In this document: positions 1 to 64,000 of the stretch, in pieces
Numbering within the stretch: position 1 is the first letter of the stretch
How the letters are laid out: every line of letters begins with the position of its first letter
Assembly: GCF_029846255.1 (NCBI RefSeq)
Contig: NZ_JARVWQ010000002.1
Coordinates: forward strand, 744,001 to 808,000
DNA length: 64,000 bases
Source: Amnibacterium sp. CER49
GTDB taxonomy: Bacteria > Actinomycetota > Actinomycetes > Actinomycetales > Microbacteriaceae
Direction: 5' to 3'
The notes under the pieces: model-generated
The model's database searches: none
The model's input: the letters and a program-made list of their open reading frames with translations, nothing else
What the model was told of the DNA's origin: nothing
Translations under genes and position numbers: made by a program

Positions 1-160
1 GCTCGAGCACCTCGCCGACCACGACGGGGCCGGAGAGGTCGCCGCCGTGGACGGTCTCCTCCTCGAACCCGACGCGCACGAGCGCCGCGTGGAGCGCCTC
101 GGGGGTCGCGTCGGCGGGGAGGTCGGCCCACTCGCGGAGCCAGGACAGCGGGATCCTCAC
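1..160 (-). CDS. pheT: Phenylalanine-tRNA ligase beta subunit, N-terminal fragment
   Basis: Only the first 53 codons are visible; the rest lies off the left edge. The start is GTG at 160-158 and the protein opens VRIPLSWLREWADLP, the characteristic PheT N-terminus. The GTG overlaps the pheS stop as GTGA (160-157), so the two subunits are translationally coupled. In the family, PheT forms an alpha2-beta2 heterotetramer with PheS and carries the tRNA-binding and editing modules of this cytoplasmic enzyme, which charges tRNA-Phe. Confidence 0.95.
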   Translation of the reverse strand, partial: MRIPLSWLREWADLPADATPEALHAALVRVGFEEETVHGGDLSGPVVVGEVLE

Positions 161-1200
161 TTGACCGTCAACCCCCACTGGCGGCTGAACCGCACGTCGC
201 CCTCGATCATGTCGCGCATGTCGGTCAGCCCCTCCGCGAACTGCAGGGTGCGCTCGATGCCGAGGCCGAACGCGAAGCCCTGGAACTCCTCCGGGTCGAG
301 GCCGGCCGCGCGGAGCACGTTCGGGTGGACCATGCCGCAGCCACCCCACTCGATCCACCGCGCGCCGCCCTTGATGGTCGGGTGCCAGACGTCCATCTCG
401 GCGGACGGCTCGGTGAACGGGAAGAAGTTCGGGCGAAGCCGGATGCGGGCGGCCTCGCCGAAGAGCAGCCGCGCGAGGTGCTCGAGCGTGCCGCGGAGGT
501 GCGCCATCGTCAGGCCGCGGTCGATCGCGATGCCCTCGAACTGGTTGAAGACGGGCAGGTGCGTCGCATCGATCTCGTCGGTGCGGTACACGCGGCCCGG
601 ACCGAGCACGTAGAGCGGAGCGCCGCGGTCGAGCAGCGAGCGCACCTGCACCGGCGACGTCTGCGTGCGCATCACGAGGTGCGCGCCCTCGGGCTCGACG
701 AAGAGCGTGTCCTGGGGGCTGCGCGCGGGGTGGTCCGGGTCGATGTTCAGCGCGTCGAAGTTGAACCACTCGTGCTCGAGCTCGGGGCCCTCCGCGATCT
801 CCCAGCCCATCGCGACGAAGACGTCCTCCACGCGCTCGCGGACGAGCGTGAGCGGGTGCCGGGCACCCGGCCGGTGCCGGACGGGCGCCGCGGTCACGTC
901 GACGCGCTCCGCCTCGAGGCGCGCCGCGCGCTCGACCTCGAGCAGCTGCGCCTCGCGCGCGGCGACGGCGCCGTTGACCCGGCCTCGGGCCCCGCCGACG
1001 AGCTTGCCGGCGGCCGGCTTCTCGGGGCCGGGCAGGTCGCGGAGGCGCGCGTTCAGCCGCGCCAGCGGGGAGGCCTCGCCGGTGTGGGCGATGCGGGCCG
1101 CCTTCAGGTCGGCGCTCGTCGCCGCGGCGGCGACCGCCTGCAGCGCGGCGTCGACGGCGGCGTCGACCTCGGCCTGATCGATGGAGGGGGCGCCGGACAC
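157..1200 (-). CDS. pheS: Phenylalanine-tRNA ligase alpha subunit
   Basis: Catalytic subunit that makes Phe-tRNA from Phe, ATP and tRNA. I chose the GTG at 1200, giving 347 aa (MSGAPSIDQAEV...), the usual family length; the longer frame to 1299 adds a Gly/Ala/Arg-rich stretch not expected in PheS. Visible features are an N-terminal helical arm (about residues 1-90), the class II core beginning near HPLTLVRERVEDVF, the motif 2 region (MRTQTSPVQVR), FFPFTEPSAEMDVW and the C-terminal motif 3 (FGLGIERTL). TAGACT sits 8 nt before the GTG, consistent with a leaderless or very short-leader mRNA. The stop overlaps the pheT start. Confidence 0.96.
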   Translation of the reverse strand: MSGAPSIDQAEVDAAVDAALQAVAAAATSADLKAARIAHTGEASPLARLNARLRDLPGPEKPAAGKLVGGARGRVNGAVAAREAQLLEVERAARLEAERVDVTAAPVRHRPGARHPLTLVRERVEDVFVAMGWEIAEGPELEHEWFNFDALNIDPDHPARSPQDTLFVEPEGAHLVMRTQTSPVQVRSLLDRGAPLYVLGPGRVYRTDEIDATHLPVFNQFEGIAIDRGLTMAHLRGTLEHLARLLFGEAARIRLRPNFFPFTEPSAEMDVWHPTIKGGARWIEWGGCGMVHPNVLRAAGLDPEEFQGFAFGLGIERTLQFAEGLTDMRDMIEGDVRFSRQWGLTVK

Positions 1201-1208
1201 GGTCCCCA

Positions 1209-1214
1209 AGTCTA
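1209..1214 (-). promoter_or_regulatory. Candidate -10 element of pheST (TAGACT)
   Basis: TAGACT on the minus strand lies 8 nt from the pheS GTG. One of a recurrent TANNNT-N6-8-start arrangement in this window. No convincing -35 is visible. It implies a near-leaderless transcript, though GGGGACC just before the GTG could also act as a weak ribosome-binding site. Confidence 0.5.
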
Positions 1215-1340
1215 GGGAAGGCGCCGCGGCCCCCTCCCCCGCCCGCGCACCCACGCGGATCCGGACTTCTCGCGCCGTTCCGGAAGGGCTCGCCGACACG
1301 CCGTGCCGATGCCTCGCGCTGCGGCGTGTCGTCGAGGATC

Positions 1341-1373
1341 TCCGGATCCGCGAGGGACATCCGGATCCGCGAG
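1341..1373. repeat. Short direct repeat downstream of the methylase gene
   Basis: TCCGGATCCGCGAG occurs at 1341-1354 and again at 1360-1373 (19-nt period). Each copy contains the palindrome CGGATCCG. It lies in the roughly 180-nt gap between the end of the rRNA methylase gene and pheS. Function unknown; it may be a protein-binding site or chance in GC-rich DNA. Confidence 0.45.
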
Positions 1374-1384
1374 ACCGGGCGGGG

Positions 1385-2179
1385 TCAGGCGCGCTGCGCG
1401 AAGGCGGAGGCGTAGAGGCAGACGGCGGCCGCCGTCGCGAGGTTCAGCGACTCGGCGTCGCCGTAGATCGGCACCGCGACGGTGCGGTCGGCGAGCGCCC
1501 GTGCCTCGGCGGAGAGCCCGTGCGCCTCGTTGCCGAGCAGCCAGGCGGTCGGCTCGGCGAGCGCGGCGCCGAGCGCGGGCAGCGGCTCACCCGCCATGTC
1601 GGCGGCGAGCACCGCGAGCCCGGCGGCGTGCACCGCGGCGACGGCGTCGGCGAGTGCCACCCCGGTGGTCACCCGGAGGTGGAACAGCGATCCCGTCGTC
1701 GCCCGCACGACCTTGGGGTTGTAGGGGTCCACCGACGAGCCGGTGAGGATCACGGCGTCGGCGCCCGCGGCGTCGGCTGCGCGGATGATCGTGCCGGCGT
1801 TCCCCGGGTCGCGGACCTCGTCGAGCACGGCGACGAGCCGGGTGCCGGGCTCGATCGCGTCCCGCAGCCGGACCGGCGCCTGGCGCGCGACCGCCACGAC
1901 CCCCTGCGGGGTCTGGGTGTCGGCCATCGCGGCGAGCGCGGGCTCGCTCGCGAGCACGACGTCGACGCCCGCCCGGTCGGCGGCGTCGGCGAGCGCGGCG
2001 TGCCGCTCAGCGGCGTCCGGGGTCAGGTAGAGCTCGGTGACGAGGTCCGGCCGGTGGGCGAGCACCTCGCGCACCACCTGCGGGCCCTCCAACAGAGCGA
2101 GCCCGGTCTCGGACCGGGCTCGCTTCTGCTTGAGGCCCGCGACCCGCTTGACGGCGGGGTTGCGCGGGCTGTCGATCAC
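1385..2179 (-). CDS. TrmH/SpoU-family RNA 2'-O-ribose methyltransferase
   Basis: 264-aa SPOUT methyltransferase, SAM-dependent and acting on rRNA or tRNA ribose. An N-terminal substrate-binding region (about 1-100) is followed by the three SpoU motifs: RDPGNAGTIIRAADAAG (about 123-139), WLLGNEAHGLSAEA (about 213-226) and PIYGDAESLNLATAAAV (about 237-253). The last two form the trefoil knot that binds SAM. The GTG start at 2179 follows the rplT TAG without any gap, so it is probably cotranslated with the ribosomal protein operon. The position after infC-rpmI-rplT matches the actinobacterial tsnR-like gene, but the exact target nucleotide cannot be told from sequence. Confidence 0.9.
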   Translation of the reverse strand: MIDSPRNPAVKRVAGLKQKRARSETGLALLEGPQVVREVLAHRPDLVTELYLTPDAAERHAALADAADRAGVDVVLASEPALAAMADTQTPQGVVAVARQAPVRLRDAIEPGTRLVAVLDEVRDPGNAGTIIRAADAAGADAVILTGSSVDPYNPKVVRATTGSLFHLRVTTGVALADAVAAVHAAGLAVLAADMAGEPLPALGAALAEPTAWLLGNEAHGLSAEARALADRTVAVPIYGDAESLNLATAAAVCLYASAFAQRA

Positions 2180-2572
2180 CTACGCGGCGGAGGTCGCCGC
2201 GGGCGCCGACGTGTCGGCGGGCAGCGCGGCCTTCGCGGACTCGACGAGGCCCGCGAACACGGCGGGCTCGTTCACCGCGAGCTCGGCGAGGATGCGGCGG
2301 TCCACCTCGATGCCGGCGAGCCCGAGGCCCTGGATGAACCGGTTGTAGGTGAGGCCGTTCGCGCGGGCGCCGGCGTTGATGCGCTGGATCCACAGGCGAC
2401 GGAAGTCGCCCTTGCGGGCGCGACGGTCGCGGTAGGCGTAGACGAGGGAGTGGGTGACCTGCTCCTTCGCCTTGCGGTACAGGCGGGACCGCTGACCGCG
2501 GTACCCCTCGGCGCGCTCGAGGACGACCCGACGCTTCTTGTGCGCGTTGACGGCGCGCTTGACCCTGGCCAT
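2180..2572 (-). CDS. rplT: 50S ribosomal protein L20
   Basis: L20 is an early-assembly 23S rRNA-binding protein. The protein begins [15 protein letters not shown] and contains [20 protein letters not shown] and [11 protein letters not shown], all diagnostic. At 130 aa it is about ten residues longer than usual because of a Pro/Ala/Thr-rich tail ([12 protein letters not shown]), common in high-GC actinobacteria. Third gene of the infC-rpmI-rplT operon, 35 nt after rpmI. In other bacteria L20 autoregulates this operon through the infC or rpmI leader; whether it does so here is unknown. Confidence 0.97.
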
Positions 2573-2607
2573 GTCTTATCTCCTGATGGTCTGAAGTGAG
2601 GCGCGGA

Positions 2608-2802
2608 CTACTTGCCGAGCAGCTTCTTGATGTTCTTGGCGTCGGCGTTCGACAGCGTGGCCTCCTGGTTGAGGCGACGGGTGCGCACGCTCGACTTGCT
2701 CTCGAGGTTGTGCCGCATGCCGGCCTGCTGCTTCATGACCTTGCCGCTGCCGGTGATCTTGAAGCGCTTCTTGGCACCGGAATGGGTCTTCTGCTTCGGC
2801 AT
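2608..2802 (-). CDS. rpmI: 50S ribosomal protein L35
   Basis: 64-aa basic protein starting [14 protein letters not shown] and containing [11 protein letters not shown] and KKLLGK, the standard L35 signatures. The ATG at 2802-2800 shares one base with the infC stop (TAATG), giving translational coupling to IF-3. Component of the large ribosomal subunit. Confidence 0.97.
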
Positions 2803-3422
2803 TACTGCTCCTTCGGCGCAGCCTCGGCTGCGGGTGCGTCCCCGGCATCGGCGGATGCGGGGGTGGTACGGGCCGCGGCGCGGCGGGCGTTCTGCTCCGC
2901 CTTCGCGTCGACCTTGCTCTTCAGGGGACCGATCACCATCACCATGTTCCGGCCGTCGATCGTGGGGTTCGACTCGACGGTGCCGAACTCGTGGATGTCC
3001 TCGGCGAACCGGCGCAGCAGGCGGACGCCCTGGTCCGGGCGCGACTGCTCGCGACCGCGGAAGAGGATCATCGCCTTCACCTTGTCGCCGGCCTTGAGGA
3101 AGCCCTCGGCACGCTTGCGCTTGGTCTCGTAGTCGTGGTCGTCGATCTTCAGGCGGAACCGGATCTCCTTGAGGATCGTGTTCGCCTGGTTGCGCCGCGC
3201 CTCCTTGGCCTTCTGCGCCGTCTCGTACTTGAACTTCCCGTAGTCCATGATCTTGACCACCGGCGGGCGCGAGTTCGGCGCGACCTCGACGAGGTCGAGA
3301 TCGGCCTCCTGGGCGAGCCGCTGGGCCACCTCGATGGGGACGACACCGACCTGCTCTCCGGCGGGTCCGACGAGTCGGACCTCCGGGACGCGGATCTTGT
3401 CGTTGGTACGGGGATCGCTGAT
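2802..3422 (-). CDS. infC: Translation initiation factor IF-3, apparent AUC start codon
   Basis: IF-3 binds the 30S subunit, checks start-codon/initiator-tRNA pairing and blocks 50S joining. The N-domain opens [19 protein letters not shown], the linker carries MDYGKFKYE, and the C-domain contains [15 protein letters not shown] and [15 protein letters not shown]. No ATG, GTG or TTG precedes the conserved start in a sensible place. An AAGGAG at 3434-3429 sits 6 nt before an ATC codon (3422-3420) that begins the conserved sequence, so initiation at AUC is inferred, giving 206 aa. A rare AUU start on E. coli infC underlies IF-3 autoregulation, and the same logic would fit here. There is an Ala-rich C-terminal extension after residue 175. 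Confidence 0.93.
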
Positions 3423-3728
3423 GCGTTGCTCCTTGTTCGGTGGATGCTGGTGGCACGGCTCTCCCGTGCGCTCCCGGGGATCAACCGACGAGCAGGCAGG
3501 ACGATTCCTTCGTGCCGGCCGCACGCGCGCACCGGCACCGCACCCGACGCTCCCGAGACCGGGAGGGAGTGCGCTCGACCCGTGCACCCTCGAGAGTCGG
3601 GTGCGCAGGTGGGATCGCTCCACTTGACCGCCGGGCCGAGCCCGGAACCGCAGCAGCGTACCAGAGGCGGCAGGACGGGCACGACGGATACGCCCGAGCC
3701 TGTCCCGCGGGAACGGGAGAATGGTGCC
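3423..3728. promoter_or_regulatory. infC upstream region with a long structured leader
   Basis: This 306-nt gene-free interval separates infC (minus) from the DUF1844 gene (plus). On the minus strand a TACGCT at 3660-3655 is a plausible -10, implying a leader of roughly 220 nt. The leader holds several short inverted repeats, for example GTGCCGG/CCGGCAC about 13 nt apart near 3512-3540 and GTGCACCC/GGGTGCGC near 3583-3607. Ribosomal-operon leaders are often autoregulated; no known leader family is recognised. Confidence 0.45.
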
Positions 3729-4133
3729 GTGGCAGCGATCGACGTCCCCGGTCCCGACGAGATCCCCGGCGAGGCCGAGGCGGCGGACTCCCCCGACGTC
3801 CTCGACGACATCGCCGAGGCGACGCGGGACATCGCCGAGGTGCCGGCGGTCGAGATCATCAGCACCGCGGCCGTGCATCTCATGAGCGCGGCTGCGGTGA
3901 AGTGCGGCCTCGCCGACGACCCCGAGCACCAGACCGACCTCGACGAGGCCCGCAAGCTCATCACCGCGCTCGCCGGCCTGCTCACCGCGGCCGCCCCCGA
4001 GATCAGCGACTCGCACGCGCGGCCGCTCCGCGACGGGCTGCGGTCGCTGCAGCTCGCCTTCCGCGAGGCGTCCGTGATCCCGGATCCGATCGGCCAGGGT
4101 CCCGGCGAGCGCTGGACCGGCCCCGTCACCTGA
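3729..4133 (+). CDS. DUF1844 family protein
   Basis: 134-aa acidic, helical protein with no signal peptide or membrane segment. The core after the acidic N-terminus ([31 protein letters not shown], given here in part as [13 protein letters not shown] and [14 protein letters not shown]) matches the conserved DUF1844 pattern. The GTG at 3729 was chosen because the conserved region begins soon after it and no other in-frame start lies nearby. Function is unknown. It is divergent from infC, a neighbourhood I recall for this family in actinobacteria. Confidence 0.85.
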
Positions 4134-4137
4134 CGCG

Positions 4138-4143
4138 TAGCGT
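4138..4143 (+). promoter_or_regulatory. Candidate -10 element (TAGCGT) of the DHFR-like gene
   Basis: TAGCGT ends 6 nt before the ATG at 4150, and no SD is present, suggesting a leaderless mRNA. Confidence 0.4.
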
Positions 4144-4149
4144 GCCCGC

Positions 4150-4719
4150 ATGGGCCGCCTCGTCTACTCCGCGATCTGCTCGCTCGACGGCTACACGAAC
4201 GGCGTCGACGGGCGCTTCGAGTGGGCCGCGCCCGACGCGGCGGAGCACGCCGCGGTGAACGACCTCGAGCGCGACGTGGAGACGTACCTCTACGGCCGTC
4301 GGATGTACGAGGTGATGCGGTTCTGGGACCAGCCGATGGCGGAGGACGAGGACCCCGTCGCGCTCGACTACCAGCGCGTCTGGCGGGGTGCCGACAAGGT
4401 CGTGTACTCGTCCTCGCTCCCCGAGGTGACGACGCCGCGCACGCGGCTGGAACGCCGCTTCGACGTCGACGCCGTGCGCAGCGAGAAGGAGGCGGCGAGC
4501 GGCCGGATCTCGATCGGCGGCCCGACGCTCGCCGCGGCGGCCCTCGCGGCCGGGCTCGTCGACGACCTGTGGCTGCTGCTCCTGCCGCTCACCGTCGGCG
4601 GCGGCACCCGGGCGCTGCCGGACGGCCTCGGGCTCGCGCTCGACCTGCAGGAGTCGCGCCGCTTCGAGCGCGGCTCGGTGCTGCTCCGCTACACGGTGCG
4701 CCCGAGCCCGAGGGGCTGA
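4150..4719 (+). CDS. Dihydrofolate reductase-like (RibD C-terminal domain) protein
   Basis: 189-aa protein of the DHFR/RibD C-terminal fold, the YyaP/YwjB-type group annotated as dihydrofolate reductase family. It shows the N-terminal strand and loop [20 protein letters not shown], the [11 protein letters not shown] helix, and the central [22 protein letters not shown] nucleotide-binding segment (about 120-142), ending VLLRYTV. The family uses NAD(P)H, but the substrate of these stand-alone proteins is usually unknown, and folate-pathway DHFR activity should not be assumed. Single gene, convergent with tatB (4 nt between stop codons). Confidence 0.85.
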
Positions 4720-4723
4720 CCGG

Positions 4724-5062
4724 TCAGGTCGCCTCGTCGTCGAAGGTCCGCGCCCGCTGCAGGGCGGGGTCGCGCGGCTCCTCCGGCGCGGCGGTGGGGA
4801 TCGGGGCGAGCTCGGGCTCGTCGAGCAGCGCCTCCCGGATGATGCGCCGCGGGTCGTACCGGCGAGGGTCGAGGGCCTCGAGGTCGATGTCGTCGCCGAC
4901 CTCCTCGCGCAGCCGCTCCTTGGCGTCGCGGGTCATGGCCTGCGCGACCTTCACCCAGCGGGCGAGCTGCGCCGCGATCTGCGGCAGCCGCTGCGGTCCC
5001 ACGAGGAAGAGCGCGAGCACGCCGATCACGAGCAGCTTCTCGAACGACAGGTCGAACATCAT
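4724..5062 (-). CDS. tatB: Sec-independent protein translocase TatB
   Basis: 112 aa. A single N-terminal membrane helix (FEKLLVIGVLALFLVGPQRLP, given in part) with the TatA/B Gly-Pro hinge is followed by an amphipathic helix (AAQLARWVKVAQAMTRDAKERL) and an acidic tail. The longer charged C-terminal part favours TatB over TatA. Two consecutive ATGs (5062 and 5059) overlap the tatC TGA, so either start is coupled to tatC. In the translocase, TatB and TatC form the receptor for twin-arginine signal peptides. Confidence 0.88.
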   Translation of the reverse strand: MMFDLSFEKLLVIGVLALFLVGPQRLPQIAAQLARWVKVAQAMTRDAKERLREEVGDDIDLEALDPRRYDPRRIIREALLDEPELAPIPTAAPEEPRDPALQRARTFDDEAT

Positions 5063-5874
5063 GCCTCCGGTTCGTCGAGGGCGAGCAGCACGGGTTCGCG
5101 CTCCTCGAGCGCGGCGGCGGTCCGGCGGGCGAGGCGTCGGTCGTGCACGACCGCGATGCCGGCCGCACCGAAGTAGAGGGCGAGCAGCGGCAGGGCGAGC
5201 AGGCCCATCGACAGGAGGTCGGCCGCCGGCGTCACGAGTGCGGTGAACAGCGCGACGGCGAGCACCGCGACGCGCCAGGACCTGAGGATCGCGCGGCCCG
5301 GCAGCACGCCGACGCGGTTCAGCAGGACGAGCAGCACCGGCAGCACGAACGCGGCGCCGAGGGCGAGCACGAGCTTCATCACGAAGTCGAAGTAGCCGGA
5401 CGCCGAGACGAGGGTGGCGCTGCCGGACGGCGCGAACGACGCGAGCAGCAGCACCATGTGCGGCACCACGAGCCACCCGGAGGCGCAGCCGGCGAGGAAG
5501 AGCGGCACCGCCGTGCCGAGGAACCCGACGGTCACCCGGCGCTCGCGGCCGGTGAGCGCCGGCACGACGAAGGCCCAGATCTCGTAGAGCCAGACGGGGC
5601 TCGCGAGCACGAGGGCGAGGTAGAGGGCGATCCGGAACCGCAGGTCGAACGCCCCGCCGATGCTGTCGTAGTTGAGCGTCGCGAGGGTGTGGTGCTCCGT
5701 GGCGAAGCGGACGAGCGGTGCGCGGAGCGCGTCGAGCACGGGGACGGCGACGAACCAGCCGGCGACGCCGGCGAGCACGACCGCCGCCGTCGCGACGAGG
5801 AGCCGGCGCCGCAGCTCGAGCAGGTGCCCGATCAGCGGCATCCGGGCCCCCGGCAGGCGCGTCGCGGTCGTCAT
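5059..5874 (-). CDS. tatC: Sec-independent protein translocase TatC
   Basis: 271-aa integral membrane protein with six predicted helices. The cytosolic N-terminus has the conserved HLLELRRRLL segment (about 17-26) that contacts the signal peptide. Other family marks are PVWLYEIWAFVVPALTGRER after helix 2 and the VLPVLLVLLNRVGVL helix. It recognises folded twin-arginine precursors. It starts 4 nt after tatA and ends inside the tatB start, so tatA-tatC-tatB form one operon. Confidence 0.95.
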   Translation of the reverse strand: MTTATRLPGARMPLIGHLLELRRRLLVATAAVVLAGVAGWFVAVPVLDALRAPLVRFATEHHTLATLNYDSIGGAFDLRFRIALYLALVLASPVWLYEIWAFVVPALTGRERRVTVGFLGTAVPLFLAGCASGWLVVPHMVLLLASFAPSGSATLVSASGYFDFVMKLVLALGAAFVLPVLLVLLNRVGVLPGRAILRSWRVAVLAVALFTALVTPAADLLSMGLLALPLLALYFGAAGIAVVHDRRLARRTAAALEEREPVLLALDEPEA

Positions 5875-5878
5875 CGGG

Positions 5879-6082
5879 TCAGGAGCGCGCGTCGGTGCGC
5901 GACGGCTCGGCGACGGGTGCCGGCGCGTCGTCGTCCTCGTGCAGCGAGCGCACCTCGCGCTTCAGGATGCGCGCCGACTGGCCGAGGTTCCGCGCGAGGG
6001 CGGGCAGCTTGGCGCCGCCGAAGATCAGGGCGACGACCGCCACGATGATCAGCAGGTGCATCCCGGTGAGTCCGGCGATCAT
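5879..6082 (-). CDS. tatA: Sec-independent protein translocase TatA
   Basis: 67-aa pore-forming Tat component. The membrane helix MHLLIIVAVVALIFG is followed by the FGGAKLPALARNLGQSARILKREV amphipathic helix (in part: GGAKLPALARNLG) and a short acidic tail. Preceded by AAGGACC, a usable ribosome-binding site. First gene of the tatA-tatC-tatB operon and just downstream of two Tat-exported ferritin-like proteins on the same strand. Confidence 0.93.
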   Translation of the reverse strand: MIAGLTGMHLLIIVAVVALIFGGAKLPALARNLGQSARILKREVRSLHEDDDAPAPVAEPSRTDARS

Positions 6083-6122
6083 GAGGTCCTTCTTCTCTTG
6101 CGCGAGCGCGCGGTTCGGGGGT

Positions 6123-6155
6123 CCTCCCGGCCGGCCGACGGGACCGGCCGGGAGG
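6123..6155 (-). terminator. Hairpin between ferritin-like gene and tatA
   Basis: CCTCCCGGCCGG (6123-6134) and CCGGCCGGGAGG (6144-6155) form a perfect 12-bp stem with a 9-nt loop. It sits 35 nt past the stop of the first ferritin-like gene. There is no clear T-run, so it may be a weak terminator or an RNA-stabilising hairpin that lowers read-through into tat. Confidence 0.6.
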
Positions 6156-6189
6156 TGGTGCCGGGGACGGCACCGATGAGCTGTGAGGC

Positions 6190-7119
6190 TCAGGACTCCT
6201 TGGTGGACGTGCGGACGGCGCCGTGGACGCCGGCCGGGAAGAAGCCGCCCTTGCTGACGGCGCCCGAGTTCAGGTACACGACGTTCAGCACCTGGCCGGG
6301 CGTGCGGCTGAACGCGACGCCGTACTTGTCGGTCGGCACGATGTTCGCGTTGCCCGACGAGTCCTTCAGGCCCTGGTCGAGGTCCGTCGTGCCGTCGAGG
6401 CTGTCGCGGGCGTTCGAGATGGCGCCGGCCGCCGTGATCGCGGCGCCGCCGATCTCGTAGAGCGACGAGCGGATGGTCGCGGCGTGGTAGGCCTCGACCG
6501 CGAGGATGCCGGCGGCGGCCTCGAGGTAGGTCTTGTTCGTGATGAGCGGCGCCGCGCCCTTGTACGCCGTGACCCCGACGTCCTCGAACACGAACGCGGC
6601 GAGCAGGAAGTTCGTGTCGTTCGCGTACGGGTCGAAGTTGTCGCCGAGCCCGGCCGCCTTCGCCGCGGTCTTGAACGCGGTGCTGAGCGAGATCGTCGGA
6701 CGCGACACCGCCGAGCTGCCCAGGGCGGCGCGGAGGAACTGCACGTGGTGGTACTCGTCGCCGGCGATCTCACGGGCGTACTCGTAGATCCGCTTGCTCT
6801 GGAAGTTGACCTTCCGGCCGCCGTAGACGCCGCCGCGGGTACCCGTGCCGGTGGTGAGGCTGTCCGGCAGGCCGGTGCCGTAGACGGCGCGGTGGTAGAA
6901 CTCCGCCTCGAGGTACTCGAGGTTCAGCGCGAAGTTCAGGACCGTGGCGTCGCTCACGCCGCCCGTGGTCGTGGCGGCGTTCGCGGCGCCGGGCGCGGCG
7001 ATCGCGGCGGCCGCGGCGCCCGCACCCGCGAGGCCCGTCAGGGTGAGCATGCGGCGCCGGTCGAGCGCCGTCTCGCTGGAACGCTCGATGGCGCCCGCGA
7101 TGAACTGCTTATCGAACAC
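6190..7119 (-). CDS. Ferritin-like protein with twin-arginine signal (copy 1)
   Basis: 309-aa exported four-helix-bundle protein of the Ferritin_2 type. The N-terminus carries a Tat signal: n-region to residue 20, RRRMLTL (21-27), an Ala/Gly-rich h-region, and an ANA cleavage site near residue 48. Candidate di-iron ligands are all present: [20 protein letters not shown] (ExxH), VFEDVGV and AVEAYHAAT (ExxH). The GTG start at 7119 is preceded by AGGAG with a 6-nt gap. By family, it may store or oxidise iron or protect against peroxide outside the membrane; no activity is proven. Nearly duplicated by the next gene upstream. It lies directly before tatA. Confidence 0.88.
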
Positions 7120-7320
7120 GTGGATCTCCTGCCGAAGGGGGACTGACGCCGGCGTCCTCGGCTCGACGACGGCGTCGCTGGCACCGGGCGGTGCCTCGGC
7201 CTCCTCCGCTTCGGAAGGATCGCAGGCCGCTCGAGAATGGTTCGGACCTCGGGACGGATCGGATGGGTGCGGATCCGACGGGATTCCGACCCGGGTGCGC
7301 GCAGCACCCCCGGCAGCACC

Positions 7321-7352
7321 GTGCCCCCGCCCGGAACGCCGGACGGGGGCAC
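7321..7352 (-). terminator. Terminator-like hairpin after ferritin-like copy 2
   Basis: GTGCCCCCGCCCGG (7321-7334) pairs with CCGGACGGGGGCAC (7339-7352), 13 of 14 positions matching, with a 4-nt loop. It lies 22 nt past the stop of the second ferritin-like gene, within the 255-nt gap between the two copies. It may uncouple their transcription. Confidence 0.7.
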
Positions 7353-7374
7353 GGTGCGTGCGCGCGCTGCGGGC

Positions 7375-8319
7375 TCAGGACTCCTGGGTGGAGGTGCGCA
7401 CCGCGCCGTTCACGCCGGCCGGGAAGAAGCCGCCCTTGCTGACCGCGCCGGGGTTCAGGTACACGACGTTCAGCACCTGGCCCGGGGTCCGGCTGAAGGC
7501 GACGCCGTACTTGTCGGTCGGCACGATGTTCGGGTCGTTCAGCGCCGTGCCCGTGCCGCGGTCGACGATGCCCTGGTCGAGGTCGGTGCGGCCGTCGAGG
7601 CTGTCGCGCGCGTCGGAGATCTTGCCGGCCGCGCTCCAGGCGGTCGAACCGAGCTCGTAGAGCGACGACCGGATCGTGGCCGCGTGGTAGGCCTCGACCG
7701 CGAGGATGCCGGCGGCGGCCTCGAGGTAGGTCTTGTTCGTGATGAGCGGCGATGCGCCCTTGTACGCCGTGACCCCGACGTCCTCGAACACGAACGCGGC
7801 GAGCAGGAAGTTCACATCGCTCGCGTAGGGGTCGAAGCCGTCGCCGAGGCCCGCCGCCTTCGCCGCGGCCTTGAACGCCGAGTCGAGGGAGATGGTCGGC
7901 CGCGCGACGGCCGCGCTGCCGAGCGCCGCGCGCAGGAACTGGACGTGGTGGTACTCGTCGCCGGCGATCTCGCGGGCGTACTCGTAGAACCGGCGGTTGG
8001 TGAAGTTCACCTTGCGGCCGCCGTAGACCCCGCCCCGACGGCCGGTGCCGGTCGTCAGGTTCTCGGGCAGGCCCGTGCCGTAGACGGCGCGGTGGTAGAA
8101 CTCCGCCTCGAGGTACTCGAGGTTCAGGGCGAAGTTCAGGACGGTGGCGTCGCTGACACCGCCGCTCGCGGGCGCCGCGTTCGCGGCGGCCGGTCCGGCC
8201 ACTGCGGCAGCGGCGGCGCCGGCGCCGGCGAGGCCGGTCAGGGTGAGCATGCGGCGCCGGTCGAGCGCCGTCTCGCTGGAGCGCGCGATGGCGCCCGCGA
8301 TGAACTGCTTGTCGAACAC
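7375..8319 (-). CDS. Ferritin-like protein with twin-arginine signal (copy 2)
   Basis: 314-aa paralogue of the 6190-7119 gene; most residues are identical by eye, including the signal [41 protein letters not shown] and VEAYHAAT. Differences cluster in the loops (for example an insertion before [10 protein letters not shown]) and in the signal h-region. The GTG start at 8319 has the same AGGAGATCCAC leader as copy 1, and the upstream GTGGATCTCCTGCCGAAGGGG stretch (in part) is shared. The duplication therefore included the ribosome-binding region. Likely a secreted or membrane-surface iron-binding protein. Confidence 0.88.
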   Translation of the reverse strand: MFDKQFIAGAIARSSETALDRRRMLTLTGLAGAGAAAAAVAGPAAANAAPASGGVSDATVLNFALNLEYLEAEFYHRAVYGTGLPENLTTGTGRRGGVYGGRKVNFTNRRFYEYAREIAGDEYHHVQFLRAALGSAAVARPTISLDSAFKAAAKAAGLGDGFDPYASDVNFLLAAFVFEDVGVTAYKGASPLITNKTYLEAAAGILAVEAYHAATIRSSLYELGSTAWSAAGKISDARDSLDGRTDLDQGIVDRGTGTALNDPNIVPTDKYGVAFSRTPGQVLNVVYLNPGAVSKGGFFPAGVNGAVRTSTQES

Positions 8320-8510
8320 GTGGATCTCCTGCCGAAGGGGGGTGGACGGCGTCGGCCCTCGGCTCGACCACGCAGTCGTCTCGCACCGGGGTGGTGCTCC
8401 GCAGCGCCGTGGTGGGTCCAGGGCGGGGCGGTCGACTGGGCTTCGGTGCGCTCGCTGCGAACGATGGGCATCGATCCTGAGAAACAGCCCCGAACACGTA
8501 CGGTGGTGCG

Positions 8511-9170
8511 GTGAGCCGGCAGCAGCGCGCCCGTGGCCCCCGTCTGCAGGCACTCGCCCTGCCGCCGCTCGAGGACGCCGAGGCAGCCGACCTGCGTGCG
8601 GGCGCGCGCCTCGAGGCCGTGCGGATCGAGGGCGGCGCGGCCGCCGGTGACCTCGGCGGACTCGTCCTCGACGACTGCGCGGTGCTCGGACTCGACGCGG
8701 ACGGCGCGGCGCTCGACGGCGCCCGGATCCTCGGCACCCGGCTCGAGCGGATCGCGGCCGCGCGCCTCCGAGCCGCGCGCTCGACCTGGCGCGACGTCGA
8801 GCTGGCGGGGAGCCGGATGGGTGCGGCCGAGCTGTTCGACGCGGACTGGACGCGGGTCGACGTCTCGGGCTGCCGGATCGACTACCTGAACCTCTCCGGC
8901 GCGACGCTGCAGGACGTGCGGTTCACCGACTGCGTGCTCGGCGATCTCGACCTGCGGGCCTCGACCATCACGAGGCTCGCGCTGCCCGGCTGCCGGATCG
9001 GCACGCTCTCGATCGCGGGTGCCACGCTCACCGACGCCGACCTGCGGGGCGCCGAGCTCGAGGGCGTCGACGGCGCCGAGCACCTCCGCGGCGCGATCGT
9101 CGACGGGGCGCAGCTCGACCGCCTCGCACCGCTGCTCGCCGCCGCGATCGGTCTCGTCGTCGAGGGCTGA
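8511..9170 (+). CDS. Pentapeptide-repeat protein
   Basis: 219-aa soluble protein built of degenerate A(D/N)LXX repeats: for example DLRAGARLEAVRI, LDGARILGTRLE, LNLSGATLQDVRF, LSIAGATLTDADLRGAELEGV. These fold as a right-handed quadrilateral beta-helix. Some members mimic DNA and protect gyrase (Qnr/MfpA), but others have no known role, and nothing here indicates gyrase binding. GTG start at 8511 beginning SRQQRARG. Single gene, divergent from the ferritin-like genes and convergent with the SDR. Confidence 0.85.
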   Translation: MSRQQRARGPRLQALALPPLEDAEAADLRAGARLEAVRIEGGAAAGDLGGLVLDDCAVLGLDADGAALDGARILGTRLERIAAARLRAARSTWRDVELAGSRMGAAELFDADWTRVDVSGCRIDYLNLSGATLQDVRFTDCVLGDLDLRASTITRLALPGCRIGTLSIAGATLTDADLRGAELEGVDGAEHLRGAIVDGAQLDRLAPLLAAAIGLVVEG

Positions 9171-9179
9171 GGCCGAGCC

Positions 9180-9956
9180 TCAGTCGAGGTGCGGCTGGCC
9201 CGTGCTCGCGGAGGTGCCGCCGTCGACGGCGAGGACCGCGCCCGTGATGTAGGCCGCGTCGTCGCTCGCGAGGAAGAGCACGGCGGGCGCCACGTCCGTC
9301 GGCAGACCCGGGCGCCCGAGCGCGACACGGTTCACGAACGGTGCGAGGTCCTCGTCGCTGCGGCCGACCCCCGAGGTCATCTCGGTGAGCGTGAACGCCG
9401 GCGCGACCGCGTTCAGCCGCACACCGCGGGCGCCCCAGTCGAGCGCCAGGGAGCGCACGAAGCCGGTGACCGCGTGCTTCGTCGCGTTGTACGCGGCCTG
9501 CCCCCAGTCGCCGGCGGAGCCCGACACGCTCGACACCGCGACGAGGTTGCCCGCGGAGCGCTCGAGCTCGGGCAGCGCCGCCTGCGCCAGATGGAGGAAG
9601 CCGTCGACGTTCGTCGAGCGCAGCCGCTCCCACTCGTCGTCGCCGAGCTCCGTCAGCTCGCCCGAGGCGTAGGCGGCCGCGTTGCTGACGACGACGTCCA
9701 GGCGGCCGAAGCGGTCGACGGCCGCTCGCACCATCCGCTGCGCGTCCTTCCGCAGGCCCACGTCGCCCGCCACGGCGAGCGCTCGGCCCTCCGGCGCGCC
9801 CTCGATGGTGTCGTGCAGCGCGTGCTCGCGCCGCCCCGCCACGACGACGGACGCGCCGTTCGTGAGGAAGGCCCGCGCGATCGCCGCGCCGATGCCGCTG
9901 CCCCCGCCGGTGACGAGCACCGTCCTGCCCTCGAACGCGTACCGGTTGCCCGTCAT
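9180..9956 (-). CDS. Short-chain dehydrogenase/reductase (SDR)
   Basis: 258-aa classical SDR. NAD(P)-binding VTGGGSGIGAAIA (about 14-26), NAA motif VVSNAAAY, catalytic Ser in VAVSSVSGS and the YNATK active site are all visible, with the C-terminal YITGAVLAVDGGT typical of 3-oxoacyl-ACP reductase-like members. The ATG at 9956 is preceded by GAGGAGAC. Longer starts upstream would add Arg-rich sequence not seen in the family. Substrate unknown. It is divergent from the MFS gene; the MarR-type palindrome lies 117 nt upstream and could influence it too. Confidence 0.9.
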   Translation of the reverse strand: MTGNRYAFEGRTVLVTGGGSGIGAAIARAFLTNGASVVVAGRREHALHDTIEGAPEGRALAVAGDVGLRKDAQRMVRAAVDRFGRLDVVVSNAAAYASGELTELGDDEWERLRSTNVDGFLHLAQAALPELERSAGNLVAVSSVSGSAGDWGQAAYNATKHAVTGFVRSLALDWGARGVRLNAVAPAFTLTEMTSGVGRSDEDLAPFVNRVALGRPGLPTDVAPAVLFLASDDAAYITGAVLAVDGGTSASTGQPHLD

Positions 9957-10072
9957 CGCCGTCTCCTCCCCCGAGTCGCCTGCGGGATCCTCGCCCCTCT
10001 CCCCCGGGTGACGCTCCATGTGGTCTGGACACGCGCCCGTCGAGGGGCGGGAGCACGCACCTCGGGTCTAAA

Positions 10073-10092
10073 GTTGCTTATCGATAAGCAAC
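10073..10092. promoter_or_regulatory. Perfect 20-bp palindrome, likely MarR operator
   Basis: GTTGCTTATCGATAAGCAAC is a perfect inverted repeat 49 nt before the MFS start. Length and AT-rich centre fit MarR-family operators, and the marR gene ends this same two-gene unit, so autoregulation of MFS-marR is inferred. TCTAAA just upstream (10067-10072) could be the -10 it overlaps. Confidence 0.85.
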
Positions 10093-10141
10093 GAATCGGC
10101 CGAGGGCGTCCGATACCGATCCCAGCCGCCACCGGAGCACG

Positions 10142-11971
10142 ATGACCGCCACCAAGGACGCCCGGACCCGCACCGGGATGTTCGACAAGGACCACCCGCA
10201 CTACCGCTGGGTCGCCCTCTCCAACACCACGCTCGGCATGCTGATGGCCACGATCAACAGCTCGATCGTGCTCATCTCGCTGCCCGCGATCTTCAAGGGC
10301 ATCCACTTGAACCCGCTCGACGCGGGCAACACGAGCTACCTGCTCTGGATGCTCATGGGCTTCATGCTCGTGACCGCCGTGCTCGTCGTCGGCTTCGGCC
10401 GTCTCGGCGACATGGTCGGCCGCGTGAAGATCTACAACCTCGGCTTCGTGATCTTCACGCTCGCCGCCATCGCCCTGTCGCTCGACCCCTTCACGAGCGG
10501 CGCCGGCGCGATGTGGCTGATCCTCTGGCGGGTGGCGCAGGGCGTCGGCGGCGCGATGCTCTTCGCGAACTCGACCGCGATCCTCACGGACGCCTTCCCG
10601 ACCCACCGCCGCGGCATGGCCCTCGGCATCAACCAGATCGCCGCCATCGCCGGGTCGTTCATCGGCCTGATCCTCGGCGGCGTGCTCGCCGTCATCGACT
10701 GGCGGGCCGTCTTCATCGTCAGCGTCCCGGTCGGCATCCTCGGCACGATCTGGTCGTACAAGTCGCTCCACGAGGTCGGGACCCGCAACCCGGGCGGGCT
10801 CGACATCCCCGGCAACCTCGCCTTCCTGCTCGGGCTCACATCGCTGCTCACCGGCATCACCTACGGCATCCAGCCCTACGGCGACTCGTCGACGGGCTGG
10901 CTCAACCCCTGGGTCGACGGCGCGCTGATCGCCGGCCTCCTCCTGCTGGTGGCGTTCGTGTGGATCGAGCTGAAGGTGGAGGCACCGATGTTCGAGCTGC
11001 GGCTGTTCAGGATCCGCAGCTTCGCCTCCGCCATCTTCGCCGGCCTCCTCGGCTCGATCGGCCGCGGCGGCCTGCAGTTCATGCTGATCATCTGGCTGCA
11101 GGGCATCTGGCTGCCGCTGCACGGCTACTCCTACGAGGAGACCCCGCTCTGGGCCGGCATCTACCTGCTGCCGCTCACGGTCGGCTTCCTGATCTCCGGT
11201 CCCGTCGCCGGCACGCTGTCGGACCGCTGGGGCGCCCGCGCGCTCGCGACCGGTGGCCTCGTGCTCACGGCTGCGACCTTCGTCGCCCTGCTGCTCATCC
11301 CGGTGGACTTCGACTACTGGACCTTCGCGGTGATCACGTTCCTGAACGGCGTCGGCTCGGGCATGTTCGGCGCCCCGAACCGCGCCACGATCATGAACAG
11401 CGTGCCCGCGAACCAGCGCGGCGCCGCCTCCGGCATGGCGGGCACCGTGCTGAACGCCGGGTCGTCCCTCTCCATCGGCATCTTCTTCTCGCTGATGGCC
11501 GCGGGCCTCGCGAGCTCGCTGCCCGCCGCACTCGGCCACGGCCTGACGAGCCATCACGTGCCCGCAGCGGCAGCGGACACGATCGCGAACGTGCCGCCCG
11601 TCGGCAGCCTGTTCGCGGCGTTCCTCGGCTACAACCCCATCCAGACGCTGCTCGGCCCGACGGGCATCCTGGGGCAGCTGCCCAAGGCCGACTCCGCCGC
11701 CCTCACCGGCAAGGAGTTCTTCCCGAACCTGATCTCCCTACCGTTCCACGACGGCCTCGTGATCGTGTTCCTCGCGGCCGCGATCATGTCGGTCGTCGCC
11801 GCGGTGGCGTCCTTCATCGGCGGCAAGCGGTTCGTCTTCGCCGACGAGGTCGAGGACCCGGGGCGGCTCGTCGCGCGGGGAGAGGACCACGCCCACCACG
11901 TGGCGGTCGCCCACGCCGCGCGCGGTGCCCGTGCCGCGGACCCGGTCGACGAGCCGCAGCCGACTCGATGA
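10142..11971 (+). CDS. MFS drug exporter, DHA2 (14-helix) family
   Basis: 609-aa membrane protein with about 14 predicted helices. Motif A-like [11 protein letters not shown] follows helix 2; [12 protein letters not shown] and [12 protein letters not shown] match antiporter motifs B and C; a second [12 protein letters not shown] repeats motif A in the C-half. A long periplasmic-type loop (about 475-545) lies before the last helix, as in several DHA2 exporters, followed by an Ala/His-rich cytosolic tail. Proton-driven efflux of toxic compounds is the usual role. It forms a unit with marR (ATGA overlap) and is preceded by a MarR-type palindrome. Confidence 0.93.
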
Positions 11972-12537
11972 GCACCGGGTCGCCGCAGCGCCGGGAGATC
12001 GCCGGACGCCTGGCATGGGTGGTCGGGCGGATCAACCGGCGGCTCCGGCCGCCCGCCGACGCGCTGAGCCACGTGGCCACCTCGGCCCTCAGCTCGATCC
12101 AGTCGGCCGGCAGCATCCGCCCGGGCGACCTCGCCCGCGTCGAGGGCATCGCGGCGCCGGGGATGACCCGGCTCGTCGCCGAGCTCGAGTCCCGCGGCCT
12201 CGTGCGCCGCGACGACGACCCCGACGACCGGCGCTCCACCCGCATCCGGCTGTCGGAGGCCGGCGAGCGCGCCCTGCTCGAGGCCCGCGCGGCTCGCGCC
12301 GCCTCCGTCGGCGACCTGCTCCGCGAGTGCGACGACCACGACCTGGCGACCGTGTCCGAGGCGCTCGTCGTGCTCGAGGCCGCCCTCGCGCGGCGCGGGA
12401 TCGAGGCGCGCGGCCCGAGCTCGGCCGCGAGCCCGTCAGCAGAGCGCGGCTTCGATGCCCACCGCCAGGGAGTCGACCCGGCGCTGGACGACCGGGTCGG
12501 CGCGCCAGCGCTCCTGGAGCCGACCGAGCAGCGCTGA
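11968..12537 (+). CDS. MarR family transcriptional regulator
   Basis: 189-aa winged-helix repressor. Recognition region [21 protein letters not shown] (in part) and the wing [17 protein letters not shown] are diagnostic. Starts at ATG 11968, overlapping the MFS stop. Inferred to repress its own unit through 10073-10092 until a ligand binds. The last 34 codons run antisense over the 3' end of the SseB-like gene (102-bp overlap); this tail after IEARG is not part of the usual fold. Confidence 0.9.
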
Positions 12538-13194
12538 CAGCGCCTCCTGGGTCAGCAGCGAGTGCAGCACGACGACGACCCGGACCTCCGCGCCCTCGAG
12601 CGTCGCGGCCGGGTCGTCGGTCGTCACCCGCACCGCCGTCACGGCGTCCTCCCCCGCGGCTGCGGACCGCAGGGCCCGCGCGACCTCCGGATCCCGGGGG
12701 GCGGGCAGCCACGGCAGGTCGCGAGCGAGCGCCTCGAGGGCGGGACGGCGCAGCCCGAACTGCGTCGCCGACGCAGGATCGACGATGACGAGCTCGGTGC
12801 CGTCGGCGGCGGCGGCGAGCGCCACCTGCCGGGCGGGCGCTGGAACGGGCCGCGCGGCGGGGTTCCAGCGCTGCATCGCCTCGGCCGACGAGAACGCCGG
12901 CAGCACGTTCCGGCCGTCGGGACCGGCGACCGTGACGAGCGCGAGCTCCGCCTTCTTGTCCAGCACGTGGCCGCCGTGCCCCTCGCCCGCCTCCGCGAGC
13001 CCCGCGAGCAACGGCACGAGCAGCCGCGCGTCGCGGAGCGCGTCGACGACCGCCTCCGGGCCGACCTGCCCGGCGCGGAAGGCGTCGGAGGCCGCGAGGA
13101 ACCCGGGCGGCGCGCTGCCGTCGTCGGCGCCCCAAGGGCTCGCCTCGAACGATCGCCCCGCCCAGGGCCGACCGGCGGAGTCGGTGCCGCTCAC
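12436..13194 (-). CDS. SseB family protein
   Basis: 252-aa cytosolic protein with an N-terminal SseB-like domain ([47 protein letters not shown], quoted in part) and a conserved C-terminal half ending [10 protein letters not shown]. Function is not established in actinobacteria; the name comes from a Salmonella effector-region protein and does not imply secretion here. Last gene of the his operon, 5 nt after priA. Its 3' end overlaps the convergent marR gene. Confidence 0.82.
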   Translation of the reverse strand: MSGTDSAGRPWAGRSFEASPWGADDGSAPPGFLAASDAFRAGQVGPEAVVDALRDARLLVPLLAGLAEAGEGHGGHVLDKKAELALVTVAGPDGRNVLPAFSSAEAMQRWNPAARPVPAPARQVALAAAADGTELVIVDPASATQFGLRRPALEALARDLPWLPAPRDPEVARALRSAAAGEDAVTAVRVTTDDPAATLEGAEVRVVVVLHSLLTQEALSALLGRLQERWRADPVVQRRVDSLAVGIEAALC

Positions 13195-13199
13195 CGGCG

Positions 13200-13946
13200 T
13201 CAGTCCGTCGCGACGGCGAGCGCCTCGGAGAGGGTGAAGGCGCGCTCGTAGAGCGCCTTGCCGACGATCGCGCCCTCGAGCCCCTCGTCGGTGAGCGCGC
13301 GGAGCGCCGCCAGGTCGTCGAGGCTCGAGACGCCGCCGGAGGCGACGACCGGCTTGCCGGTGCGGCGCAGCACCTCGCGCAGCAGCTCGAGGTTCGGACC
13401 CGCGAGCGTGCCGTCCTTGTTGACGTCGGTCACCACGTAGCGGGCGCAGCCGGCGTGCTCGAGCCGGTCGAGCACCTCCCAGAGGTCGCCGCCCTCACGG
13501 GTCCAGCCCCGCGCCGCGAGCGTCGTGCCGCGCACGTCGAGGCCGACGGCGATGCGGTCGCCGTACACCGCGATGGCCTCGGCGGTCCACTCCGGGTCCT
13601 CGAGCGCCGCGGTGCCGATGTTCACCCGCTGCGCGCCTGTACCGAGGGCCCGCTCGAGCGACGCCTCGTCGCGGATCCCGCCGGAGAGCTCGACGCGCAC
13701 CTCGGGCACGCGGTCGATCACGGCCTGGAGAACGGCGGCGTTGTCGCCGCGCCCGAACGCGGCGTCGAGGTCGACGAGGTGGATCCAGGCCGCCCCCTGC
13801 CGCGCCCAGTCGAGGGCCGCCTCGACGGGGTCGCCGTAGCCGATGGCGCTGCCGGCCTCGCCCTGCACGAGCCGCACGGCGAGCCCGCCCGCGACGTCGA
13901 CCGCGGGCAGCAGCTCGAGCGGGCGTCGGAGCAGGGCGTCGGTCAC
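13200..13946 (-). CDS. priA: Bifunctional HisA/TrpF isomerase PriA
   Basis: 248-aa (beta/alpha)8 barrel. It isomerises ProFAR in histidine synthesis and, in actinobacteria, PRA in tryptophan synthesis. Visible are the catalytic Asp in [19 protein letters not shown], the general acid Asp in [14 protein letters not shown], and phosphate-binding [12 protein letters not shown] and [12 protein letters not shown]. The bifunctional call rests on the actinobacterial PriA-like sequence; no trpF occurs in this window, though that region is small. Its start overlaps the hisH stop. Confidence 0.93.
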
Positions 13947-14584
13947 AGGGTCTCCAACCAGTTCGACAGCAGACGGATGCCGGCGGCGCCGGACTTCTCA
14001 GGGTGGAACTGCGTCGCCGACAGCGGTCCGTTCTCGACCGCGGCGACGAACGGGCCGCCGTGCTCACCCCACGTGACGAGCGGCGCAGGGATCCGGTCGT
14101 GCGGCAGCATCGTCCAGTCGCGCACGCCGTAGGAGTGCACGAAGTAGAAGCGCTCGCGCTCGAGGCCGGCGAGCAGCACGGAGCCGTCGGGGACCCGGAC
14201 CTCGTCCCAGCCCATGTGCGGCAGCACGTCGGCCTCGAGCCGGTCGACCGCGCCGGGCCACTCGCCGAGGCCCTCGGTCTCGTCCTGGCCCTCGACGCCG
14301 CGCTCGAACAGCACCTGCATGCCGACGCAGATGCCGAGCACGGGCAGGCCGCCGGCGAGCCGCCGCTCGATGAGCTCGGGCCCGCGCACCGCCTCGAGGC
14401 CCCGCATCACGGCGCCGAACGCGCCGACGCCCGGCACGAGCAGGCCGTCGGCGGACATCACGGCGCTCCGCTCGGCGGTGAGCCGTACATCGGCACCCGC
14501 GAGCTGCAGCGCCTTCGCCGCCGAGTGCACGTTGCCGCTGCCGTAGTCGAGCAGCGCGACGACGGGCCGGGCGGCTTCGCTCAC
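13943..14584 (-). CDS. hisH: Imidazole glycerol phosphate synthase, glutaminase subunit
   Basis: 213-aa class I glutamine amidotransferase. Catalytic Cys in [11 protein letters not shown] and His-Glu in TQFHPEKSG are in place; N-terminus [14 protein letters not shown] is typical. It feeds ammonia to HisF to make IGP and AICAR; hisF is not in this window. The GTG start at 14584 overlaps the hisB stop as GTGA. Confidence 0.95.
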
Positions 14585-15180
14585 AGCGCGCCCTTCGTCG
14601 ACGGCACGCCCGTCACCTGCGGATCGACCGCCTTCGCCGCGCGGAACGCCCGGGCGAAGGCCTTGAACTCGCTCTCGGCGATGTGGTGCGGATCGCGCCC
14701 GGCGAGCACCTGCACGTGCGCGGTCATCCGGGCGTTCAGCACGATCGCCTCGAACACGTGCCGCACCATCGAGCCGGTGAAGTGCCCGCCGATGCGGTGC
14801 AGCTCGAAGCCCGCGGGCTCGCCGCCGTGCACGAGGTACGGGCGACCGGAGAGGTCGACCGCGGCGCGAGTGAGGGCCTCGTCGAGAGGCACGGTCGCGT
14901 CGCCGAAGCGCGCGAGGCCGCGCTTGTCGCCGAGGGCCTCGCGGATCGCGTCGCCGAGCACGATGCCGACGTCCTCCGCCGTGTGGTGCACGTCGATGTC
15001 GGTGTCGCCGCTCGCGGTGATCGTGAGGTCCGTGAGCGAGTGCCGCGCGAACGCGGTGAGCAGGTGGTCGAGGAACGGCACGCTCGTCGCGATGCGCGAC
15101 TCGCCCGTGCCGTCGAGGTCGAGCGACAGCTCGACGGTCGACTCGCTCGTCGTGCGCGAGCGCTGCGCCGCCCGGCTCAT
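14581..15180 (-). CDS. hisB: Imidazoleglycerol-phosphate dehydratase
   Basis: 199-aa monofunctional enzyme, without the phosphatase domain found in enterobacteria. Metal-binding motifs [13 protein letters not shown] and [14 protein letters not shown] are present, plus [14 protein letters not shown] near the N-terminus. Starts with ATG at 15180, overlapping the hisC stop. Converts IGP to imidazole-acetol phosphate. Confidence 0.96.
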
Positions 15181-16274
15181 GCCCGCACCCCCACCGGCGC
15201 CGCGCTGACGGCGGCGAGCGCGTCGAGGAAGGCGTCGGTCTCGGCCGGGGTGCCGGCGGAGACCCGCAGCGTGCCGGGGATCGCGAGATCGCGGATGAGC
15301 ACGCCCCGCTCGAGCAGCGCCCGCCAGAGGCCCTTCGGGTCGGCGACGCCGCCGAACAGCAGGAAGTTCGTCCAGCTGGGCCACACCCGGTAGCCGAACC
15401 CCTCGATGCCGGCCGCCATCCGGTCGCGCTGCTCACGGATGTCGTCGACCATGCCGAGCATCGTCGGCGCGTGCGCCAGCGCACCCAGCGCCGCGGCCTG
15501 GGTGAGCGCGGAGAGGTGGTACGGCAGCCGGACGAGGCGGAGCGCGTCGGCGACCGCGGGGTCGGCGGCGAGGTAGCCGACGCGGGCGCCCGCGAACGCG
15601 AACGCCTTGCTCATCGTGCGTGAGACGATCAGCCGCGGCCGCCCGGGCAGCAGCGTGAGCGCCGACGGGGCGTCGTCGGGCATGAACTCGCCGTACGCCT
15701 CGTCGACGAAGACGATGCCGTCGGTCGCGTCGTAGGCCGCGGCGATCGTGTCGAGCCCCACCGGGGTGCCGGTCGGGTTGTTCGGGGCGCAGAGGAACAC
15801 GAGGTCCGGGTCGGTGCGCTCGATGGCCGCGACCGCGGTCTCAGGTGAGATGCGGAAGTCGTCGTCGCGCTCGGCAGGGACCCACTCGGTCGCGGTCGAG
15901 GCCGCGATGATCGCGTGCATGCTGTAGGTCGGCGGGAACCCGAGCACCCGCCTGCCGGGACCGCCGAAGGCCTGCAGCACGTGCTGGATCACCTCGTTGG
16001 AGCCGTTCGCCGCCCAGATCGACTCGGCGCCGAGGCCGTGACCGAGGTAGCCCGCGAGGGCCTCGCGGAGCGCCGTGAACTCGCGGTCGGGGTACCGGTT
16101 CACCTCGGTGAGGGCGGCACCGACGCGGCGCAGGATGTCGTCGGCGACCTCGGGGGGCACCGGGTGCGTGTTCTCGTTGACGTTGAGCGCGACGGGCACG
16201 CTCAGCTGGGGCGCCCCGTAGGGCGAGCGCCCGACGAGGTCCGGCCGCAGCGGCAGGTCGGCGAGGTTCGTCAC
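15177..16274 (-). CDS. hisC: Histidinol-phosphate aminotransferase
   Basis: 365-aa fold-type I PLP enzyme that transaminates imidazole-acetol phosphate. [41 protein letters not shown] and the PLP lysine in [17 protein letters not shown] are clear. First gene of the hisC-hisB-hisH-priA-sseB operon. GTG start at 16274; upstream is a short gap after the LysM gene. Confidence 0.95.
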
Positions 16275-16340
16275 ACCGGTGATTCTCGCAGACCCCTCCG
16301 TGCCCGCGTCCTGCGGTGGCTCAGCCGGACCCAGCCCGGG

Positions 16341-16883
16341 CTAGGGCAGCAGGTCGGCGGGCACGGCGATCGCCTGACCGGCCCGGATGCCGGCGTCGGG
16401 CAGCGCGTTGACGCGCTCGAGCGTCGCGACGACGTCGCGGGGGTCGCGCGTCGGCGCGACGCGCTGCGCGATCGACCAGAGCGAGTCGCCTGCATGCACG
16501 ACGACGGTGCGGGCGGCCGGCTGCCGCTCGGGAGCGGCCTGCGCGAGCGGACCGGCGACCGTGACGAGTGCCGTGGTCGCCACGAGCAGCGCGGGCAGCA
16601 CGACGAGCACGAAGCGCCCGCGCCGGGTGAGCCGCAGGCGCGACTTCGGCGCGCGGGCGGCCGGCGCGGGCCGCGGCACGGCGGGAAGCGCGGGCGTCGG
16701 GCCTGCCGGGACGGCCCGGACCGCGACGACCGACCGGACGGCGGGCGCCGCGCTGACAGGGCGGACGGGGGCGATCGGGGCGCGGCGCGCGCAGGCGGCG
16801 CCACCGCGGACCGCCACGGCCCGGACCGGCACGGGACGCTCGGGCACGTCGTACTCGATCCAGTCGTTCTGCACCGTGATCAT
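16341..16883 (-). CDS. Membrane-anchored LysM protein divergent from lexA
   Basis: 180 aa: a Val/Ala/Pro-rich cytosolic N-terminus (1-85), one membrane helix (about 91-112), then a LysM domain (about 127-176; [15 protein letters not shown]) that should bind peptidoglycan outside. The layout and the location beside lexA resemble YneA-type SOS division inhibitors, also LysM proteins next to lexA in Firmicutes. ATG at 16883 begins [13 protein letters not shown]. LexA boxes lie in the shared upstream region, so SOS induction is inferred. Confidence 0.85.
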
Positions 16884-16907
16884 CGAGAATCCCCCTCCGG
16901 CTCGTGC

Positions 16908-16923
16908 TCGAACATACTTTCGA
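16908..16923. promoter_or_regulatory. LexA box, LysM-gene side
   Basis: TCGAACATACTTTCGA matches the Gram-positive LexA consensus (CGAAC-N4-GTTCG) except at one position of the right half. It lies 25 nt upstream of the LysM gene start, the right place to repress it. Confidence 0.8.
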
Positions 16924-16982
16924 AGACCGGCTCGAGCAAGAGCAGCATCGAACACGCCTCCGACACTCCCTGGCCGAGAACG

Positions 16983-16998
16983 TCGAACACGTGTTTGC
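16983..16998. promoter_or_regulatory. LexA box, lexA side
   Basis: TCGAACACGTGTTTGC fits CGAAC-N4-GTTCG with one mismatch in the core right half, 79 nt before lexA. A weaker half-site (TCGAACACGCCTCCGA) sits between the two boxes at 16948-16963. Autorepression of lexA is the expected role. Confidence 0.78.
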
Positions 16999-17076
16999 CT
17001 TCCTGCGTGCTCGCCCGGTACCATCGAGTGGCTTTCGCCGGACCGTCCTGCCGCGGAACGCCGTTGGAGGGAACCC

Positions 17077-17751
17077 ATGGCCGAGCAGCAGCAGACCCGA
17101 CCGGAGGGGCGCACCCGCCGCCCGCGGCCGCTCAGCGAGAAGCAGCAGGCCATCCTCGAGTTCATCCAGCGCTCGGTGGCCTCGCGCGGCTACCCGCCGA
17201 GCATGCGCGAGATCGGCGACGCGGTGGGGCTCGCCTCGCTCTCGAGCGTCACGCACCAGCTCAAGCAGCTCGAGCTGTCGGGCAACCTCCGTCGTGACCC
17301 GAAGCGTCCGCGGGCGCTCGAGGTCGTGGGCGGCGGCGCACCGGCGTCCGGCGCCGAGGGTGCGGCCACCGTGGACGACGCGGCCATGGTGCCGCTCGTC
17401 GGTCGCATCGCCGCCGGCGTGCCCATCACCGCCGAGCAGCAGATCGACGAGGTCTTCCCGCTCCCCCGGCAGCTCGTCGGTCGTGGCGAGCTCTTCATGC
17501 TCAAGGTCGTCGGCGAGTCGATGATCGACGCCGCCATCTGCGACGGCGACTGGGTGGTCGTGCGGTCGCAGCAGACCGCCGACAACGGCGAGATCGTCGC
17601 GGCCATGCTCGACGGCGAGGCCACCGTCAAGGTGTTCCGCCAGCGCGACGGCCACACCTGGCTGCTGCCGCGCAACACCGCCTTCGAGCCGATCCTCGGC
17701 GACAGCGCGCAGGTGCTCGGCAAGGTCGTCGCCGTCCTCCGCGCGGTCTGA
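17077..17751 (+). CDS. lexA: LexA repressor, SOS regulator
   Basis: 224 aa. Winged-helix DNA-binding domain (about 18-85; [21 protein letters not shown]), linker, then the S24 autoprotease. The cleavage site Ala113-Gly114 (GRIAAGVPI), nucleophile Ser148 (VGESMIDA) and Lys185 (ATVKVF) are intact, so RecA-stimulated self-cleavage should work. ATG 17077 is preceded by GGAGGG. Divergent from the LysM gene across a region with LexA boxes; recA in this window has matching boxes. Confidence 0.97.
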
Positions 17752-17823
17752 GCCGGCCGCTCCCCTCGTTCAGCGGGAACGCCTGCTTCCACGGTCGGAG
17801 GCCCGCGTCCGTGCTGACCCGGC

Positions 17824-18717
17824 TCAACGCGGCAGCGCGTTGACGGGGTGCTCCCCCGTCGCCCAGAGGTGCTGCACCGCGACGGCGCGCATCGGGGACC
17901 AGCCTCTGGCGTGCGCGAGCAGCGCCCGCCCGCCGTCGGGCAGCCCGAGCCGTCTCACCGCGGCGAGCACGCCGAGGTCGGACGCCGGGAAGGCGTCGAG
18001 GTCGCCGAGCGCCCGCATCGCGACCGTCTCGACGGTCCACGGGCCGACGCCGGGGAGGGCGAGCAGCGACTGCCGGGCGCCGGCCGGATCGGTGAGGTCC
18101 ACGCGGCCGGCGGCGAGCGCGGCGGCGACGCCGAGCACGGTGCCCCGCCGCGACGCGGGCATCCGCAGCGCCTCGGCCGCGCGCTCCGGCTGCTCCGCGA
18201 GCGCGCGGGGCGCCGGGAACAGCCGGGAGAGGCGGCCCTCCGGATCGACGACGGGCGTCCCGAGCGCCTCCGCGAGCCGGCCGGCGTGCGTGCGGGCAGC
18301 GGCGGTCGAGACCTGCTGACCGAGCACGGCCTTCAGCACCATCGAAGGCGCGTCCGGGCTGCCGGGCACGCGCCGGCCGGGCGCGGCGGCGACGAGCGGC
18401 GCGAGCGCCGGGTCGCGCGCCAGCAGGTCATCGGCCGTGCCCGGGTCGCGGTCGAGGTCGAGCAGCTGCCGGATCCGGCGCAGCGCCTCCGGCTCGTCGC
18501 GCTCGTCGGACAGCAGCAGGACGGCGGGCACCGCGTCGCCGTCCGGCAGCCCGGCGGTGAGGATCGCCGGCCCGTGCGGCAGGGCGACCGCGGCCCGGTA
18601 CGCGCCGTCCCGCCACTCCTCCACCCCGGGCACCGCCGTGGCGGCGAGGTGCCCGTACAGGTTGTCGGGGAGGAGCGGCGGGACGAAGGGCAGCCGGACG
18701 GCCCGGCGGAGCCGCAC
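17824..18717 (-). CDS. AlkA-like DNA-3-methyladenine glycosylase (HhH-GPD)
   Basis: 297 aa, the AlkA catalytic part without Ada domains. Residues 125-137 (SMVLKAVLGQQVS), hairpin-helix-hairpin LPGVGPWT (about 221-228) and catalytic Asp247 (FPASDLG) are clear. Removes alkylated purines in base-excision repair. The GTG start at 18717 directly follows the hflX TGA, so it is cotranscribed with hflX. Convergent with lexA. Confidence 0.9.
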   Translation of the reverse strand: MRLRRAVRLPFVPPLLPDNLYGHLAATAVPGVEEWRDGAYRAAVALPHGPAILTAGLPDGDAVPAVLLLSDERDEPEALRRIRQLLDLDRDPGTADDLLARDPALAPLVAAAPGRRVPGSPDAPSMVLKAVLGQQVSTAAARTHAGRLAEALGTPVVDPEGRLSRLFPAPRALAEQPERAAEALRMPASRRGTVLGVAAALAAGRVDLTDPAGARQSLLALPGVGPWTVETVAMRALGDLDAFPASDLGVLAAVRRLGLPDGGRALLAHARGWSPMRAVAVQHLWATGEHPVNALPR

Positions 18718-20142
18718 TCAGCCCACGAGGTAGGGCTCGAGCGCCGCCCGCTCGCCGTCGCCGACGAGCGCGTTGATGCGGGTCCCACCCTGCTCGTACA
18801 CGGTCGCGAGCACCCGGCCCCGGGCGTGCACGAGCGAGACGAGGTCGCCGCGGTCGAAGGGCACGAGCGCCGTGACCTCGTGCTGCGGCAGGGGCAGCAG
18901 CGCGGCGATCGTCTGCTGCAGCTGCGCGACGCCCTCGCCCGTGCGGGCGGAGACGAAGGCCGCCGTGGGCTCGAGGCCGCGCAGCACGAGGCGGGTCGCC
19001 TCGTCGGCGAGGTCCGCCTTGTTGAACACGACGAGCTCGGGCACGTCCGCGGCCCCCACCTCGGCGATGACCTGACGAACCGTGGCGAGCTGGCCGGCCG
19101 GGTCCGGGTGCGAGGCGTCGACGACGTGCAGCACGAGGTCCGCGGCCTCGACCTCCTCGAGGGTCGACCGGAACGCCTCGACGAGCTGGTGGGGCAGGTT
19201 CCGCACGAAGCCGACCGTGTCGGTGAGCGTGTACGGGCGGCCGTCGGGCGTCTCGGTGCGGCGCACGGTCGTGTCGAGGGTGGCGAACAGCGCGTTCTCG
19301 ACGAGCGCGCCGGCCCGCGTGATGCGGTTCAGCAGGCTCGACTTGCCCGCGTTCGTGTAGCCGGCGATCGCCACCGACGGCACCTCGTTGCGGGTGCGGC
19401 CCTGCCGCTTCACGGCGCGCGCCGGCGCCATCTCGGCGATCTGGCGCCGAAGCCGCGCCATGCGGCTGTGGATGCGGCGGCGGTCGAGCTCGATCTTCGT
19501 CTCACCGGGTCCGCGGGAGCCCATGCCGGCACCGGCCGACCCGACCTGGCCACCGGCCTGGCGGGACATCGACTCGCCCCAGCCGCGGAGGCGCGGCAGC
19601 AGGTACTGCAGCTGTGCGAGCTCGACCTGCGCCTTGCCCTCCCGGCTCTTCGCGTGCTGGCTGAAGATGTCGAGGATCACTGCGGTGCGGTCGATGACCT
19701 TGACCTTGACGACGTCCTCGAGCGCACGCCGCTGGCTCGGGGCGAGCTCGGTGTCGGCGATCACCGTGTCGGCGCCCGCGATGCGGACGACGTCGCGCAG
19801 CTCCTCGGCCTTGCCCTTGCCGAAGTAGGTCGAGGGGTCGGGATGCGGGCGGCGCTGGAGCAGCCCGTCGAGCACGACGGCGCCCGCGGTCTCGGCGAGG
19901 GCCGCGAGCTCGCGGAGCGAGTTCTCGGCCTCGACCTGGTTCCTCGAGTAGACCCCGATGAGCACGACCCGCTCGAGGCGCAGCTGCCGGTACTCGACCT
20001 CGGTGACGTCCTCGAGCTCGGTCGAGAGCCCGGTCACCCGGCGGAGCGCCTGGCGCTCCTCGAGGTCGAACTGCTCCCCGTCGAAGTCCTCGGGGCCGAG
20101 GTCGGCGTCGAGGTCGGACGTGGGGCGGAAGGTGTCGGTCAC
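18718..20142 (-). CDS. hflX: GTPase HflX
   Basis: 474 aa. HflX N-domain (GVYSRNQVEAENSLRELAALA, in part), glycine-rich linker SRGPGETKIELDRR, then G1 GYTNAGKSS (261-269), G3 DTVG (308-311) and G4 NKAD (374-377). Ribosome-associated GTPase that splits stalled ribosomes in other bacteria. I chose GTG at 20142 (MTDTFRPTSDLD), preceded by GAAAGG; a longer frame to 20226 would overlap the divergent gene. Confidence 0.94.
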   Translation of the reverse strand: MTDTFRPTSDLDADLGPEDFDGEQFDLEERQALRRVTGLSTELEDVTEVEYRQLRLERVVLIGVYSRNQVEAENSLRELAALAETAGAVVLDGLLQRRPHPDPSTYFGKGKAEELRDVVRIAGADTVIADTELAPSQRRALEDVVKVKVIDRTAVILDIFSQHAKSREGKAQVELAQLQYLLPRLRGWGESMSRQAGGQVGSAGAGMGSRGPGETKIELDRRRIHSRMARLRRQIAEMAPARAVKRQGRTRNEVPSVAIAGYTNAGKSSLLNRITRAGALVENALFATLDTTVRRTETPDGRPYTLTDTVGFVRNLPHQLVEAFRSTLEEVEAADLVLHVVDASHPDPAGQLATVRQVIAEVGAADVPELVVFNKADLADEATRLVLRGLEPTAAFVSARTGEGVAQLQQTIAALLPLPQHEVTALVPFDRGDLVSLVHARGRVLATVYEQGGTRINALVGDGERAALEPYLVG

Positions 20143-20211
20143 GCGGGACCTTTCGTCGTGGATGGATCCGAGGTGTTCGTCGGATCCGAATCGTTGGTTC
20201 AATGACTGATC

Positions 20212-20841
20212 GTGACGGGAGAGCACTACTTCAGCGCCAGCCCGTCGAGCGAGGAGCGGCTCCGGCGGATCCGGGTGGATCTGCGGGGGGCGACGTTCGA
20301 GCTCGAGACGGCAGGGGGCGTGTTCAGCCCGGACCGGCTGGATGCGGGAACCGCCGTGCTGCTCGATCGCGTGCCCTCACCGCCGGAGGCCGGAGCACTG
20401 CTCGACCTGGGGTGCGGATGGGGAGCGATCGCGATCGCGTTGGCGCGGGAGTCTCCTCTGGCGGAGGTGTGGGCCGTGGATGTGAACGAGCGCGCCCTCA
20501 CGCTCGCCGCCGCGAATGCCCGGATCGCCGGCGTCGGAGTCAATGCTTCACACCCCGACGATATTCCGGACGGGGTGCGGTTCGCCACCATCTGGTCGAA
20601 TCCGCCGATCCGTATCGGGAAGGACGCGCTGCACGCGCTGCTCGAGCGCTGGCTGCCCCGGCTCGAACCCGGCGGCACGGCGTGGCTCGTCGTGGCGAAG
20701 CAGCTGGGCGGCGACTCGCTGCAGCGGTGGATCGCCGAGCGCTTCGCCGCCGACGGGCTCACCGTGCGCCGCACCGCCACCGACCGCGGCTACCGCGTGC
20801 TCGCGGTCGAGGCGTCGGGCAGCGCGACGACGCCGGAGTAG
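20212..20841 (+). CDS. Class I SAM methyltransferase, RsmC-like
   Basis: 209-aa small methyltransferase. SAM-binding DLGCGWG (65-71), acidic loop [11 protein letters not shown], and NPPI (130-133), the NPPF/Y-type motif of N-methylating enzymes such as RsmC and Rlm[16 protein letters not shown] at the start also matches RsmC C-domain proteins. It probably modifies a guanine base in rRNA, but the target is not certain. GTG start 20212; divergent from hflX, and its last 52 nt overlap dapF tail-to-tail. Its first half has noticeably more relaxed codon use than its neighbours. Confidence 0.85.
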
Positions 20842-21692
20842 ACGAGCTCGGCGGGCCCGGACAGCGCGACGTGCTCGCCGTCCTCGGCGGGGAACATGCG
20901 CACGCCGAGCTCGCCGCCCGGCACGGTGACGCGCCACTCCGAGGGTGCGGACGGCCCCGCCCAGAACCGCGCCGCCAGGGCCGCGGCGGCGGCGCCGGTG
21001 CCGCAGGAGAGCGTCTCGCCGCTGCCGCGCTCGTGCACCCGCATGCGGATGCGGCCGACGCCGTCGGCCACCAACGGGTCGGCCGGGTGGACGAGCTCGA
21101 CGTTCGCGCCCGCGGCGGGCACCGGGTCGAGCTCGGGCGCCGCCGAGAGGTCCGCCCCGTCGAGCTCCGCCGCGGTCGCGAGCGCGACGACGACGTGGGG
21201 GTTCGGCACGGTGATCGAGAGCCCCGGACGTGCGACCTCGAGCGCGCGTACCCGCACGGTGGTCTCGACGGGCTCGAGGCTCCAGCGACCGAGGTCGGCC
21301 GCGAAGCCGGCGGCCACGCGCTGGACGACGACCACCCCGCCGCGGGTCGCGATCGGCAGCGAGCCGCCCGGCGGCAGCTCCGCGAGTCCCTCCGCGAGCA
21401 GGAAGGCGGTGAACACCCGGATGCCGTTGCCGCACATCTCGGCCACCGACCCGTCGGCGTTCCGGTAGTCCATGAACCAGACGACCTGGTCATCGCCATC
21501 CGCTCGCGCCTGGCCCTCGGGGTCGGCGTCGGTCCGGACCGCCCGGAGCAGCCCGTCGGCGCCGATGCCGAAGCGCCGGTCGCAGAGCCGCGCCACCTCG
21601 CTCGGCGCGAGCGGACGCCGGCCGTCGGGATCGGCGACGAGCACGAAGTCGTTGCCGGTGCCGTGCCCCTTCGTGAAGCGCAGCTCGGTCAT
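20790..21692 (-). CDS. dapF: Diaminopimelate epimerase
   Basis: 300-aa PLP-independent epimerase converting LL- to meso-diaminopimelate for lysine and peptidoglycan. Both catalytic cysteines are present: Cys87 ([11 protein letters not shown]) and Cys230 (LSCGTGAAA); N-terminus [14 protein letters not shown] is typical. Its ATG overlaps the miaA stop. The 3' end overlaps a convergent methyltransferase gene. Confidence 0.95.
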
Positions 21693-22654
21693 CGGGCGAG
21701 GCTACCGGGCGCACCGGCGAGGGCCCCGAGCACCGTCGCCACGGCGTTCCCGCCCTCGAGCCGCACCGCGCCCTCGTCACGGCCGAACCAGGCGCGCTGG
21801 CGGCGCACCATCCTCCAGGTGAGGCGGATCGTCTCCTCGGTGCCGTCGTCGACGGTCATCCGGCCGCCGAGCACGGCGATCGCCTGCGCGTAGCCGATGG
21901 CGCGGGACGCCGTGGGGCCGTCGGCGAGCCCCCGCGGGAGCAGACCGCGGACCTCGTCCAGCAGGCCGCCCGACCACATCGTGCGCGCGCGCCGGTCGAG
22001 CCGGGCGGCGAGCTCGTCCTTCGCCGCCTCGACCACGAAGCGGAGCGCGGGCCGCCAGAACGCCGCCCGATCCGGCAACGACGCGGCGTACGGCCTCCCC
22101 GTGAGCGTGACGACCTCGAGCGCGCGGACCACCCGCCGGAGGTTGCCGGACGGGATCCGCTGGGCCGCGGCGGGGTCCTCCTCGGCGAGCCGTCGCCAGA
22201 GGGCGTCCGGGCCGAGCGCCTCGGCCTGCCGCTCGAGCTCGGCGCGCAGCTCGGGATCCGTCGCCGGGAAGTCGAGCTCGCGGAGCACCGCCTCGACGTA
22301 GAGCCCCGACCCGCCGACGAGCAGCGGCACCGCGCCCCGCCGGCGGATGCGCTCGATCGCCGCCCGGGCCGCGTCGCGGTAGAGCGCCACGGAGGCGGCC
22401 TCGTGCACCTCCCACAGGTCGAGCAGGTGGTGCGGCACGCCCCGGCGCTCGCCGGCCGGGAGCTTCGCCGTGCCGACCTCCATGCCGCGGTACAGCTGCA
22501 TGGCGTCGGCGTTCACCACCTCCGCGGGAACGCCCTGTGCGGCGAGCGCGGCGGCGACGTCGAGCGAGAGCGCGGTCTTGCCCGTGCCGGTGGCGCCGGC
22601 GAGGACGACGATCGGCGGCCACCCGGCCGTCGTCCCGTCGCCCTGGACGCTCAT
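21689..22654 (-). CDS. miaA: tRNA dimethylallyltransferase
   Basis: 321 aa. Adds an isopentenyl group to A37 of tRNAs reading UNN codons. P-loop [11 protein letters not shown] (about 20-30), [28 protein letters not shown] and [13 protein letters not shown] are conserved. ATG at 22654 overlaps the miaB stop, so the two enzymes that act in sequence on A37 (MiaA, then MiaB) are coupled. Confidence 0.95.
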
Positions 22655-24162
22655 CGCGGCCGCAACGCCGGCAGCCCGAGCGACACCGCCGGGCGGACAC
22701 CGGTGGTCACGGGCACGGCGCACGCCGCCGCCTCGCGGGCGTCCCATGCGTCGCCCGCACGGGTGCGCTCGATCCGCAGCGGCGCGCCCGGGGGCACGTC
22801 GGCCACGAGGAACGCCGGTGCGGCAACGGTGACCCGCGCGGTGACGAGGTCGCCCGGTCTCGGCACGGGTGCGCCCTCGGGGAGCCCGACGTGCACGAGC
22901 CGGTTGTCGCGCGCACGGCCCGACAGGCGGCGCGTGGCCGCGTCCTTGCGGCCCTCGCCGGTGCCGATCAGCACCTCGACCTCGCGACCGACGAGGTCTC
23001 GGTTGCCCTGCTCCGAGATCCGCTCCTGCAGGGCGAGCAGCCGCTCGTAGCGCTCCTGCACCACGGCCTTCGGCACCTGGTCCGGCATCGTCGCGGCGGG
23101 CGTCCCCGGCCGGATCGAGTACTGGAACGTGAACGCGGAGGCGAAGCGCGCCTGCTCGACGACGCGAAGCGTGTCCGCGAAGTCGTGCTCGGACTCACCG
23201 GGGAACCCGACGATGAGGTCGGTGGTGATGGCGGCATCGGGGATCCGGTCGCGCACGGCGTCGAGGATGCGGAGGAACCGGTCGGACCGGTACGAGCGGC
23301 GCATCGCCTTCAGGACCCGATCCGAGCCCGACTGCAGCGGCATGTGCAGCTGCGGCATGACGTTCGGCGTCTCGGCCATCGCGTCGATCACGTCGTCGGT
23401 GAACGCCGCCGGGTGCGGGCTCGTGAAGCGGACCCGGCGGAGCCCCTCGATGCCACCGGTGGCGCGCAGCAGCTTGCCGAACGCCTGCCGGTCGCCGAAC
23501 TGCACGCCATAGGAGTTCACGTTCTGCCCGAGCAGCGTGACCTCGATCGCCCCGTCGGCGACGAGCGCCTGGACCTCGGCGAGCACGTCGCCGGGGCGCC
23601 GGTCCTGCTCCTTGCCGCGGAGCGACGGCACGATGCAGAAGGTGCAGGTGTTGTTGCAGCCGACCGAGATCGACACCCAGCCGCTGTAGGTCGACTCGCG
23701 CTTCGTCGGCAGGGTGGAGGGGAAGACCTCGAGCGACTCGAGGATCTCGACCTGCGCCTCGTCGTTGTGGCGCGCGCGCTCGAGCAGGCTCGGCAGCGAG
23801 CCCATGTTGTGGGTGCCGAAGACGACGTCGACCCACGGGGCGCGCTCGAGGATCACCGCCTTGTCCTTCTGCGCGAGGCAGCCGCCGACCGCGATCTGCA
23901 GCCCGGCGTGCGCCCGCTTCGCGGCGGCGAGGTGACCGAGGTTGCCGTAGAGGCGGTTGTCCGCGTTCTCGCGCACCGCGCAGGTGTTCAGGACGACGAC
24001 GTCGGCCTGGTCGCCGGGCAGCGCCGCCACGTAGCCCGCGGCCTCGAGCGAGCCGGAGAGGCGCTCGGAGTCGTGCACGTTCATCTGGCAGCCGTACGTG
24101 CGCACCTCGTAGGTGCGGGGGGCGACGACGACGTCCGGACGGCCTTCAGCGGTCAGGGTCAT
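22651..24162 (-). CDS. miaB: tRNA-2-methylthio-N6-dimethylallyladenosine synthase
   Basis: 503-aa radical SAM methylthiotransferase. N-terminal UPF0004 domain with cluster cysteines in [23 protein letters not shown] and VGGCLAQKD; radical SAM CxxxCxxC in [14 protein letters not shown]-terminal TRAM domain after about 385. The ATG at 24162 is preceded by TACACT with 7 nt between, so a leaderless transcript is likely, although recX ends only 28 nt upstream and read-through is possible. Confidence 0.95.
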
Positions 24163-24169
24163 GCCGAGA

Positions 24170-24175
24170 AGTGTA
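24170..24175 (-). promoter_or_regulatory. Candidate -10 element (TACACT) of miaB
   Basis: TACACT on the minus strand is separated from the miaB ATG by 7 nt. No SD is present; predicted transcription start is at the A of ATG. Confidence 0.5.
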
Positions 24176-24190
24176 GGAACCGGGACGGGC

Positions 24191-24835
24191 TCAGGCCCGC
24201 CCACGCGCTCGCTCGAGCGCCTCGCGGGCCGCGGAGCGCAGGCTGGAGCCGCTGTAGCCGCGCCGCATGAGGTACGACATCAGTCGGCGCTCGGCGACGT
24301 CGTCGGGCAGCGAGACGAGCCGGCGCGCACGGTCGTCGGCGACGTCCTGGAGGCGCTCGGCGACGACCTCGTCGTCCTCCGTGCTCTCGGCGAGCGCCGC
24401 ATCGATGACCGGCTGCGGCAGGTGGCGCGCCCTGAGCGCCGGACGCAGCGCGCCGTCGCCCAGGCCCTTGCGCTCGCGCAGCGAGCGCACGAGCCGCTCG
24501 GCGAGCGCGTGGTCGTCGACGAGGCCGACCGCCTTCAGCCGGTCGAGCTCGGCCTCGACCTCGTCGTCGTCGAGCCCCTTCGCGAGCAGCCTCGACCGCA
24601 GCTCGGCCTCGGAGGCGTCGTGGCGGGTGAGTGCCGCGAGCGCGACGTTCTCGGCGCGCCGGGTGGCTCGGGCCGCTCCAGGAGCGGGGTGCGCCGCCTC
24701 GTCGGCACCGCCTCCACCATCGGGGCCGAGCACGGGCACCGCCCAGGCGGCCTCGCCGGAGCCGGACTGCTCCGGCTCCGGCGAGGTGCGCTGCTCGGGC
24801 GGCTCGCTGCCCGGGAAGTAGCGCAGGACGCCCAT
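24191..24835 (-). CDS. recX: Regulatory protein RecX
   Basis: RecX binds RecA filaments and restrains recombination and LexA cleavage. The three-helix RecX repeats are clear from about residue 60 ([27 protein letters not shown], in part; [32 protein letters not shown]). The first 55 or so residues are Pro/Gly/Ser-rich and lack family similarity. The ATG at 24835 lies 5 nt after the recA stop, but a strong hairpin at 24752-24785 falls in this N-terminal part, so a downstream start (VLGPDGG region) is possible. Confidence 0.9.
24752..24785 (-). other. Perfect 15-bp hairpin within the 5' part of recX
   Basis: CTCGCCGGAGCCGGA (24752-24766) and TCCGGCTCCGGCGAG (24771-24785) are exact reverse complements with a 4-nt loop, 55 nt past the recA stop. 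A recA-recX hairpin limits read-through in other bacteria. Here it would lower recX expression relative to recA, either by termination or by masking. Confidence 0.75.
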
Positions 24836-24840
24836 CGGCG

Positions 24841-25917
24841 TCAGGCGCCGACCCGGCGCGACTGCAGCTTGGGCTCGAGCGACTCGACCGCGGCGGGCGC
24901 CTGCTGCGGCGCCTGACCCTTCTGGCCGATGCCGAGCTTCACGAGGATCTTGCGCTCGATCTCCTCGGCGACGTCGGGGTTGTTGAGGAGGAAGTCGCGC
25001 GCCTTCTCCTTGCCCTGGCCGAGCTGGTCGCCCTCGTACGTGTACCAGGCGCCGGACTTCTTGACGATGCCCTGCTCCACGCCGTAGTCGATGAGGCTGC
25101 CCTCGCGGGAGATGCCGACGCCGTAGAGGATGTCGAACTCGGCCTGCTTGAACGGCGGGGCCATCTTGTTCTTCACGACCTTGACGCGGGTGCGGTTGCC
25201 GACGGCCTCGGACCCGTCCTTCAGGGTCTCGATGCGCCGGATGTCGAGCCGGACCGAGGCGTAGAACTTGAGCGCCTTGCCGCCCGCCGTGGTCTCGGGG
25301 CTGCCGAAGAACACGCCGATCTTCTCGCGGAGCTGGTTGATGAAGATGGCGGTGGTCTTCGTCTGGTTGAGACCACCGGTCAGCTTGCGGAGCGCCTGCG
25401 ACATGAGGCGGGCCTGGAGGCCGACGTGGCTGTCGCCCATCTCGCCCTCGATCTCGGCGCGGGGCACGAGCGCCGCGACGGAGTCGATGACGATGAGGTC
25501 GATGGAGCCGGAGCGGATGAGCATGTCGGCGATCTCGAGCGCCTGCTCACCGGTGTCGGGCTGCGAGACGAGCATCGCGTCGATGTCGACCCCGAGCTTC
25601 TTCGCGTACTCGGGGTCGAGCGCGTGCTCGGCGTCGATGAAGGCGGCGATGCCGCCGGCGCGCTGCGCGTTGGCGATGGCGTGGAGCGTGAGCGTGGTCT
25701 TGCCCGACGACTCCGGGCCGTAGATCTCGACGATGCGGCCGCGCGGGAGGCCGCCGACGCCGAGAGCGACGTCGAGGGCGATGGAGCCGGTCGGGATGAC
25801 CTCGACGGGCGCGCGCTCGTCGCTGCCGAGGCGCATGACCGAGCCCTTGCCGAACTGGCGGTCGATCTGGGCGAGCGCGGTCTCGAGGGCCTTCTCGCGG
25901 TCGGTGGTGGTTGGCAT
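24841..25917 (-). CDS. recA: Recombinase RecA
   Basis: 358 aa. Walker [11 protein letters not shown] (about 68-77), Walker [11 protein letters not shown], loop L2 region [19 protein letters not shown] (in part), and the C-terminal DNA-binding domain ([10 protein letters not shown]). Catalyses strand exchange and stimulates LexA self-cleavage. ATG 25917 is preceded by GAGGAGAC. Two LexA boxes lie about 200-250 nt upstream. No intein is present. Confidence 0.98.
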
Positions 25918-26120
25918 TTCGAGTCTCCTCGCTGGTGTGCGCTTGAGATGCGCGTCGGCTGCCCATCGGCTGTCGTCCGAGGCCCGGATCGACAGGGCTG
26001 GCGGGAGGTCCGCCGTCGAGACCGACTCTAGGAACGGCCACCGACAGTGGTTCCGGCACTGCGTCGGCGTCGCCGTCCGGGGGCCGGACGGCGTCGCCTG
26101 CCGAGGGACGATACGCCCGT

Positions 26121-26136
26121 TCGAACGCGTCTTCGA
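26121..26136. promoter_or_regulatory. LexA box upstream of recA
   Basis: TCGAACGCGTCTTCGA matches the LexA consensus at all but one core base. It lies about 205 nt before recA, implying a long recA leader or an upstream promoter. A second candidate, CGAAGACGGGTTCG, is at 26156-26169. Both also lie just past the end of the DUF3046 gene. Confidence 0.8.
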
Positions 26137-26174
26137 GCGACGCGCCGGACGCGTGCGAAGACGGGTTCGAGCCG

Positions 26175-26399
26175 TCAGCGGGAGCGCGCGGGCAGGCCGC
26201 GACCGTGCCGGCGCTCCTCGGGCACGTCGTTCGCGTCGCACAGGGCGAGCCAGACCTGCGCCGTGGGCACGCCGGCGTCGAGCGCCTGCTGCGCGGTGCG
26301 CCCGCCGAGGTCGTCGATCACGAGCTCGTTCGTGAGCACGCGACCCTGCGCCTCACCGAACTCCTCGTCGACGGCGCGACGGAACTCGCTGACCTTCAC
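26175..26399 (-). CDS. DUF3046 family protein
   Basis: 74-aa small protein: [35 protein letters not shown] (in part) and [17 protein letters not shown] match this actinobacterial family found near recA. Function unknown. The GTG at 26399 starts the conserved region and is preferred over the longer frame. 16 nt after the ClgR-like gene. Confidence 0.88.
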
Positions 26400-26415
26400 G
26401 GGCGGCGCCTCGCGC

Positions 26416-26748
26416 TCAGGAGACGACGAGGTCCGAGGGGTCGGCGGCCACGGCGGCACGGCGGCCGAAGCGCTCACCGAAGTCGGCGGGCAGCGTGTCG
26501 GGGACGTCGATGCCCTCGAGGACCGCGAGCCGGTCGCCGACCTCGCGCATGATGACGGACACCGGGGTGTCGAGCGCGTCGGCGACGGACGCGAGGATCT
26601 CGGACGAGGCCTCCTTCTGGCCCCGCTCGACCTCGCTCAGGTAGCCGAGCGCGACGGACGCCTTGCTCGCCACCTGACGGAGGGTGCGGCCCTTCTGCAG
26701 CCGGAAGTCCCGCAGCACGTCGCCGAGTTCTTGCCGAACGAGAACCAT
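26416..26748 (-). CDS. clgR: ClgR-like XRE family transcriptional regulator
   Basis: 110-aa Cro/C1-type HTH protein: LGDVLRDFRLQKGRTLRQVASKASVALGYLSEVERGQKEAS (quoted here in part as RTLRQVASKASVALGYLSEV) is the helix-turn-helix; the C-terminus ends AADPSDLVVS. ClgR activates clp protease and stress genes in actinobacteria and is turned over by ClpP; the position between cinA/pgsA and recA matches clgR in other genomes. ATG 26748 has GAAGGAGGG upstream. I am confident of the class and fairly confident of orthology. Confidence 0.78.
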   Translation of the reverse strand: MVLVRQELGDVLRDFRLQKGRTLRQVASKASVALGYLSEVERGQKEASSEILASVADALDTPVSVIMREVGDRLAVLEGIDVPDTLPADFGERFGRRAAVAADPSDLVVS

Positions 26749-26915
26749 GTCCCCTCCTTCGTCTCCGTGGTGGTGTTCGAAGCCGGTCCGCTCGGCGACT
26801 GGTGCATCCTCCGAAGCGGAGGGACACCATACCCCGTGCGTTCGTGCTCCACGGTATGCCTCGGGGGCGACACCGGGCGCGCGACCCGCGACCTGTAACG
26901 GGATCGAAACGGAAG

Positions 26916-27398
26916 CTATTCCGCCAGCGTGTCGCGCAGCGCGCCGAGCGCGAGCGCCACCGCGGCCGCCCGGACGGCGGCGCGGTCGCCCGGGAAGCGG
27001 CCTTCGACCGCCACGACGCGATCCCCCACAGCGACCCCTGCGAAGACGGTGCCGACCGGTCTGCCGCCCTGCGGCTCCGGGCCGGCGACGCCCGTCGTCG
27101 CAACGCCGACGTCGGCCGGCCGGCCCTCCACTGCGAGGGCACGCCGCACGCCGTCCGCCATGGCTCTCGCCACGTCGGGGTGCACCGGCCCCTCCCGCTC
27201 GAGCAGGGCGGCGTCGACACCGAGCACGGACGCCTTCAGCGGGGTCGCGTAGGCGACCACCGCGCCGCGCAGCACCGAGGAGGCGCCGGGCACGGAGACG
27301 AACGCGTCGCAGAGCGCCCCGCCGGTGAGCGACTCGGCGACGGCGAGGGTCAGCCCCCGCTCGCGCAGCAGCGCGAGCACGCCGGCCGCGAGCGTCAC
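26916..27398 (-). CDS. CinA C-terminal domain protein (NMN amidohydrolase-like)
   Basis: 160-aa stand-alone CinA C-domain (PncC type). AVAESLTGGALCDAFVSVPGAS (in part) and GVATTGVAGPEPQGGRPVGTV carry the active-site Ser/Thr and Gly motifs of nicotinamide-nucleotide amidase, which recycles NMN to NaMN. The N-terminal COG1058 domain of full CinA is absent. GTG 27398 overlaps the pgsA stop. Confidence 0.9.
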   Translation of the reverse strand: MTLAAGVLALLRERGLTLAVAESLTGGALCDAFVSVPGASSVLRGAVVAYATPLKASVLGVDAALLEREGPVHPDVARAMADGVRRALAVEGRPADVGVATTGVAGPEPQGGRPVGTVFAGVAVGDRVVAVEGRFPGDRAAVRAAAVALALGALRDTLAE

Positions 27399-27997
27399 GA
27401 CCGGTTCGCCCGGCGGTCGTCGATCAGGTACTGCACGCCGGTCACCACGGTGACGACGAGGGCGGCCGCCATGAGCACGACGTCCACCACGTCGATCCAC
27501 GAGCCGACGAGGGTCGCGAGCGGCAGCAGCGCGAGCGTGATCGCGACGGACTGCAGCACCGTCTTCAGCTTGCCGCCGCGGCTCGCGGGGATCACCCGTG
27601 TGCGCAGCACCGCGAACCGGAACACGGTGATGCCGACCTCGCGGAGGAGGATCAGCGCCGTCACCCACACCGGCAGCTCGCCGAGCACGCTGAGCATCAC
27701 GAGCGCCGCGCCGGTGAGGGCCTTGTCGGCGATGGGGTCGAGGATCTTGCCGAGGTCGGTGACGAGCCCGCGGCTGCGGGCGATGTGGCCGTCGATGCCG
27801 TCCGTGGCGATCGCGACGACGAAGAGCACCGCCGCCGCCCAGCGGAGCGCCCCGTCACGGCCGCCGTCCGCGGCGAGCAGCACGACGAACACCGGCACGA
27901 GCACGATGCGGGCGATCGTGATGAGGTTCGGCACGTTCCAGGTGCTGACCGGTCCGTCGCCCGCGCGGAGCATCCGGGGCCGTGCCACTTCCGACAT
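27395..27997 (-). CDS. pgsA: CDP-diacylglycerol-glycerol-3-phosphate phosphatidyltransferase
   Basis: 200-aa membrane enzyme of phosphatidylglycerol synthesis. CDP-alcohol phosphotransferase motif DGIDGHIARSRGLVTDLGK...D...D is complete (about residues 66-88). About five membrane helices. ATG 27997 follows GGGAGGAT. First gene of pgsA-cinA; the clgR-DUF3046 genes follow after a gap of about 170 nt. Confidence 0.93.
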   Translation of the reverse strand: MSEVARPRMLRAGDGPVSTWNVPNLITIARIVLVPVFVVLLAADGGRDGALRWAAAVLFVVAIATDGIDGHIARSRGLVTDLGKILDPIADKALTGAALVMLSVLGELPVWVTALILLREVGITVFRFAVLRTRVIPASRGGKLKTVLQSVAITLALLPLATLVGSWIDVVDVVLMAAALVVTVVTGVQYLIDDRRANRS

Positions 27998-28058
27998 CCG
28001 ATCCTCCCGGCCTCCACGTTAGGCGGATCCGCTGCTCGGCGCCCGGGAACCCGTATTC

Positions 28059-28078
28059 GTGTGAATGCTCATTGACAC
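28059..28078. promoter_or_regulatory. TetR operator overlapping the promoter of the TetR-GT unit
   Basis: GTGTGAATG-CT-CATTGACAC is an inverted repeat with a single mismatched pair. It overlaps the -35 hexamer TTGACA at 28072-28077, so binding would block transcription of the TetR-glycosyltransferase unit. Confidence 0.72.
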
Positions 28079-28100
28079 GGAAACGGCTTCGGAGTACACC
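28072..28100 (+). promoter_or_regulatory. Sigma70-type promoter of the TetR-GT unit
   Basis: Perfect -35 TTGACA (28072-28077), 17-bp spacer, -10 TACACC (28095-28100). The ATG at 28111 is only 10 nt past the -10, so the mRNA would be almost leaderless. Confidence 0.72.
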
Positions 28101-28110
28101 GGGCCGCACG

Positions 28111-28725
28111 ATGAGCACCACCCGCCCGTATCGCATGGCGGCCCGCCAGGAGGCGGTGCAGGCCACCCGCGCGCGCATCCTCGCCGCGGTCCGCGATCTC
28201 GCCTACGAGCAGCTCGACTTCGACCCCACGCTCGAACGGGTGGCGAGCCGCGCCGGGGTGAGCGTGCAGACGGTCCTCCGGCACTTCGTCTCGCGGCAGG
28301 CGCTGCTCGAGCAGGCGCGCGAGACGGCCCGCTCGGAGATCGTCGAGGAGCGCCGGCCTGCGGCGGGAGGCGCGGACGCCGCCCTGCGGGCGCTGCTGCA
28401 GCACTACGAGCTGCGCGGCGCCTTCACGCTCGCCATGCTCGCCCGCGAGGACGACGACCCGGGCGTCGCGCTCATCACGAGCGCCGGCAAGGTCGTGCAC
28501 CGCCGCTGGGTGGCGGAGGTCTTCGCGGACGCGCTGCCGCCCGAGGGCGCGTCCCGCGACGCGCTGCTCGACCTGCTGGTCGTCGCGACCGACGTCTACG
28601 CCTGGAAGCTCCTCCGCCGCGACCGGCGTCTCCCGGTCGCCGCGGTGCACGCCCGGATGCGGGCGATGACCGACGCGCTGCTCGCCGGGAGCCGCGCGCC
28701 CTCGAGGAAGAAGGACGGGTCATGA
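28111..28725 (+). CDS. TetR/AcrR family transcriptional regulator
   Basis: 204 aa. N-terminal HTH with TLERVASRAGVSVQTVLRHF and AARQEAVQATRARILAAVR before it; the C-terminal helical domain should bind a ligand. I took the ATG at 28111 because it fits the promoter spacing and the HTH begins about 15 residues later. Overlaps the glycosyltransferase start by ATGA, so the regulator and enzyme are made together. Likely autorepressor through 28059-28078. Confidence 0.9.
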   Translation: MSTTRPYRMAARQEAVQATRARILAAVRDLAYEQLDFDPTLERVASRAGVSVQTVLRHFVSRQALLEQARETARSEIVEERRPAAGGADAALRALLQHYELRGAFTLAMLAREDDDPGVALITSAGKVVHRRWVAEVFADALPPEGASRDALLDLLVVATDVYAWKLLRRDRRLPVAAVHARMRAMTDALLAGSRAPSRKKDGS

Positions 28726-29849
28726 GCACTGCACTGATCGTCACCACCGACATGGGCGGCAACCTGCCGCCGCTGCTCGGCGTCGGCGCCGAGCTCGTCG
28801 CGCGCGGCTGGGACGTCGTCGTGCACGCCGACGACCGCGTCCGAAGCCGCGCGCAGGCGCACGGCCTGCGCTTCGAGCAGGCTGCCGGCGTCGCCTACGA
28901 CGCGGCGGAGGACCGCACGCTGCTGCAGGCGCTCCGCGACATCCCGGCCTTCTGGGCCGACCGCGCCCGCGGGCGGGACGCGGTCGCCCTCGCGCGCCGC
29001 ATCGGCGCCGAGGTCGCCGTGGTCGACGTGCTGCTCGTCGGCGCGCTCGCCGAGCTCGAGGCCGCGGGGATCCGCACCGTCGTCGTCGTGCACTCCACCT
29101 GGGAGGGCGTGCGGAGCTGGTTCGGCGGTCCGATCGGCGCGCTGCTGAAGGTGCGCGGGGTCGATCCCGCCCGCACCCTCGCCGCCGCGGATCGCGTGCT
29201 CGTCGCGAGCTCGCCACGGCTCGGCCGCCCGTTCCCGATGCCGGCCAACGCGCTCGTGATCGGGCCCGTGCTGCAGGAGGTGCCGACACCGGCGGCGCGG
29301 CCGGCGCGACCCCTCGCGCTCGTCTCGCTGAGCACGGTCGCCTTCCCCGGCCAGCGGGAGGCGTTCCAGCGCGTGCTCGACGCGGCAGCCGCGCTCCCGG
29401 CGGACGTGCGGGCGGGCACGGGTCGCGCGGTCCCGGCCGAGGCGCTGCGCCCGGGAGCGAACACGACGCTCGAGCCGCTCGTCGACCACGGGGCGCTGAT
29501 GCCCTCCGCCTCGGTCGTCGTGACGCACGGCGGCCACGCGACGACGGTGCGAGCGCTCGCGCACGGGCTGCCCCTGCTCCTCGTGCCGATGCACCCGATG
29601 ATGGATCAGCCCCGCATCGCGAAGGCGGTCGTGGCCGCCGGTGCCGGGCTCGCCGTGCCGAAGTCGGCGTCCGCCGACCGCATCCGCGAGGCGCTGCGCC
29701 GGCTGCTCGGGGAACCGGCGTTCGCGGAGGCGGCAGGGCGGCTCGGCGCGGAGCTCGTCGCGGCCGACGGTCGGCGCCGTGCCGCGGACGAGGTCGAGCG
29801 CGTCGCGCGGACCGCGGCTGCACGCACGGAACGGCGGGCCGCCTCCTGA
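28722..29849 (+). CDS. GT1-type glycosyltransferase (UDP-glycosyltransferase fold)
   Basis: 375-aa GT-B enzyme related to actinobacterial natural-product glycosyltransferases. N-domain GGNLPPLLGVGAELVARGWDV replaces the catalytic His loop of macrolide GTs (GHxxP) with the GNxPP variant seen in part of this family; C-domain THGGHATTVRALAHGLPLLLVP and DQPRIAK form the nucleotide-sugar site. Target unknown: a lipid, a self-made product, or an incoming antibiotic. Paired with TetR and inserted between ftsK and pgsA on the opposite strand. Confidence 0.87.
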   Translation: MSTALIVTTDMGGNLPPLLGVGAELVARGWDVVVHADDRVRSRAQAHGLRFEQAAGVAYDAAEDRTLLQALRDIPAFWADRARGRDAVALARRIGAEVAVVDVLLVGALAELEAAGIRTVVVVHSTWEGVRSWFGGPIGALLKVRGVDPARTLAAADRVLVASSPRLGRPFPMPANALVIGPVLQEVPTPAARPARPLALVSLSTVAFPGQREAFQRVLDAAAALPADVRAGTGRAVPAEALRPGANTTLEPLVDHGALMPSASVVVTHGGHATTVRALAHGLPLLLVPMHPMMDQPRIAKAVVAAGAGLAVPKSASADRIREALRRLLGEPAFAEAAGRLGAELVAADGRRRAADEVERVARTAAARTERRAAS

Positions 29850-29866
29850 GGGAGGCGACCCGCCGT
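29831..29866. terminator. Bidirectional terminator between GT gene and ftsK
   Basis: ACGGCGGGCCGCCTCC (29831-29846) pairs with GGAGGCGACCCGCCGT (29851-29866) at 15 of 16 positions with a TGAG loop that contains the GT stop codon. It separates convergent GT and ftsK. Confidence 0.75.
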
Positions 29867-29881
29867 CCGCGGACCGTCGCG

Positions 29882-32746
29882 CTAGTCGCGGCCGGTGAGC
29901 GCCCAGGCGTCCTCGGACGCCTCGGCGTCGGGCTCGTCGTAGAAGTCCAGCGCCACCGGCGCCGCCGCTCCCCCGCCGCCCGAGGCGGCCCCGTTCGCCG
30001 GGAGGCCGCGGATGCGGGCGAGCGCGTCCTGCAGCCCGTCCGGCTGCACGAGCACCTCGCGCGCCTTCGACCCCTCCGAGGGCCCGACGATCTCGCGGGA
30101 CTCCATGAGGTCCATGAGCCGACCCGCCTTCGCGAAGCCGACGCGGAGCTTGCGCTGCAGCATCGAGGTGGAGCCGAACTGCGAGTTGATGACGAGCTCC
30201 GCCGCGGCGAGCAGCAGCTCCATGTCGTCGCCGACGTCGCCGTCGATCTCGCGCTTCGGGGCCTCCTCCGACACGTCCTGCCGGTAGTCGGGCCGCGCCT
30301 GGTTCTTCACGTGCTCGACGACCTGGGCGATCTCGGACTCGTTCACCCACGCGCCCTGGATGCGCATCGGCTTCGAGGCGCCCATCGGCAGGAACAGCCC
30401 GTCGCCCTGGCCGAGCAGCTTGTCGGCGCCGACCTGGTCGAGGATGACGCGGCTGTCGGTCGAGGAGCTCACCGCGAAGGCGAGGCGGCTCGGCACGTTC
30501 GCCTTGATGAGGCCCGTCACGACGTCGACGCTCGGGCGCTGCGTGGCGAGCACCAGGTGGATGCCCGAGGCGCGGGCCAGCTGCGTGATGCGGACGATCG
30601 AGTCCTCCACGTCGCGCGGCGCGACCATCATCAGGTCCGCGAGCTCGTCGACGACCACGAGCAGGTACGGGTACGGCGCGAGCTTCCGGTGCGACCCTGC
30701 CGGCAGCACGATCTCGTTGTTCGCGACCGCCCGGTTGAAGTCGTCGATGTGGCGGAAGCCGAACGACTCGAGGTCGTCGTACCGCATGTCCATCTCCTTC
30801 ACGACCCACTGCAGCGCCTCGGACGCCTTCTTCGGGTTCGTGATGATGGGGGTGATGAGGTGCGGCACGCCCTGGTAGGCCGTGAGCTCGACGCGCTTCG
30901 GGTCGATGAGGACCATGCGGACCTCGCTCGGCTTCGCGCGCATGAGCAGGCTCGTCACCATCGAGTTCACGAAGGACGACTTGCCGGCGCCGGTGGCACC
31001 CGCGACGAGGAGGTGCGGCATCTTCGCGAGGTTCGCCACGACGTGGCCGCCCTCGACGTCCTTGCCGATGCCGATGGTCATCGGGTGGGAGCTCTTCACC
31101 GCCGCCTGCGACCGGAGCACGTCGCCGAGGGTGACGATCTCCTTGTCGGCGTTCGGGATCTCGATGCCGATGGCGCTCTTGCCGGGGATCGGCGAGAGGA
31201 TGCGCACCTCGTTCGACGCGACCGCGTAGGCGAGGTTCTTCGACAGCGCGGTGACCTTCTCGACCTTGACGCCGGGGCCGAGCTCGACCTCGTACCGCGT
31301 CACCGTCGGGCCGCGCGAGTAGCCGCTGACCTTCGCCTCGACCTTGAACTGCGCGAGCACGTCGGTGATCGCCCCGACGATCTGGTCGTTCGCCTCGGAG
31401 CGCGCCTTGGGCGGATCGCCGGCGGCGAGCACCGTCGGCTGCGGCAGCGTGTAGCCGTCCTCCCCGACGGGCGACTGCGCGGCGTACTCCGACTCGGGGT
31501 CCTCCTCGGCGTCGACGGGCGCCGCGACGGGTGCCGGCGCGGCGATCGACGCGGTCGCGGGGGCGGGCGCCGGAGTCGGGACGGACACGGCCGACCGCTC
31601 GGGGTCGGCGACGAGCTCCTCGAACGAGGCGAAGGAGAACTCCTGCTCGTCGCCGGGGTCCGGCGTCACGTCCGGCAGACCGGCGTCCACCGGCGAGAGC
31701 GGCGCGGCGAGCGGCGCGTGCTCGGGCGCCGGACCGAGGTCGAGGCCGAGGGCCCCGACGGGGTCGGCCTCGACCTCGGCGCCGTCGACGATCGGGGTGT
31801 CGTAGGCCGGGTCCGGGCGGCGCAGGCCACGGCGCCACCACGGCACGTGGTCGCCCTGCGGCACGTCGCTCTCGTGCAGCCCGAAGCTCGCGAGGTCGCC
31901 CGCGTGGACGCCGTCCGCGACGGCGTCGGGCTCGGGCTCCTGGTCGGCCTTCGCGCCGCGCCGCTTCTTCGGCGCGGGCTCGGCCTCGCCCTCGGGCGCG
32001 TCCTGCGCGACCCGCGGCGGCAGCCCGAAGAGGTAGCGGTAGAGGTCGCCGAGCCGCTCGGGGAGCCTGTTCGGCGGCGTCCGGGTGAGCACGAAGAGGC
32101 TGAGGACGAGCAGCACCACCGCGACCGCGATCGCGAGCGGCGCGTTGCCGACGCTGAGCAGCGGCGACGCGAGCAGCCAGCCGGCCACCCCGCCGCCCGC
32201 CCGGATCGCCGCGACGCCCTGCTCCGGCTGCGGGTTCCCACCCGCGACCTGGCAGATGGCGGAGCTCGAGACGACGAGCATGCCGCTGCCGACGCCGATG
32301 CGCCCGTTGTCGTGCACCGACGAGGGGTGCCGGAACAGCCAGAGCGCGAGCAGCGCGAAGAACACGGGCAGCGCGAAGGCGGCCTGACCGAAGAGCCCGC
32401 CGAAGGTGAACTGCTCGATGCCGCGGACGATCGCGTTCGTGCGGAGGAACCACTCGGCGGCCCCGCCGAGCACGGCGAGGATCAGCAGCAGGAACGGCAG
32501 GCCGTCCCGGCGCTGCTCCCGCTCGAGCGTCTCGGGCCCGAACGCGCGCGCGGCGCCGCCCGCGACGTGCGCGGCGCCGAGCCATGCCTTCGTCGCGACG
32601 GTCTCCTGCGCCATCCCCGCCGGGTACGCCTTCGTGCCGTTGGCGCTCTTCGCCCGACTCGAGGTGGTGGTCCTCGAGCGGGTCGTCGTCGCGCCGCTCC
32701 GCGCAGCGGTCGCGCGGGCAGCGCCTCCCCTGGTGCTTGCAGCCAT
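29882..32746 (-). CDS. ftsK: DNA translocase FtsK
   Basis: 954 aa. N-terminal membrane part with about four helices (about 80-220), an acidic/Pro-Ala linker (about 240-440), then the RecA-like motor with Walker [13 protein letters not shown] and [10 protein letters not shown], and a C-terminal gamma winged helix ([21 protein letters not shown], in part) that reads KOPS sites. Clears and segregates the chromosome at the septum. ATG 32746 is 7 nt after TACCCT, suggesting a leaderless mRNA. Confidence 0.95.
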
Positions 32747-32753
32747 GCGGGTC

Positions 32754-32759
32754 AGGGTA
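32754..32759 (-). promoter_or_regulatory. Candidate -10 element (TACCCT) of ftsK
   Basis: TACCCT on the minus strand with 7 nt to the ftsK ATG; no SD precedes the gene. Confidence 0.5.
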
Positions 32760-32957
32760 GGCCGACGGGGGACACGGATCGACGAAGCGGGCACCCCTCT
32801 TCCGGGGGGCACGGGGGCCGTGGGCTCGCGGAGCCGAACGTCCCGTCGACCAGGCGCTCCGCTTCCGGCGGCGCGGCGCGGCGGGGCCGCGCGCCCGGAC
32901 GGATCGGCAGCCGGCGCTCAGGCGGTGGTATCACCGGCGCCGCCGAGGGGACATGGA

Positions 32958-33037
32958 ACCGCGTGCAGGCGGTCCACCCCGTGTCGGCGCAGAAGGACGA
33001 TCTGCACCGACACGGGGACGGAGCACCTGCACGCGGT
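32958..33037. repeat. 80-nt imperfect inverted repeat upstream of ftsK
   Basis: An outer 12-bp stem (ACCGCGTGCAGG at 32958-32969 with CCTGCACGCGGT at 33026-33037) encloses a nearly symmetric internal loop and an inner 17-nt stem with one mismatch (32977-32993 with 33001-33017, 7-nt loop). It fills much of the 319-nt gap between ftsK and the AHSA1 gene, whose stop lies 28 nt away. May be the AHSA1 terminator, a mobile-type repeat, or a small structured RNA. The rest of the gap shows only GC-rich sequence. Confidence 0.8.
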
Positions 33038-33065
33038 ATCGGTCGTGCCGCCGCACGGAAGCGGG

Positions 33066-33569
33066 TCAGGCGGTCGCCGGCTGCTGCTCCGCGAGCAGCG
33101 CGTCGATCTGGCCCATGGCCTGCTTGAGGCCCTCCTCCATGCCCATGTCGAGCATCTTCTGCAGCTGCTCCACCGACTCGAACGTGCTGACGAACCGCAC
33201 CCGGGTCCGCTCCCCCGCCGGCTCGAACTCGGCGTGCATGCGCGTGAAGCCCATGGCGGGGTCGGGCTCGCCGGAGTCGTCGGCGAACGCGTCGTCGACG
33301 GTGAACGAGCGCGGCTCGTCGACCTCGCGGACGATCCACATGCCGTGGGCGCGCTCGCCGTCCGGTCCGGTCATGAAGTAGTGCGAGCGGGCGCCGGGAA
33401 CGAGCTCGTGGCGCACGAACGTGGCAGGCCAGCCGGGAGGGCCCCAGTGGCGCTCGAGGCGGCGCGGGTCGGCGTAGAGCGCCCAGACGCGCGCGACGTC
33501 GGCGGCGAACTCCGCCGTGACGGTCATGGTCTGCTGGTCGAGGTCCTTCTCGACGTCGAGGACGGGCAT
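33066..33569 (-). CDS. SRPBCC/AHSA1 domain protein
   Basis: 167-aa START-like beta-grip protein: VTAEFAADVARVWALYADPRRLERHWGPP (in part VWALYADPRRLERHWGP), then MTGPDGERAHGMW and TRMHAEFEPAGERTRVRFVS match AHSA1-type members. These bind hydrophobic ligands in their cavity. Two nt after the ArsR stop, so translated with that regulator, a common pairing. ATG 33569. Confidence 0.9.
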   Translation of the reverse strand: MPVLDVEKDLDQQTMTVTAEFAADVARVWALYADPRRLERHWGPPGWPATFVRHELVPGARSHYFMTGPDGERAHGMWIVREVDEPRSFTVDDAFADDSGEPDPAMGFTRMHAEFEPAGERTRVRFVSTFESVEQLQKMLDMGMEEGLKQAMGQIDALLAEQQPATA

Positions 33570-33571
33570 CG

Positions 33572-33934
33572 CTACTCCTTGGGTTCCTTCGTCGGACCCT
33601 CCGCGAGGAGGGCGTCCATCGAATCGATGCGGTGCCGCCAGAGCGCCTCGAAGGCGTCGAGCACCCCGCGTGCGCGCGCGAGCCGCTCGGGCTCGGCGTG
33701 CACGCGCTGCTCGCGGCCGTGCCGCGTCTTGCCGACGAGTCCCGCCCGCTCGAGCACGGCGACGTGCTTCTGCACGGCGGGCAGGCTCATCCGGTACGCC
33801 CCCGCGAGGGCGGACACGGACTGCTCGCGCTCGATCACCCGGACGAGGATGTCGCGCCGGGTGGCGTCGGCGAGCGCCTGGAAGATCCGGTCGATCTCCT
33901 CCTGCGACGGCTCCGCATCGATTTGTACAACCAT
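33572..33934 (-). CDS. ArsR family transcriptional regulator
   Basis: 120-aa winged helix: IFQALADATRRDILVRV, SVSALAGAYRMSLPAVQKHVAVLERAGLV (in part) and RHGREQRVHAEPERL. It lacks the Cys metal sites of SmtB/ArsR sensors and belongs to the group paired with AHSA1 proteins. ATG 33934 lies inside a palindrome that is probably its operator. Confidence 0.9.
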   Translation of the reverse strand: MVVQIDAEPSQEEIDRIFQALADATRRDILVRVIEREQSVSALAGAYRMSLPAVQKHVAVLERAGLVGKTRHGREQRVHAEPERLARARGVLDAFEALWRHRIDSMDALLAEGPTKEPKE

Positions 33935-33944
33935 TTGGTTGCAC
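33925..33944. promoter_or_regulatory. Palindrome over the ArsR start codon, likely operator
   Basis: GTACAACCATTTGGTTGCAC contains CAACCA-TT-TGGTTG and extends with one mismatch. The ArsR ATG (33934-33932) is within it. Such CAACCA/TGGTTG sites occur before ArsR-AHSA1 units; autorepression is inferred. Confidence 0.75.
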
Positions 33945-33991
33945 GTTAGACCCAGACGTCATCGGCCGCAAGAGGCGGCCGCGCGGCGGTG

Positions 33992-35668
33992 CTACGCGCT
34001 GACCACCACGGGGATGATCATCGGGCGACGTCGGTGCTTCGTGTTCACCCAGCGGCCCACCGTGCGGCGCACCACCTGGCTGTACGAGTGCAGGTCGCGC
34101 GCGCCGTTCCGGGCGGCGTCGGCGAGCGCCTCGAGGATCTGCGGGCGCACGACGTCGAACACCTCGTCGTCCTCCGCGAAGCCTCGAGCCTGGATCTCGG
34201 GCCCGACGATGACCCGGCCCGTCGCGGGGTCGAGGGCCACGAAGATCGAGATGAAGCCCTCCTCCGCGAGGATGCGGCGGTCCTTCAGGTCGGCGTCGGT
34301 GAGCTCGCCGACGCTCGAGCCGTCGACGTAGACGAAACCGAGGTCGAGCTGCCCGGTCACCGTCGCGAGGCCGTCCTTCAGGTCGACGACGGTGCCGTTG
34401 TCCGCGATGATCACGCGGTCCTCGGGCACGCCGGTCTCGGTCGCGATCTTCGCGTTCGCCACCTGGTGCCGGGCCTCGCCGTGCACCGGCATGGCGCCCT
34501 TCGGCTTCAGGATGTTGTACGCGTACATGAGCTCCCCGGCGGACGCGTGCCCGGAGACGTGGACGCGGGCGTTGCCCTTGTGCACGACGTTCGCGCCGAG
34601 CCGGGTGAGGCCGTTGATCACGCGGTAGACGGCGTTCTCGTTGCCCGGGATGAGGCTCGAGGCGAGGATCACGGTGTCGCCCTCGCCGATCTCGATCGAG
34701 TGCTCGAGGTTCGCCATGCGCGACAGCACGGCCATGGGCTCGCCCTGCGACCCGGTGCTCATGTAGACGATGCGGTCGTCGGGCAGGGTCGCGGCGCGCT
34801 TCGCGTCGATGAGCACGTCGCCCGGCACCTTCAGGTAGCCGAGCTCGGCGGCGATGCCCATGTTCCGCACCATGCTGCGACCGATGAGCGCCACCTTGCG
34901 GTCGTGCGCGTACGCGGCGTCGAGCACCTGCTGCACGCGGTGCACGTGGCTCGAGAAGCTCGCGACGATGACGCGGCGCGGCGCCTTCGCGATGACCTCG
35001 TCGAGCACGGGCCCGATGGAGCGCTCGAGCGGGGTGAAGCCCGGCACGTCGGCGTTCGTCGAGTCGGCGAGGAACAGGTCGACGCCCGCCTCGCCGAGAC
35101 GGGCGAAGGCCCGCAGGTCGGTGAGCCGGTCGTCGAGCGGCAGCTGGTCCATCTTGAAGTCGCCGGTGTGGAGCACCGTGCCGGCGGTCGTGCGGATCGC
35201 GACGGCGAGGGCGTCGGGGATCGAGTGGTTCACGGCGACGAACTCGAGCTCGAAGGGGCCGAGGCGCTCGACCTGCCCCTCCTTCACCGTCAGCGTGTAC
35301 GGCTTGATGCGGTGCTCCTGGAGCTTCGCCTCGATGAGCGCGAGGGTGAGGCCCGAACCGAGCAGCGGGATGTCGCGGCGGAGGCGCAGCAGGTACGGCA
35401 CCGCGCCGATGTGGTCCTCGTGACCGTGCGTCAGCACGACCCCGACGACGTCGTCGAGCCGGTCCCGGATCGGCGCGAAGTCGGGGAGGATCAGGTCGAC
35501 GCCCGGCTGCTCCGTCTCGGGGAAGAGCACGCCGACGTCGACGATCAGCAGCTTGCCGTCGATCTCGAAGACGGTCATGTTGCGCCCGACCTCGCCGAGG
35601 CCGCCGAGCGGAACGATGCGGAGCGTGCCGCGCTGCAGGGCGGGCGGCTCGACGATCTCGCCGCGCAT
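33992..35668 (-). CDS. rnj: Ribonuclease J
   Basis: 558-aa metallo-beta-lactamase/beta-CASP nuclease with 5'-3' exo- and endonuclease activity, key to mRNA decay and rRNA maturation in actinobacteria. Zinc motifs LTHGHEDHIGAVPY and VLHTGDFKMDQ, beta-CASP motifs ADSTNADVPG, FSSHVHRVQQ and HVSGHASAGELMY, then MPVHGEARH. ATG 35668 shares a base with the dapA stop (TGATG). Confidence 0.95.
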   Translation of the reverse strand: MRGEIVEPPALQRGTLRIVPLGGLGEVGRNMTVFEIDGKLLIVDVGVLFPETEQPGVDLILPDFAPIRDRLDDVVGVVLTHGHEDHIGAVPYLLRLRRDIPLLGSGLTLALIEAKLQEHRIKPYTLTVKEGQVERLGPFELEFVAVNHSIPDALAVAIRTTAGTVLHTGDFKMDQLPLDDRLTDLRAFARLGEAGVDLFLADSTNADVPGFTPLERSIGPVLDEVIAKAPRRVIVASFSSHVHRVQQVLDAAYAHDRKVALIGRSMVRNMGIAAELGYLKVPGDVLIDAKRAATLPDDRIVYMSTGSQGEPMAVLSRMANLEHSIEIGEGDTVILASSLIPGNENAVYRVINGLTRLGANVVHKGNARVHVSGHASAGELMYAYNILKPKGAMPVHGEARHQVANAKIATETGVPEDRVIIADNGTVVDLKDGLATVTGQLDLGFVYVDGSSVGELTDADLKDRRILAEEGFISIFVALDPATGRVIVGPEIQARGFAEDDEVFDVVRPQILEALADAARNGARDLHSYSQVVRRTVGRWVNTKHRRRPMIIPVVVSA

Positions 35669-36639
35669 CAGCGGGTCGTCCCGGCGACCTTGGGCAGCGC
35701 GCCGCCGGCGGCCGCGTTCCGGTCCGGACGGAAGTTGCGGAAGTCCGCTCCCGTCACGTCGCGCACGAGCGCGAGGTCGTCCTCGATCACAGCGGCCTCC
35801 GATTCCTCAGGTCCGACCAGGGGTAGCCGCACGCGCGGCGACGAGATGCGGCCGAGGCCGTGGAGCACGTACTTCGCGGCGACGGTGCCGGGCACGTGCG
35901 TCATGACCGCGCGCACGAGCGGCTCGAGGAGCCGGTGCTGGGCGGTCGCGGCGGCGAGGTCGTTGCCGTTCACGGCGTCGACGATGCGGCGGTAGGGCGC
36001 GGCCGCGATGTTCGCGGTCACCCCGATGAGCCCGGAGGCGCCGATCGCGAGGTGCGGCAGCACGTTCGCGTCGTCGCCGGAGAAGTAGAGGAGGTCGGTC
36101 TGGTTCAGCACGCGGCTGACCTCGCTGAAGTCGCCCTTCGCGTCCTTCACCGCCACGATGTTCGGATGCTTCGCGGCGCGGAGGATCGTCTCGTAGCGGA
36201 TCGGCACCCCGGTGCGTCCGGGGATGTCGTAGAGGATGACGGGCAGGTCCGTGGCGTCCGCGACCATGCGGAAGTGCGTGAGCAGGCCGGCCTGCGTCGG
36301 CTTGTTGTAGTACGGCGTGACGATCATCACGCCGTCGGCGCCCGCCGCCGCCGACTTCTTGTAGAGCTCGATGGCGTGCGCGGTCTCGTTCGAGCCGCCG
36401 CCCTGGATCACCTTCGCGCGGCCGCCCGAGACGTCCTTCGCGACCTCGACGAGCCGCACCTTCTCGGGGTCGGTGAGGGTGCTCGTCTCCCCCGTCGTGC
36501 CCGAGACGACGACGCCGTCGGCGCCCGCGCTGATGCAGGAGTCGATGTGCCGCTCGACGTCGTCCCACGCCACCTCGCCGTCGGCGGTGAACGGCGTCAC
36601 CAGGGCGACGAGCACCTGGCCGAAGGGGTTCTCGGGCAC
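35668..36639 (-). CDS. dapA: 4-hydroxy-tetrahydrodipicolinate synthase
   Basis: 323-aa aldolase-fold enzyme, first committed step of DAP/lysine synthesis. SGTTGETSTL, Tyr in ILYDIPGRTGVP and Schiff-base Lys in VAVKDAKGDF are present. GTG start at 36639 with TAGGCT 6 nt upstream, so leaderless initiation is likely. Coupled to rnj, an odd functional pairing but the usual actinobacterial order. Confidence 0.95.
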   Translation of the reverse strand: MPENPFGQVLVALVTPFTADGEVAWDDVERHIDSCISAGADGVVVSGTTGETSTLTDPEKVRLVEVAKDVSGGRAKVIQGGGSNETAHAIELYKKSAAAGADGVMIVTPYYNKPTQAGLLTHFRMVADATDLPVILYDIPGRTGVPIRYETILRAAKHPNIVAVKDAKGDFSEVSRVLNQTDLLYFSGDDANVLPHLAIGASGLIGVTANIAAAPYRRIVDAVNGNDLAAATAQHRLLEPLVRAVMTHVPGTVAAKYVLHGLGRISSPRVRLPLVGPEESEAAVIEDDLALVRDVTGADFRNFRPDRNAAAGGALPKVAGTTR

Positions 36640-36645
36640 CCGAGG

Positions 36646-36651
36646 AGCCTA
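36646..36651 (-). promoter_or_regulatory. Candidate -10 element (TAGGCT) of dapA-rnj
   Basis: TAGGCT on the minus strand, 6 nt before the dapA GTG. Confidence 0.5.
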
Positions 36652-36784
36652 CCGGCCCCACCTCGGCGCGTCCCGGCGGTGTCCGCTCGCGGGCCAGATG
36701 GGTATGCCCTCGGGACATCTGCGGCCGGACGAGCGCGGACGGATGTCCCGGACGGCCGACGGCACGACACCGGGACCGCGAAGG

Positions 36785-37522
36785 TCAGGGGGCGACGCGG
36801 CCGTTCGCCGTGAACGCGGCCGCGGTGTGCGGCATGAGGCCCGCCCAGTGCTGCTCCATCTGCTCGGCGACGAGCTCGATCTCGCGCTGCGGGAAGGAGG
36901 GGAACGTCGACTCGGGGTGCTTCGTGCGCAGCGAGAGGAAGTTCATGAGGCTGCGGGCGTTCATGGTCACGTACATCGACGAGTAGAGGTTGAGCGGCAG
37001 CACGATGCGCGCCACCTCGCGCGCGACGCCCGCCTCGAGCATGCGCCGGTACGCCGCGTAGGCCGCGAGGCTCTGCTCGCGCGAGGCCGCGTCGACGAGG
37101 GCGTGCTGCTCCGCGGTGCCGGGCTCGAACGAGTAGGCGCCCGGCTTGCCGACCTGGATGAGCGGCCGCGACTCGGCGGGCACGTAGAACACGGGCCGCA
37201 GCTCGCGGTAGCGCCCCGACTCCTCGTTGTAGGAGGCGATGCGGTGCCGCATGAACTCGCGGAACACGAAGATCGGCGCCTGCACGTAGAAGGTCATCGA
37301 GTTGTGCTCGAACGGGGATCCGTGCCGGTCGCGCATGAGGTAGTTGATGAGCCCTCGATCGCGGCGCTCGGCCGCGTCGCCCGCCGCGCCCTGCGCCGCC
37401 TCGAGCGTCTGCTCGCCCTGCGTCGAGACCCGTGCCGCGAACAGCACGTCGCTGTCGGCGGCGCTCGCGCGGACGAGCTCGACGGTCATGTCGCTGCGGA
37501 ACTCGGCCTCGGACTCGTCCAT
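36785..37522 (-). CDS. thyX: Flavin-dependent thymidylate synthase ThyX
   Basis: 245 aa. The ThyX signature RHRxxSxNExSxR appears exactly as RHRIASYNEESGRY; SPFEHNSMTFYV and LPLNLYSSMYVTMNARSL are also typical. Makes dTMP from dUMP with FAD and methylene-THF. The ATG at 37522 is 7 nt after TAGGCT. The upstream gene is divergent. Confidence 0.96.
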   Translation of the reverse strand: MDESEAEFRSDMTVELVRASAADSDVLFAARVSTQGEQTLEAAQGAAGDAAERRDRGLINYLMRDRHGSPFEHNSMTFYVQAPIFVFREFMRHRIASYNEESGRYRELRPVFYVPAESRPLIQVGKPGAYSFEPGTAEQHALVDAASREQSLAAYAAYRRMLEAGVAREVARIVLPLNLYSSMYVTMNARSLMNFLSLRTKHPESTFPSFPQREIELVAEQMEQHWAGLMPHTAAAFTANGRVAP

Positions 37523-37529
37523 GGATCCG

Positions 37530-37535
37530 AGCCTA
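37530..37535 (-). promoter_or_regulatory. Candidate -10 element (TAGGCT) of thyX
   Basis: TAGGCT on the minus strand followed by 7 nt and the thyX ATG; identical hexamer to dapA, dapB and the GNAT gene. Confidence 0.52.
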
Positions 37536-37575
37536 TTGGGGTGCGCCGACGCCCGATCGGACAGGGAACGCCCCC

Positions 37576-37581
37576 TACCCT
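37576..37581 (+). promoter_or_regulatory. Candidate -10 element (TACCCT)
   Basis: TACCCT ends 8 nt before the GTG at 37590. Confidence 0.42.
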
Positions 37582-37589
37582 TGCCCTTC

Positions 37590-38009
37590 GTGACCGCCTG
37601 GATCGGCCTGCTGCTCGGGGTGGTCGCCGCCGTCGTCCTCGGCCTGCTGTGGCAGCGCGGGCAGGGCCTGCGCCGCGGCTCCGGCGAGCGCATCCGCCCT
37701 GCCGAGGTGGCGCTGCCGGGTGATGCGTACGGCCGCCGCGGCACCCTGCTGCTCTTCACGTCGCCGCAGGACGTGCAGCGCGACCGTGCCCGCGCGGTGC
37801 TCGCCCACGCCGCCGCCGAGCGGCCGGGCATCGCGGTGGCGGAGGTCGACCTCGGCGCTCGCGGCGACCTCGCGGGCCGCTACGCCGTCACCCTCACGCC
37901 GACCGTGTTCGTCCTCGACGGCGACGGCCGCCTCCGCGCGCGTCTGAAGGGGCTGCCGACGCCCACGACGCTCACCGAGGCGCTCGCCCGGACGGCGCCG
38001 CCCACCTGA
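37590..38009 (+). CDS. Membrane-anchored thioredoxin-fold protein lacking CxxC
   Basis: 139 aa. One N-terminal helix (WIGLLLGVVAAVVLGLLW) places a thioredoxin-like domain outside the membrane. The domain keeps strands (TLLLFTSPQ, IAVAEVDLG) and the cis-Pro strand TLTPTVFVLDGDGRL, but the usual WCxxC is replaced by TSPQDVQ, and no Cys is present. It therefore cannot do thiol-disulfide exchange and may be a structural or binding relative. GTG 37590. Confidence 0.78.
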   Translation: MTAWIGLLLGVVAAVVLGLLWQRGQGLRRGSGERIRPAEVALPGDAYGRRGTLLLFTSPQDVQRDRARAVLAHAAAERPGIAVAEVDLGARGDLAGRYAVTLTPTVFVLDGDGRLRARLKGLPTPTTLTEALARTAPPT

Positions 38010-38032
38010 GGCGCGCCGACTACGCTGCCGCC

Positions 38033-39055
38033 ATGGCGAGCAAGCGCGTCCCGGTGCCGCCCGCCAGGCCGGCTCCGACGCCGGCGGCCGCCGCGCCGCC
38101 CACCGCCCGGGTCCCGCGGCCGGTGCCGCGCCGGCCGCTCTCGAAGGACAGCAGCCTGCGCGTGCTCATCAGCGGCGCCTCCGGGATGATCGGCGTCGAG
38201 CTGCAGCGCCGGCTCGCCGATGCCGGGCACGCCGTCCAGAAGCTGGTCCGCCGGCCGCCGCGCGCCGAGAACGAGTTCAGCTGGGCGCCCGACGCGAAGA
38301 TCCTCGACTTCCGGCTGCTCGAGAACGTCGACGCGGTGATCAACCTCTCCGGGGCCTCGCTGAACCACGTGCCGTGGACGACGAGGTACAAGGCGCAGAT
38401 CCTCCGCTCGCGCGTGCGCTCGACCGAGGCGCTCGTCGAGGCGATGCAGATGACCTCGTCGCCGCCGCCGGTGTTCCTCTCCGCCTCCGCGGTCGGGTAC
38501 TACGGCGACCGGCCCGGCCTGGCGCTCACCGAGGAGTCGCCGCGGGGGCAGGGCTTCCTCGCCGACGTCGTCGAGGCATGGGAGGCCGCGGCGCGGCTCG
38601 CGCCGCAGCGGACCCGCACGGTGCTGCTCCGCACGGGCGTCGTCCTCGGCGAGGGCGACGGGGCGCTGAAGCCGCTGCGCCTCGCCACCTCGGTCGGGCT
38701 CGGCGCCGGGGTCGGCTCCGGACGCCAGCACTGGGCGTGGATCTCGCTGCACGACGAGGTCGGCGCGATCGTGCACCTGCTGACGAGCGGGCTCGAGGGC
38801 CCGGTGAACCTCGTCGGGCCGGTCCCCGCGACCGCGGACGACATCACGAGGCGGCTCGCGCGCGACCTGCACCGGCCGCACGCGCTGCGGCTGCCCGGCC
38901 GCGTCGTCGAGCTGGGCATGGGCGACCTCGGCCGCGAGCTGCTGCTGCCGAGTCAGAAGGTCGTGCCCGAGCGGCTCGAGGCCGACGGCTTCGTCTGGCG
39001 GCACCGCACGAGCGACGAGGCGATCGACGCGGTCACCGCGCCGGGCCGAGGCTGA
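38033..39055 (+). CDS. TIGR01777-family NAD(P)-dependent epimerase
   Basis: 340-aa extended SDR (YfcH/SulA group). VLISGASGMIGVELQRRLADAGH is the Rossmann motif (quoted in part: SGASGMIGVELQ), INLSGASLNHVPWT, SASAVGYYGDRP and LRTGVVLGEGDGAL are family signatures; a C-terminal DUF1731-like segment ends ADGFVWRH. The first 40 residues are Pro/Ala-rich. Role unknown. TACGCT lies 6 nt before the ATG. Last 23 nt overlap the convergent gene. Confidence 0.88.
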   Translation: MASKRVPVPPARPAPTPAAAAPPTARVPRPVPRRPLSKDSSLRVLISGASGMIGVELQRRLADAGHAVQKLVRRPPRAENEFSWAPDAKILDFRLLENVDAVINLSGASLNHVPWTTRYKAQILRSRVRSTEALVEAMQMTSSPPPVFLSASAVGYYGDRPGLALTEESPRGQGFLADVVEAWEAAARLAPQRTRTVLLRTGVVLGEGDGALKPLRLATSVGLGAGVGSGRQHWAWISLHDEVGAIVHLLTSGLEGPVNLVGPVPATADDITRRLARDLHRPHALRLPGRVVELGMGDLGRELLLPSQKVVPERLEADGFVWRHRTSDEAIDAVTAPGRG

Positions 39056-39473
39056 TCGCCCGGCGCACCGCCGCCCGGGCGCGGCGGCGGTCACCGCTCG
39101 CGTCGTAGGCGAGCCCGAGGCGCAGCCAGGCGCGCCAGTCGTCCGGCCGCGCCTCCGCCGCCTCCCGGTACGTGTCGAAGCGGCGGTCGGCGGCCCCCCG
39201 GTCGACGCGCCCGCTGGGGCGCCGGGGCAGGTCGGCGAACGGCAGCGGCTCCTCGGCCGCGAGCCGGCGCACGAGGCGGTTCGCCGCGGCGCCGAACCGG
39301 AACTCGCGGACGAGCGCCCAGGCGCCGAGCACCGCGAGCAGCGCCAGCGCGACGCCGATGCCGATCCCCACGGCGCTGCCGCTCGCGAGGAAGGAGACCG
39401 CCCGCTGCCCGACGAGCACGAGGTAGAGCGCGAGCAGCGCCCCCATGAGGAGCGCGCCGCCGAAGCCGCGCAC
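39033..39473 (-). CDS. Small membrane protein with TPR-like C-terminus
   Basis: 146 aa. Two N-terminal membrane helices (LLMGALLALYLVLV, GSAVGIGIGVALALLAVLGAW), a basic linker, then one TPR-like hairpin (DDWRAWLRLGLAYDASGDRRRARAAVRRA, quoted in part: RLGLAYDASGDRRRA). GTG 39473 comes 1 nt after the dapB stop, so it is coupled with dapB. The same pairing is familiar in actinobacteria; function unknown. Confidence 0.8.
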   Translation of the reverse strand: MRGFGGALLMGALLALYLVLVGQRAVSFLASGSAVGIGIGVALALLAVLGAWALVREFRFGAAANRLVRRLAAEEPLPFADLPRRPSGRVDRGAADRRFDTYREAAEARPDDWRAWLRLGLAYDASGDRRRARAAVRRAISLGPAR

Positions 39474-39474
39474 G

Positions 39475-40209
39475 TCAGTCCGCCGGCGGCAGCAGCAGCC
39501 GCTCGAGGCCGACGACGACCCCGGCGATGCGCGGCAGCGCCTGCAGCGCGATCCGGATGCCCGGCGCGTACGCCACTGGCGACGTCGTCTCGGTCCGGAT
39601 CGTGAGCAGCTCCCCCTGGCCGCCGAGCAGCACCTCCTGCCGAGCGAGCACGCCCGCGAGGCGCAGCGAGTGCACGGGGATGCTCCCCACCTGCTGCCCG
39701 CGTGCCCGCTGGTCGGTGTGCGGCGCCGACACGGGACCGAGCTCGGCGCGCGCCGCGTTCATCCGCTCGGCCGTCGCCACCGCGGTGCCGGACGGCGAGT
39801 CGGCCTTCGCCTCGTGGTGCGCCTCCACGATCTCGATCGAGTCGAACCAGCGCGCCGCCTGCTCGGCGAACACGCCGCCGAGCACCGCCCCGACCGAGAA
39901 GTTCGGGACGATCAGGATGCCTGGCGCGTCGGGCGGCAGCGTCGCGCGGAGGGCGGAGACCCGGTCGCGCGACCAGCCGCTCGTGCCCACGAGCAGCGGG
40001 CGCCGGGCCTCCACCGCCGCCTGCGCGACGCGCGGCGACACCTGCGGCAGCGTCAGGTCGACGACGAGGTCGGCCTCGGCGACGCGCGCGAGGTCGTCGC
40101 CGGCGTGCAGGCCGAGACCGATCTCGTACCCGTCCATCCCCTCGACGACGTCCGCGACGAGCCGGCCCATCCGGCCCGTCGCACCGACCAGGGCGATGGC
40201 GAGCGTCAC
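39475..40209 (-). CDS. dapB: 4-hydroxy-tetrahydrodipicolinate reductase
   Basis: 244 aa, second DAP-pathway step. NAD(P)H-binding VGATGRMGRL at the N-terminus; catalytic motif EAHHEAKADSPSGTA (HHxxK with DSPSGTA). GTG? the first codon is read here as the start at 40209 with TAGGCT 8 nt upstream. Shares a 38-nt divergent promoter region with the GNAT gene, each with its own TAGGCT. Confidence 0.94.
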   Translation of the reverse strand: MTLAIALVGATGRMGRLVADVVEGMDGYEIGLGLHAGDDLARVAEADLVVDLTLPQVSPRVAQAAVEARRPLLVGTSGWSRDRVSALRATLPPDAPGILIVPNFSVGAVLGGVFAEQAARWFDSIEIVEAHHEAKADSPSGTAVATAERMNAARAELGPVSAPHTDQRARGQQVGSIPVHSLRLAGVLARQEVLLGGQGELLTIRTETTSPVAYAPGIRIALQALPRIAGVVVGLERLLLPPAD

Positions 40210-40217
40210 GGGCGGCG

Positions 40218-40223
40218 AGCCTA
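40218..40223 (-). promoter_or_regulatory. Candidate -10 element (TAGGCT) of dapB
   Basis: TAGGCT on the minus strand 8 nt before the dapB start; another TAGGCT on the plus strand at 40235 serves the divergent gene. Confidence 0.45.
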
Positions 40224-40234
40224 CCGAGGCTGCC

Positions 40235-40240
40235 TAGGCT
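40235..40240 (+). promoter_or_regulatory. Candidate -10 element (TAGGCT) of the GNAT gene
   Basis: TAGGCT, then 7 nt, then GTG at 40248. No SD. Confidence 0.5.
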
Positions 40241-40247
40241 CTGCTCC

Positions 40248-40724
40248 GTGCAGCTGCGCGAGGTCTCCCCCACCGACCCGCGACCCGCGGCCCTGCTCGA
40301 CGCCTACTTCGCCGAGCGGGCGGCCGGCTTCCCGGGGCCCGGCCCCTACCGGCCGGCACGACCCGACCCGGCCGTCTTCGCACCGCCCCGCGGGGTCTTC
40401 CTCGTGCTCGAGGACGACGGCGCCCCCGTCGGCTGCGGCGGGATGCGCCCGCTCGCCGACGACGACGCGGGGCCGCGGAGCGAGGTGAAGCACCTCTACG
40501 TCGTCCCCGGGGCGCGCGGTCGCGGCCTCGGCAGGCGGCTGCTCGCCGAGCTCGAGGCCCGCGCCCGCGCGGCGGGCGTCGCGACCCTCGTGCTCGACAC
40601 GAACCGGTCGCTCGAGGCCGCCGGCGGCCTCTACCGCAGCGCCGGCTTCGTCCCGGTGCCGCCGTACAACGACAACCCCAACGCGACCGACTGGTACGGC
40701 AAGCGCCTCGTCGCCGGGTCCTGA
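40248..40724 (+). CDS. GNAT family N-acetyltransferase
   Basis: 158 aa. Acetyl-CoA-binding motif A is clear in EVKHLYVVPGARGRGLGRRLLAELEARAR (in part VPGARGRGLGRRLL), followed by LVLDTNRSLEAAGGLYRSAGF. The C-terminus PPYNDNPNATDWYGK resembles amino-acid or polyamine acetyltransferases but the substrate is not known. GTG 40248 set by promoter spacing and the family start. Confidence 0.9.
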   Translation: MQLREVSPTDPRPAALLDAYFAERAAGFPGPGPYRPARPDPAVFAPPRGVFLVLEDDGAPVGCGGMRPLADDDAGPRSEVKHLYVVPGARGRGLGRRLLAELEARARAAGVATLVLDTNRSLEAAGGLYRSAGFVPVPPYNDNPNATDWYGKRLVAGS

Positions 40725-40733
40725 GCGCGTCCG

Positions 40734-41336
40734 CTAGACGAGCGGCACGTCGGGCAGGCCCGTCCGCAGCTCGAACGGCAGGTGCGCGAGGTCGTTGTGC
40801 GTCACGAGCACCGGCGGCCGCCCGGACCGCACCCGGAGGACCGTGAGCCCGCAGTGCGCCTGGTTCACCCCGAGCCAGCGCCAGTCCGGCGCGTCGAAGA
40901 CCTGGCGCACGAACCAGGCGATCACGAAGTTGTGGGTGATGAGCAGGTCGTGCCGCTCATGCGCCCCGGGCTGGAAGAACTCGCCGACCGCGTCGGCCAT
41001 CTGCGCGCGCCCGGCCTCGATCTCCTCCGGCGTGATCGCGGCGAACCACGAGTCGAAGGCGCGCGGCGACTCGGGGCTCGGGCCCGACGGCACGCAGTCG
41101 AAGAGCAGCGCGGACGCCTTCGGCTCGACCGCCGGGAGCATCGCCCCGAGGATCGACGCGGTCTCGGTCGCGCTGCGGGTCGGCGCGTACCAGGCGCCCG
41201 TCAGCGGCAGGCCGCCGAGCCGCGCCGCGAGGAGCTCTGCCTGCCGCCGGCCCCGCGGGGACAGCGGACCGTCGGTCACGCCGTGCTCGGCGTCCCGGTG
41301 CTCACCGTGGCGCACGAGGTACAGGTATTGCGACAT
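40734..41336 (-). CDS. Histidine phosphatase family protein
   Basis: 200 aa of the phosphoglycerate-mutase-like fold. Catalytic RHG in YLVRHGEHRD at the N-terminus, LSPRGRRQAELLAARL, and the second His in LLITHNFVIAW (an H-N-x version of the usual GH). Substrate unknown. Start ATG 41336. Confidence 0.88.
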   Translation of the reverse strand: MSQYLYLVRHGEHRDAEHGVTDGPLSPRGRRQAELLAARLGGLPLTGAWYAPTRSATETASILGAMLPAVEPKASALLFDCVPSGPSPESPRAFDSWFAAITPEEIEAGRAQMADAVGEFFQPGAHERHDLLITHNFVIAWFVRQVFDAPDWRWLGVNQAHCGLTVLRVRSGRPPVLVTHNDLAHLPFELRTGLPDVPLV

Positions 41337-41419
41337 CGCGGCATCGATCGTAGGCGGCGGTCCTGAGCAGGAGCGCGCGACGCCCCCGGACTGGGGCGTC
41401 CCCCTGAAGGGGTAGGACA

Positions 41420-41431
41420 GACCGTTCGGTC
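41420..41431. promoter_or_regulatory. TetR-type operator
   Basis: GACCGTTCGGTC (AGACCG-TT-CGGTCC with flanks) is an inverted repeat 48 nt upstream of the TetR gene. Sites of the form GACCG-NN-CGGTC are typical for TetR repressors. GATAGCGT downstream could hold the -10. Confidence 0.7.
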
Positions 41432-41478
41432 CACTCCGCTGATAGCGTGCTGGGGCTGCACCGCGGAAGGGGACACAC

Positions 41479-42066
41479 GTGAGCACGCCTCCTCAGACCG
41501 CCCGCCGGCCCTCCACCGCGCGCGTGCGCCTGCTCGAGGTCGCCGACGAGCTCTTCTACACCGACGGCATCAACGCGGTCGGCATCGACCGGATCATCGC
41601 GGAGGCCGGCGTCACGAAGGCGACGTTCTACAAGCAGTACGGCTCGAAGGACGCGCTGATCCTCGAGTACGTCGGCGGTCGCGACCGGCAGATCCGCACG
41701 GCGCTCGAAGACCTCGCCGACGACTCCCCCGATGCCGGCAGCGTGCTCGCCGCCCTCGTCGACGCCGTCGTGGCCGACACCGCGCGCCCCAACTTCCGCG
41801 GCGACCCGTTCCTGCACGCGGCGGCCGAGTTCCCGCAGCCGTCGCATCCCGTGCGGCTCGTCGTCGCCGAGCACCGCGACTGGTTCACCGGCTTCCTCGA
41901 GGAGCAGCTGCGCGGGGCGGGCCACCCGCAGCCGGGCGCCGCCGCCGACGAGTTCTACCTGCTGCGCGACGGCGCGATGTCGGGCGCGTACGCGGGCGAC
42001 GTCATCGCCGCGACGAGCGCGTTCGTGCGCGGCGCCGGCCGGATCATCGCCGAGGCGTCCCGCTAG
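41479..42066 (+). CDS. TetR/AcrR family transcriptional regulator
   Basis: 195 aa. HTH is ELFYTDGINAVGIDRIIAEAGVTKATFYKQYGSKDAL (quoted in part: DRIIAEAGVTKATFYKQYGS). GTG at 41479 is preceded by GGAAGGGG. The C-terminal domain with LHAAAEFPQPSHPVR is shared with a subgroup of regulators of reductase genes. Divergent from the phosphatase gene and convergent with the degenerate AKR; its targets may include either. Confidence 0.9.
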   Translation: MSTPPQTARRPSTARVRLLEVADELFYTDGINAVGIDRIIAEAGVTKATFYKQYGSKDALILEYVGGRDRQIRTALEDLADDSPDAGSVLAALVDAVVADTARPNFRGDPFLHAAAEFPQPSHPVRLVVAEHRDWFTGFLEEQLRGAGHPQPGAAADEFYLLRDGAMSGAYAGDVIAATSAFVRGAGRIIAEASR

Positions 42067-43055
42067 TCGTCCGAGGCGCGGTCGAGCGCGGTCGCCTCCG
42101 ACCTCGTGAGGTGGACCCCGGCGGCGGCGACCGCCGCCGCGAGCCCGGCCGGGTCGCGCACCGGGACCACCGGCGCCACGACCTGCGGCTTCGTGAGCAG
42201 CCAGGCCAGCGCCACGGTCGCCGGCGCGACGGCCCGCTCCGTAGCGACGACGTCGACCGCCGCCAGCGTGCGCACGACGCGCCGCGGCAGGCCGCGACGG
42301 CTGCCCGCGAGCGCGGCCGGCACCGGCAGCCGCGGGAAGACGCCGAGCCGCTGCCCGACCGCGATCGGTGCCACGCCCCGCTCGTAGCCGGACCGCTCGA
42401 CGAGGCTGTACACGGGCCGCACGGCCTCGAACCGCGGCAGACCGCGCTGGGCGGCCGTGATGCGGGCCTCGAGCAGCCGGTCGCCGCCGTGGCCGCCGCC
42501 CGCGAGCACCCGGACCTTGCCCGCCGCGACGAGCGCGCCGGCGGCGACGAGGGTCTCCTCGATCGGCACGCCGCGCTCGTGCTGGGCGAAGCCGAGCACG
42601 TCGATGCGATCGACGCCGAGCAGGCGCAGCAGGCGGTCGACGGCGGCGGGCAGCCGCGCGGCGGGCAGCGACGCGGCGCCGATCTCGGCGGAGAGCAGCA
42701 GACGCTCGCGCCGGCCGCCCGCATCGAGCAGGCCGCCGAGACGGCGCAGGGTCTCGTCGTCGCCGTCGGCGACGTCGAGCGCGTTGCCGCCCGCCGCCAG
42801 GTAGCCGTCGATCACGGACGCGGCGGCGACGGGATCCGGGAACGCTGCGGACGACAGCAGCACGGGGTGGAAGGCGAGCCCGGTGTCGCCGAGCGGCCGC
42901 AGCCGGAACGGCGGCGACGGCGGATCGAGCAGCGGCCGGGTCTCTCGGGCCGCGAGGTCGCGCTGCGCGCGCGTGACGACGCCGAGCGCCTCGGCGACCG
43001 CGGCCTCGCCGCCGGTGCGACGGGCACCGCTCCGGGCCTCCGGGTCGACCGTCAT
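42063..43055 (-). CDS. Aldo/keto reductase-fold protein lacking catalytic residues
   Basis: 330 aa. The barrel from about residue 51 (FRLRPLGDTGLAFHPVLLSSA, in part) aligns with AKRs, but of the tetrad only Asp94 remains: Tyr is Asp99 (LDVADGD), Lys is Glu124 (LSAEIG), His is Ala157 (LGFAQHE). An N-terminal stretch of about 50 residues is extra. It may be an inactive or regulatory relative. Upstream is a paralogue that is also partly degenerate. Confidence 0.8.
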   Translation of the reverse strand: MTVDPEARSGARRTGGEAAVAEALGVVTRAQRDLAARETRPLLDPPSPPFRLRPLGDTGLAFHPVLLSSAAFPDPVAAASVIDGYLAAGGNALDVADGDDETLRRLGGLLDAGGRRERLLLSAEIGAASLPAARLPAAVDRLLRLLGVDRIDVLGFAQHERGVPIEETLVAAGALVAAGKVRVLAGGGHGGDRLLEARITAAQRGLPRFEAVRPVYSLVERSGYERGVAPIAVGQRLGVFPRLPVPAALAGSRRGLPRRVVRTLAAVDVVATERAVAPATVALAWLLTKPQVVAPVVPVRDPAGLAAAVAAAGVHLTRSEATALDRASDD

Positions 43056-43129
43056 CGAAGGGCCTCCTGTCGGGAGATCCTACGGGCGGCCTCCGTCGAC
43101 GCGGCGGCGGCGTCCCGAGAACCTCGGGG

Positions 43130-43173
43130 CCGGGGGCTGCCGCAGCGGATCCGATGCCGGCGGCAGCCCCCGG
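43130..43173. other. Hairpin in the 276-nt gap between the two AKR-like genes
   Basis: CCGGGGGCTGCCGC (43130-43143) pairs with GCGGCAGCCCCCGG (43160-43173), a perfect 14-bp stem with a 16-nt loop. It is about 160 nt past the upstream gene's stop. Between them a 13-nt direct repeat CGCCCCCCAGCGG occurs at 43197 and 43232. Probably a terminator. Confidence 0.6.
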
Positions 43174-43331
43174 GTCTCCCCGAAGAGATGTGTCGACGCC
43201 CCCCAGCGGCGACAGGTGAGCCGGCGATGTCCGCCCCCCAGCGGTGGGGCTTCTCAGCACCCGTACCGATCCGGCTCGCGGTCAGCCTACGGCCGGTGCC
43301 CCAGGAAGCGTCAGGACCAGTTCGGGGGGCG

Positions 43332-44276
43332 TCAGCGGTCGGAGACCGCGTCGAGCCGAGCGACCTGCTCGGGCGTCAGCACGAGCGAGGCCGCCGGCAT
43401 CAGGTCGGCGAGCCCGCGGGCGTTCGGCACCCGCACGAGCGGCGCGGTGACCATCGGCTTCGCGAGCAGCCAGGCGAGTGCGACACGGCCGACGTGGTGC
43501 CCCACCTCGAAGGCGATCTGGTCGAGGACCGAGAGCACGGCCTGCCCGCGGCGGTTCACGTACCGGAGCGCGCCGGTGAACAGCGGGGAGGCGGGCCGGT
43601 CGTGCTTCGAGCGGAAGTCGCCGCGCAGGTAGCCGGAGGCGAGCGGCATGCGGGCGAGCACGCCGAGGTCCTGCGCGAAGGCGATCGGGGCGATGTCGGT
43701 CTCGTAGGGCTCGCGCTCGAGCAGGTTGTACTCCTGCAGCAGGGTGCTGATGCCCGGGATCTCGAGCCGGCGCGCGACGGCGACGGCCTCGCGAAGCCCA
43801 GCGGGGCTGAACGTGGAGGCCGAGAGGTGCGCGACCTTGCCCGCGCGGACGAGCTCGGTGGCGGCGGTGAGGCTCGCCTCGATCGGCGTCGACGGGTCCT
43901 CGCCGTCGAAGCTGAGCAGGTCGATGTAGTCGGTGCCGAGCCGCTCGAGCGAGGCGTCGACCGCGCGCCTGATCGAGTCGGGCGCCAGCCCGGGGTTGTC
44001 CGGGTGCTTGCCGATCTTCGTCGCGATGACGAGGCGCTCGCGGTAGTGGTGCCGGGCGAGCCAGCCGCCGATCATGACCTCGCTGCGGCCGCCCGCGTAG
44101 TGGTCGGCCGTGCTGATGAGGTCACCGCCTGCGGCGTAGAAGAGGTCGAGCATGCTCGCGGTGGCCTTGGCGTCGGCCGCCCAGCCGAAGACGCTGCCGT
44201 CCAGAGCGATCGGGAAGACCGCCATGCCCGTGTCGCCGACGCGGCGCGACACCGGACCTGCAGCGAGACTCGTCAC
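43332..44276 (-). CDS. Aldo/keto reductase family protein, partly degenerate active site
   Basis: 314 aa. AKR barrel with Tyr60 (STADHYAGG) and Lys87 (VIATKIG) kept, but the catalytic Asp is Ser55 and the His is Asp124 (LLSFDGED). Cofactor-side segments near the C-terminus (ALAWLLAKPMVTAPLV) look normal. It may retain NADP(H) binding with altered chemistry. GTG 44276 with GGGAG before it was chosen over the longer frame. Confidence 0.83.
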   Translation of the reverse strand: MTSLAAGPVSRRVGDTGMAVFPIALDGSVFGWAADAKATASMLDLFYAAGGDLISTADHYAGGRSEVMIGGWLARHHYRERLVIATKIGKHPDNPGLAPDSIRRAVDASLERLGTDYIDLLSFDGEDPSTPIEASLTAATELVRAGKVAHLSASTFSPAGLREAVAVARRLEIPGISTLLQEYNLLEREPYETDIAPIAFAQDLGVLARMPLASGYLRGDFRSKHDRPASPLFTGALRYVNRRGQAVLSVLDQIAFEVGHHVGRVALAWLLAKPMVTAPLVRVPNARGLADLMPAASLVLTPEQVARLDAVSDR

Positions 44277-44349
44277 CGCTCTCCCATCACAGGAATCTGA
44301 ACCCGGGCAGTATCCCACTCCCAGGAATGCTGCGAATCGATCTTGACAA

Positions 44350-44385
44350 AGGGAGGACCGCGCGGTCCTGTTCGCGGTCCTCCCT
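44350..44385 (-). terminator. Rho-independent terminator of pnp
   Basis: AGGGAGGACCGCG (44350-44362) and CGCGGTCCTCCCT (44373-44385) form a perfect 13-bp stem with a 10-nt loop, 16 nt past the pnp stop. On the minus strand the stem is followed by TTTGTC. The best intrinsic terminator in the window. Confidence 0.85.
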
Positions 44386-44401
44386 CTGGAAACGGGGTCG
44401 G

Positions 44402-46615
44402 TCAGACCGCCGCGGGCTCCTCCATCACCGGCGTGAGCGACAGCTTGCCGCGGTCGTCGACCTTGGTGATCTCGACCTGGACCTTCTGCCCGACGGCGAG
44501 CACGTCCTCGACGTTCTCGACCCGCTTGCCGCCCGCGAGCTTGCGCACCTCAGAGATGTGCAGCAGGCCGTCCTTGCCGGGCAGCAGCGACACGAAGGCG
44601 CCGAACGCGGCGAGCTTCACCACGGTGCCGAGGAACCGCTCGCCCACCTCGGGGTTGTGCGGGTTCGCGATCGCGTTGACCGCGCTGCGCGCGGCCTCGG
44701 CGGACGGGCCGTCGACGGCGCCGATGTAGACGGTGCCGTCCTCCTCGATCGAGATGTCGGCGCCCGTGTCGTCCTGGATCTGGTTGATCGTCTTGCCCTT
44801 GGGGCCGATCAGCTCGCCGATCTTGTCGACCGGGATCTGCACCGAGATCACGCGCGGCGCGGTCGGAGCCATCTCGTCCGGGCCGTCGATCGCCTGGTTC
44901 AGCACGGAGAGGATCGTGAGGCGGGCCTCACGCGCCTGCTGCAGCGCGCCGTCGAGCACCGACGACGGGATGCCGTCGAGCTTCGTGTCGAGCTGGATCG
45001 CCGTCACGAACTCGGCGGTGCCCGCGACCTTGAAGTCCATGTCGCCGAGCGCGTCCTCCGCGCCCAGGATGTCGGTCAGGGTCGCGTAGCGGGTCTCGCC
45101 GTCGACGGTGTCGGAGACGAGGCCCATCGCGATGCCCGCGACCGGCGCCTTGAGCGGCACGCCCGCGTTCAGCAGGGCGAGCGTCGACGCGCAGACCGAC
45201 CCCATCGAGGTCGAGCCGTTGCTGCCGAGCGCCTCCGACACCTGACGGATGGCGTACGGGAACTCCTCGCGCGCCGGCAGCACCGGCACGAGCGCGCGCT
45301 CGGCGAGGAAGCCGTGCCCGATCTCGCGGCGCTTCGGGCTGCCGACCCGACCGGTCTCACCGGTCGAGTAGGGCGGGAAGTTGTAGTGGTGCAGGTACCG
45401 CTTCTTCGTCACCGGGGACAGCGAGTCGATCTGCTGCTCCATCTTCAGCATGTTGAGCGTGGTGACACCGAGGATCTGCGTCTCGCCGCGCTGGAAGATG
45501 GCGGAGCCGTGCACCCGCGGGATGACACCGACCTCGGCGTCGAGCGGGCGGATGTCCTTCAGGCCCCGGCCGTCCATGCGGACGCCCTCGGCGAGGATCC
45601 GGCCGCGCACGACCTTCTTCGTCACCGACTTGTAGGCGCCGGACACCTCGTTCAGCGCCTGCGCGGGCAGCTCGCCCGCCTCGACCTTCGCGGCCACGGT
45701 CTCCTTGACGCGCGACTTGAGGGCGTCGTCGGCGTCCTGCCGCTCGACCTTGCCGGCGATCTGGTAAACGGCCTGCAGGTCCTCGAGCGCGAGGTCCTCG
45801 ACGACCCTGTAGGTCTCGTCGGAGTAGGGCAGGAAGACCGGGTACTCGCGGGTCTCCTTGGCGGCCTGCGCCGCGAGCTGCGCCTGGGCCTCGACGAGGA
45901 CCTTGATGAACGGCTTCGAGGCCTCGAGCCCCTGGGCCACGACCTCCTCGTTCGGCTTCTGGGCACCGGCGCGGATCTTCTCGAACGCGGTCTCGGTGGC
46001 CTCGGCCTCGACCATCATGATCGCCACGTCGCCGCTCTCGGTGACGCGGCCGGCCACGGTCAGGTCGAAGACCGCGTCCTCGAGCTGGGCGTAGGTCGGG
46101 AAGGCGACCCACTGGCCGTCGATCAGCGCGAGGCGCACGCCGGCGATGGGGCCGGAGAACGGCACGCCGGACAGCTGGCTCGACGCGCTCGCGGCGTTGA
46201 TCGCGAGGGCGTCGTAGAACTCGCCCGGGGCGATCGACAGGACCGTGATGACGATCTGGACCTCGTTGCGGAGGCCGTTCACGAACGACGGGCGCAGCGG
46301 CCGGTCGATGAGCCGGCAGACGAGGATCGCCTCGGTGGAGGGGCGGCCCTCCCGGCGGAAGAACGAGCCGGGGATCTTGCCCGCGGCGTACGAGCGCTCC
46401 TCGACGTCGACGGTCAGCGGGAAGAAGTCGAACTGCTCCTTCGGCTGCTTGCTGATGCTCGTGGCGGACAGCAGCATCGTGTCCTCGTCGAGGTACGCGG
46501 CGACGCTGCCCTGCGCCTGCTGGGCGAGGCGGCCGGCCTCGAAGCGGATGGTGCGGGTGCCGTAGCGCCCGTTGTCGATGACCGCCTCGGCGGACTTGAT
46601 CTCGGGACCTTCCAA
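44402..46615 (-). CDS. pnp: Polyribonucleotide nucleotidyltransferase (PNPase), TTG start
   Basis: 737 aa. Two RNase PH domains ([15 protein letters not shown]..., and [15 protein letters not shown] in the second), helical insert, KH domain ([21 protein letters not shown]) near 590-650 and S1 domain ending [11 protein letters not shown]. Phosphorolytic 3'-5' RNA decay. The start is TTG at 46615, 7 nt after AAGGAG; no ATG/GTG alternative fits. An SD-containing hairpin precedes it. The rpsO partner lies 12 kb away. Confidence 0.95.
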
Positions 46616-46621
46616 GAGGTC

Positions 46622-46646
46622 GCTCCTTACCTTGATCGGTAGGAGC
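46622..46646 (-). promoter_or_regulatory. Hairpin sequestering the pnp ribosome-binding site
   Basis: On the minus strand GCTCCTACC and GGTAAGGAGC pair around a 6-nt loop (GATCAA), with one unpaired base. The AAGGAG SD is inside the right arm, 7 nt before the TTG. Opening this hairpin would be required for translation, and PNPase autoregulates at its own leader in other bacteria. Confidence 0.68.
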
Positions 46647-46876
46647 AGACGGACGATGCAGGAAGGAGCGTGGCAAGCCGCGGGTCGGACACCCTGGCCG
46701 GATGCCTCGCGCCGGAACGGCTCCTGGTCATCAGTAGAAGAACGCGGCCCCCGTGCGGCGAGGCACGGATCCGAGATCCACCACTAACGACCAGCTCCCT
46801 GCCGGTCTGCTCCACGTCCTCGGAGGATTCCGGGGACGGCCCCATGGTACCAGCCCGGTGACGGCGCCTCTCGGCG
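46647..46876. other. pnp upstream region without genes
   Basis: About 230 nt between the MFS gene and the pnp leader, both on the minus strand. TACCAT at 46846-46851 (minus) could be a -10 for pnp. No coding sequence is supported. Confidence 0.4.
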
Positions 46877-48097
46877 TCAGGTGGTGCGGCGCCCGACCAT
46901 GCGGGCGCCGGCGACGACGACCACGACCGCGACGGCCGCGCTGAAGGCGACGAGCACCGGCACCGCGGGCGCGACGGCGAGCGCGAGCCCGACGGCGAGC
47001 ACCGGCACGGTGAGGCCCACGTAGGCGAGCAGGAACATCGCGGCGAGCACCTCGCCGCGGGTGTCCGGCTCGGCGACGCCACCGGCCACGTCGAGCGACG
47101 CCCGGAACAGCAGTCCCACCCCGGCCCCGGCGACGAGGCCACCGGCGACGAACAGCCAGAGCACCACCGCCAGCGCGGCGACGGCGAGCCCGGCGAGGCC
47201 GGCCACCATGAGCACGACCGCGGTGAGGAGGCGGGCCCGCAGCGGCACCGCGGCGAGCACGATCTGCGCGACCGCGGCGACCGCGAACACCCCGAAGGGC
47301 ACGGCGCCCGCGACGAGGCGCGAGCGGGCGTCGAACTCGCCCGCGAGGAACGTCGGCGCGAGGGCGGAGAACAGCCCGAAGACGGCGAACGCGGCGAAGG
47401 CGGCGGCTCCCGCCGCGGAGAAGTCGGCACGGCCCTCCTTCGGCACGGCGAGACGCTGCGGCCGCCACGGCCGACGCGTCCGCTCGACCGTCTCGGGAGC
47501 GAGCAGGGCCGCGACGGCGGCGAGCACCAGCACGACGAGGGACAGCGCGTACGGCGTGACGAGCGGCGCGGGCGCCACCTGCGCGAGCACGCCGCCGACG
47601 AGCGGACCGATCCCGAGGCCGCCGATGTTCGCGACGACCGCGACGGCCGCGGGCACGGCGCCCGACCGCCCCGGCCGCCCGCTGCGCCACAGCTCGCCGA
47701 GGTGCGCGGTGGCCGACGCGGTGAGCGCGCCGACGCCGAGCCCCGTGACGAGGCGCGCGACCAGCAGGCCCGGCACGCTCGGCGCGACGAGGAACAGCAC
47801 CGCGGCGACGACCTCCGCGGCGAGGGCAGCCAGCGCGAGCGGACGTCGGCCCAGCCAGTCCGAGACGTGCCCGACGAGGTAGAGGCTGACGGCGACACCG
47901 ACCGCGTAGGCCGCGAAGATCACGGTGGTGAGCCAGGTCGGGAAGCCGTCCCGCGACTGGTAGAGCGCGTAGAGGGGCGTCGGCACCGTGGTGAACGCCA
48001 TCGCGGCGAGGAACACGGCGGCCGTCGTCCAGAAGGCCGCGGCCGCGGGCAGCCGCGGGATCCGGGCGTCGGCGGGGGTCACATCCGGGACGAGCAC
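46877..48097 (-). CDS. MFS transporter, 12-helix
   Basis: 406 aa with about 12 helices. Motif A-like GHVSDWLGRRPLAL after helix 2 and LVARLVTGLGVGALT are typical; the protein is Ala/Val-rich and has no long loop. Closest in pattern to sugar/drug exporters of the YbcL/AraJ kind; substrate unknown. Divergent from the PrmC-like gene. Confidence 0.88.
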   Translation of the reverse strand: MLVPDVTPADARIPRLPAAAAFWTTAAVFLAAMAFTTVPTPLYALYQSRDGFPTWLTTVIFAAYAVGVAVSLYLVGHVSDWLGRRPLALAALAAEVVAAVLFLVAPSVPGLLVARLVTGLGVGALTASATAHLGELWRSGRPGRSGAVPAAVAVVANIGGLGIGPLVGGVLAQVAPAPLVTPYALSLVVLVLAAVAALLAPETVERTRRPWRPQRLAVPKEGRADFSAAGAAAFAAFAVFGLFSALAPTFLAGEFDARSRLVAGAVPFGVFAVAAVAQIVLAAVPLRARLLTAVVLMVAGLAGLAVAALAVVLWLFVAGGLVAGAGVGLLFRASLDVAGGVAEPDTRGEVLAAMFLLAYVGLTVPVLAVGLALAVAPAVPVLVAFSAAVAVVVVVAGARMVGRRTT

Positions 48098-48163
48098 GCG
48101 GTGCGCCCGCGCTGTTCCGGCGTTCGCCCGGCTCGCGGCCGATCGTCAGGCGGGACGGCCGCC

Positions 48164-48169
48164 TACGAT
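48164..48169 (+). promoter_or_regulatory. Candidate -10 element (TACGAT) of the methylase-aldolase unit
   Basis: TACGAT, 8 nt before the ATG at 48178, no strong SD. Confidence 0.42.
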
Positions 48170-48177
48170 GCGGAGCG

Positions 48178-48972
48178 ATGTCGGAGCCGACCCGGACCAC
48201 CGCCGCCGATCCCGCGGCGGTCGCCGCGCGGCTGCGGGCCGCCGGCAGCGTCTTCGCCGAGGAGGAGGCCGCCCTGCTGCTCGCCGAGGGCGGCGACCTC
48301 GAGCCCCTGCTCGCGCGCCGGATCGCCGGCGAGCCGCTCGAGGCGGTCGTCGGCTGGGCCGCGTTCTGCGGCCTCCGCATCGCCGTCGAACCCCAGGTGT
48401 TCGTGCCCCGGAGGCGCACGGAGCTGCTCGCGCGGGAGGCCGCCGCGGCGCTCCCCGTGGGCGGGACCGTCGTCGACCTCTGCTGCGGCACGGGTGCGGT
48501 CGCCGTCGCGATCGCGGCGCTCGCCGCTCCCGGCGAGCTGCTCGCCCTCGACGTCGAGCCCGCCGCGGTCGCCTGCGCGCGGCGGAACCTCGAGCCGCTC
48601 GGTGGAACGGTGCTGCTCGGCGATCTCTTCGCGCCGCTGCCGGCGCGGCTCGAGGGCCGGGTCGACGTGCTCGCCGTGAACGCCCCGTACGTGCCGACGG
48701 CGGGCATCGCGACGATGCCGCCGGAGGCCCGCGACCACGAGCCGCACGTCGCCCTCGACGGCGGACCGGACGGCCTCACGGTGCACCGACGGGTCGCCGA
48801 GGAGGCCCCGCGCTGGCTCGCGCCGGGTGGGACGGTGCTCATCGAGACGAGCGACGAGCAGGCGGAGGCGACCGCCGCGCTGCTCGCCGCGGCAGGACTC
48901 GTCGTGACGATCCGCCACGACGAGGAGATCGACGGGACGGTGGCCCTGGGCCGCCGGGAGGGAGCGCGATGA
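48178..48972 (+). CDS. PrmC/HemK-like methyltransferase (NAPY variant)
   Basis: 264 aa. Layout of protein-(glutamine-N5) methyltransferases: helical N-domain, PRRRTELLAREA, SAM motif VVDLCCGTGAVAVAIA, acidic LALDVEPAA and VNAPYVP where PrmC has NPPY. The C-terminal DGGPDGLTVHRRV is family-like. The NPPY-to-NAPY change and the lack of a release-factor gene nearby suggest a different target from PrmC. Stop overlaps the aldolase start (ATGA). Confidence 0.83.
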   Translation: MSEPTRTTAADPAAVAARLRAAGSVFAEEEAALLLAEGGDLEPLLARRIAGEPLEAVVGWAAFCGLRIAVEPQVFVPRRRTELLAREAAAALPVGGTVVDLCCGTGAVAVAIAALAAPGELLALDVEPAAVACARRNLEPLGGTVLLGDLFAPLPARLEGRVDVLAVNAPYVPTAGIATMPPEARDHEPHVALDGGPDGLTVHRRVAEEAPRWLAPGGTVLIETSDEQAEATAALLAAAGLVVTIRHDEEIDGTVALGRREGAR

Positions 48973-49697
48973 GCGCGACGACGGACCCGGGAGGCGTCCG
49001 GCTCGGGGCCTGGGCGACGCTCGGCGAGCCCCGCGGCGCCGCCGCGCTCGAGGCCTCCGGGCTCGACTGGCTGCTGCTCGACATGCAGCACGGCCACTTC
49101 GACGACCGCGCGGTGCGGGAGACGCTCGCGCTGCGCCGCTCGCCACTCGTGCCGCTGCTCGTGCGCCCGCCGTCCGACGATCCCGCGGGCATCGGCAGGG
49201 CCCTCGACTCGGGCGCCGACGGCGTGATCGTGCCGCTCGTGGAGTCCGCCGCTCAGGCGGAGGCGGTCGTGGCCGCCGCGCACCTCCCGCCGCGCGGCGG
49301 CCGCAGCCTCGGCCTGCTGCACGGCGTCGATCGCGTGCCCGGACCCGGTGGCCCGAAGCCCTTCGTCGCCGTGATGGTCGAGACCGCCGCGGGCCTCGAC
49401 CGCGTCGAGGAGATCGCCGCGACGGCCGGCCTCGACATGGTCTTCGTCGGCCCGTTCGACCTCTCGCTCGCGCTCGGCACGACCATCCCCGCGCTGCTCG
49501 AGGAGCGGGACGGCGTGCTCGCCCGCGTCCTCGCGGCCTGCCGGACGGCCGGGGTGCTCGCGGGGGCGTTCGGGGCCGGGCGACCCGAGGCGTTCGCCCG
49601 GCTCGGCTTCGACTGGGTCGCGGCGGCGCTCGACACGGAGCTGCTCGCGTCGGGCGCGGCGCTCGCGGCGCGGGTGCGGCGCTCGATCGAGGGGTAG
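48969..49697 (+). CDS. HpcH/HpaI-type aldolase
   Basis: 242-aa class II aldolase barrel: WLLLDMQHGHFDDRAV, Arg-containing VPLLVRPPSDDPAGIGRALDSGADGVIVP (in part), VMVETAAGLDRVEEIAA and VFVGPFDLSLALG give the metal-binding Glu/Asp. Cleaves 2-keto-3-deoxy acids in relatives. Coupled to the methylase, an unusual pairing; the shared role is unknown. Confidence 0.88.
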   Translation: MSATTDPGGVRLGAWATLGEPRGAAALEASGLDWLLLDMQHGHFDDRAVRETLALRRSPLVPLLVRPPSDDPAGIGRALDSGADGVIVPLVESAAQAEAVVAAAHLPPRGGRSLGLLHGVDRVPGPGGPKPFVAVMVETAAGLDRVEEIAATAGLDMVFVGPFDLSLALGTTIPALLEERDGVLARVLAACRTAGVLAGAFGAGRPEAFARLGFDWVAAALDTELLASGAALAARVRRSIEG

Positions 49698-49777
49698 CCG
49701 ACGCTCGATCGATATCGCTTTCCCGAACGCCGGCTGGGAGAACGTCGAGCCTCGGCGGGATGCGGACCGAGCGCCGC

Positions 49778-49783
49778 TACCGT
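49778..49783 (+). promoter_or_regulatory. Candidate -10 element (TACCGT)
   Basis: TACCGT, 6 nt before the ATG at 49790. Confidence 0.38.
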
Positions 49784-49789
49784 GCGGGC

Positions 49790-50584
49790 ATGACCGACCG
49801 GAGGAGCGACCCGGCTCCGACCACCCCCGAGAACGACGGCGCCACGCACGACGGCGCTGCGGACGACGGCGCGACCCGCGCCTACCCGGCCCGCGCCGAG
49901 ACGGCCGACGACGGCGCCACGCGCGCCTACCCCGCGGCCGACCGGCGGCACGACGACGCCACGACCGTGCTGCCTGAGCGCTCCGCGGTCGCTGCGGGCG
50001 GCGACGCCCGCAGCGACTCGCCGCGCACCGACCCGGTCGCCGAGCGGCTGCGTGTCCTCGAGCGGGAGCGCGAGGAGTTCGGCGGCATGCGGTTCTGGAC
50101 CGCCTTCTTCGGCTGGCTCACCGCGACCGGCATGACCGTGCTGCTCATCGCGGCGGTCGGCGCCGTCGCCGCGCTCTTCGGTGCGCAGAACCTGCTGCGG
50201 ACGAGCGGTGCGCAGACCGCGGGCATCGCGAGCGCTGTCGCGCTCGTCGTGATCCTCTTCGTCGGCTACTACTGCGGCGGTTACGTCGCCGGGCGCATGG
50301 CGCGCTTCAGCGGGGCGAAGCAGGGGCTCGCCGTCTGGCTGTGGGCCGTGATCATCGCCGTGCTGCTCGGCATCGTCGGCGCGGTCGCGGGCACCCAGGC
50401 GAGCATCGTCGGGCAGCTCGGCAGCATCCCGAACCTGCCCCTCAGTCCGTCGACGCTCACCGCCGCCGGGGTCGTCACCGCGGCCGTCGTGCTCGTCGTC
50501 ATGCTGATCGGCGCGCTCCTCGGCGGCCTCGCGGGCATGCGCTACCACCGGCGCGTCGACCGCGCCGGCCTCGCCGCCTCCTGA
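49790..50584 (+). CDS. Membrane protein with N-terminal DDGATRAYPA repeats
   Basis: 264 aa. A hydrophilic N-terminus of about 95 residues contains two DDGATRAYPA repeats (about 25-55) and related DGAT units, then four membrane helices (GWLTATGMTVLLIAAVGAVAALF, GIASAVALVVILFVGYYCGGYVAG, AVWLWAVIIAVLLGIVGAV and AAGVVTAAVVLVVMLIGALLGGLAG, each approximate). Thr-rich cytosolic repeats could be kinase or FHA-partner sites, but that is speculation. No known family. Confidence 0.75.
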   Translation: MTDRRSDPAPTTPENDGATHDGAADDGATRAYPARAETADDGATRAYPAADRRHDDATTVLPERSAVAAGGDARSDSPRTDPVAERLRVLEREREEFGGMRFWTAFFGWLTATGMTVLLIAAVGAVAALFGAQNLLRTSGAQTAGIASAVALVVILFVGYYCGGYVAGRMARFSGAKQGLAVWLWAVIIAVLLGIVGAVAGTQASIVGQLGSIPNLPLSPSTLTAAGVVTAAVVLVVMLIGALLGGLAGMRYHRRVDRAGLAAS

Positions 50585-50610
50585 CGGGAGGCCGCCTCGG
50601 CTCAGCCGAG
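50576..50610. terminator. Two short hairpins in a convergent gap
   Basis: GCCTCC/GGAGGC (50576-50592) and CTCGGC-TCA-GCCGAG (50596-50610) lie between the convergent membrane-protein and mycoredoxin genes. The second encloses the mycoredoxin stop. Modest stems, so a weak call. Confidence 0.45.
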
Positions 50611-50844
50611 CTTCGCGAGCAGCTCCGCGTCGGACGGCTCCACGAGGTGCGAGCCGTCGGGGAAGACGATCACGGGGATGTTGGGGCGGCCGCTGATCTC
50701 GATCGCGCGGTCCGTGGCCTCCTGCGACGCCGCGACGTCGACGTACTCGTAGGCAGCGCCGGCGCGGTCGAGCACCGACTTCGAGCGACGGCAGTCGCCG
50801 CACCAGTCGGCGCCGTACATCGTGATCGTGTCGTTCGAAGTCAT
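50602..50844 (-). CDS. Mycoredoxin/glutaredoxin-like protein
   Basis: 80-aa thioredoxin fold. YGADWCGDCRRSK carries the CGDC dithiol, and NIPVIVFPDGS has the cis-Pro loop. Actinobacterial mycoredoxins reduce mycothiol-protein disulfides. TACGCT lies 6 nt before the ATG. Confidence 0.9.
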   Translation of the reverse strand: MTSNDTITMYGADWCGDCRRSKSVLDRAGAAYEYVDVAASQEATDRAIEISGRPNIPVIVFPDGSHLVEPSDAELLAKLG

Positions 50845-50941
50845 GCCACGAGCGTAGATCGGGCCGAGGAGATCGCCGCGCCGCCATGGTCGAGGCGGTC
50901 GACGGGCGCGCAGCCGCGGCTCCGTATGCCGTGCGGCCCGG

Positions 50942-51703
50942 TCAGCCGTCCCGGCCGTCGCGCGACGCGAAGGCCGCGAGCGCCTCGAGGTCCGAGATCG
51001 TCCCCGTGAGGTACGTCTCGGCCCACGCGCGCGCGTCGGGGTAGCCCGACGCGACCACCCCGTCGATCGCCGCCGCGACGTCGTACTCGGTGCGACGCAG
51101 GGTCACGCGGCCGTCCTCGAGCAGCGCCCAGTGCGCGCCCGCCCGGCCGTACGGCATGCCGACGCTCCCCGGCACCACCACGAGCCGGCCGTCCACGAGC
51201 CGCACGAACGGCATGTGCGTATGCCCGCCGACCACGGTCCGCACCGCCTCGGGCACGTCGGCGAAGGCTTCGGCCCAGCGCGCAGGCCGGGTGTCGACGA
51301 GCAGCACCTCGTCGTCGGCGCGCGGCGAGCCGTGGCAGAGCAGCACGGGACCGAAGCCGGCGACCTCGAGCACGACCGGGTGCGGCAGACTCCGGAGCAG
51401 GGCGACGTGCCGCGGCTCGAGCACGCCCGCCGCCCACGGCACGATCGGATCGGGGACGTCGACCGGGCGGCCGTCGACGAGGTCGACGAGCTCGCGGTCG
51501 GCGTTGCCGCGCACGAGCACCGCCCGGTCCCCGAGGCCCGCGAGCCGGTCGAGCACCTCGCGCGGCTGCGGCCCGGAGGCGGAGTCGCCGCACACGACGA
51601 TCCGGTCGGCGCCCTGCACGTCCGGCTCGGCGAGCACGGCGTCGAGCGCCGGCAGCACGCCGTGCACGTCCGCGAGCACGGCGACCCGTGAGGCCACGGT
51701 CAT
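50942..51703 (-). CDS. Metallophosphoesterase (YfcE-like)
   Basis: 253-aa calcineurin-like fold. The metal motifs are all present: AVLADVHG, VVCGDSASG, LVRGNADRE, CHGSP and GGHTHMPF. Substrate unknown. TAGGGT is 6 nt before the ATG at 51703. The 3' end leaves about 95 nt to the mycoredoxin gene. Confidence 0.9.
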   Translation of the reverse strand: MTVASRVAVLADVHGVLPALDAVLAEPDVQGADRIVVCGDSASGPQPREVLDRLAGLGDRAVLVRGNADRELVDLVDGRPVDVPDPIVPWAAGVLEPRHVALLRSLPHPVVLEVAGFGPVLLCHGSPRADDEVLLVDTRPARWAEAFADVPEAVRTVVGGHTHMPFVRLVDGRLVVVPGSVGMPYGRAGAHWALLEDGRVTLRRTEYDVAAAIDGVVASGYPDARAWAETYLTGTISDLEALAAFASRDGRDG

Positions 51704-51712
51704 GCCGTCACC

Positions 51713-52813
51713 CTACGGACGGCCGCCGTCGGTCGCACGGCGGTCGAGGCGGCGCGCGGCGGCCCGCTCGACGAGCAGGTCGCCGACGAGCACCGCGAGG
51801 GCCACGGCGGCGCCGAGCACCGTGTCGCCCAGCCGCTCGAGCATCACCGCGCCGACGGGCTGGCGGGCTCCGGCCTCGGCGATCGTGAGCGCCAGCGGCG
51901 TGATGAAGAGCAACGCGACCCCGTAGTGCCGCACGACGACGAGCTCGGTGACGAACTGCAGCACCGCGGCGACGAGCGCGAGCAGCAGCCCCGCCGGCTG
52001 CAGGAGCGCGACGGCCGCGTAGAGCAGGAGTCCGGCGAGCGTGCCGAGCACGCGGTTCACGGCCCGCGCGCCGGTGAGGGCCCGGCTGCGGCCGGCCTGC
52101 AGCGCGGCGACGGCGGCGAGCAGCACCCAGTAGACCCGATGGACGCCGAGCGGGGCGCTCAGCACCGTCGCGGCGACGGCGGCGATCGCGAGCCGCAGCA
52201 CGACGATCCGCGCGGCCGGGTCGAGCCGGAAGGCGACGGGCTCGACCGGCCGGTCGCGGTCCGCCAGGCGGACGCCGGGGATGAGGAGCGCGAGCGCCGC
52301 GAGTGCGAGGGCGAGCAGGCAGCCCGCGGCCTCCGCCGCGAGCACCACCCGGGCGTCGAGGCCGGCGCCGCCGAGCGCGCGTGGCGCGGTGAGCCGGATC
52401 GTCACCCCGGTCGTCAGCACCACGAAGACGAGCCCCGGCGGCCCGACGGCCAGCCCGGTGACGAGCACGGCGCCCGCGACCGCGACCGCCGCGAGCACGA
52501 CGTCCGCGAGGACCGGGTTCCCCGCGGCCGCGGCGCCGAGCGCGGCCACCGCGAGCAGCAGCGCCTGCAGCACCGGGAGGCGCCTGAGGCGCGCGACCCG
52601 GTTCATCGACGTCAGGTACAGCGAGGTGAGCGCTCCGCTCGACGCGAGCAGGCCGAGATCCGCCCGCCCGGCGAGCGCCGGCAGGCCGATCGCGAGCGCC
52701 ATCGTGAGGCCCGCCTGCGTCGCGATCGCGAGCCGCGGCGGGTTCGGCCCGGGCCGCACGACGGCCCGGGCGACCGCGCCGGCCCGGGAGCGGAGCGGGA
52801 CGGCGCCGCTCAC
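51713..52813 (-). CDS. FUSC-like membrane protein
   Basis: 366 aa with two blocks of about five helices each and a short charged middle (DRDRPVEPVAF). The second half, VYWVLLAAVAALQAGRSRALTGARAVNRVLGTLAGLLL (in part), is the FUSC_2 signature of aromatic-acid or drug exporters. GTG 52813 overlaps the LLM gene stop as GTGA. Confidence 0.83.
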   Translation of the reverse strand: MSGAVPLRSRAGAVARAVVRPGPNPPRLAIATQAGLTMALAIGLPALAGRADLGLLASSGALTSLYLTSMNRVARLRRLPVLQALLLAVAALGAAAAGNPVLADVVLAAVAVAGAVLVTGLAVGPPGLVFVVLTTGVTIRLTAPRALGGAGLDARVVLAAEAAGCLLALALAALALLIPGVRLADRDRPVEPVAFRLDPAARIVVLRLAIAAVAATVLSAPLGVHRVYWVLLAAVAALQAGRSRALTGARAVNRVLGTLAGLLLYAAVALLQPAGLLLALVAAVLQFVTELVVVRHYGVALLFITPLALTIAEAGARQPVGAVMLERLGDTVLGAAVALAVLVGDLLVERAAARRLDRRATDGGRP

Positions 52814-53871
52814 GCCGCCGCGGGCACGGCCTGCGGCAGGCGGGCTGCGAGCAGCTCGAGGGTCCGCTCGCGGGCGGGCACCCGGTCGGCGGGGTCGGCG
52901 CGACGGGCACCGGCGGCGGGGCTGATCATCACCTCGTCGACCTCGTGGCGCTCCGCGAACCGGGCGAGGCGCTCGGCGACGTCGTCGGCGTCGCCGATGA
53001 ACCAGCGGCCCCGCATCGTCGCGACGAGGTCCTGCTGCGGCTCGGTCAGCGGCGTCTCGAGCGCGTCCTCGACGACGTCGAGCGCGGTGAGCGGCGTGCC
53101 GGTGCGGAGCCTCGCCATGTGCTGCAGCTGCGGCAGGGCGAGCCGCGCGGCCTCGTCGGCGGTGTCGGCGGCGACGACGTTCGCGGTGAGGAACGTGCGC
53201 GGGGCGTCGAGCGTCTCGCTCGGGCGGAACTCGGAGCGGTACAGGTCGAGCGCTCGCTCCGTGCCCTCGCCGGAGAAGTGGTGCGCGAAGACGTAGGGCA
53301 GCCCGAGCCGGGCGGCGAGCGCGGCGGAGTAGTCGCTCGAGCCGAGCAGCCAGATGTCGGGGCTCGACGAGGCCGCGGGCGTCGCGCGCACGACGTACGA
53401 CTCCCCCGTCGCGAGCCGGAGGCCGGCGCCCTCCGGCCCGAGCAGCATGCCGATGTCCTGCACGGCGCCCGGGAAGGCGTCGACGTCGCTCGTGTGCCCG
53501 CTCGAGCGCAGCAGCGCGGTGATGACGGGATCGCTGCCGGGGGCGCGCCCGATCCCGAGGTCGATCCGCCCGGGAGCTGCGGCCTCGAGGGCGGCGAACT
53601 GCTCGGCGACGACGAACGGCGCGTGGTTCGGCAGCATCACGCCGCCGGAGCCGAGCCGGATGCGCGAGGTGCGGCCGGCGAGGACGCCGAGCAGCACCGG
53701 CGGGTTCGTCGAGGCGACCGAGGGCATGTTGTGGTGCTCCGCGAGCCAGTACCGCGCGAGGCCGAGCTCGTCGGCCCGTGTCGCGAGCGCGATGGTCGCG
53801 GCGATGGCGCCGGCCGAGGTCTGCCCCTTCCGCACGGGCACGAGGTCGAGGACGGAGAGCGACAGCACCAT
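52810..53871 (-). CDS. LLM-class flavin-dependent oxidoreductase
   Basis: 353-aa luciferase-like barrel. LARYWLAEHHNMPSVASTNPPVLLGVLAG (in part), RIRLGSGGVMLPNHAPFVVAEQFA and DIWLLGSSDYSAALAARLG bind FMN or F420. Close in pattern to the MsnO8/YceB-like group of monooxygenases. ATG 53871 or the following GTG; GGGAGGAC precedes. Substrate unknown; coupled to the FUSC transporter. Confidence 0.9.
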   Translation of the reverse strand: MVLSLSVLDLVPVRKGQTSAGAIAATIALATRADELGLARYWLAEHHNMPSVASTNPPVLLGVLAGRTSRIRLGSGGVMLPNHAPFVVAEQFAALEAAAPGRIDLGIGRAPGSDPVITALLRSSGHTSDVDAFPGAVQDIGMLLGPEGAGLRLATGESYVVRATPAASSSPDIWLLGSSDYSAALAARLGLPYVFAHHFSGEGTERALDLYRSEFRPSETLDAPRTFLTANVVAADTADEAARLALPQLQHMARLRTGTPLTALDVVEDALETPLTEPQQDLVATMRGRWFIGDADDVAERLARFAERHEVDEVMISPAAGARRADPADRVPARERTLELLAARLPQAVPAAA

Positions 53872-54017
53872 GTCCTCCCGCAACGCACCGCGCCCGGTCC
53901 CGCATTCCGCCCGCCCGTTCTGGGGCCTCCCGCCCGCTCGCCGCTGCGGCTTGGATTCTCGTGCGGCCATCCGTCCGGACGCCGCGATCCGCCTCTTCTT
54001 GCCGTCAGGACCACTCG

Positions 54018-54416
54018 ATGACCGTCGCCGCGTCGACCGCGCGCCTCCCCGACGTGCTCCAAGGCGCCTGGGCCCGGCTGATCGCCGCATCGGCCGTCGT
54101 CACGGTCGTCACCGTCACCGCGGTCGTCACCACGGCCGCCGCTCGAGCGAGCGGCGAGGACACCGCTCACCGCACGCTCGACGCGGTCCGGTCGGCGCTC
54201 ACGGTCGAGCACGAGGCCGGGGCGGACTGGCCGAGCGACCTCGTGCTCGCCGGGACCCGCGTGGTCGACATCGACACCGGCAACGTCATCGCGGGCGTGC
54301 CGACGGGCGTCACCGTCGACTACGTCCGCAGCGTCGACGGCGAGCAGATCCTGCTGACGATCAGCGACCGCGGCGCCTCGGCCACGTACGACTCGGCGCA
54401 CCCGCTCTCCCACTGA
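54018..54416 (+). CDS. Small membrane-anchored protein of unknown function
   Basis: 132 aa. One hydrophobic, Val/Thr-rich segment (about 22-43, WARLIAASAVVTVVTVTAVV) followed by a soluble region with VDIDTGNVIAGVPTGV and a beta-rich end resembling the C-terminal part of pilin-like or sensor extracellular domains. No family recognised. Confidence 0.68.
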   Translation: MTVAASTARLPDVLQGAWARLIAASAVVTVVTVTAVVTTAAARASGEDTAHRTLDAVRSALTVEHEAGADWPSDLVLAGTRVVDIDTGNVIAGVPTGVTVDYVRSVDGEQILLTISDRGASATYDSAHPLSH

Positions 54417-54467
54417 GCCGCTGCTCCGGACCGGGGCACCGCAGGCGCGTCTGGAAGGATCGCCCCC

Positions 54468-55256
54468 ATGGGCACCTTCCCGCTGTCGGCCGCCGGTCCG
54501 CGCGTCCGCGAGGTGATCCGGCACGAGACCGCGCGTCGGCGCAGCCTCCGCCTCCTCTCGCGCGAGCCGCTCACCGACACCCTCGTCCGCTTCACCTTCG
54601 GGGGCGACCTCGAGGGCTTCACGAGCCTCGGGCCGGAGGATCACGTGAAGGCGTTCTTCCCGGTCGCCCACGGCATGGTCGGGCGCGACTGGACACCGAG
54701 CGAGTTCCGGCCGGTCGGCGCCTCGAGCGGACCGGAGCTCGACCTCGACCTCGTCGTGCACGGCGACGCGGGGCCCGCCACCGCGTGGGCGTCGCGAGCG
54801 ACGCCGGGCGACCAGCTCGAGATCGGCGGCCCGCGGGGCTCGCGGCTCGCGCCGTCCGGGTTCGGCAACGCGCTGCTCGTCGCGGACGCGACGGGCATGC
54901 CGGCGCTGCGCCGCTGGATCCGCGCGCTCGCAGGCGTCACGCCGGTGCACGCGGTGCTGTTCGGCGACGACGAGTCGCTGCCCGGCTACCTCGACGGCAC
55001 CGAGGGGCTCGCCGCGACCCCGCAGGTCGCGTCGGCGCCCCGGTACGACCTGCTCGAGGTGCTGCAGGCGCAGGACGTCACCGCCGACACCTTCGTCTGG
55101 GCGGCGGGCGAGGCGAACGCGCTCATCCCCGTGCGGCGGTGGCTGCGCCGCGAGCTGGGCCTGCCGAAGGAGCACCTCTCGCTCCACGGCTACTGGAAGC
55201 AGGGCGTCGCGGGCCTCGACCACCACGCGCCGCTCGACCCGAGCGATCCGGAGTAG
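54468..55256 (+). CDS. Siderophore-interacting FAD-dependent ferric reductase (SIP)
   Basis: 262 aa of the SIP/ViuB family. N-domain LTDTLVRFTFGGDLEGF and GRDWTPSEFRP (RxYT variant) bind FAD; C-domain FGNALLVADATGMPALRRW and WAAGEANALIPVRRWLRRELG bind the nicotinamide. Reduces ferric siderophores. ATG 54468; no siderophore locus in the window. Confidence 0.9.
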   Translation: MGTFPLSAAGPRVREVIRHETARRRSLRLLSREPLTDTLVRFTFGGDLEGFTSLGPEDHVKAFFPVAHGMVGRDWTPSEFRPVGASSGPELDLDLVVHGDAGPATAWASRATPGDQLEIGGPRGSRLAPSGFGNALLVADATGMPALRRWIRALAGVTPVHAVLFGDDESLPGYLDGTEGLAATPQVASAPRYDLLEVLQAQDVTADTFVWAAGEANALIPVRRWLRRELGLPKEHLSLHGYWKQGVAGLDHHAPLDPSDPE

Positions 55257-55261
55257 CGCCG

Positions 55262-55528
55262 CTACCCGAGGATCGACGGCCGGTCGTCGTTCGGGTTGCG
55301 GTCGGCGAGCGCCCGGGCGGCGACGACGAGGGCGATCACGCCGATGACCGCGCGCAGCGCGGTGAAGACGAGCAGCGCGATGCCGGTGGCCTCCTCGCCC
55401 TCCGCGACGAGCAGCCCGCCGATCGCGGCGAGCACCGCGTCGCCGACGAACGAGATGCGCAGCCAGAACAGCAGCCGGCTCGACGGCGTGACCGGCGGCC
55501 GCTCGCGGCGCCCGGACGGCTCGTCAGA
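55262..55528 (-). CDS. Small two-helix membrane protein, start unresolved
   Basis: An open frame of up to 88 codons ends with TAG at 55262 and reads like a real membrane protein: SSRLLFWLRISFVGDAVLAAIGG and GIALLVFTALRAVIGVIALVV, ending ADRNPNDDRPSILG. No ATG or GTG precedes the first helix after the AKR stop; the first GTG (55435) would cut into helix 1. Either a non-AUG start near 55528 is used or the gene is damaged. Confidence 0.5.
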   Translation of the reverse strand, partial: SDEPSGRRERPPVTPSSRLLFWLRISFVGDAVLAAIGGLLVAEGEEATGIALLVFTALRAVIGVIALVVAARALADRNPNDDRPSILG

Positions 55529-56501
55529 ACCCGGTGGGGGCGTGCGGGACGTAGTGCTCCTCCAGCGCCTGCAGCTCGTCGTCGTCGAGCTCGAGCGCCT
55601 CGGCGGCGATCGCGTCCTCGAGGTGGTGCGGCTTCGTCGCGCCGACGATGGGCGCGGTGACGGCCTCCTGCGCGAGCACCCAGGCGAGGGCGATCTGCGC
55701 CCGGCTCACGCCACGCTCGGCCGCGATGCGCGCGACCGCGTCGACGATGCGGCGGTCGGACTCCTCGGCCTGCCGGAACAGGGTGCGCCCGAACTCGTCG
55801 TTCTCGGAGCGGTCGGTCGTCGCGTCCCAGTCGCGGGTCAGCCTGCCGCGGGCGAGCGGCGACCACGGCAGCACGCCGACACCGGTCTCGAGGCAGTACG
55901 GGTGCATCTCCCGCTCCTCCTCGCGCATGAGCAGCGAGTACTGGTCCTGCATCGACACGAACGGGGTGAGCCCCTCGATGGCGGCGGTGTGCTGCATCTC
56001 CGCGAACTGCCACGTCCACATCGACGAGGCGCCGAGGTAGCGCACCTTGCCCGCCTTCACGACGTCGTGCAGCGCGGCCATCGTCTCGGCGACGGGCACG
56101 CCGTCGTCGTAGCGGTGGATCTGGTAGAGGTCGATGTAGTCGGTGCCGAGGCGCTTCAGGCTCGCGTCGACCTGCGTCATGATCGCGCCGCGGGAGAGGC
56201 CGGAGCCGTTCGTCCCCGGACCCATCCGGCCGTGCACCTTCGTCGCGATCACGACCTCGTCGCGCTGCGCGAACTCCTTCAGCAGCGTGCCCGTGATCTC
56301 CTCGCTCGAGCCGAGCGAGTACACGTTCGCCGTGTCGAAGGTCGTGATGCCCGCCTCGACCGCCCGGCGGAAGAACGGCCGGGAGGCGTCGAGGTCGAGG
56401 CTCCAGGCGTGGTTGCCGCGGTCGGGCTGCCCGTAGCTCATGCAGCCGAGCACCACGCGCGACACCTGCAGTCCGGATGTGCCGAGGTTCACCGTCTCCA
56501 T
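55524..56501 (-). CDS. Aldo/keto reductase, intact
   Basis: 325 aa. Complete tetrad: Asp and Tyr in FDTANVYSLGSSE, Lys in VVIATKVHG, His in DLYQIHRYDDG. NADP-binding end ALAWVLAQEAVTAPIVGATKP. Reduces aldehydes or ketones; substrate unknown. ATG 56501. Useful contrast to the two degenerate AKR-fold proteins at 42063-44276. Confidence 0.92.
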   Translation of the reverse strand: METVNLGTSGLQVSRVVLGCMSYGQPDRGNHAWSLDLDASRPFFRRAVEAGITTFDTANVYSLGSSEEITGTLLKEFAQRDEVVIATKVHGRMGPGTNGSGLSRGAIMTQVDASLKRLGTDYIDLYQIHRYDDGVPVAETMAALHDVVKAGKVRYLGASSMWTWQFAEMQHTAAIEGLTPFVSMQDQYSLLMREEEREMHPYCLETGVGVLPWSPLARGRLTRDWDATTDRSENDEFGRTLFRQAEESDRRIVDAVARIAAERGVSRAQIALAWVLAQEAVTAPIVGATKPHHLEDAIAAEALELDDDELQALEEHYVPHAPTGF

Positions 56502-56549
56502 GGCTCCATCCTGCGGCGGCACGGCTGGATGCGCACCCGGGTGCTCGCG

Positions 56550-56978
56550 CTAGCGGGTCCGACCCATCAGCAGGTCGACCCGCAGGCCCTGCTTCGTGCG
56601 GACCACCTCGACCGGGATCCGGGTCTTGCGGCCCGCGAGCTCGAGCCGGCTGATCGCCTCGCTCACCACGGCCTCGAGCCCGCGCGGCACCTGTCCGACC
56701 GGGCCGACCACCCGTCCCCCGGCGAACAGACGCACCTGCATGGGGGCGTCGACGCGCTCCTCCTCGATCGTCCGCGGTCCGATCGCCGTCTCGATCCCCT
56801 CCTCGCCGAGCAGCGAGGCGAGCAGGTCCTGATGCGGGTCGCTGCCGGCGAGCCGGATCGTCGTGCCGTTCGAGGACGGCACGAGATCGAACTTGTAGTC
56901 GTCGAGCGACCCCTTGCCCTGGTCCGTCTTCGCGAACGCGGGGTCGACCTGGGTCTTCCGGAAGAACACGGGACCCAT
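56550..56978 (-). CDS. Conserved-looking hypothetical protein
   Basis: 142 aa, soluble, opening MGPVFFRKTQVDPAFAKTDQ and ending VRTKQGLRVDLLMGRTR. Middle part is beta-rich (APMQVRLFAGGRVVGPVGQVPRG). Coding potential is good and it has no overlaps, but I do not recognise the family. Divergent from the beta-helix protein. Confidence 0.7.
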   Translation of the reverse strand: MGPVFFRKTQVDPAFAKTDQGKGSLDDYKFDLVPSSNGTTIRLAGSDPHQDLLASLLGEEGIETAIGPRTIEEERVDAPMQVRLFAGGRVVGPVGQVPRGLEAVVSEAISRLELAGRKTRIPVEVVRTKQGLRVDLLMGRTR

Positions 56979-57087
56979 TGTGGCAAGGCGGCGCTCCGGG
57001 CGTTCCTGCGGCGTGCTCTTATCGATCTCTTATGCACCAGGGGGCGCGCCGGGGAATGGACGGGGGCGTGCCCCGGTTGTCCTGGGC

Positions 57088-57504
57088 ATGCAACGCAGGA
57101 CCCCCAGGATCGCCGAAGAGATCGAGGACGAGTTCGGTACCGTCACCCGGTACCGCAGGCACCCCAACGGCCGCGGTCTCGTCGCCACGGACGCCTCGGT
57201 CGACCCGACGGCGTTCCTCGCCCCCAGCGTCTACGTCGAGTCGGGCGCGCGCGTCGGACGCGCGGCCCGTATCGCCGCCGGCACATGGGTCGACCGGGAG
57301 GCCGTCGTCGGCCCGCACGCCGAGATCGGCGCGGCCGTGCACGTCGGAGCCGCGGCCGTCGTCGGCGAGGGCGCGCGAGTCGGCAGCCACTCGAAGATCG
57401 GTGCCCGCGCGATCGTCGGGCCGGGTGCACGCATCGCGGCCGACCAGCAGGTCAGCGACGACGCCGTCCTCCCCGGGCAGTCGGCGTTCGGGGCCGCCGC
57501 ATAA
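57088..57504 (+). CDS. Left-handed beta-helix (hexapeptide-repeat) protein
   Basis: 138 aa built from hexapeptide-like turns: SVYVESGARVGRAARIAAGTWV, EAVVGPHAEIGAAVHVGAAAVVGEGARVG (in part) and SKIGARAIVGPGARI, as in LbetaH carbonic-anhydrase/acyltransferase folds. It lacks the His ligands of gamma-CA and acyl-CoA sites are not obvious. TCTTAT direct repeats (57016, 57027) lie upstream. Confidence 0.78.
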   Translation: MQRRTPRIAEEIEDEFGTVTRYRRHPNGRGLVATDASVDPTAFLAPSVYVESGARVGRAARIAAGTWVDREAVVGPHAEIGAAVHVGAAAVVGEGARVGSHSKIGARAIVGPGARIAADQQVSDDAVLPGQSAFGAAA

Positions 57505-57581
57505 CGCGTCCGCCCCTCGACGGGTTCGAGCGCCGGCAGGTCCGCCTGCCGGCGCTTCGTCGTTCCCGGGGGGTCCGGTGC

Positions 57582-58289
57582 TCAGCGGGGCAGCATCCCG
57601 CCGTCGAGCAGCACGGTCTTGCCGGTGAGGTAGCCGTTCGCGAGCATCGCGAGCGCGAGGTCGGCGACCTCGGCGGGCTCGCCGGTGCGCCCGACGGGGA
57701 TCGCGGCGACCGTCTCCGCGGGAAGCGCGTCGCCCATGCCCGTGCCGCCGATCGCCGCCGGCGCGATCGCGTTCACGGTGACGCCGCGGGCGGCGTACCG
57801 CGACGACAGGAAGCCGACGAGCCCCTGCAGCCCCGCCTTCGACGCGGCGTAGTGCGGGCCGATCGCGCCGCCCGTGAAGGCGGCGACGCTCGAGACGAGC
57901 AGCACCCGGCCGAAGCCGCGCGCCGCCATCGCCGGCACCGCGGCCTGCGCGAGCAGGAACGGCGCCGTGAGGTTGACGGCGAGCGCGGCGTCCCAGTCCT
58001 CGCGCGTCGTGTCCTCGAGCGACCGGCGCTCCCCCGCCCCGGCGTTCGGCACGAGCACGTCGAGGGCGCCGTGCCGCTCCTGCACCGCCGCGACGAGACC
58101 CGGGAGCGCGTCCGCCTGCCGCATGTCGGCCTCGACGACGTCGACCCCGTCCGGCAGCCCCGACCCCTCGGCCCGGCGCGTCGTGGCGACCACCGTGAGG
58201 CCCGCCCCGCGCAGCCGTGCGACGAGCGCCCTGCCGATGCCGCCCGTCGCGCCGGTCACGAGCGCCACCCGTCCCTCGAGCTCGCTCAT
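57582..58289 (-). CDS. Short-chain dehydrogenase/reductase (SDR)
   Basis: 235 aa. ALVTGATGGIGRALVARL, VPNAGAGERRS, VLLVSSVAAFTG and the YAASK active site. The NAG motif is PNAG. C-terminus LTGKTVLLDGGMLPR. Probably an oxidoreductase of unknown substrate. Confidence 0.9.
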   Translation of the reverse strand: MSELEGRVALVTGATGGIGRALVARLRGAGLTVVATTRRAEGSGLPDGVDVVEADMRQADALPGLVAAVQERHGALDVLVPNAGAGERRSLEDTTREDWDAALAVNLTAPFLLAQAAVPAMAARGFGRVLLVSSVAAFTGGAIGPHYAASKAGLQGLVGFLSSRYAARGVTVNAIAPAAIGGTGMGDALPAETVAAIPVGRTGEPAEVADLALAMLANGYLTGKTVLLDGGMLPR

Positions 58290-58325
58290 GACCCCAGCCT
58301 CGCCGCCGCCCCTCGAGGACGGCGC

Positions 58326-58688
58326 TCAGTCGCTCGGGGCCTCCATGTACCACTCCGTGAACGACCGGGCCCGCCCCTCGTCGTCGAGCCGGAGGATCCA
58401 GAGGTTCTCGTACGCGTCGCCGTCGGTGTACTCGGTGTGGCCCTGCACGACCGCGGTGTCGCCGTCGACGGCCACGACCTCCCACGTGAACTCGTGGTCG
58501 TCCGCGTCGTCCTGCGCCTCGAGCCAGGCGGCGAGGATCGCCTCCGACCCGCGCTCCGGCTCGTCCCACGGGTGGAACCGGTACTCGCCGTCGGGGGCGA
58601 AGAGCGCGCGGACGTCGTCGGGGTCGTTCGTCGCCCACGCCCGCTCGTAGCGGCGCACCCAGTCCTGCACGGCCTCGCGGTCGGTCAT
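58326..58688 (-). CDS. NTF2-like/SnoaL-type protein
   Basis: 120 aa. Helix-plus-sheet of SnoaL-like: WVRRYERAWATNDPDDVRALFAPDGEYRFHP (in part YERAWATNDPDDVRALFAPD) and DAYENLWILRLDDEGRARSFTEWYME. Such proteins are isomerases, dehydratases or ligand carriers; here unknown. ATG 58688. Confidence 0.85.
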   Translation of the reverse strand: MTDREAVQDWVRRYERAWATNDPDDVRALFAPDGEYRFHPWDEPERGSEAILAAWLEAQDDADDHEFTWEVVAVDGDTAVVQGHTEYTDGDAYENLWILRLDDEGRARSFTEWYMEAPSD

Positions 58689-58725
58689 GCCGTCGGGCTT
58701 ACACCAGGGTCCTGCGGGAACGGAA

Positions 58726-58759
58726 GAGGCCGCCCCGTCGGACTCGACGGGACGGCCTC
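58726..58759 (-). terminator. Terminator of rpsO
   Basis: GAGGCCGCCCCGTCG (58726-58740) with CGACGGGACGGCCTC (58745-58759), 14 of 15 pairs, 4-nt loop, 22 nt past the rpsO stop, followed on the minus strand by TTCCGTTCC. Supports rpsO as a stand-alone transcript. Confidence 0.75.
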
Positions 58760-58781
58760 CTGACACGTGTGGGGCGCGGTG

Positions 58782-59051
58782 CTAGCGGCGCAGGCCCAGG
58801 CGCTCGATCAGCGAGCGGTAGCGCGCGATGTCGATGTCCTGCAGGTAGCCGAGCAGCCGCCGGCGCTGGCCGACGAGCAGCAGCAGGCCACGACGCGAGT
58901 GGTGGTCGTGCTTGTGCTGCTTCAGGTGCTCGGTCAGGTCCTTGATTCGCGTGGTGAGCATCGCGACCTGCACCTCGGGAGAGCCCGTGTCACCCGGGTG
59001 GGTGGCGTACTCCTCGATGATCGCCCTCTTGGTGTCCGCATCCAATGCCAT
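58782..59051 (-). CDS. rpsO: 30S ribosomal protein S15
   Basis: 89 aa, [27 protein letters not shown] through LIERLGLRR (quoted in parts) is S15, which binds 16S rRNA early in assembly. ATG 59051 with GAGGGAGG upstream. Usually followed directly by pnp, but here pnp lies about 12 kb downstream. Confidence 0.97.
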
Positions 59052-59243
59052 ACGGGGCCTCCCTCTCTCTCGCTGCGCGGTGCCGGCGCACGATGCGCCG
59101 ACGCTCTCTCTCCGCGGCCGGTGAACGGCGACCAGCGAGTCTACCGGATCCCGCCGGTCCCCCTCGCTCGCGGGGGGCTGCGCTCCCCCGCACGCCTCGG
59201 GTCGCCCCCTACGCTCGGTGCTCCGGCGGGGAAGGAGGCGTGC

Positions 59244-60425
59244 GTGCCCGGAGTGCTCGACGTCGTGCTCGTGATCGTGCTGCTCGCGTACCTGGTGCGC
59301 GGCTACCGGCTCGGCCTCATCAGGAGCGTCGGCGCGCTGCTCGGCATCGCGGCCGGAGCGATCGCGGCGACGTTCGTCACGCCGATCATCACCCGCTTCG
59401 TCGCCGACGGGCCGGCCCGCGTCGGCGCCACGATCCTCGTCGCGCTCGTGCTCGTCGCGATCGGTCACGCCGCCGGGGTCGCGGTCGGCTCCCTCGTCGT
59501 CGGGCCGCTGCTGAAGAGCCCCCTCGGCGTGATCGACCGCATCCTCGGCGCGGCAGCGAACGTCGTGGTCACGGGCCTCGCCCTCTCGGTGGTCGCCGGC
59601 GTCGTGGCGGCGCTCGGCGTACCGTTCCTCGCGCAGCCCATCGCGTCGTCGGTGGTGCTCCGCACCCTCGACCAGCTGACGCCCGCGCCGGTCGACTCGG
59701 CGCTCGCGCAGCTGCGCAGCGCCGTGCTCGGCAGCGGCATCCCGCAGCTCGGCCGGGCGCTCGGCGGCACGACCCCGAACCCCGCCGTCCCGAAGGTCGA
59801 CACCGGCACCCCGGCGCTCGCCCGCGCCGCGCGGTCCGTCGTCAAGGTGACCGGCACGGCGTACGCCTGCGGGCAGGACCAGAGCGGCACGGGCTTCGTC
59901 GTCGCGAAGGACCGGGTGCTCACGAACGCGCACGTGCTCGCCGGCGTGACCTCCCCCGTGGTGCTGCGGCAGGACGGCACGCCGATCGTCGGCCGCGTCA
60001 CGTACTTCGACCCCACCGCCGACCTCGCGCTCATCGACGTCTCGGGCCTCGATCGGCCCGCGCTGCCGATCGATCCCGTGCCCGCCATCGGCACCACCGG
60101 GGTGATCGACGGCTACCCGTTCGGCGGCCCCTTCAGCACCGGCGGCGCGAAGGTGCTGCAGGTCGGCACGACCGAGGTGCCCGACGTGGCCGGCCGCGGC
60201 ACCAGCCCGCGCTCCCTCGCGACCCTGGCTGCGGACGTCGAGCAGGGCAACTCCGGGGGCCCGCTCCTCACGGCGGCCGGTCACGTCATCGGCATCGTCT
60301 TCGCGAAGAGCTCCACGACCGCGGACCTCGGCTACGCGATGACCCCGAAGCAGTTCGGCGGCGTGGTGGCGAAGGCGCCGTCGCTCACGAGCGCCGTCTC
60401 GTCCGGGGCCTGCACCCGCGACTGA
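59244..60425 (+). CDS. MarP-like membrane serine protease (CvpA + trypsin-like)
   Basis: 393 aa, near the length of mycobacterial MarP. Four N-terminal helices (CvpA-like, 1-135), then a periplasmic trypsin fold with His230 (LTNAHVLAG), Asp260 (ADLALIDV) and Ser337 (GNSGGPL). Cys209 (AYACGQ) and Cys390 (GACTRD) could form the regulatory disulfide of MarP. In mycobacteria it protects against acid stress. GTG 59244 follows GGAAGGAGG. Confidence 0.92.
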
Positions 60426-60445
60426 CGAGCACCGCGGCCCGCCAC

Positions 60446-60623
60446 CGGATCTGCTCAGCGGCGTCCTCGCCACCGATCCGGTGCAGACGCGGAATCCGCT
60501 GCGGACGTCCGAATCGGCGGCACGCGCCGGAACTCAGGTCCAGCGGTCGCAGTCGCCGTGATTCAGGACCACCGGTCCTGAATCCGTGCCGCGGTCCTGA
60601 ATCGCGGCGGCCTCCGTCCACCA
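60446..60623. repeat. Structured tandem repeat, copy 1
   Basis: First unit of an array in the 389-nt gap between convergent protease and helicase genes. It holds GATTCAGGACC (60560-60570), its reverse complement (60574-60584, 3-nt loop) and a further copy of that complement (60593-60603). The 5' half has an 11-of-14 version of the nested inverted repeat found in copy 2. Confidence 0.85.
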
Positions 60624-60816
60624 CGGATCCGGCTGAGCAGCGTCATCGCCACCGATTCGGCTCAGGGACAGGTTCCGCGGCGGGCGTCCGAATCGGTGGC
60701 GCGCGCCACCGGAACTCCGGCCCAGCGGTCGCGGGCGCCGTGATTCAGGACCACCGGTCCTGAATCCGTGCCGCGGTCCTGAATCGCGGCGGCGTCCGCT
60801 CACCGCGGATCCGGCT
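60624..60816. repeat. Structured tandem repeat, copy 2 and partial third unit
   Basis: Second unit, 179-182 nt period. GATTCAGGACC at 60742-60752, complements at 60756-60766 and 60775-60785. Also a 14-bp inverted repeat (60647-60660 with 60688-60701) and an 18-bp palindrome CGGTGGCGCGCGCCACCG (60694-60711). The third unit begins at 60806 (CGGATCCGGCT) and runs into the helicase stop codon. Function unknown. Confidence 0.85.
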
Positions 60817-63013
60817 ACTCGGGGTCGACGACCGCCAGGCGCTGCGTCGGGCGCGTCAGCGCGACGTAGAGCGAGCCGCTGCCGTCCTCGGCGGCGATGC
60901 GCTCCTCGTCGACCACGACGACCGCGTCGAACTCGAGGCCCTTCGCGATCCGGGGCGGCAGGACGGAGACCTTCGCGCGGAGCCCCTCCGCGCCGTAGCC
61001 GACCGGTTCCGGCATCGCCGTCGCGAGGGCGTCGTGCAGCGGACGGACGAGGGCCTCGGGCGCGATGACGGCGACCGTGCCGTCGGGATCGGCGTCGCGG
61101 TCGCGGCGCACGGCCTCGACCGCGGACCGGACGAGCCCGTCGACGGGCACCCGCCGGAGGTCCGGCGGCACCTCGCCCTCCCGCACGGAGCGCGACGGCG
61201 TGATCGGCAGGCCGTCGGCGAGCGCGCGGGCCTCGGCGAGCGCCATGATCGCTCGAGGCGTGCGGTAGTTCACCGTGAGCTGCTCGAGCCGGAACGTGTC
61301 GCCGAGCGCCGAGATCGCGTCGGCCCACGACGCGGGCGGCCGCGAGGTGGAGGCCTGCGCGAGGTCGCCGACGATCGTGAAGGACCGCAGCGGCCCGCGG
61401 CGGCGCAGCAGCCGCCACTGCATGGGCGACAGCTCCTGCGCCTCGTCGACGACGATGTGCCCGTACGTCCAGCCGCGGTCGATCGCTGCGCGCTCGGCCG
61501 TCGTGAGGAGCTCGCCTGGATCGGCGAACCCGTCGGCGAGCGACTCGGCGGACACGATGCCCTCGACGCCCATGTTGCGGATCGCGGCCTCGGCGTTCTC
61601 GAGGTCGCGGACGCGCTGCGCCTTCGCGGCGGCGCGACGCGCGTCCGCGCCCGCGTCGAGCTCGCCGAGCAGCTCGGCGGCCTCGTCGAGCAGCGGCACG
61701 TCGGCGACCGTGAACGGGGCCGATCGCGCGCGCGCGAGCGCGTCTCGGTCGTCCTGCCGCCAGTCGTGCGTCACCTGAGCGAGGTAGGCGGGGCGGGCGT
61801 ACAGGTCGCCGAGCAGCTTCTCGGGCGTGAGCGGCAGCCACGCGGTGTTCAGCAGCACCTTCACGTCGTGCGCGGTGCGCAGGTCCTCGCGCAGCAGCCG
61901 GCGGTCCTCGTCGTCGATCGTCGTGCCGCGGGCCCCGACCTTCTGCACGAGGAGCTCGGTGAGGTCGGTGAGCGCCTCGCGCACGAAGGTGTTGCGGGCC
62001 ACGTTGTGCGGCTTGCGGGTCTGCTGCGCCCGGCGCAGCGCACGGACGATCAGCTCGGGCGGCACGACGAGGCGCTCCCCCTCGACCCGGATCTCGGTGG
62101 CCTCCCGCGGCGCGACCTGCCGGGCGTGCACCGCGCGGCGCAGCACCGAGATCATCGCGAGGCGCCCCTTCAGCTCGGCGACGTGCGGGGCGTCGAGCGC
62201 GCTCGCGTCCACGCCCGGGTACAGCTGCCCGACCGTGCGGAGCACCACGCCGCTCTCGCCGAGCGACGGCAGCACCTGCTCGATGTACTGCAGGAAGCTC
62301 CGCGAGGGCCCGACGACGAGCACGCCGTTGCGGGCGAGCCGCTCCTTCTGGGCGTAGAGCAGGTAGGCGGCGCGGTGCAGGGCGACCGCGGTCTTGCCGG
62401 TGCCGGGGCCGCCCTGCACGACGAGCACGCCGCGCGCCTCCGAGCGGATGATGCGGTCCTGCTCGGCCTGGATCGTCGCGACGATGTCGTGCATGCGCCC
62501 GGTCCGCTGCGCGGACAGCGCGGCGAGCAGCGCCGACTCGCCCGTCAGCATCGAGTCGTCGGTGATGTGCTCGGGGTCGAACACCTCGTCCTCGATCGCC
62601 GTGACCCGCCGCCCTCGGGTGGCGAGGTGCCGGCGCACCCGGATGCCGAGCGGGGTCGCGGCGGTGGCCTGGTAGAAGGCGCTCGCCTGCGGCGCCCGCC
62701 AGTCGAGCAGCAGCGGCTGCTGGTCGTCGTCGCGGAGTCCGATCCGCCCGATGTAGCGCAGCGCGCCCTCGTCGGTCTGCAGCCGGCCGAAGGCGAGCCG
62801 CTCGTCGACGTCGCGCAGCTGCTTCAGCCGGTCCTCGAAGAGCCGCGCCATCGCGTCACGCTCGCTGCGGGCCTGATGCGTGCCGGAGGCGCCGGCGCGG
62901 CGGGTCCGCTCGAGCTCGTCGAACGTCTCGGCCCGCAGGGCGTCGAGCCGTTCGTAGAGCGCGGACACGTAGTGCTGCTCGCGGGCGAGCTCGCCCTCCG
63001 CCGTGTCGGTCAC
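60815..63013 (-). CDS. HelD-like UvrD-family helicase
   Basis: 732 aa. N-terminal coiled coil (about 1-80; EHYVSALYERLDAL-like), Walker A VQGGPGTGKTAVAL (201-208), DEAQ box HIVVDEAQELS, GDLAQAS, and motif VI-like YVALTRPTQRLAVV. Resembles HelD/HelR, RNA-polymerase-recycling factors that can give rifamycin tolerance in actinobacteria; no such regulatory site is visible here. GTG 63013 with GGGAGG. The stop codon lies in the repeat array. Confidence 0.87.
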   Translation of the reverse strand: MTDTAEGELAREQHYVSALYERLDALRAETFDELERTRRAGASGTHQARSERDAMARLFEDRLKQLRDVDERLAFGRLQTDEGALRYIGRIGLRDDDQQPLLLDWRAPQASAFYQATAATPLGIRVRRHLATRGRRVTAIEDEVFDPEHITDDSMLTGESALLAALSAQRTGRMHDIVATIQAEQDRIIRSEARGVLVVQGGPGTGKTAVALHRAAYLLYAQKERLARNGVLVVGPSRSFLQYIEQVLPSLGESGVVLRTVGQLYPGVDASALDAPHVAELKGRLAMISVLRRAVHARQVAPREATEIRVEGERLVVPPELIVRALRRAQQTRKPHNVARNTFVREALTDLTELLVQKVGARGTTIDDEDRRLLREDLRTAHDVKVLLNTAWLPLTPEKLLGDLYARPAYLAQVTHDWRQDDRDALARARSAPFTVADVPLLDEAAELLGELDAGADARRAAAKAQRVRDLENAEAAIRNMGVEGIVSAESLADGFADPGELLTTAERAAIDRGWTYGHIVVDEAQELSPMQWRLLRRRGPLRSFTIVGDLAQASTSRPPASWADAISALGDTFRLEQLTVNYRTPRAIMALAEARALADGLPITPSRSVREGEVPPDLRRVPVDGLVRSAVEAVRRDRDADPDGTVAVIAPEALVRPLHDALATAMPEPVGYGAEGLRAKVSVLPPRIAKGLEFDAVVVVDEERIAAEDGSGSLYVALTRPTQRLAVVDPE

Positions 63014-63020
63014 GCCTGCA

Positions 63021-63032
63021 CCTCCCGGGAGG
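63021..63032 (-). promoter_or_regulatory. Palindrome containing the helicase SD
   Basis: CCTCCCGGGAGG is a perfect 12-bp palindrome that includes the SD (GGGAGG), 7 nt from the GTG. TAGACT at 63049-63054 (minus) may be the -10. The palindrome could pair between or within transcripts and mask the SD. Confidence 0.5.
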
Positions 63033-63085
63033 AATCGCGGCCGACCAGTCTAGGCCGCGCCGGCGCGCGCTCCCGCGCTGCCCGC

Positions 63086-64000
63086 TCAGCCCGCCGGCAG
63101 CCAGGCCCGCGCGGCGGGTGCGAGCGGCTCCGTCCGGAACGCCCACTCGGGCAGCATCCCCGCGCCGAGCATCGTGCCGAGCAGCGACGCGAACGGGTAC
63201 GCGGGGTCGGCGACGAGCGCGCGGTCGACGAATGCCGCTGCGATCGTGCCGCGGCCGAGCGTCCACGACAGCCACCCGGCGACGGTGAGCAGCGGCGCGC
63301 GGTCGGCCGGCGACAGGCACGCGGCGGCGCGCTTCACGGCGGCGATGCCGCGCTCGACGCGGTCGGGATCGGGTCGCACCATGTCGCCGCCGCTGAAGGC
63401 GAGCACGACCGGGTCGGTGGGCTCGACGGGCTCGGCCGAGACGAGGGTGCGCTCGCGGACGTAGGCGCCGAACTCCGGCCCCCACGCGAACTGCATCATG
63501 ACGAGGTCGCGCAGCACCGGCAGCCCGGCGAGCGCCGCGAGCAGCGCGGAGCACGCGCACGGCCCGTCCGGATGCTCCTCGAGCATCCCCTCGATCGCCG
63601 CGCTGACGTCCAGACCGCCGAGCACCCGGCCCACGAAGCGCTCCGGCGCCGCCGCGGGCCCGAAGGCCCGCCCGCGCACACCCCTCGCGGGGTCCAGCCC
63701 GTGCACGCGGCCGGCGCCCTCCGGCAGCAGCTCCCAGCGCACGAGCGCGTCGAGGAAGACCTCGATCTCCGGCTCGGGGACCTCGGGCAGGCGCACCGCC
63801 TCGTCCACCTCGAGCAGCCGCGTCCCCTGCGGGGTCGGACCGATCTCGGCGAGCGGGCGGCCTCCCACGGGCTGGGCCGGGTCGAGCAGGGAGCCCCAGC
63901 CGTCGGCGGCCACGACGAGGAGGTCCCGCACGTCGAGCCCCGCCTCGCGGGCCCGGCTCGCGACACGCTCGAGCAGCGGCCACGGCGCGCGGGCGAACGG
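63086..64000 (-). CDS. DUF4192 family protein, 5' end off the window
   Basis: 304 aa plus stop are visible; the frame is open to the right edge. DLLVVAADGWGSLLDPAQ, ALLAALAGLPVLRDLVMMQFAWG (in part) and CLSPADRAPLLTVAGWLSWTLGRGTIAAAFVDRAL (in part) match DUF4192, a common actinobacterial protein of unknown function. The end AARAWLPAG is the usual C-terminus. Confidence 0.85.
   Translation of the reverse strand, partial: PFARAPWPLLERVASRAREAGLDVRDLLVVAADGWGSLLDPAQPVGGRPLAEIGPTPQGTRLLEVDEAVRLPEVPEPEIEVFLDALVRWELLPEGAGRVHGLDPARGVRGRAFGPAAAPERFVGRVLGGLDVSAAIEGMLEEHPDGPCACSALLAALAGLPVLRDLVMMQFAWGPEFGAYVRERTLVSAEPVEPTDPVVLAFSGGDMVRPDPDRVERGIAAVKRAAACLSPADRAPLLTVAGWLSWTLGRGTIAAAFVDRALVADPAYPFASLLGTMLGAGMLPEWAFRTEPLAPAARAWLPAG

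Follow-up and report, generated by a model that had tools for sequence, protein, structure and literature searches.

A predicted AUC start codon of infC in Amnibacterium sp. CER49 and the variety of infC start codons in Actinomycetota

The infC locus and its start site

The window analysed here is a stretch of 64,000 nucleotides from Amnibacterium sp. CER49 (contig NZ_JARVWQ010000002.1, positions 744,001 to 808,000), which carries on its minus strand the gene order infC-rpmI-rplT (Table 1). The product of infC is initiation factor IF-3 (IF3), being the one match in the whole genome to IF3_N (PF05198, E 2.3e-31) and likewise to IF3_C (PF00707, E 3.4e-32). The infC stop codon is TAA (2804-2802, minus strand), and its overlap with the next gene suggests that infC and rpmI are translationally coupled.

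Table 1. Features of the infC region, in positions of the window
Feature	Position	Strand	Remarks
infC (IF-3)	2802..3422	-	206 codons + stop; PF00707 and PF05198 domains
ATC start codon of infC (predicted)	3420..3422	-	window sequence and comparison with relatives
Shine-Dalgarno (SD) AAGGAG of infC	3429..3434	-	6-nt spacer to ATC; window sequence
rpmI (ribosomal protein L35)	2608..2802	-	ATG overlaps infC stop (TAATG)
rplT (ribosomal protein L20)	2180..2572	-	ATG start
Conserved leader motif AAGTGGAGCGATCCCACC	3608..3625	-	begins 203 nt upstream of ATC

On the minus strand the beginning of infC reads AAGGAG CAACGC ATC AGC GAT CCC CGT ACC AAC GAC AAG ATC CGC, so that, as far as sequence alone can tell, a codon other than ATG, GTG or TTG (together NTG below) stands behind the SD with no canonical alternative nearby. 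The initial annotation had described this SD and spacer and had seen no NTG in a sensible place, and both descriptions hold. The nearest upstream in-frame GTGs lie 102, 165 and 201 nt from the ATC (3524, 3587 and 3623), and a scan of the window sequence gave none of the three an SD at a fitting distance. Some of the in-frame GTGs 456-729 nt upstream, well outside the leader, have a four-base SD-like match by eye. Downstream, the first in-frame NTG is a GTG at codon 32 of infC. Upstream of the ATC the frame has no stop for 744 nt, but at such G+C this proves little.

The leader upstream of infC

The leader of infC contains a conserved motif of the form AAGNGGA(G)...TCCCACC, found 111-270 nt upstream of infC among leaders L002-L081 and L348-L371; in many loci a further block (ACCGGGT or similar) comes after it. 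The motif occurs at 113 of 362 infC loci (not deduplicated) against none of 362 downstream coding controls. By set, it is present in 76 of the 80 search relatives and all 25 genomes of the genus, family and order sample described below. Families f1-f8 have it in 10 of 14 rows, the other families in 3 of 211. These counts are descriptive and no test, because the search expression was framed on a motif already noticed in the genus of the window. It was not found in the Streptomyces locus L080. Across the window no match to Rfam attains the gathering score of its family, two matches in the leader being far below theirs, and a promoter and terminator scan of 3380-3800 returned none. Folding of the window's leader is unremarkable (z -1.28), and RNAalifold on 18 leaders gave nine pairs, in none of which both partners change. 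We regard the motif as a candidate leader RNA of the infC-rpmI-rplT operon. A binding site for L20 within it would be a guess; the accessible text of PMC7247131 does not mention infC and gives no L20 leader for Actinobacteria.

Start codons of infC in relatives and across the phylum

Relatives were collected with six search peptides, one of them near the IF3 N-terminus with the start codon not part of it, and the best 80 of at least 592 were kept, all of which could be read at the start codon. The codon at the start site is ATC in 57 and ATT in 23, with NTG in none, and in every one of the 80 it is preceded, at a spacer of 4-11 nt, by a match of four or more bases to the SD. A second sample of 25 genomes from the genus, family and order of Amnibacterium sp. 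CER49, its own genome counted, has ATC (20) or ATT (5) behind an SD throughout; in one of these loci, L370, we read ATT, and an ATC stands immediately before it. Within the genus, all seven genomes (own included) have ATC, and their leaders carry insertions and deletions upstream while the stretch from SD to ATC, GGAGCARCGCATC, is invariant. The comparison thus bears out the ATC as the place where infC starts, and the conservation of ATC or ATT that had been proposed as a check on the initial annotation is indeed found. Its view of AUC as an independent variation is not supported, as ATC or ATT is shared by every member of both samples and an ATC start of Streptomyces infC was published in 2017 (PMC5472188). 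ATG at the same position, named there as evidence against the start, is absent from near relatives and present in distant lineages of the phylum. A record titled Stenotrophomonas maltophilia P13 (L007) has a Microbacterium-like infC as its sole IF3 match in 2.7 Mb, and the title looks wrong.

Because ATH codons also encode isoleucine, their conservation alone might reflect the protein sequence, and infC could then begin at one of the upstream GTGs (3524, 3587 or 3623) with the ATC as an internal codon. The open frame with its GTGs leaves room for such a start, as do 50 of the 80 search relatives, in which an in-frame NTG occurs somewhere upstream or no stop lies within reach, but we consider it highly improbable and reject it on the missing SD of the three nearest GTGs, the indels upstream of the constant SD-ATC stretch in the same genus, and the in-frame stops in relatives, which lie at most 10 codons upstream of the ATH codon in 22 of the 80 and leave a single codon between in four (L006, L018, L056 and L063). 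In 30 of the 80 the stretch from the upstream stop to the ATH codon is free of in-frame NTG. The same stops and indels disfavor protein sequence as the explanation of the conserved ATH.

For a wider view of the phylum, the PF05198 profile was searched against an evenly drawn sample of Actinomycetota genomes (240 of 246 matched) and against further samples: the class of genome G106 (24 of 27), family f12 (29 of 35), family f18 (38 of 39), another class (28 of 31) and genomes chosen from the first sample (30 of 30). The evenly drawn sample enters the count with 192 genomes, chosen among the matches listed, the weakest matches not being among them. The resulting table of 308 infC rows joins the 80 search relatives to 228 survey rows from 227 genomes in 64 families. 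Duplicate genomes, the genome of L007, E. coli and, for too little upstream sequence, G201 and G276 were left out, and loci new in the 25-genome sample are not part of it. The survey is partly curated by eye (38 rows set by eye, then seven settings changed or added), and where two NTH codons fitted, ATH was preferred by rule (20 rows). One genome, G260, contributes two rows; its two infC matches lie on different contigs and differ in their starts (TTC in L229, ATC in L244), perhaps through a second copy or contamination.

Among the 228 survey rows, 204 have a non-NTG start (65 ATC, 61 ATA, 31 GTA, 20 GTC, 19 ATT, 4 TTT, 2 TTC and 2 CTG), 15 an NTG start (8 GTG, 4 ATG and 3 TTG) and 9 are undecided; the evenly drawn sample by itself gives 171, 15 and 6 of 192 rows. 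An SD scan of the 308 infC genes made before the settings by eye found NTG at a spacer of 4-11 nt in 4 and NTH without NTG in 276, leaving 18 with neither and 10 without an SD, and several of these last two groups are NTG starts with a short spacer or no SD. The same scan of 204 rplT genes as a control gave 160 with NTG, 1 with NTH alone, 18 with neither and 25 without an SD. An NTH codon behind an SD can arise by chance, and therefore the absence of NTG is the telling part. The aligned start is NTG in all 204 rplT genes and in 234 of 239 rpmI genes, the other five having an NTG at most two codons away.

Two groups have GTA or GTC at the start site. In family f18 (loci L245-L274), perhaps Rubrobacteraceae, 28 of 29 rows have GTA and one (L266) ATA, the GTA standing in the context GGAGTGGTGYACA-GTA-GCN or close variants. 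The class of G106 (L084, L097, L109 and L193-L213) has 20 GTC, 3 GTA (L198, L204 and L212) and 1 ATG (L205) among 24, with an in-frame TGA stop usually inside the extended SD. None of the 20 GTC rows contains an ATG, GTG or TTG from the in-frame stop (in most rows the TGA of GGAGGTGATG) to the conserved domain. This is likewise true of 27 of 31 GTA rows, both TTC rows, both CTG rows and one of the four TTT rows, and an in-frame NTG lies at least 15 codons upstream in 4 of the 31 GTA rows. The out-of-frame ATG inside GGAGGTGATG, taken with a frameshift, was considered as a start for the GTC class and set aside: it follows the SD core after only 2 nt, it is absent from L206, and GGAGGTGATG itself fits an extended SD.

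Smaller groups depart further. In genus g74, TTT or TTC occupies the site that is ATT in related genera, and in family f12 such a start is possible in L218, L226, L229, L232, L236 and L237. UUU is the weakest of the start claims because an in-frame ATG lies 18-19 codons upstream in three of the four TTT rows. Family f36 has CTG in L285 and L286, read by eye. CTG and TTT/TTC are each seen in few rows, with weaker support than GTA and GTC.

Canonical starts behind an SD are found in families f31, f39 and f47, and genome G203 also has a canonical start; in f34, f42 and f59, read by eye, the N-terminus is longer and there is no SD. Individual loci that seemingly start with ATG, GTG or TTG are L336, L339, L340, L342, L344, L345 and L347, together with L090, L101, L131, L305, L151, L189 and L328, which lack an SD and have an extended N-terminus. 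L327 has TTG or GTA and is counted as undecided, so it may be another NTG row. At L175 (genome G175) an SD at least about 60 nt ahead of the IF3 domain is followed by the out-of-frame TTG GTG AAC GCC CTT TGA, which may encode a short leader peptide preceding infC.

The changes of start codon were counted on a FastTree phylogeny of the IF3 proteins with 240 labelled rows, the first residues omitted and one in four of the search relatives used. The tree is rough, as the protein is short and branch supports were not considered, and on it we count at least 41 changes of start codon, against a mean of 139.0 in 50 shuffles. Changes within ATA, ATC and ATT number 25 (shuffle mean 69.7), first-base changes among non-NTG rows 7 (54.3), and changes between NTG and non-NTG 3 (14.7).

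IF3 and the choice of start codon

Non-canonical starts of infC are known from several bacteria. PMC5472188 (2017) gives ATT for E. coli and ATC for Streptomyces in its accessible text, where the non-canonical start is taken to mean that IF3 autoregulates its own translation, and notes that infC is misannotated in most Streptomyces species. The start in Streptomyces is the same codon at the same place as in the window, with no difference of start site seen, and ATC also stands at the infC site of Streptomyces ipomoeae (L080) in our set; a start of this kind is thus already known, and an AUC start of infC in Actinomycetota is in print. E. coli infC, which we likewise read as ATT at its annotated start, resembles the window in that the IF3 N-terminus is encoded from a non-AUG codon preceded by an SD, and in the infC-rpmI-rplT order, and differs in having AUU for AUC. 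Outside the phylum, infC starts are also non-AUG with a different third base in S. aureus (AUA, with ribosome density at the start; PMC13009471, in part), Xanthomonas (ATT by peptides; PMC5559785, in part) and Listeria (ATT, cited as confirmed in the part of PMC13068326 available); the evidence is ribosome profiling in S. aureus and peptides in Xanthomonas, and for the window it is the nucleotide sequence only. The accessible part of PMC9094748 does not name infC. We found no report of GTC or GTA starts of infC among the titles listed, which is weak evidence of absence, as subscription papers were mostly outside the search. As a precedent for AUC in another gene, Myxococcus dsg is said to start with this codon.

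The link between an AUC start and IF3 autoregulation is the standard reading of the E. coli AUU and Streptomyces ATC starts, and by analogy we extend it to the window. Translation of infC would begin at the AUC, read by the initiator tRNA, so that the protein would begin with methionine, and a good SD would offset the poor codon. The AUC would be disfavored by IF3 itself: with IF3 plentiful, initiation there would be rejected more often, and with IF3 scarce it would be accepted more often. IF3 could thereby hold its own level, a feedback suggested by the work in other bacteria. We give this explanation as a whole a probability of roughly 0.8, the start being predicted from sequence and the loop drawn by analogy.

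One possible alternative is that the AUC serves simply as a weak start by which IF3 is kept scarce, with no feedback from IF3. Reporters of other S. aureus genes with non-canonical starts would agree with it: according to the available part of PMC13009471, they yield about 10% of AUG output in one medium, and one of them reaches up to 30% in rich medium. However, the non-NTG class persists through the codon changes counted on the tree, and GTG or TTG behind a weaker SD could equally give a low level. In addition, IF3 represses S. coelicolor sigR at its GTC start (accessible text of PMC5472188); this is a different gene with an IF3-sensitive non-NTG start, and a precedent for the GTC starts in the survey. 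We consider a weak start without feedback unlikely, and prefer autoregulation by IF3.

Comparison of the sequences shows a conserved start position whose codon changes often across the phylum but rarely to ATG, GTG or TTG. A codon that drifts while avoiding G in the third position, and that seldom becomes NTG, is what would be expected if disfavor by IF3 were selected. We think it rather probable that the infC start in Actinomycetota is selected as any codon that IF3 disfavors, and not as AUU or AUC as such: the second base would stay U, the third would rarely be G, and the rest would drift, to GUA in family f18, GUC or GUA in one class, CUG in one family and perhaps UUU or UUC in one genus and a related genome. 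At about three places in the tree AUG, GUG or UUG is used, and there the loop was perhaps lost or replaced. A disfavored start is not indispensable, because 15 of the 228 survey rows have ATG, GTG or TTG.

For annotation, infC of Amnibacterium sp. CER49 should probably be given the ATC as its start, and neither an upstream GTG nor an internal codon. The case of the window itself is ordinary. In other branches of the phylum infC appears to begin with stranger codons, GUC and GUA among them. The lineages whose infC seems to start with GUC, GUA, CUG or plain AUG, GUG or UUG are natural variants for a direct test of the start-codon rule of IF3 autoregulation.
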